From the NCBI GenBank assembly GCA_017379255.1, contig JAFNWZ010000364.1, forward strand, positions 1 to 13,797: a stretch of DNA of 13,797 bases, written 5' to 3'. Numbering within the stretch: the stretch's first letter is position 1; each line of letters opens with the position of its first letter. The DNA comes from Akkermansia sp. (GTDB lineage: Bacteria; Verrucomicrobiota; Verrucomicrobiia; Verrucomicrobiales; Akkermansiaceae). Shown here piece by piece: positions 1 to 13,797 of this stretch. The notes under the pieces are model-generated. The model saw only the letters and a program-made list of their open reading frames with translations. It did not search any database and was not told the DNA's origin. A program made the position numbers and the translations under genes.

Positions 1-71
1 GCAAAGCATCGGGGTCGTTCTGCGTTCCGGGGAAGGGGGATGGGATAATCGGGAGAAAAGGAGCGCGCGCG

Positions 72-749
72 TTACATCCAGCGGAACCAGTGCCAGATGA
101 AACGGCCGATGCCGCCTATGGAATACCGGCTGGCAATGAGGAGGTTCCAGATGATTTTGTACACAGGCATGGCTTGCAGCATGAGCATGGCCAGCACGGT
201 GCTGCGGGTTCGGGAGGCACTGGTGATTTCAAAGTAGTCTTTGCCGAAGAGGACAATGAGTTCAAAAGTGGCAACGGTGCAGGTGAAGAGCACGGCGCAT
301 AGCCCACTGATGGGGGAATGGCCGGCGAGCCAGCTGCTCAGCAGCGCGCCCAGCACCCCGGCCAGGGTGAAGATGCAGCAGAGTTGCCAGCGGTAGAGCG
401 TTTCGGGCCAGCAGTGGAGCACCAGGGCGGCAGTGGCAAAGTAGCACAGAGGCCCGGCCAGTATCTGCCACACGAGTCCGGCTCCGGTGAGGGAATAGCC
501 GCCGAGGGTGCATCCTTCGCAGACGGCTGCGCTGATGAGCAGCAGGAGGATGGCGCTGGTGGTCAGAGCGTGCTCCAGCAGGTATGCCGCCGTCAGCAGT
601 GCCAGGAAGAGCAGGGGCATGACGATGGGGGCCTGCAGCACCCACTCCTGGAAAGCTGGCTGGGCAGAGGCGATGGTGCCGCTGGTGGTGGCAATGAGGA
701 CGCAGGCGGCGCAGCCGAGGTGGGCGAGCGGGGTGTTGGGTGTGTTCAT
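72..749 (-). CDS. Cysteine-rich polytopic membrane protein, function unknown
   Basis: A 225-residue, very hydrophobic protein with about six membrane segments (roughly residues 11-29, 40-58, 62-76, 88-112, 121-142 and 147-168, with another possible one near 185-205). It ends in an aromatic, basic tail (FIWHWFRWM). I do not recognise a family, and the NDxxD motifs of the quinone prenyltransferase MenA are absent. The frame stays open to 923, but the ATG at 749 is chosen because its first bases form an ATGA overlap with the menE stop, which suggests translational coupling; the upstream extension is arginine/proline-rich shadow sequence. It holds about ten cysteines, including two CxxC motifs (residues 13-16 and 77-80) and a CC pair (124-125), many for a protein of this size. 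Its place behind menE hints at a link to quinones or redox, but that is inference only. Confidence 0.75.
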   Translation of the reverse strand: MNTPNTPLAHLGCAACVLIATTSGTIASAQPAFQEWVLQAPIVMPLLFLALLTAAYLLEHALTTSAILLLLISAAVCEGCTLGGYSLTGAGLVWQILAGPLCYFATAALVLHCWPETLYRWQLCCIFTLAGVLGALLSSWLAGHSPISGLCAVLFTCTVATFELIVLFGKDYFEITSASRTRSTVLAMLMLQAMPVYKIIWNLLIASRYSIGGIGRFIWHWFRWM

Positions 750-1804
750 GTGTATGCGAGAAGGAGTCTGGCGGCTTCGGCGCGGGCGATTTTGCCGGTT
801 CCGGTGCGCGGAAGCGCGGTGGGGAACAGGATATGCGGCTGGTGGTAGCGCGGGAGGTCGGCGCAGGCCTGCCGCAGGGCTGGTTCTGCTTCTGCCGGGC
901 CTTCCCAGAGCAGTGCCACGCACTGGCCCAGCACCGGGTGGGGGAGTGGAAGCGCGACGACCTGCAGCCCGGTGCGGGTCTGGAGCGCGCGCTCTATGTC
1001 CTCAGCCTGAATCTTGACGCCGCCGGAGTTGATGACGGCATCTGCCCGGCCCAAGATGCGGAAACGCCCGTCGGGGGTGATTTCGGCAAGGTCATTCGTG
1101 GCGAGGGCCTGGATGCCCAGGAAGGGGGCGTTGATTTGCAGGGTTCCTGCGGCAGAAAGAGAAACGCTGACACCGGGGAGCGGGGTGTACGATTCGCTAC
1201 GCTCCGGGCCATTGGTGGCCCGAAGGGCAATATGCGAGAGGGTCTCAGTCATTCCGTAGGATGTGTACACGCGGGTGGGCAGCTCCTGCAGCTGCTGCTC
1301 CAGAGCGGCATCTACAAAACCGCCGCCAAGCAGGAGGGTGCGAACCCGGGCGAGGCTGGCCTTTCCCCCCGGCAGTGCCAGGGTGGTGGCTGCCTGCATG
1401 GGCACCATGGGGGCAAAGTTGATGCTTTGCTGTACTGTTTCCAGCGGGGCGGAGGAGGGCTCGGTGACGATGAGGTTGAGTCCGCCCACAATGGCACGCA
1501 CCACCATCATCTGCCCGGCTATGTACCGCAGCGGCAGGCAGAGCAGTGCAGTGCTGCCGGGCTGCAGGCTGAATGCCCGGCAGGTAGCTGCGGCGCTGGC
1601 TGCCATGGCCTCTTTGGCGGCATGCAGGGGCCTGGGCTTGCCGGTGGACCCGCTGGTGTGCAGCGGCATGGTGGGGGTATCGCTCCACCATCGTGCCAGG
1701 AAATCTCCCAAATCGGCCATGATGCCGGTTTTGCCCTGCCTCCATGCAGGCAGGGTTTCGGGGGTGATGGTGCAGCCACCGATGCTGATGGCATGGGGTG
1801 GCAT
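746..1804 (-). CDS. menE: o-succinylbenzoate-CoA ligase (MenE), AMP-forming
   Basis: A 352-residue adenylate-forming enzyme (ANL superfamily). It carries the phosphate-binding loop TSGSTGKP (residues 50-57), the A5 motif YGMTET (183-188), the ribose-binding Asp in TNDLAE (Asp238), the hinge GRADAVINSGGVK (252-264) and the C-terminal catalytic Lys in PRTGTGK (Lys338). The short length, with the N-terminal part of the large domain reduced, is typical of compact MenE proteins. MenE activates o-succinylbenzoate with ATP and CoA in cytoplasmic menaquinone synthesis. Another short acyl-CoA ligase cannot be fully excluded, because no other men gene is in the window. It starts 5 bp after the PutA-like stop without a clear Shine-Dalgarno sequence and overlaps the next gene by 4 bp, so the three genes are very likely co-transcribed. 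Confidence 0.85.
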   Translation of the reverse strand: MPPHAISIGGCTITPETLPAWRQGKTGIMADLGDFLARWWSDTPTMPLHTSGSTGKPRPLHAAKEAMAASAAATCRAFSLQPGSTALLCLPLRYIAGQMMVVRAIVGGLNLIVTEPSSAPLETVQQSINFAPMVPMQAATTLALPGGKASLARVRTLLLGGGFVDAALEQQLQELPTRVYTSYGMTETLSHIALRATNGPERSESYTPLPGVSVSLSAAGTLQINAPFLGIQALATNDLAEITPDGRFRILGRADAVINSGGVKIQAEDIERALQTRTGLQVVALPLPHPVLGQCVALLWEGPAEAEPALRQACADLPRYHQPHILFPTALPRTGTGKIARAEAARLLLAYT

Positions 1805-1809
1805 GGGGC

Positions 1810-4800
1810 TTATTGGTTAGTGGTGCGCTGGGTGGTGACTACCTCACGCAGGCAGCGCAGCAGTTCAATGCGGCCGTTGGCCAGCACGGGCTCGGCGCAG
1901 AGCGCGAGACGGCAGCGGGCGGCTTTCTGCAGGGTGTTGATGGTGGCGGCAGTGTCTCGCACAAAGACCCCGGTAGTGGCCAGGGAGGGGAAGCGACTTT
2001 CAAATTCATCCCGGCTTTCTACGGAGATGATGACTCCCAGGGGTTCGAGCGCGCGAGGCATCCAGGCGCGCATGCTGGCGGTGCTCAGCTGGATATCGCA
2101 GCCGGCTTTGAGTGCGGCCATGAGCGCAATGGAGAGGTCGATATCGCTGGTGGCTTTCTCGGCGCGGATGCATAGTGCCAGCGGACGGTAGGTCAGCGTG
2201 GTGCGCTGGGCGGGGCTTTCATCCAGTACAGTGGTGATGCCGAACATGTTTTCCCACCAGTAGCCGATGGAGTCGGCTGCGGAGGAAAGACGCGTGGTGT
2301 CATTGGCTGCTGGTTTCGGGGAAAGGGACTCCCACGGGGTGAAGGCGATGTTTCTCTGCGTGGCGCGGTGTTGCGGGCGGGCGTTTTCCTGCCACTGGCA
2401 GAGGGCGGCGAGGAAGTTGTGACCTCCGCTCATGGGCGTGGTGTTTTGCCAGCCGGGGGTGGGCAGCGCTCCCGGACGGTGCTGCGGGCAGCAGTTGATG
2501 CTGATCTGGCTGGCGGCTGTCAGCTTGCACCAGAGTTCAATTTCGTGCTTGTCGCGGGAGTAGATGCCGACGGCCCGCTCCTGCGATTGCTTGCGCTGGG
2601 TGCGGCCGGCTTCCTCTGTGCTTTCCACACGGATGAGCCCGATGACGGGGACATTGTGCACAGCCTGGGCAAAGGCGCTGCCTGGCTGCACGCCCAGGCG
2701 CACTCCCGGGCTCCACACGAGGGAGCCGATTTCGTTTGTGGCGGGTTGCACCAGCCAGGATTCCTGCGGTCCCAGCTGGGTGAGCATGAATTTCTGGTCG
2801 TCGTTGAGCGGGCGTCCCAGCGGGCCGATGTTGCCGCCTTCCACCCAGCCGGGCTGGGCGGTGAGGCTGGTGACGGCATCCCGCAGGGCGTTCATGAAAT
2901 GCTGGTTGTCATATACCTCGGCATGCACATACAGAAGATGCGGGGCGGTGGGATCCTGCCCGGCGCGGGTGAAGAGGGTGCGACAGATGTCGCGGATGGC
3001 GAGCGCCCAGTCTCCCTGGGCGGAGATATAGATGCTGCTGCAGCCGCCGGTGCCGCCGAGCACGGGGCGGCCCTCTGTGGCGGCTACCATACCGTAGGTG
3101 TGTTTGGCGCTACCGTGGTAGATGAGTCCGTTGACCCGGTTGCTGGTGAGTAGTTTGCGGGCAATCTGGTTATCCAGACAGGGCAGCATCTGCAGGCGCG
3201 GGGATTCAAAGCCGGCTTCTGCCAGCAGGCCGGTGAGCCTTTCTGCCAGCAGGGCGGTGTGGACGGAAGGTTTGTAGATAACGGCGTTGCCGGTCAGCCA
3301 GGCGGCGGCTATGCCGCCCACTGCTTCCTGCAGGGGGTGGACACGCCCCGGGGCAACGATGATGACACCCAGCGGAGTGGGCACGGTGCCGTCCATGAGG
3401 CCTTCCTGCGTGATGCTGTGTTCGTAGAAGCGGCAGGCGTCTATGGCGTTGGTGAGTTCGAAATCGGCTTCTTCGATGGTGAAGCCCGCATCGCGCACCA
3501 GGAGGGAGATGAACTCCTGCCCGCGCTTCTCGAGCAGGCGGGCGGCCTGCAGCAGGTGAATGCGGCGTTCCTCCAGGGTGGGGGGCATTTGCACCGCCAC
3601 ATTTTCAGCCGTTTTCAGCGCTGTGTCCACGATGTCGAAGTCGGCTGAGCAGAAGCGGTAATCCTCCATGCCGGGGGCGGTGAGGGAGCGGTGAATGCAG
3701 AGCAGGGGCGTTTCAGTTGTTTCGCCGTTGACACGCAGGGGAATCTGGCTTTGCGGGCGTTCGGCTTCTGCCTCGGCTGCGTGGTGCAGGGCATCCATGC
3801 GCCCACGGTCGGTGATGCCGGAGAGGCGGGTGAAGGTATAGCTGCCATGGGCACCGGGGACTTCGTGGTGTTGTTCTTCGCGTCCGCTGAGGGCGGCCAG
3901 GAAGTTCTGGCGCATGCGCCCCCAGCCCATGGAGTTGGGCTCCAGTTCACCGCCGGCCGCGAGAATGCCTTCCGGGCGGCCCAGTTCCTGCACCAGGGAG
4001 AGCAGGTATGATTCGAAGCCGGCTTCGCCTCCTTCACTGGTGACCCCGGCGGAAAGGAGAACTCCTGCACCCGCCTTGGCAAGCACGCGGCCGGTGTGGT
4101 TGCTCAGGCCGGAGATGAAGCAGAACTGCGGGTTGCCGCCGCGGCCGGAGCGCCCCCAGCAGAGCAGGCTATAGGCAATGTCGAATAGATTGTGCGTGCC
4201 TACCACCGGGGTGAGCACCTTTTCCTTGGTGTCCGTGGCAGTGGCAATGAGTTGTTTGAAACGGGCTTCTGTTTCTCCCTTGTTGTGGCAGACTTCGTTG
4301 GCGGTGCCGTGGCGGTAGGTGATTTCCTTTTCTTCGTCCAGATGGCTGCCTTTGACCAGCAGGACTTTGAGCGGGGCTGCCCCCTTGGCGGCGCGGGCAT
4401 TGGCCCATTCCGTCATTTCCCGCAGCAGGGCGGGGCTTCCCTTCAGGTAAGCCGGGATTTCCAGTGCTGCATCTGCCTTGTACAGGGTGGAACCAGCCAT
4501 AGCCAGGCGGAAAGCCTCTGCCACGATGTTCATGGTGGGGGAAAGTCCGCTTTCTACTACTACGGAGCGCGGGGCTTTGCCCTGCACCGAGAGCTTCAGC
4601 AGCGGGCGCAGCTTTTCTGCCAGCGCCTTGGCGCCGGCTTCGGGGGAGTATGGGTTGAGCCCCGGGCAGAGACGCCAGGGCTGGATGACGATTCCGGCGT
4701 TTTCCTGTTTGGCGAGGATGGCTTCCAGGTGCTTGTAGTATTTTTCTGCGCTCTTGTGCCCGAATACCTGGGGAACAAGCGGATTGAGCGCCAGCCGCAG

Positions 4801-5271
4801 ACCGTCCCTGGCACATTCTTTGGCCCGCCTGGCGACTTTGTCTGCCAGGGTGGGCAGGGTAAGCTCACCGAATGTGGAGCGGAAAATGCGCTGCACTTCT
4901 GCAATGGCCGTTCCCGGCATGCTGCGGGCCGTCATCACGGCGGCCTTGAATCGCAGTTTTCCTACGGTGCTGAAAAGGGCTGGCACGCCACCATGCTCTG
5001 CCAGCAGGCGGCGCAGGTTTTCGGCTTGTTCGGCAGGGTCTGCGGCATGAAAGACGCTGCTGCAGAGCTGGCGGACAAAGGAAAGGTTCTTCTGGTCTGA
5101 AACCAGGCGGGACAGGGCGGAGAGGAGGGTCCGTTCATCTGAGCGGATGCCTTTGAGCGAGGCCAGCAGCAGCTCCTGCGCCAGCTCTGCCGCACGCTGA
5201 GCCAGCGTGCGGTCATCCCATTTGCGCTTCTTTGCTTCTGCCAGTTGTGCCTGTATGTCCAGTTCCGCCAT
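1810..5271 (-). CDS. putA: PutA-like bifunctional proline dehydrogenase/P5C dehydrogenase homologue, probable pseudoenzyme
   Basis: A 1153-residue homologue of long (actinobacterial-type) PutA. It has an alpha-helical arm (about 1-160), a PRODH barrel (about 160-440), an aldehyde dehydrogenase (ALDH) domain (about 540-955) and the C-terminal extra domain (about 1000-1153, ending in a GRIELLxxLRE motif). Standard PutA oxidises proline to glutamate via FAD and NAD. Here, by alignment from memory, the PRODH residues equivalent to E. coli Lys329, Asp370, Tyr540, Arg555 and Arg556 are Gln197, Glu240, Ser407, Ser425 and Leu426, while AYL (274-276), LVKG (305-308) and THNLFD (359-364) remain. In the ALDH domain the PWN Asn is lost (PGR, 641-643), the ETGG Glu is Gly740, the GQxC Cys is Pro774 and the ECFGPV Glu is Val871; cofactor Lys667 stays. 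The frame is open to a TTG at 5310, but the ATG at 5271 sits better against the promoter. An ordinary PutA label would overstate its activity. Confidence 0.85.
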   Translation of the reverse strand: MAELDIQAQLAEAKKRKWDDRTLAQRAAELAQELLLASLKGIRSDERTLLSALSRLVSDQKNLSFVRQLCSSVFHAADPAEQAENLRRLLAEHGGVPALFSTVGKLRFKAAVMTARSMPGTAIAEVQRIFRSTFGELTLPTLADKVARRAKECARDGLRLALNPLVPQVFGHKSAEKYYKHLEAILAKQENAGIVIQPWRLCPGLNPYSPEAGAKALAEKLRPLLKLSVQGKAPRSVVVESGLSPTMNIVAEAFRLAMAGSTLYKADAALEIPAYLKGSPALLREMTEWANARAAKGAAPLKVLLVKGSHLDEEKEITYRHGTANEVCHNKGETEARFKQLIATATDTKEKVLTPVVGTHNLFDIAYSLLCWGRSGRGGNPQFCFISGLSNHTGRVLAKAGAGVLLSAGVTSEGGEAGFESYLLSLVQELGRPEGILAAGGELEPNSMGWGRMRQNFLAALSGREEQHHEVPGAHGSYTFTRLSGITDRGRMDALHHAAEAEAERPQSQIPLRVNGETTETPLLCIHRSLTAPGMEDYRFCSADFDIVDTALKTAENVAVQMPPTLEERRIHLLQAARLLEKRGQEFISLLVRDAGFTIEEADFELTNAIDACRFYEHSITQEGLMDGTVPTPLGVIIVAPGRVHPLQEAVGGIAAAWLTGNAVIYKPSVHTALLAERLTGLLAEAGFESPRLQMLPCLDNQIARKLLTSNRVNGLIYHGSAKHTYGMVAATEGRPVLGGTGGCSSIYISAQGDWALAIRDICRTLFTRAGQDPTAPHLLYVHAEVYDNQHFMNALRDAVTSLTAQPGWVEGGNIGPLGRPLNDDQKFMLTQLGPQESWLVQPATNEIGSLVWSPGVRLGVQPGSAFAQAVHNVPVIGLIRVESTEEAGRTQRKQSQERAVGIYSRDKHEIELWCKLTAASQISINCCPQHRPGALPTPGWQNTTPMSGGHNFLAALCQWQENARPQHRATQRNIAFTPWESLSPKPAANDTTRLSSAADSIGYWWENMFGITTVLDESPAQRTTLTYRPLALCIRAEKATSDIDLSIALMAALKAGCDIQLSTASMRAWMPRALEPLGVIISVESRDEFESRFPSLATTGVFVRDTAATINTLQKAARCRLALCAEPVLANGRIELLRCLREVVTTQRTTNQ

Positions 5272-5281
5272 AAGTGGGCAT

Positions 5282-5310
5282 ATTCTACCTTGCACCGGGT
5301 GAACTGGCAA
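5282..5310 (-). promoter_or_regulatory. Predicted sigma70-type promoter of the PutA-like/menE operon
   Basis: Reading leftward, a -35 box TTGCCA (5305-5310) is separated by exactly 17 bp from a -10 box TAGAAT (5282-5287); each matches the consensus at 5 of 6 positions. Only 10 bp lie between the -10 box and the ATG at 5271, so a start site 6-8 bp downstream of the box would give a leader of only about 2-4 nt. The prediction rests on sequence match and spacing alone. Confidence 0.6.
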
Positions 5311-5327
5311 GCGTAAAATATGACTTG

Positions 5328-5348
5328 CGAAGCCTGATTACTGCTTCG
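5328..5348 (-). terminator. Possible weak terminator after epsI
   Basis: A 6-bp perfect inverted repeat, CGAAGC/GCTTCG, with a 9-nt loop begins a few bases after the epsI stop. In the leftward direction it is followed by a short A/T stretch (ATATTTT) rather than a clean U-tract. Because a separate promoter follows at once, partial termination between epsI and the PutA-like gene is plausible, but the stem is short. Confidence 0.3.
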
Positions 5349-5350
5349 TT

Positions 5351-6052
5351 TTACTTCACTTCCTCCCAGTCAATCTGCCGGGGCAGCAGCTCACCGATGA
5401 GCTTGCGCAGGCGGCCGTCTGCTTCTTCCTCGCTGATGCCCAGTTCCGGTGCCCAGTAGGTGCCGACCTGGAAATAGGCCCAGCTCTGGACTCGCCCGAA
5501 CAGCAGGCGGTCTGCGATATCCTGGATGTTGCGGCCCAGGTGGGTGTGATTAATCGTTCCGTGGCCGATAAACAGGTAGTAATGGATGAATCTCAGGTGC
5601 GGGCAATTCTGGTTCTGAGTAGGCAGCTTGGAGGAGAGCCGGGTCAGTTTGATGCTTTTTCCATTGGTAAGCTCCACGGTGCTCTCTTTGCCCTGGACGT
5701 TAAGGTGCCCCTGGCTGGGAAGACAGACCTCGGGGCGGTGGATGGAGTTGTTCATTTCGCGCCCGGAATAAACGATGGAAACCTCCACGGCAGGGGTGGG
5801 CCGTTCCCACGGTACGCGCTGCAGCCGGGTGTATTTTGCTTTGCTGAAGCGCGTGTCTGCTGCCAGAATTTTTCTTTCGGCTTCGCTTTCCTGAACTTTG
5901 ATGCCATCCCACCCGGGGAGCTCGTATCCCGTGGGTAAATCGGCGGAGATGCTGGGTTCGGTCAGCCCTTGCTGCTTGGGCAGCAGGCCAATAAATGCCA
6001 GTAGTATCCCTAACAGGGCTGCCGGGAGAAAAGCTGAGAGGTTCTTTTTCAT
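5351..6052 (-). CDS. epsI: Exosortase-associated protein EpsI
   Basis: A 233-residue protein with an N-terminal hydrophobic anchor or signal segment (about residues 6-24) followed by an extracytoplasmic domain. The EpsI signature IHRPEVCLPSQG lies at residues 104-115, with the conserved Cys110 after the His-Arg-Pro. EpsI proteins accompany exosortases, either fused at the C-terminus or, as here, as a separate gene; their exact biochemical role is not settled. The ATG at 6052 overlaps the exosortase stop as ATGA and has an upstream AAGGA in the exosortase 3' end, so the start is well supported and the two proteins are probably made in a coupled way. The open frame reaching 6682 is an unrelated reading across the exosortase gene. 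Confidence 0.88.
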   Translation of the reverse strand: MKKNLSAFLPAALLGILLAFIGLLPKQQGLTEPSISADLPTGYELPGWDGIKVQESEAERKILAADTRFSKAKYTRLQRVPWERPTPAVEVSIVYSGREMNNSIHRPEVCLPSQGHLNVQGKESTVELTNGKSIKLTRLSSKLPTQNQNCPHLRFIHYYLFIGHGTINHTHLGRNIQDIADRLLFGRVQSWAYFQVGTYWAPELGISEEEADGRLRKLIGELLPRQIDWEEVK

Positions 6053-7014
6053 ATCTGGGATTCCTTTTCTGTGTTGGTGGTCTGTCTGCGGGATACAGTG
6101 CGTCGGCGTTTCAGGAAGGGGACTTCGCCTGCCAGCAGACCATGGAGCAGCATGAGCCCCAGCAGGCTGGCCGGAAAGAAGAAAAGCAACCCGGACCAGT
6201 CGTGCCAGGTTTTGGAGGCAAAGACGGGGTTGATGTGTTCTGCGAAGATGAAGATGCTGGCCACGCGGAATGCATTGGCCGCAATGGAGAGCGGAATGGC
6301 ACTGAACGCCAGGATGAGCCGTTTCCACAGAGCAAGGCCGTCTGCCACATACGCCCATGCGGTGGAAAGCATGATGAGCGCCATGAGGGAACGCATCCCG
6401 GAGCAGCCGCCTGCAATGTTGAATGTGTCGCAGTTGCCGGAGGTCAGGGAGATATTGGTGCCTTCTACCATGGTTTCTACCCCGAAGAGCCCTGCGCCCC
6501 AGTGGGCGGCTTTCGTGGCCAGAATCTGCATGCCGGTGGTGGCTTGCTGGAAACCTGGCAGAGGAATGCTCATCCACAGGAAGAACAGGGGGAACGCACA
6601 GCGCCAGGCGGCCTTGGTGCCCCAGTAATACCAGATTGCCCCGGTCAGCATGAACGGGATGCCGCCGATGGCGATGCGCCACTGCTGGGTGTGCACGGCC
6701 ATGAGGAAGAATAATCCGCCCAGGCCTACCAGCCAGAGCCCGCGTTTGCTGCCGCTGAACGTGACGTTCTGGAGCTTACCGCAGCTGTGTACCAGCAGGT
6801 AGATGCAGATGAAGGGAACAAGCCAGCCGTGCTCGTAGTCGTTCATGGCGTTCCAGGACAGCATGAGCACATCGGTCGCGCTGCTTGTCCCTTCCGTAAA
6901 GGAGGGGTAGATGCATACGGCTCCGATGACGATTAACAGATACAGCGCCAGCCCTGCCCATGAGAGCGGAGAAAGACTGTTCCAGAATGTGTTTTTTTGT
7001 TCCTGCGCGTTCAA
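6049..7014 (-). CDS. Exosortase (exosortase/archaeosortase family transpeptidase)
   Basis: A 321-residue integral membrane protein with about eight helices. It has the family's active-site residues in order: Cys204 in AGGCSGMRSL, Arg250 in NAFRV, and His271 in the WHDW segment. The N-terminal HGWLVPFICIYLL segment (62-74) matches the conserved exosortase SHG-type motif. Exosortases cleave and re-anchor exported proteins that carry a PEP-CTERM-like C-terminal tail at the cytoplasmic membrane. All catalytic residues are present, so it should be active. The start is uncertain: the longest frame begins with TTG at 7014, no Shine-Dalgarno sequence is visible, and the next in-frame Met is residue 51, too far in because it would remove the first helix. 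No protein complete in this window carries a recognisable PEP-CTERM tail, so its substrates lie elsewhere. Which exosortase subfamily it belongs to cannot be settled by eye. Confidence 0.93.
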   Translation of the reverse strand: MNAQEQKNTFWNSLSPLSWAGLALYLLIVIGAVCIYPSFTEGTSSATDVLMLSWNAMNDYEHGWLVPFICIYLLVHSCGKLQNVTFSGSKRGLWLVGLGGLFFLMAVHTQQWRIAIGGIPFMLTGAIWYYWGTKAAWRCAFPLFFLWMSIPLPGFQQATTGMQILATKAAHWGAGLFGVETMVEGTNISLTSGNCDTFNIAGGCSGMRSLMALIMLSTAWAYVADGLALWKRLILAFSAIPLSIAANAFRVASIFIFAEHINPVFASKTWHDWSGLLFFFPASLLGLMLLHGLLAGEVPFLKRRRTVSRRQTTNTEKESQI

Positions 7015-7043
7015 AATGAAAAAAAATCGGGTTAAATGTGCAT

Positions 7044-7073
7044 TTAGTATTGCAATTTTTGCGAAAATGTCAA
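7044..7073 (-). promoter_or_regulatory. Predicted promoter of the exosortase-epsI operon
   Basis: Reading leftward there is a perfect -35 TTGACA (7068-7073), an 18-bp A/T-rich spacer and a weak -10 TACTAA (7044-7049). It lies in the 90-bp divergent gap, about 30 bp before the TTG start of the exosortase. A rightward promoter for prs is also expected here; the best candidate (TTGCAA at 7050-7055, then AAGAAT at 7072-7077, 16-bp spacer) overlaps this one and is weak. Confidence 0.4.
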
Positions 7074-7104
7074 GAATAGTCGCTCACACATCACACCTGC
7101 ACAC

Positions 7105-8034
7105 ATGAAAATCATCAGCGGTACCGCTCATCCCCAGTTAGCTCAGGATATTGCCAAGGTCATGGGTCTTCCCCTGTGCGACGCCACGGTCAATACCTTC
7201 CCCGACGGAGAAAGCTTCGTTCAGATTAAGGAATCCATTCGTGGCGCAGACGCCTTCATTGTTCAGCCGACCTGCCCGCCCACGAACCACAACCTCATGG
7301 AGCTGCTCGTGATGGTTGATGCCGTGCGCCGCGCCAGCGCCAGCCGCATTACCGCTGTTATCCCCTTCTACGGCTATGCCCGCCAGGACCGCAAGGACAA
7401 GCCCAGAGTTCCCATCACTTCCAAACTGGTAGCCAACCTGCTGACCGCCGCCGGTGTGAACCGCGTGCTCACCATGGATCTGCACGCTGCCCAGATTCAG
7501 GGCTTCTTCGAAATCCCCGTTGACCACCTGCACAGCGTGCCCGTGCTCGTGAAGCACCTCAAGGCCAACTACGTGAAGGATATGAACAACCTCGTGGTTG
7601 TTTCGCCCGACATCGGCGGCGTGAAGAACGCCAAGAGCTATGCCAACATCCTCGGTACAGACCTGGCCATCGTGGCCAAACAGCGCATTTCCGCTACAGA
7701 GGTGGATGCCCATGCCGTCATCGGCGATGTGAAGGGCAAGGATGTGCTCATGGTGGACGATATGACTGAATCCGGCGGCACCCTCTGCGCCGCTGCCAAG
7801 ATTCTCAAGGAACACGGCGCTGCCCGCATCTTTGCCGGCGTGTCCCACGGCGTGCTCACCGATACGGCCCGCCAGCGTCTGGCCAACAGCTCCATCGAGT
7901 GCCTGCTCACCTCCGACTCCGTCCCCATGGCCTATGGTGACCGTGTCGATACCGTGAGCATTGCTCCTCTCTTCGCGCAGGCCATTGCCAACATTCACCA
8001 CAATGCTTCCGTGACCCACCTCTTCGAGGTGTAA
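7105..8034 (+). CDS. prs: Ribose-phosphate diphosphokinase (PRPP synthetase)
   Basis: A 309-residue class I PRPP synthetase of normal length. It transfers diphosphate from ATP to ribose 5-phosphate, giving PRPP for purine, pyrimidine, histidine, tryptophan and NAD synthesis in the cytoplasm. Visible motifs are the N-terminal KIISGTAHP (2-10), the flexible ATP loop YARQDRK (91-97), the DLHAAQIQGFF metal/substrate motif (125-135) and the PRPP-binding loop VDDMTESGGT (217-226). The loop TESGGT departs a little from the commoner IDTGGT form but keeps the acidic pair and the glycines. The ATG at 7105 gives the standard family start, although the bases before it (CACCTGCACAC) show no Shine-Dalgarno sequence. 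Codons ending in C dominate more than in the neighbours, consistent with high expression. Confidence 0.97.
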   Translation: MKIISGTAHPQLAQDIAKVMGLPLCDATVNTFPDGESFVQIKESIRGADAFIVQPTCPPTNHNLMELLVMVDAVRRASASRITAVIPFYGYARQDRKDKPRVPITSKLVANLLTAAGVNRVLTMDLHAAQIQGFFEIPVDHLHSVPVLVKHLKANYVKDMNNLVVVSPDIGGVKNAKSYANILGTDLAIVAKQRISATEVDAHAVIGDVKGKDVLMVDDMTESGGTLCAAAKILKEHGAARIFAGVSHGVLTDTARQRLANSSIECLLTSDSVPMAYGDRVDTVSIAPLFAQAIANIHHNASVTHLFEV

Positions 8035-8060
8035 GCCTGTACGCAAAGCGATTTTAATCC

Positions 8061-8098
8061 CAGCGGCAGCCCGGTTCGGGCTGCCGTTGTTGCTTTGC
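8061..8098 (+). terminator. Rho-independent terminator of prs
   Basis: A perfect 10-bp GC-rich stem, 8064-8073 pairing with 8077-8086, has a 3-nt loop and can extend by a few outer pairs to 8061 and 8089. It is followed by a T-rich but interrupted tail (TTGTTGCTTT). It lies 27-30 bp after the prs stop, the expected place for a terminator. Confidence 0.75.
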
Positions 8099-8146
8099 CC
8101 CGGTTCTTCTTTCCGAGTGCAACGATGCGATTCCAACATTGTGAAC

Positions 8147-8175
8147 TTGACTTGGATGAGGCGGAGTGATACGGT
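8147..8175 (+). promoter_or_regulatory. Possible promoter of the Sel1-repeat gene
   Basis: TTGACT (8147-8152, 5 of 6 to consensus), a 17-bp spacer and TACGGT (8170-8175, which keeps the T-A---T positions) stand just before the gene. Only 9 bp separate the -10 box from the ATG at 8185, the same close geometry as in front of the PutA-like gene. An AAAGG at 8176-8180 could instead act as a ribosome binding site if transcription begins further upstream. Confidence 0.35.
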
Positions 8176-8184
8176 AAAGGTATC

Positions 8185-9567
8185 ATGAAGCGTTTACCCT
8201 TTGTCCTGTTTTGTGCCATTCTCGTGTGTGCCTGTTATGCGCAGGAATACCTGGGAATGGCACAGCGTTTTGTGGAGGAACAGGTGAGTAAGGAGTCCGG
8301 GGTTCAGGTGGATAGCCTGCAGGCAAAGGCAGAAGCAGGTGATGTGGAAGCGGCGCGCCGGTTATCAGCCTATTACCTGAGCCGGGGGAAGGATGAAGCG
8401 GCCTCCGCTTTCCGATGGGCTGTTCATGCTGCAGAGGGTGGTGATGCCATGGGGGCGATGAATGCAGGTATCTGCTGTTACGCAGGCGTGGGAACGGCGC
8501 AGGATGATGCCTTGGCGGCTGAATGGTTTGAAAAGGCAGTCAGGCTCGGCTGTGACCGGGCTTTGAATCCCCTGTCGTACCTGTACGCAGAGGGGCGCGG
8601 TGTGAAGCAGGATTTGACCAAAGCCCTGCAGCTGGCAGAACTCGCCTGCCAGCGGGAAGTACCGTTTGCGGATGAGCGCCTGGCAGAGTTTTATTTCAAG
8701 GGGCAGGGCGTACCGCAGGACTTGGATAAGGCGGAATCTATCCTGAAGCAGCATCTGGAAAAATTTCCGGGGGATGGTTCGGCAGCGAATTTTCTGGCGG
8801 GTGTCATCCAGGCGGGTGATGCCGGACGGCAGAGACGGCACGAAGTGGTTGATTGGCTGAAAAAAGCCGCAGATTGGGGAGAACCAGCCGCTATGGCCTC
8901 TTTGGCCCAGGCCTACTTTGATGGGGCTGTGGTGGAAAAGGATGATGCCATGGCAGCCGCATACACGCAGAAAGCTGCTGCTGCCGGGGTGCCCGGGGCT
9001 CTGGGGAGTCTGGCTCTGTTCTATTTTCAGGGGACAGGCGTGCCGAAGGATGTTGAAAAGGCCATCAGTTTGTGCCGGCAGGCCATGGCTGAAGAGCCGG
9101 ATTCGGCGCTGGCGTACCGCAATCTGGCGGGGATTCTGAGTGTATCTGCGCAGAGTGATGCGCAGTGGGCAGAAGTGGAGCAGCTGCTGCTGAAAGCCGC
9201 TGAATTGAATGATGCAGAGGTCATGCTGGAGCTGGCTCTGGAATATTCCTCGGATGATGATATGTTCCGCGAGAATGTGCCCGCTGCCATTCACTGGTGC
9301 GAGCGCGCCCTGCAGGCATATCCCGATGCTGCGGACCTGCATTGCCTGCTGGCGGATAATCTGCTGAAAGCGGGAGATGATGCGGGCACTCAGGAACGCG
9401 CGTATACCCATTATGCCGTTGCTGCAGCGCAGTGCTATCCCCGTGCCGTACGCATGCTGGCGCGCGCCTGGGCTGAGGGCTGGGCGTACAAGCAGGGGGA
9501 ACGCCAGCCTGCTAATCCTGAAATGGCTGCCGTAATGGAGGCTACGGCCCGGGAGCTGGAAAAGTGA
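8185..9567 (+). CDS. Exported Sel1-like (TPR-type) repeat protein
   Basis: A 460-residue protein with a signal sequence (basic start, hydrophobic residues about 5-18) and, after it, about nine degenerate Sel1-like repeats of 36-40 residues. The clearest carry the GxGV-x-x-D pattern: YAGVGTAQDDALAAEWFEKA (99-118), YAEGRGVKQD (134-143), YFKGQGVPQD (170-179), YFDGAVVEKD (244-253) and YFQGTGVPKD (280-289). Sel1 repeats form alpha-helical solenoids that mediate protein-protein contacts; no catalytic domain is visible. The signal end VCAC (14-17) could be a lipobox with an unusual Cys at -2, making a lipoprotein; cleavage after CYA (17-19) by signal peptidase I is the alternative. The ATG at 8185 is preceded by AAAGG. 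The gene stands alone, bounded by the prs terminator and the convergent sulfatase gene, so its partner cannot be deduced. Confidence 0.9.
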   Translation: MKRLPFVLFCAILVCACYAQEYLGMAQRFVEEQVSKESGVQVDSLQAKAEAGDVEAARRLSAYYLSRGKDEAASAFRWAVHAAEGGDAMGAMNAGICCYAGVGTAQDDALAAEWFEKAVRLGCDRALNPLSYLYAEGRGVKQDLTKALQLAELACQREVPFADERLAEFYFKGQGVPQDLDKAESILKQHLEKFPGDGSAANFLAGVIQAGDAGRQRRHEVVDWLKKAADWGEPAAMASLAQAYFDGAVVEKDDAMAAAYTQKAAAAGVPGALGSLALFYFQGTGVPKDVEKAISLCRQAMAEEPDSALAYRNLAGILSVSAQSDAQWAEVEQLLLKAAELNDAEVMLELALEYSSDDDMFRENVPAAIHWCERALQAYPDAADLHCLLADNLLKAGDDAGTQERAYTHYAVAAAQCYPRAVRMLARAWAEGWAYKQGERQPANPEMAAVMEATARELEK

Positions 9568-9570
9568 TTC

Positions 9571-9587
9571 CCGGCTGCTGCGGCCGG
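9571..9587. terminator. Possible bidirectional hairpin between convergent genes
   Basis: CCGGC/GCCGG (9571-9575 with 9583-9587), extendable by a G-T and a G-C pair to a 7-bp stem with a 3-nt loop, sits in the 37-bp gap between the stops of the Sel1-repeat and sulfatase genes. No U-tract follows on either strand, so this call rests on position and stem only. Confidence 0.25.
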
Positions 9588-9604
9588 TGTGGTCGTTGAA
9601 TGGA

Positions 9605-11389
9605 TTACGGGTATATGTCTCCGGCGGTGAGTTCCTGCAGGCGCTTGCGGAGCTCGGCTGTTTTGCCGGGCTGCAGCGGAGCGAGATTACGCTGCTCGCC
9701 TGGGTCGGTGTTCAGGTCGTACAGCTGTTCGCCCTTTCCCTGACGGTCGGCGCGTCCGCGCCCGTAGTCAGGGATATATTTGTATTGTCCGCTGCGCAGG
9801 GCATAGCGTGGGCCTTCAAATGCCTGGGTGACTAAATTGATTCGTCCGGTCTGGGAGAGCCCCAGCAGGGCAGTAAGGTGGTTTTCGCTGTCTCTGAGGC
9901 TGTTATTGGGTGTTTGTATACCGCAAAGGGTGGCGAGACTTCGGGGGATATCCATCTGGCAGACGAGGGCAGGGCTTGTTCCTGGTGTAATGTTACCCGG
10001 CCAGGAAACGATGAAGGGTACGCGTGTGCCGCCCTCAAACAGGGAATATTTGCCGCCACGCCAGGGGTGGGCGGGCTGGTGGCTGGCGCAGGCTTCTCTT
10101 GCGCCGTCTTCGTAGCCGTCGGAGATGACGGGGCCGTTGTCGCTGGTGAAGATGATGAGGGTATCCTCCGGCTTGTAGCCGCTTTTTTCAAGCGCTTTCA
10201 TAAGGCGGCCCAGGGAGTCATCCATCTGCAGGGTGGCATCCCCCCGGATGCCGAGGTGGCTTTTGCCCCGGAAACGGTTGTGCGGGTCGCGCGGCACGTG
10301 GATATCATTAGTGCAGAAGTAGAGAAAGAGCGGTTTCCCGGCGCAATCGGCAATGAAGCGTTCGCCCGCGGCGGTAATGTCATCTGCAATGTCCTGGTCT
10401 TTCCAGAGGGCGGCGGTGCCGCCGCGCATGTGGCCGATGCGGGAGATGCCGTCGATGATGGTACAGGCGTGCTGTTTGTCGCTGGGGCGTCCCCAGGGTT
10501 TGAGCAGTTCCGGGTGCGTGGCGGCGGTGGGGATGCCCGGGTAGGCCCGGCCACGGTAATTGACCTCGATGGGGTCTTGCGGGTCGAGGTTTTTCACCTG
10601 GCCGTTTTCGACATAGACGCAGGGCACGCGGTCACCCGTTGCGGCCATGATGAAGGAGTAGTCGAAACCGATGTCGGCCAGGGCGGGGGAGATGGGTTTG
10701 TTCCAATCGATGTTGCCAGCGCCAAGCCCCAGATGCCATTTGCCGATGGCGGCGGTGCGGTAGCCCGCCTGCTGCATGAGGGTGCCGAGTGTGGCGGCTT
10801 TATCGCGCGTGGGGATGATGAGGGCTGCATCTCCCGGCAGGATACCGGTGCCGCGCTGCCGCCAGGCATATTGCCCGGTAAGCATGGAGTAGCGCGAGGG
10901 CGTGCACACGGAGTTGGTGCTGTGGGCATCGGTGAAGAGCAGCCCTTGGTCGGCCAGTTTCTGCACGTTGGGGCAGGGTACTCCGCCCTTGTTGCCATAG
11001 GCTGTGGTGTCGTTGTAGCCCAGGTCATCTGCCACGAAGAGAAGGATGGCTTTTGGTGGGGTAAGGGGGGAACGTGGAGTCCCGTCCGTGTCGGAGCAGA
11101 GCAGGTACGCAGCGCTGGCGACAGCCATGCCTTTTTCCACAGCGTCTTTGATATGCGGTTTGACGGCTTCCAGCGGTTTTTCCATGGCATCGGCACTATG
11201 TTGAATTCCCTTGCGGATGGCGGTTTCAACGGTTTTGAGCCATACTGGTTCGGGCGTGGGAGCTTCCTGTTTCGTAGGAGTGGGGGTATCCTCGAATGAT
11301 TTTTCCAGCATATCATCCAGCAGGCCAGGGGAGGGCTGCGTTAAAAGGAAAAACAGTGAGAAAAGGATGACGAGGGTACGGTTGCGCAT
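9605..11389 (-). CDS. Secreted sulfatase (formylglycine-dependent, arylsulfatase-like)
   Basis: A 594-residue type I sulfatase that hydrolyses sulfate esters, probably of host or environmental glycans, in the periplasm or at the surface; the exact substrate cannot be read from the sequence. The metal-binding DD is at residues 121-122 (VADDLGYND). The Cys-type formylglycine motif CTPSR is at 162-166, so Cys162 must be oxidised by a maturase not in this window. GKWHLG (216-221), His364 in DIHVP, TSDNG (415-419) and GGKYSLFEGGTRVPF (445-459) complete the active site, so it should be active. An N-terminal hydrophobic segment (5-17) is a signal peptide or anchor, with no clear cleavage site. Between it and the domain (about 111 onward) lies an extra segment of roughly 90 residues: a Pro/Thr/Glu-rich stretch and then a charged helical part. 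The upstream bases show no Shine-Dalgarno sequence. It is probably transcribed alone. Confidence 0.93.
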   Translation of the reverse strand: MRNRTLVILFSLFFLLTQPSPGLLDDMLEKSFEDTPTPTKQEAPTPEPVWLKTVETAIRKGIQHSADAMEKPLEAVKPHIKDAVEKGMAVASAAYLLCSDTDGTPRSPLTPPKAILLFVADDLGYNDTTAYGNKGGVPCPNVQKLADQGLLFTDAHSTNSVCTPSRYSMLTGQYAWRQRGTGILPGDAALIIPTRDKAATLGTLMQQAGYRTAAIGKWHLGLGAGNIDWNKPISPALADIGFDYSFIMAATGDRVPCVYVENGQVKNLDPQDPIEVNYRGRAYPGIPTAATHPELLKPWGRPSDKQHACTIIDGISRIGHMRGGTAALWKDQDIADDITAAGERFIADCAGKPLFLYFCTNDIHVPRDPHNRFRGKSHLGIRGDATLQMDDSLGRLMKALEKSGYKPEDTLIIFTSDNGPVISDGYEDGAREACASHQPAHPWRGGKYSLFEGGTRVPFIVSWPGNITPGTSPALVCQMDIPRSLATLCGIQTPNNSLRDSENHLTALLGLSQTGRINLVTQAFEGPRYALRSGQYKYIPDYGRGRADRQGKGEQLYDLNTDPGEQRNLAPLQPGKTAELRKRLQELTAGDIYP

Positions 11390-11612
11390 GGTGCCATTCA
11401 GTTTGTTCTGATTTGAAATCCCGATTCACAGCGCAGCTGGAGTCCTGGATTCTTTCATCGGATGGGATTGTATGCCTGTCTTTTTACTATATTACCGCCG
11501 CCTCTGACAAGCATAAAATATGGGAGGCGTCTGACCCTGTAAAGATTCTGGCGAGCTACCCCGCATCTGCGGGATGAGCTCGCCAAAACCAATCAGATCA
11601 TTTGATTCTGCT
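11390..11612. other. 223-bp intergenic region with clustered inverted repeats
   Basis: This stretch must hold the hydrolase terminator and the sulfatase promoter, both read leftward. A -10-like TATAGT (11486-11491, 5 of 6) is clear, but the nearest good -35, TTGTCA (11505-11510), is only 13 bp away, so the promoter call is unsettled. Three inverted repeats occupy or border 11499-11625. I see no conserved small gene here: the frame that runs through it from the hydrolase gene is a shadow of that gene. Confidence 0.6.
11550..11584 (-). terminator. Two-tier hairpin downstream of the hydrolase gene, likely terminator
   Basis: An outer perfect 8-bp stem GGCGAGCT/AGCTCGCC (11550-11557 with 11577-11584) encloses an inner 6-bp stem CCCGCA/TGCGGG (11560-11565 with 11568-11573), separated by a small internal loop of 2 and 3 nt. 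It starts 29 bp past the hydrolase stop in the direction of transcription. The following leftward bases (AGAATCTTT) are only weakly U-rich, so a processing or regulatory structure, or part of a dispersed repeat, is also possible. Confidence 0.5.
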
Positions 11613-11625
11613 TTAGAAATCAAAT
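11600..11625 (-). repeat. 8-bp inverted repeat spanning the hydrolase stop codon
   Basis: ATTTGATT (11600-11607) and AATCAAAT (11618-11625) are perfect complements with a 10-nt loop that contains the stop codon (11613-11615). The stem is A/T-rich and stands out against the GC-rich gene body. It may stabilise the mRNA 3' end or be chance. Confidence 0.45.
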
Positions 11626-12425
11626 TGGCATTGTTCTGTGATGGGCATAGCCTGCTGCAGGTCGTTGGCAAATCCGGCGGTGGCAAAGATGTTGTTGTGA
11701 TTGGCCGGGTAATTGCGGATGACGGGCTGTGTACGGAAGGCGCGGATGAGTTTTTCCGTGCTGTTGGCGGGCACCACATCATCGAAGTTGGCGCGCATGA
11801 TGGTGACCGGGCAGGTGACCTGCGGTGCGTATTGGACACTCTTCCAGCTGTCCATGGGCAGGAGGCGCGGGAAGAAGGGAACCACGTTGCAGGCAACGCT
11901 GGTCATGGAATCAAACGGGCACACCAGGATGAGCCCCGCGGGGGCTTCTGTGGCGGCCAGCTGGGTGGCAACACCGCTGCCCAGACTGAAGCCTACCAGG
12001 TAGAGCGGAGCGCTGGCATTGCCCATGAGGTTGCGCGCATAGCGGATGCTGTAGCGGGCATCGCTGATGATGGCTTTCTCGCTGGGGGTGCCGGAGCTGT
12101 TGCCATAGCCGCGGTAGTTCATGAGCAGGTAGGAGCGCGATGGATCAGCCGCGGCCAGTGTGGTGAAGCTGCCCACGTTCATGGCGTTGCCGCCGAACAT
12201 GACCACGAGCGGTGTGTTGGCTCCGCGGTTGAAGAACCAGCCGCGCAGCTGGGTGCCATCCCCGGCGGTGATGGTGATGGCGTTGTCCGGGTGGCCACAG
12301 GCGGCATCCGGCAGTTCCATGGTGCTGCCGGGGTAGACCAGCTTGTTGGTGTTGCACGCGGCAAGCCCAAGGGCTGCTGCGGCCAGCACCAGCGCGTGGC
12401 GTACATTGCGGGAGAGCATTCTCAT
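11613..12425 (-). CDS. Alpha/beta-hydrolase lipoprotein
   Basis: A 270-residue protein that starts with a lipoprotein signal (LGLAAC, lipidated Cys24) and then an alpha/beta-hydrolase fold of the kind seen in BEM46/ABHD13-like serine hydrolases. The inferred catalytic triad is Ser147 in the nucleophile elbow GFSLGSG (145-151), Asp215 in the NFDDVVP strand and His243 in the ANHNN loop. FGGN (77-80) probably supplies the oxyanion hole, and NYRGYGNSSG (103-112) is a family hallmark. It should be a membrane-anchored periplasmic esterase or peptidase-like hydrolase; the substrate is unknown. The ATG at 12425 lies 13 bp after the small transporter subunit stop with no visible Shine-Dalgarno sequence; a second in-frame ATG at 12419 is equally possible. 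The close spacing suggests read-through from the transporter operon. The last codons are A/T-rich and enter an inverted repeat. Confidence 0.9.
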   Translation of the reverse strand: MRMLSRNVRHALVLAAAALGLAACNTNKLVYPGSTMELPDAACGHPDNAITITAGDGTQLRGWFFNRGANTPLVVMFGGNAMNVGSFTTLAAADPSRSYLLMNYRGYGNSSGTPSEKAIISDARYSIRYARNLMGNASAPLYLVGFSLGSGVATQLAATEAPAGLILVCPFDSMTSVACNVVPFFPRLLPMDSWKSVQYAPQVTCPVTIMRANFDDVVPANSTEKLIRAFRTQPVIRNYPANHNNIFATAGFANDLQQAMPITEQCQFDF

Positions 12426-12438
12426 GGCTAGTAGGTGT

Positions 12439-12555
12439 TTAGTTTTGCTGTTCGTCCTGTTTGTCGCTCTTGACGAGGCGGATGCAGCAGGAGATGAACA
12501 GAGCCCATACGATGCCGATGGAGAGTAACATGGTGATGATACCTGCGATTGTCAT
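12439..12555 (-). CDS. Small single-helix subunit of NSS-family transporter (MetS-like)
   Basis: A 38-residue reading frame, MTIAGIITMLLSIGIVWA followed by a short helix end and a charged tail (RLVKSDKQDEQQN). One membrane helix spans about residues 3-25, and the basic/acidic tail would lie in the cytoplasm. It begins 17 bp after the transporter stop and ends 13 bp before the hydrolase start, filling the gap exactly. Many bacterial NSS transporters of the MetP type are followed by such a small partner (MetS in corynebacterial methionine/alanine uptake), and size, topology, the Trp in the helix and gene order all match. No Shine-Dalgarno sequence is visible, so coupling to the upstream stop is likely. 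It is too short for ordinary gene finders and may be unannotated. Confidence 0.75.
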   Translation of the reverse strand: MTIAGIITMLLSIGIVWALFISCCIRLVKSDKQDEQQN

Positions 12556-12572
12556 AATGGTATGAGTGGGGG

Positions 12573-13797
12573 TTATTTGTTTAAATCTTCGGGGTTAGTG
12601 TGTTTGTGGAATTTCGGGGAAGTGTAGATGACGAAGGCAAAGAAGAGGGCAACCAGCACCACCCACACGACGGGGAACACGGCTCCGGGTTCGCCATTGA
12701 GGATGTTGACGACCTGGCTGCTCTGCTTCACAAAGATATTCTGGTAGAGCCAGGAGGCAAAGATGACGAGCAGGATGCTTGGGGTGACCCAGCGGATGAT
12801 GAATCCCAGTCCGCGGGGCAGGGGGATGGCCGCACCGAGTTTCAGTTCCTCGATACCGTTCTTTGTGCCCCATACCACATTGAACATGGTGAAGAAGAGG
12901 CAGGAGGTGATGTAGAGGAACATGGTGCCGAACCAGAAGTCCATGGTGTCCAGAGCCATGAGCCCCTCCGTGAACCAGCCGACCATGAGGGTGCCCACGG
13001 TCACGAGGAAAGCCACGAGCGAGACGCTCTGCATGCGGCGCAACTGCCAGAACTCTTCCAGGAAGGCCACGGAAGGCTGCAGCATGGAAATGGCACTGGT
13101 GATGGCGCCGATGAAGAGCAGCACGAAGAAGAGCGTGCCGAATACCTGGCCGCCCGGCATGTAGTGGAACACCTGGGGAAGTACGTTGAAGCCCAGCCCG
13201 AATGTACCGCAGCCGGCAGCTGCCACTACACCCAGCAGCGCCACAGCGGCGGGGATGATCATCATGCCGGCCATGCCTACTTCGATGGCCTCGTTAGCGG
13301 CATTGGCGGTGAGGGAGGAAAGGGCGATGTCCTTGCGGCGGCGCACATAGCTGGCGTAGGAGCACACCGTGCCGAAGCCGATGGAAAGGGAGAAGAATAC
13401 CTGCCCGGCAGCGGTGAGCCACAGCTCGGGGTTCAGCAGCCCCTGGGTGAGGGAAATGTACTTTTCTTCCACTTTCTTGCCAGGGTTGGCAGACTGGATG
13501 CGGGAAACGAGCTCGGCCTTCTGTTCGGTTGTGGCGTTGACCGGTACCATTTCCACTTCTTTTCCATCTACCAGAAGCATGGTCTTGGTGGGGTTCCACA
13601 TGTAACCGAGACCCTGGCTCACGTTGCGCTCAGGCTGGTTGATATCGGGCGTGCCGAGGGTGAGCACGCGGGCCAGAATGATGAATGCGGTGATGAAGAG
13701 CAGGGGCATGCTCCATTTGCAGAACCATTCAATGCCCTTGCCGATGCCGCGGAAGATGATGTACATATTGGCCAGGATGGCCAGGGCGAAGAAGACC
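12573..13797 (-). CDS. NSS-family sodium-dependent amino-acid transporter, 5' part missing
   Basis: The C-terminal 407 or so residues of a neurotransmitter:sodium symporter-family transporter. The frame stays open past the Met at 13766 to the window edge (codons VFFALAILAN precede it), so the real start, with the first helices and the unwound TM1 site, lies outside. Family hallmarks, numbered from that Met, are GIEWFCKWSMPLLF (11-24) leading into TM5, GQVFFSLSIGFG (121-132) in TM6, and LFFVLLFIGAITSAISMLQP (212-231) in TM8, which contributes to the sodium sites. About eight helices remain. It imports an amino acid with Na+ across the inner membrane; MetP-like methionine/alanine uptake is suggested by the small subunit gene downstream, but the substrate is not proven. 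An unusual hydrophilic insertion lies between TM5 and TM6 (about residues 60-106). Confidence 0.92.
   Translation of the reverse strand, partial: VFFALAILANMYIIFRGIGKGIEWFCKWSMPLLFITAFIILARVLTLGTPDINQPERNVSQGLGYMWNPTKTMLLVDGKEVEMVPVNATTEQKAELVSRIQSANPGKKVEEKYISLTQGLLNPELWLTAAGQVFFSLSIGFGTVCSYASYVRRRKDIALSSLTANAANEAIEVGMAGMMIIPAAVALLGVVAAAGCGTFGLGFNVLPQVFHYMPGGQVFGTLFFVLLFIGAITSAISMLQPSVAFLEEFWQLRRMQSVSLVAFLVTVGTLMVGWFTEGLMALDTMDFWFGTMFLYITSCLFFTMFNVVWGTKNGIEELKLGAAIPLPRGLGFIIRWVTPSILLVIFASWLYQNIFVKQSSQVVNILNGEPGAVFPVVWVVLVALFFAFVIYTSPKFHKHTNPEDLNK

Follow-up and report, generated by a model that had tools for sequence, protein, structure and literature searches.

A PutA homologue of Akkermansia without the catalytic residues of either domain, a candidate pseudoenzyme kept by purifying selection

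Among solved structures, the top match by sequence to the Akkermansia protein analysed here is the PutA of Corynebacterium freiburgense (5UX5), which we take to be a class 3B PutA with a C-terminal domain; compared with it, the Akkermansia protein (hereafter pseudo-PutA) has neither set of catalytic residues. Human ALDH16A1 is described as a pseudoenzyme of the ALDH superfamily that lacks the whole catalytic triad (PMC10650815). It resembles pseudo-PutA in this respect, but it is no PutA and lacks a PRODH half, whereas pseudo-PutA has lost two unrelated active sites and intermediates of the loss exist. Some PutAs are reported to carry a non-catalytic ALDH-superfamily domain (PMC13155685), so that a dead ALDH fold is retained for structure within a PutA; in those proteins the catalytic GSALDH domain is still active, whereas in pseudo-PutA the catalytic domain itself is dead. 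The PutA of Ralstonia solanacearum is reported to have a second, regulatory role responsive to ligand and cofactors (PMC9132996). It is thus a PutA with a non-enzymatic role, as proposed here for pseudo-PutA, but it is also an active enzyme and binds DNA, and no DNA-binding domain was detected by Pfam in pseudo-PutA. In the titles and abstract openings surveyed, a body of literature with most subscription journals outside its coverage, no inactive PutA homologue was found.

The window, that is, the whole 13,797-nucleotide stretch of an Akkermansia sp. contig that was analysed, encodes pseudo-PutA on its minus strand with the following domains.

1810..5310, minus strand: pseudo-PutA gene, an open reading frame of 1166 amino acids from TTG at 5310 or 1153 amino acids from ATG at 5271
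4051..4830, minus strand: PRODH (Pro_dh) domain, residues 161-420 (Pfam PF01619, 62.5 bits against a cut-off of 27)
2440..3645, minus strand: ALDH (Aldedh) domain, residues 556-957 (Pfam PF00171, 137 bits)
1813..2430, minus strand: C-terminal domain, residues 961-1166, within the structural match to 5UX5 and conserved among the inactive relatives described below

The database relatives that are 96% identical to the window protein are 1153 amino acids long. One such protein comes from an Akkermansia MAG of water buffalo, and further relatives come from sheep, goat, yak and water deer. The predicted structure (pLDDT 89.7) has PutA structures as its best structural matches, and this confident model suggests that the protein folds like PutA. 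Homology, the PRODH-ALDH domain order and the PutA fold are all present in the window protein, which, on alignment, is a PutA by descent that fails the residue tests defining the enzyme.

Reference numbering is that of E. coli PutA (Ec; L084), and the alignment included other relatives. Window residues are counted from the TTG; an earlier sequence-only reading of this DNA counted from the ATG, which is residue 14 of the longer frame. The aligned ALDH positions are as follows.

3340..3342, minus strand: Val657, at the position of the catalytic Asn (Ec779)
3052..3054, minus strand: Gly753, at the position of the catalytic Glu (Ec883)
2950..2952, minus strand: Pro787, at the position of the nucleophile Cys (Ec917)
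2659..2661, minus strand: Val884, at the position of the ribose-binding Glu (Ec1018)

None of the Asn, Glu and Cys residues of the GSALDH test is therefore present. The landmarks named in the sequence-only reading (LTGNAVIYKP, YHGS, GTGG and GQDPTA) were all found, and its claim that Glu and Cys are lost was borne out by the alignment with E. coli PutA and relatives, in which E883 pairs with Gly753 (740 in that reading) and C917 with Pro787 (774), the spacing of 34 residues being identical in E. coli PutA and the window protein. The ribose-binding Glu is also gone, as it had stated (E1018 to Val884, formerly 871). The loss of the Asn stood as well, but its placement in the PGR at 641-643 was one register off: Pro659 pairs with the Pro following PWNF (Ec781), and the conserved KP lysine lies 23 residues away in both proteins, so PWN corresponds to Gly655-Arg656-Val657 (GRV) and the true site is Val657 (644 in the former numbering), not Arg643. 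A search for a Cys at the nucleophile position found none, the nearest preceding ones being Cys776 and Cys757 and the next following one Cys928. Asn, Glu, Cys and the ribose-binding Glu are each conserved in 16/16 intact members of the genus and 30/30 of the family members fetched. Of the 56 members of the window's clade, none has the Glu, the Cys or the ribose-binding Glu (one row is gapped at Glu) and one has the Asn, and all four are absent from the database relatives listed (0/120). Judged from these alignments, the ALDH losses are not due to chance. In S. meliloti PutA, a change of the Cys to Ser is reported to disable GSALDH by itself (PMC12398946), and from the established mechanism it would indeed be impossible, as the sequence-only reading had argued, for this domain to carry out the thiohemiacetal reaction.

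That reading was correct on catalytic loss in the ALDH domain but did not note that the PRODH residues are replaced too.

4681..4683, minus strand: Gln210, at the position of PRODH Lys329 (alignment, as for all five lines)
4552..4554, minus strand: Glu253, at the position of PRODH Asp370
4360..4362, minus strand: Leu317, at the position of PRODH Arg431
4051..4053, minus strand: Ser420, at the position of PRODH Tyr540
3994..3999, minus strand: Ser438-Leu439, at the positions of the proline-binding Arg555-Arg556

Every residue of the PRODH test (Lys329, Asp370, Arg431, Tyr540, Arg555 and Arg556) is thus replaced in the window protein. Across its clade of 56, Lys329, Asp370, Arg431, Tyr540 and Arg556 are each found in 0/56, Arg555 is looser (7/56), and the Tyr540 site varies among T, S, V and A; at the barrel mouth, Lys434 (54/56), Glu559 (53/56), His487 (48/56) and Asn488 (42/56) are largely retained. 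Lys329 is described as the proposed base, and Arg555 and Arg556 as holding the proline carboxylate (PMC10651016); a B. japonicum PutA mutant with the carboxylate-binding Arg changed to Met is reported to be without PRODH activity (PMC5786444). Roles in FAD binding have been reported for Glu559 and Arg431 (PMC3718742). Glu559 is largely retained, but Arg431 and Gln404 are among the barrel positions with a stated or presumed FAD contact that have been lost, which disfavours normal FAD binding. Since the PRODH site is lost besides that of ALDH, the whole protein and not one domain appears to have left proline catabolism. We infer that pseudo-PutA would oxidise neither proline nor P5C and would have a non-catalytic role.

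The genus was surveyed using 76 genomes, one per species. A PutA match was present in 73/76, with no copy in G169, G216 and G226; the gene is therefore dispensable in some species. Residue sorting divided the 73 copies into 16 intact, one intermediate (G132) and 56 dead, the last forming the clade of the window (the dead clade); identity to intact relatives is only about 30%. When eight residues were scored (Lys329, Asp370, Arg431, Tyr540, Arg556, Asn779, Glu883 and Cys917), all were retained in 16/16 intact congeners and 30/30 fetched family members, and none in 55 of the 56 dead-clade copies (L109 retains Asn only, and two rows are gapped at some sites) or in any of the database relatives listed (120/120 with zero). 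Frames of at least 1144 amino acids are found in 53/56 dead-clade genomes; the other three comprise two cut at contig ends and one, the putA of G189 (L024), split in two pieces.

A second proline dehydrogenase was not found in the 76 genus genomes by Pro_dh search, which gave a single match per genome, putA itself, in 72/76 and zero in G169, G216, G226 and G177; the putA copy of G177 is diverged and was detected by protein search only. A search with a P5C dehydrogenase model revealed a second ALDH place in 51/56 dead-clade genomes and in 0/16 intact ones (the two rows of G100 being pieces of one gene), and the window's genome is one of the five dead-clade genomes without it. Ten of these second-ALDH proteins were translated (nine from the dead clade and one from G226) and have about 455-490 amino acids; at L135:2812-4176 (minus strand) and similar loci the second ALDH has about 460 amino acids and apparently its catalytic motifs. 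For two of them the benzaldehyde dehydrogenase model was the best NCBIfam match, below its cut-off, and the solved structures matched by one include those of class 3 and of fatty aldehyde dehydrogenases. Judged from these matches, the second ALDH is unlikely to stand in for a P5C dehydrogenase.

Partial losses were found outside the dead clade. The G132 intermediate (L118:5953-9522, minus strand; P0122/P0123) has intact PRODH residues and has lost the ALDH Asn and Glu with Cys retained. The database proteins P0135, P0142 and P0166 have lost the ALDH Asn, Glu and Cys together with Lys329, Asp370 and Tyr540, and retain Arg431 and Arg556. In the trees, intact forms are outermost, followed by P0122/P0123, then P0135/P0142/P0166 and then the dead clade, and the join of P0135/P0142/P0166 with the dead clade has a support of 99/99. 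Loss of the ALDH site is thus likely, though not certain, to have preceded that of PRODH in graded steps. The order is only likely because a long stem leads to the dead clade (three trees give it 1.43, 1.67 and 2.12 changes per site), and because two of three alternative trees were rejected at 0.05 (AU p 0.0237 and 0.012) but the third was not (0.0639), the groups having been picked post hoc with the tree already seen. Two otherwise intact PutAs also carry single changes, P0151 with Ala at the ALDH Glu position and P0162 with Asn at Arg555, which are possibly separate losses.

Pairwise dN/dS was calculated by the simple NG86 method, and values from pairs whose dS exceeds about 1 suffer from saturation and carry little weight. 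The ratio was 0.044-0.348 in 14 dead-clade pairs (one pair at 0.348) and 0.046-0.115 in seven intact pairs with usable dS (an eighth was unusable). Pooled by domain, the values for intact copies (8 pairs) were 0.035 for PRODH, 0.040 for ALDH, 0.067 for the arm and 0.103 for the C-terminal domain, against 0.080, 0.091, 0.061 and 0.072 for dead copies (11 pairs); the pairs L013-L014 and L009-L105 depart from this order, the C-terminal domain being highest. The dead catalytic domains are therefore about twofold less constrained than those of intact kin, and the non-catalytic domains are equally constrained. Column conservation was 0.741 (PRODH), 0.717 (ALDH), 0.556 (arm) and 0.513 (C-terminal) in intact copies and 0.616, 0.588, 0.63 and 0.622, respectively, in dead ones. 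By both measures, constraint has moved away from the catalytic domains, the most protected ones in intact copies, and in dead copies it is at least equally strong in the arm and C-terminal domains. The sequence-only reading had taken the intact long frame as a sign of a retained, different function; this is supported, since the ALDH domain is mechanistically disabled and yet the frame is under purifying selection.

As in a pseudoenzyme, catalytic residues are lost relative to the active homologue and the protein is maintained by selection. Because both active sites are lost yet evolution preserves the protein, a new job is probable, and we favour, with moderate confidence, a pseudoenzyme derived from PutA that selection maintains for a non-catalytic role as scaffold or ligand sensor. 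In the most likely mechanism, the PRODH barrel, whose remodelled mouth still exceeds the rest of its domain in conservation (values below), would bind a ligand, which may be a nucleotide, and a partner would be contacted by the arm and C-terminal surfaces; pseudo-PutA, probably co-expressed with exosortase genes in most genomes, would then act as scaffold or sensor.

The strongest competitor, which we consider rather unlikely, is a neofunctionalised enzyme in which a remodelled PRODH barrel mouth acts on a different substrate by different chemistry, with the ALDH half serving structure only. It would account for 90 columns in which at least 90% of the dead clade share a residue that differs from the intact one or is unconserved among intact copies (among them Arg213, Glu284, Pro286, Pro790 and His796), and for the retention of Lys434 and Glu559. 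The barrel mouth, defined from strand ends of the predicted model, is also conserved above its domain in the dead clade (0.685 against 0.602 for the rest, permutation p 0.0055; 0.575 at the opposite end). The ALDH site, at 0.588, equals its domain (0.588, p 0.49). The ALDH site is thus without its special constraint, and the PRODH mouth is remodelled yet above the rest of its domain. However, mouth conservation is far under the 0.921 of intact PutA, several replacements are variable, as at the Tyr540 site, and no conserved neighbour hints at a substrate.

Another reading makes pseudo-PutA an accessory to the exosortase/EpsI surface-sorting system, with selection acting through that operon. The genes next to it in the window are the following.

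5351..6055 (start approximate), minus strand: EpsI-like gene (DUF3485; Pfam PF11984), upstream of pseudo-putA
6049..7014, minus strand: exosortase gene, upstream (Pfam PF09721 and NCBIfam exosortase models)
746..1804, minus strand: AMP-binding, MenE-like gene, 352 amino acids, 5 bases downstream of the pseudo-PutA stop

An exosortase and 21 PEP-CTERM proteins have been reported in A. muciniphila (PMC3048395). A same-strand exosortase gene lies directly upstream in 38/56 dead-clade genomes, with an EpsI-sized gap in 36/38, and none adjoins putA in the flanking sequence examined from the 16 intact genomes and G132. Of the other dead-clade genomes, three are unjudgeable at contig ends, the two earliest-branching (G071 and G156) have pseudo-PutA elsewhere, away from the exosortase, and thirteen, all of one subclade (G175, G107, G002, G153, G162, G084, G177, G181, G224, G225, G227, G228 and G229), keep pseudo-PutA without an exosortase match, whereas such a match is present in most of the genus. 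Moreover, at the six loci examined (G028, G195, G132, G071, G156 and G169), divergent Prs, exosortase and EpsI-like genes form a block without PutA. The link is common, not obligate; an obligate component of the system is ruled out by the thirteen genomes, and a dedicated accessory role seems improbable. Only in the 11 genomes of the window's subclade does the MenE-like gene follow putA, and a link with it was rejected on that ground.

A functionless gene in slow decay would fit the three genomes without a copy, the split frame of G189 and the relaxed catalytic domains, but dN/dS well under 1 in 14/14 pairs, the near-universal full-length frames (only one exception being other than a contig-end cut) and non-catalytic domains constrained as in intact kin make it very improbable. 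Misalignment, with the catalytic residues elsewhere and the enzyme active, could be suspected at about 30% identity and is practically eliminated by concordant spacings and flanking motifs, intermediates that bridge the alignment and the lack of a Cys near the nucleophile position.

Returning to the pseudoenzyme, a fuller history is tentative and, as a whole, possible at best: across a whole radiation of Akkermansia, a new kind of protein may have arisen from a bifunctional, channelling PutA that lost ALDH and then PRODH and in most species came to lie behind the exosortase genes, acting today as a ligand-gated scaffold or as a new enzyme with a rebuilt pocket in the barrel, with living relatives showing the steps. 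Both active sites of a large enzyme have been lost clade-wide with no back-up PRODH found, and, since partial-loss forms survive and selection is strong, what remains once an enzyme stops being an enzyme is testable with natural intermediates. In databases, proteins of this group appear under names such as 'proline dehydrogenase family protein' or 'bifunctional proline dehydrogenase/L-glutamate gamma-semialdehyde dehydrogenase', and metabolic models of animal-gut Akkermansia could therefore wrongly assign proline catabolism.

Further genes of the window encode a Sel1-repeat protein (8185-9567, plus strand), a sulfatase (9605-11389, minus strand) and a sodium:neurotransmitter-type symporter (12573-13766, minus strand).
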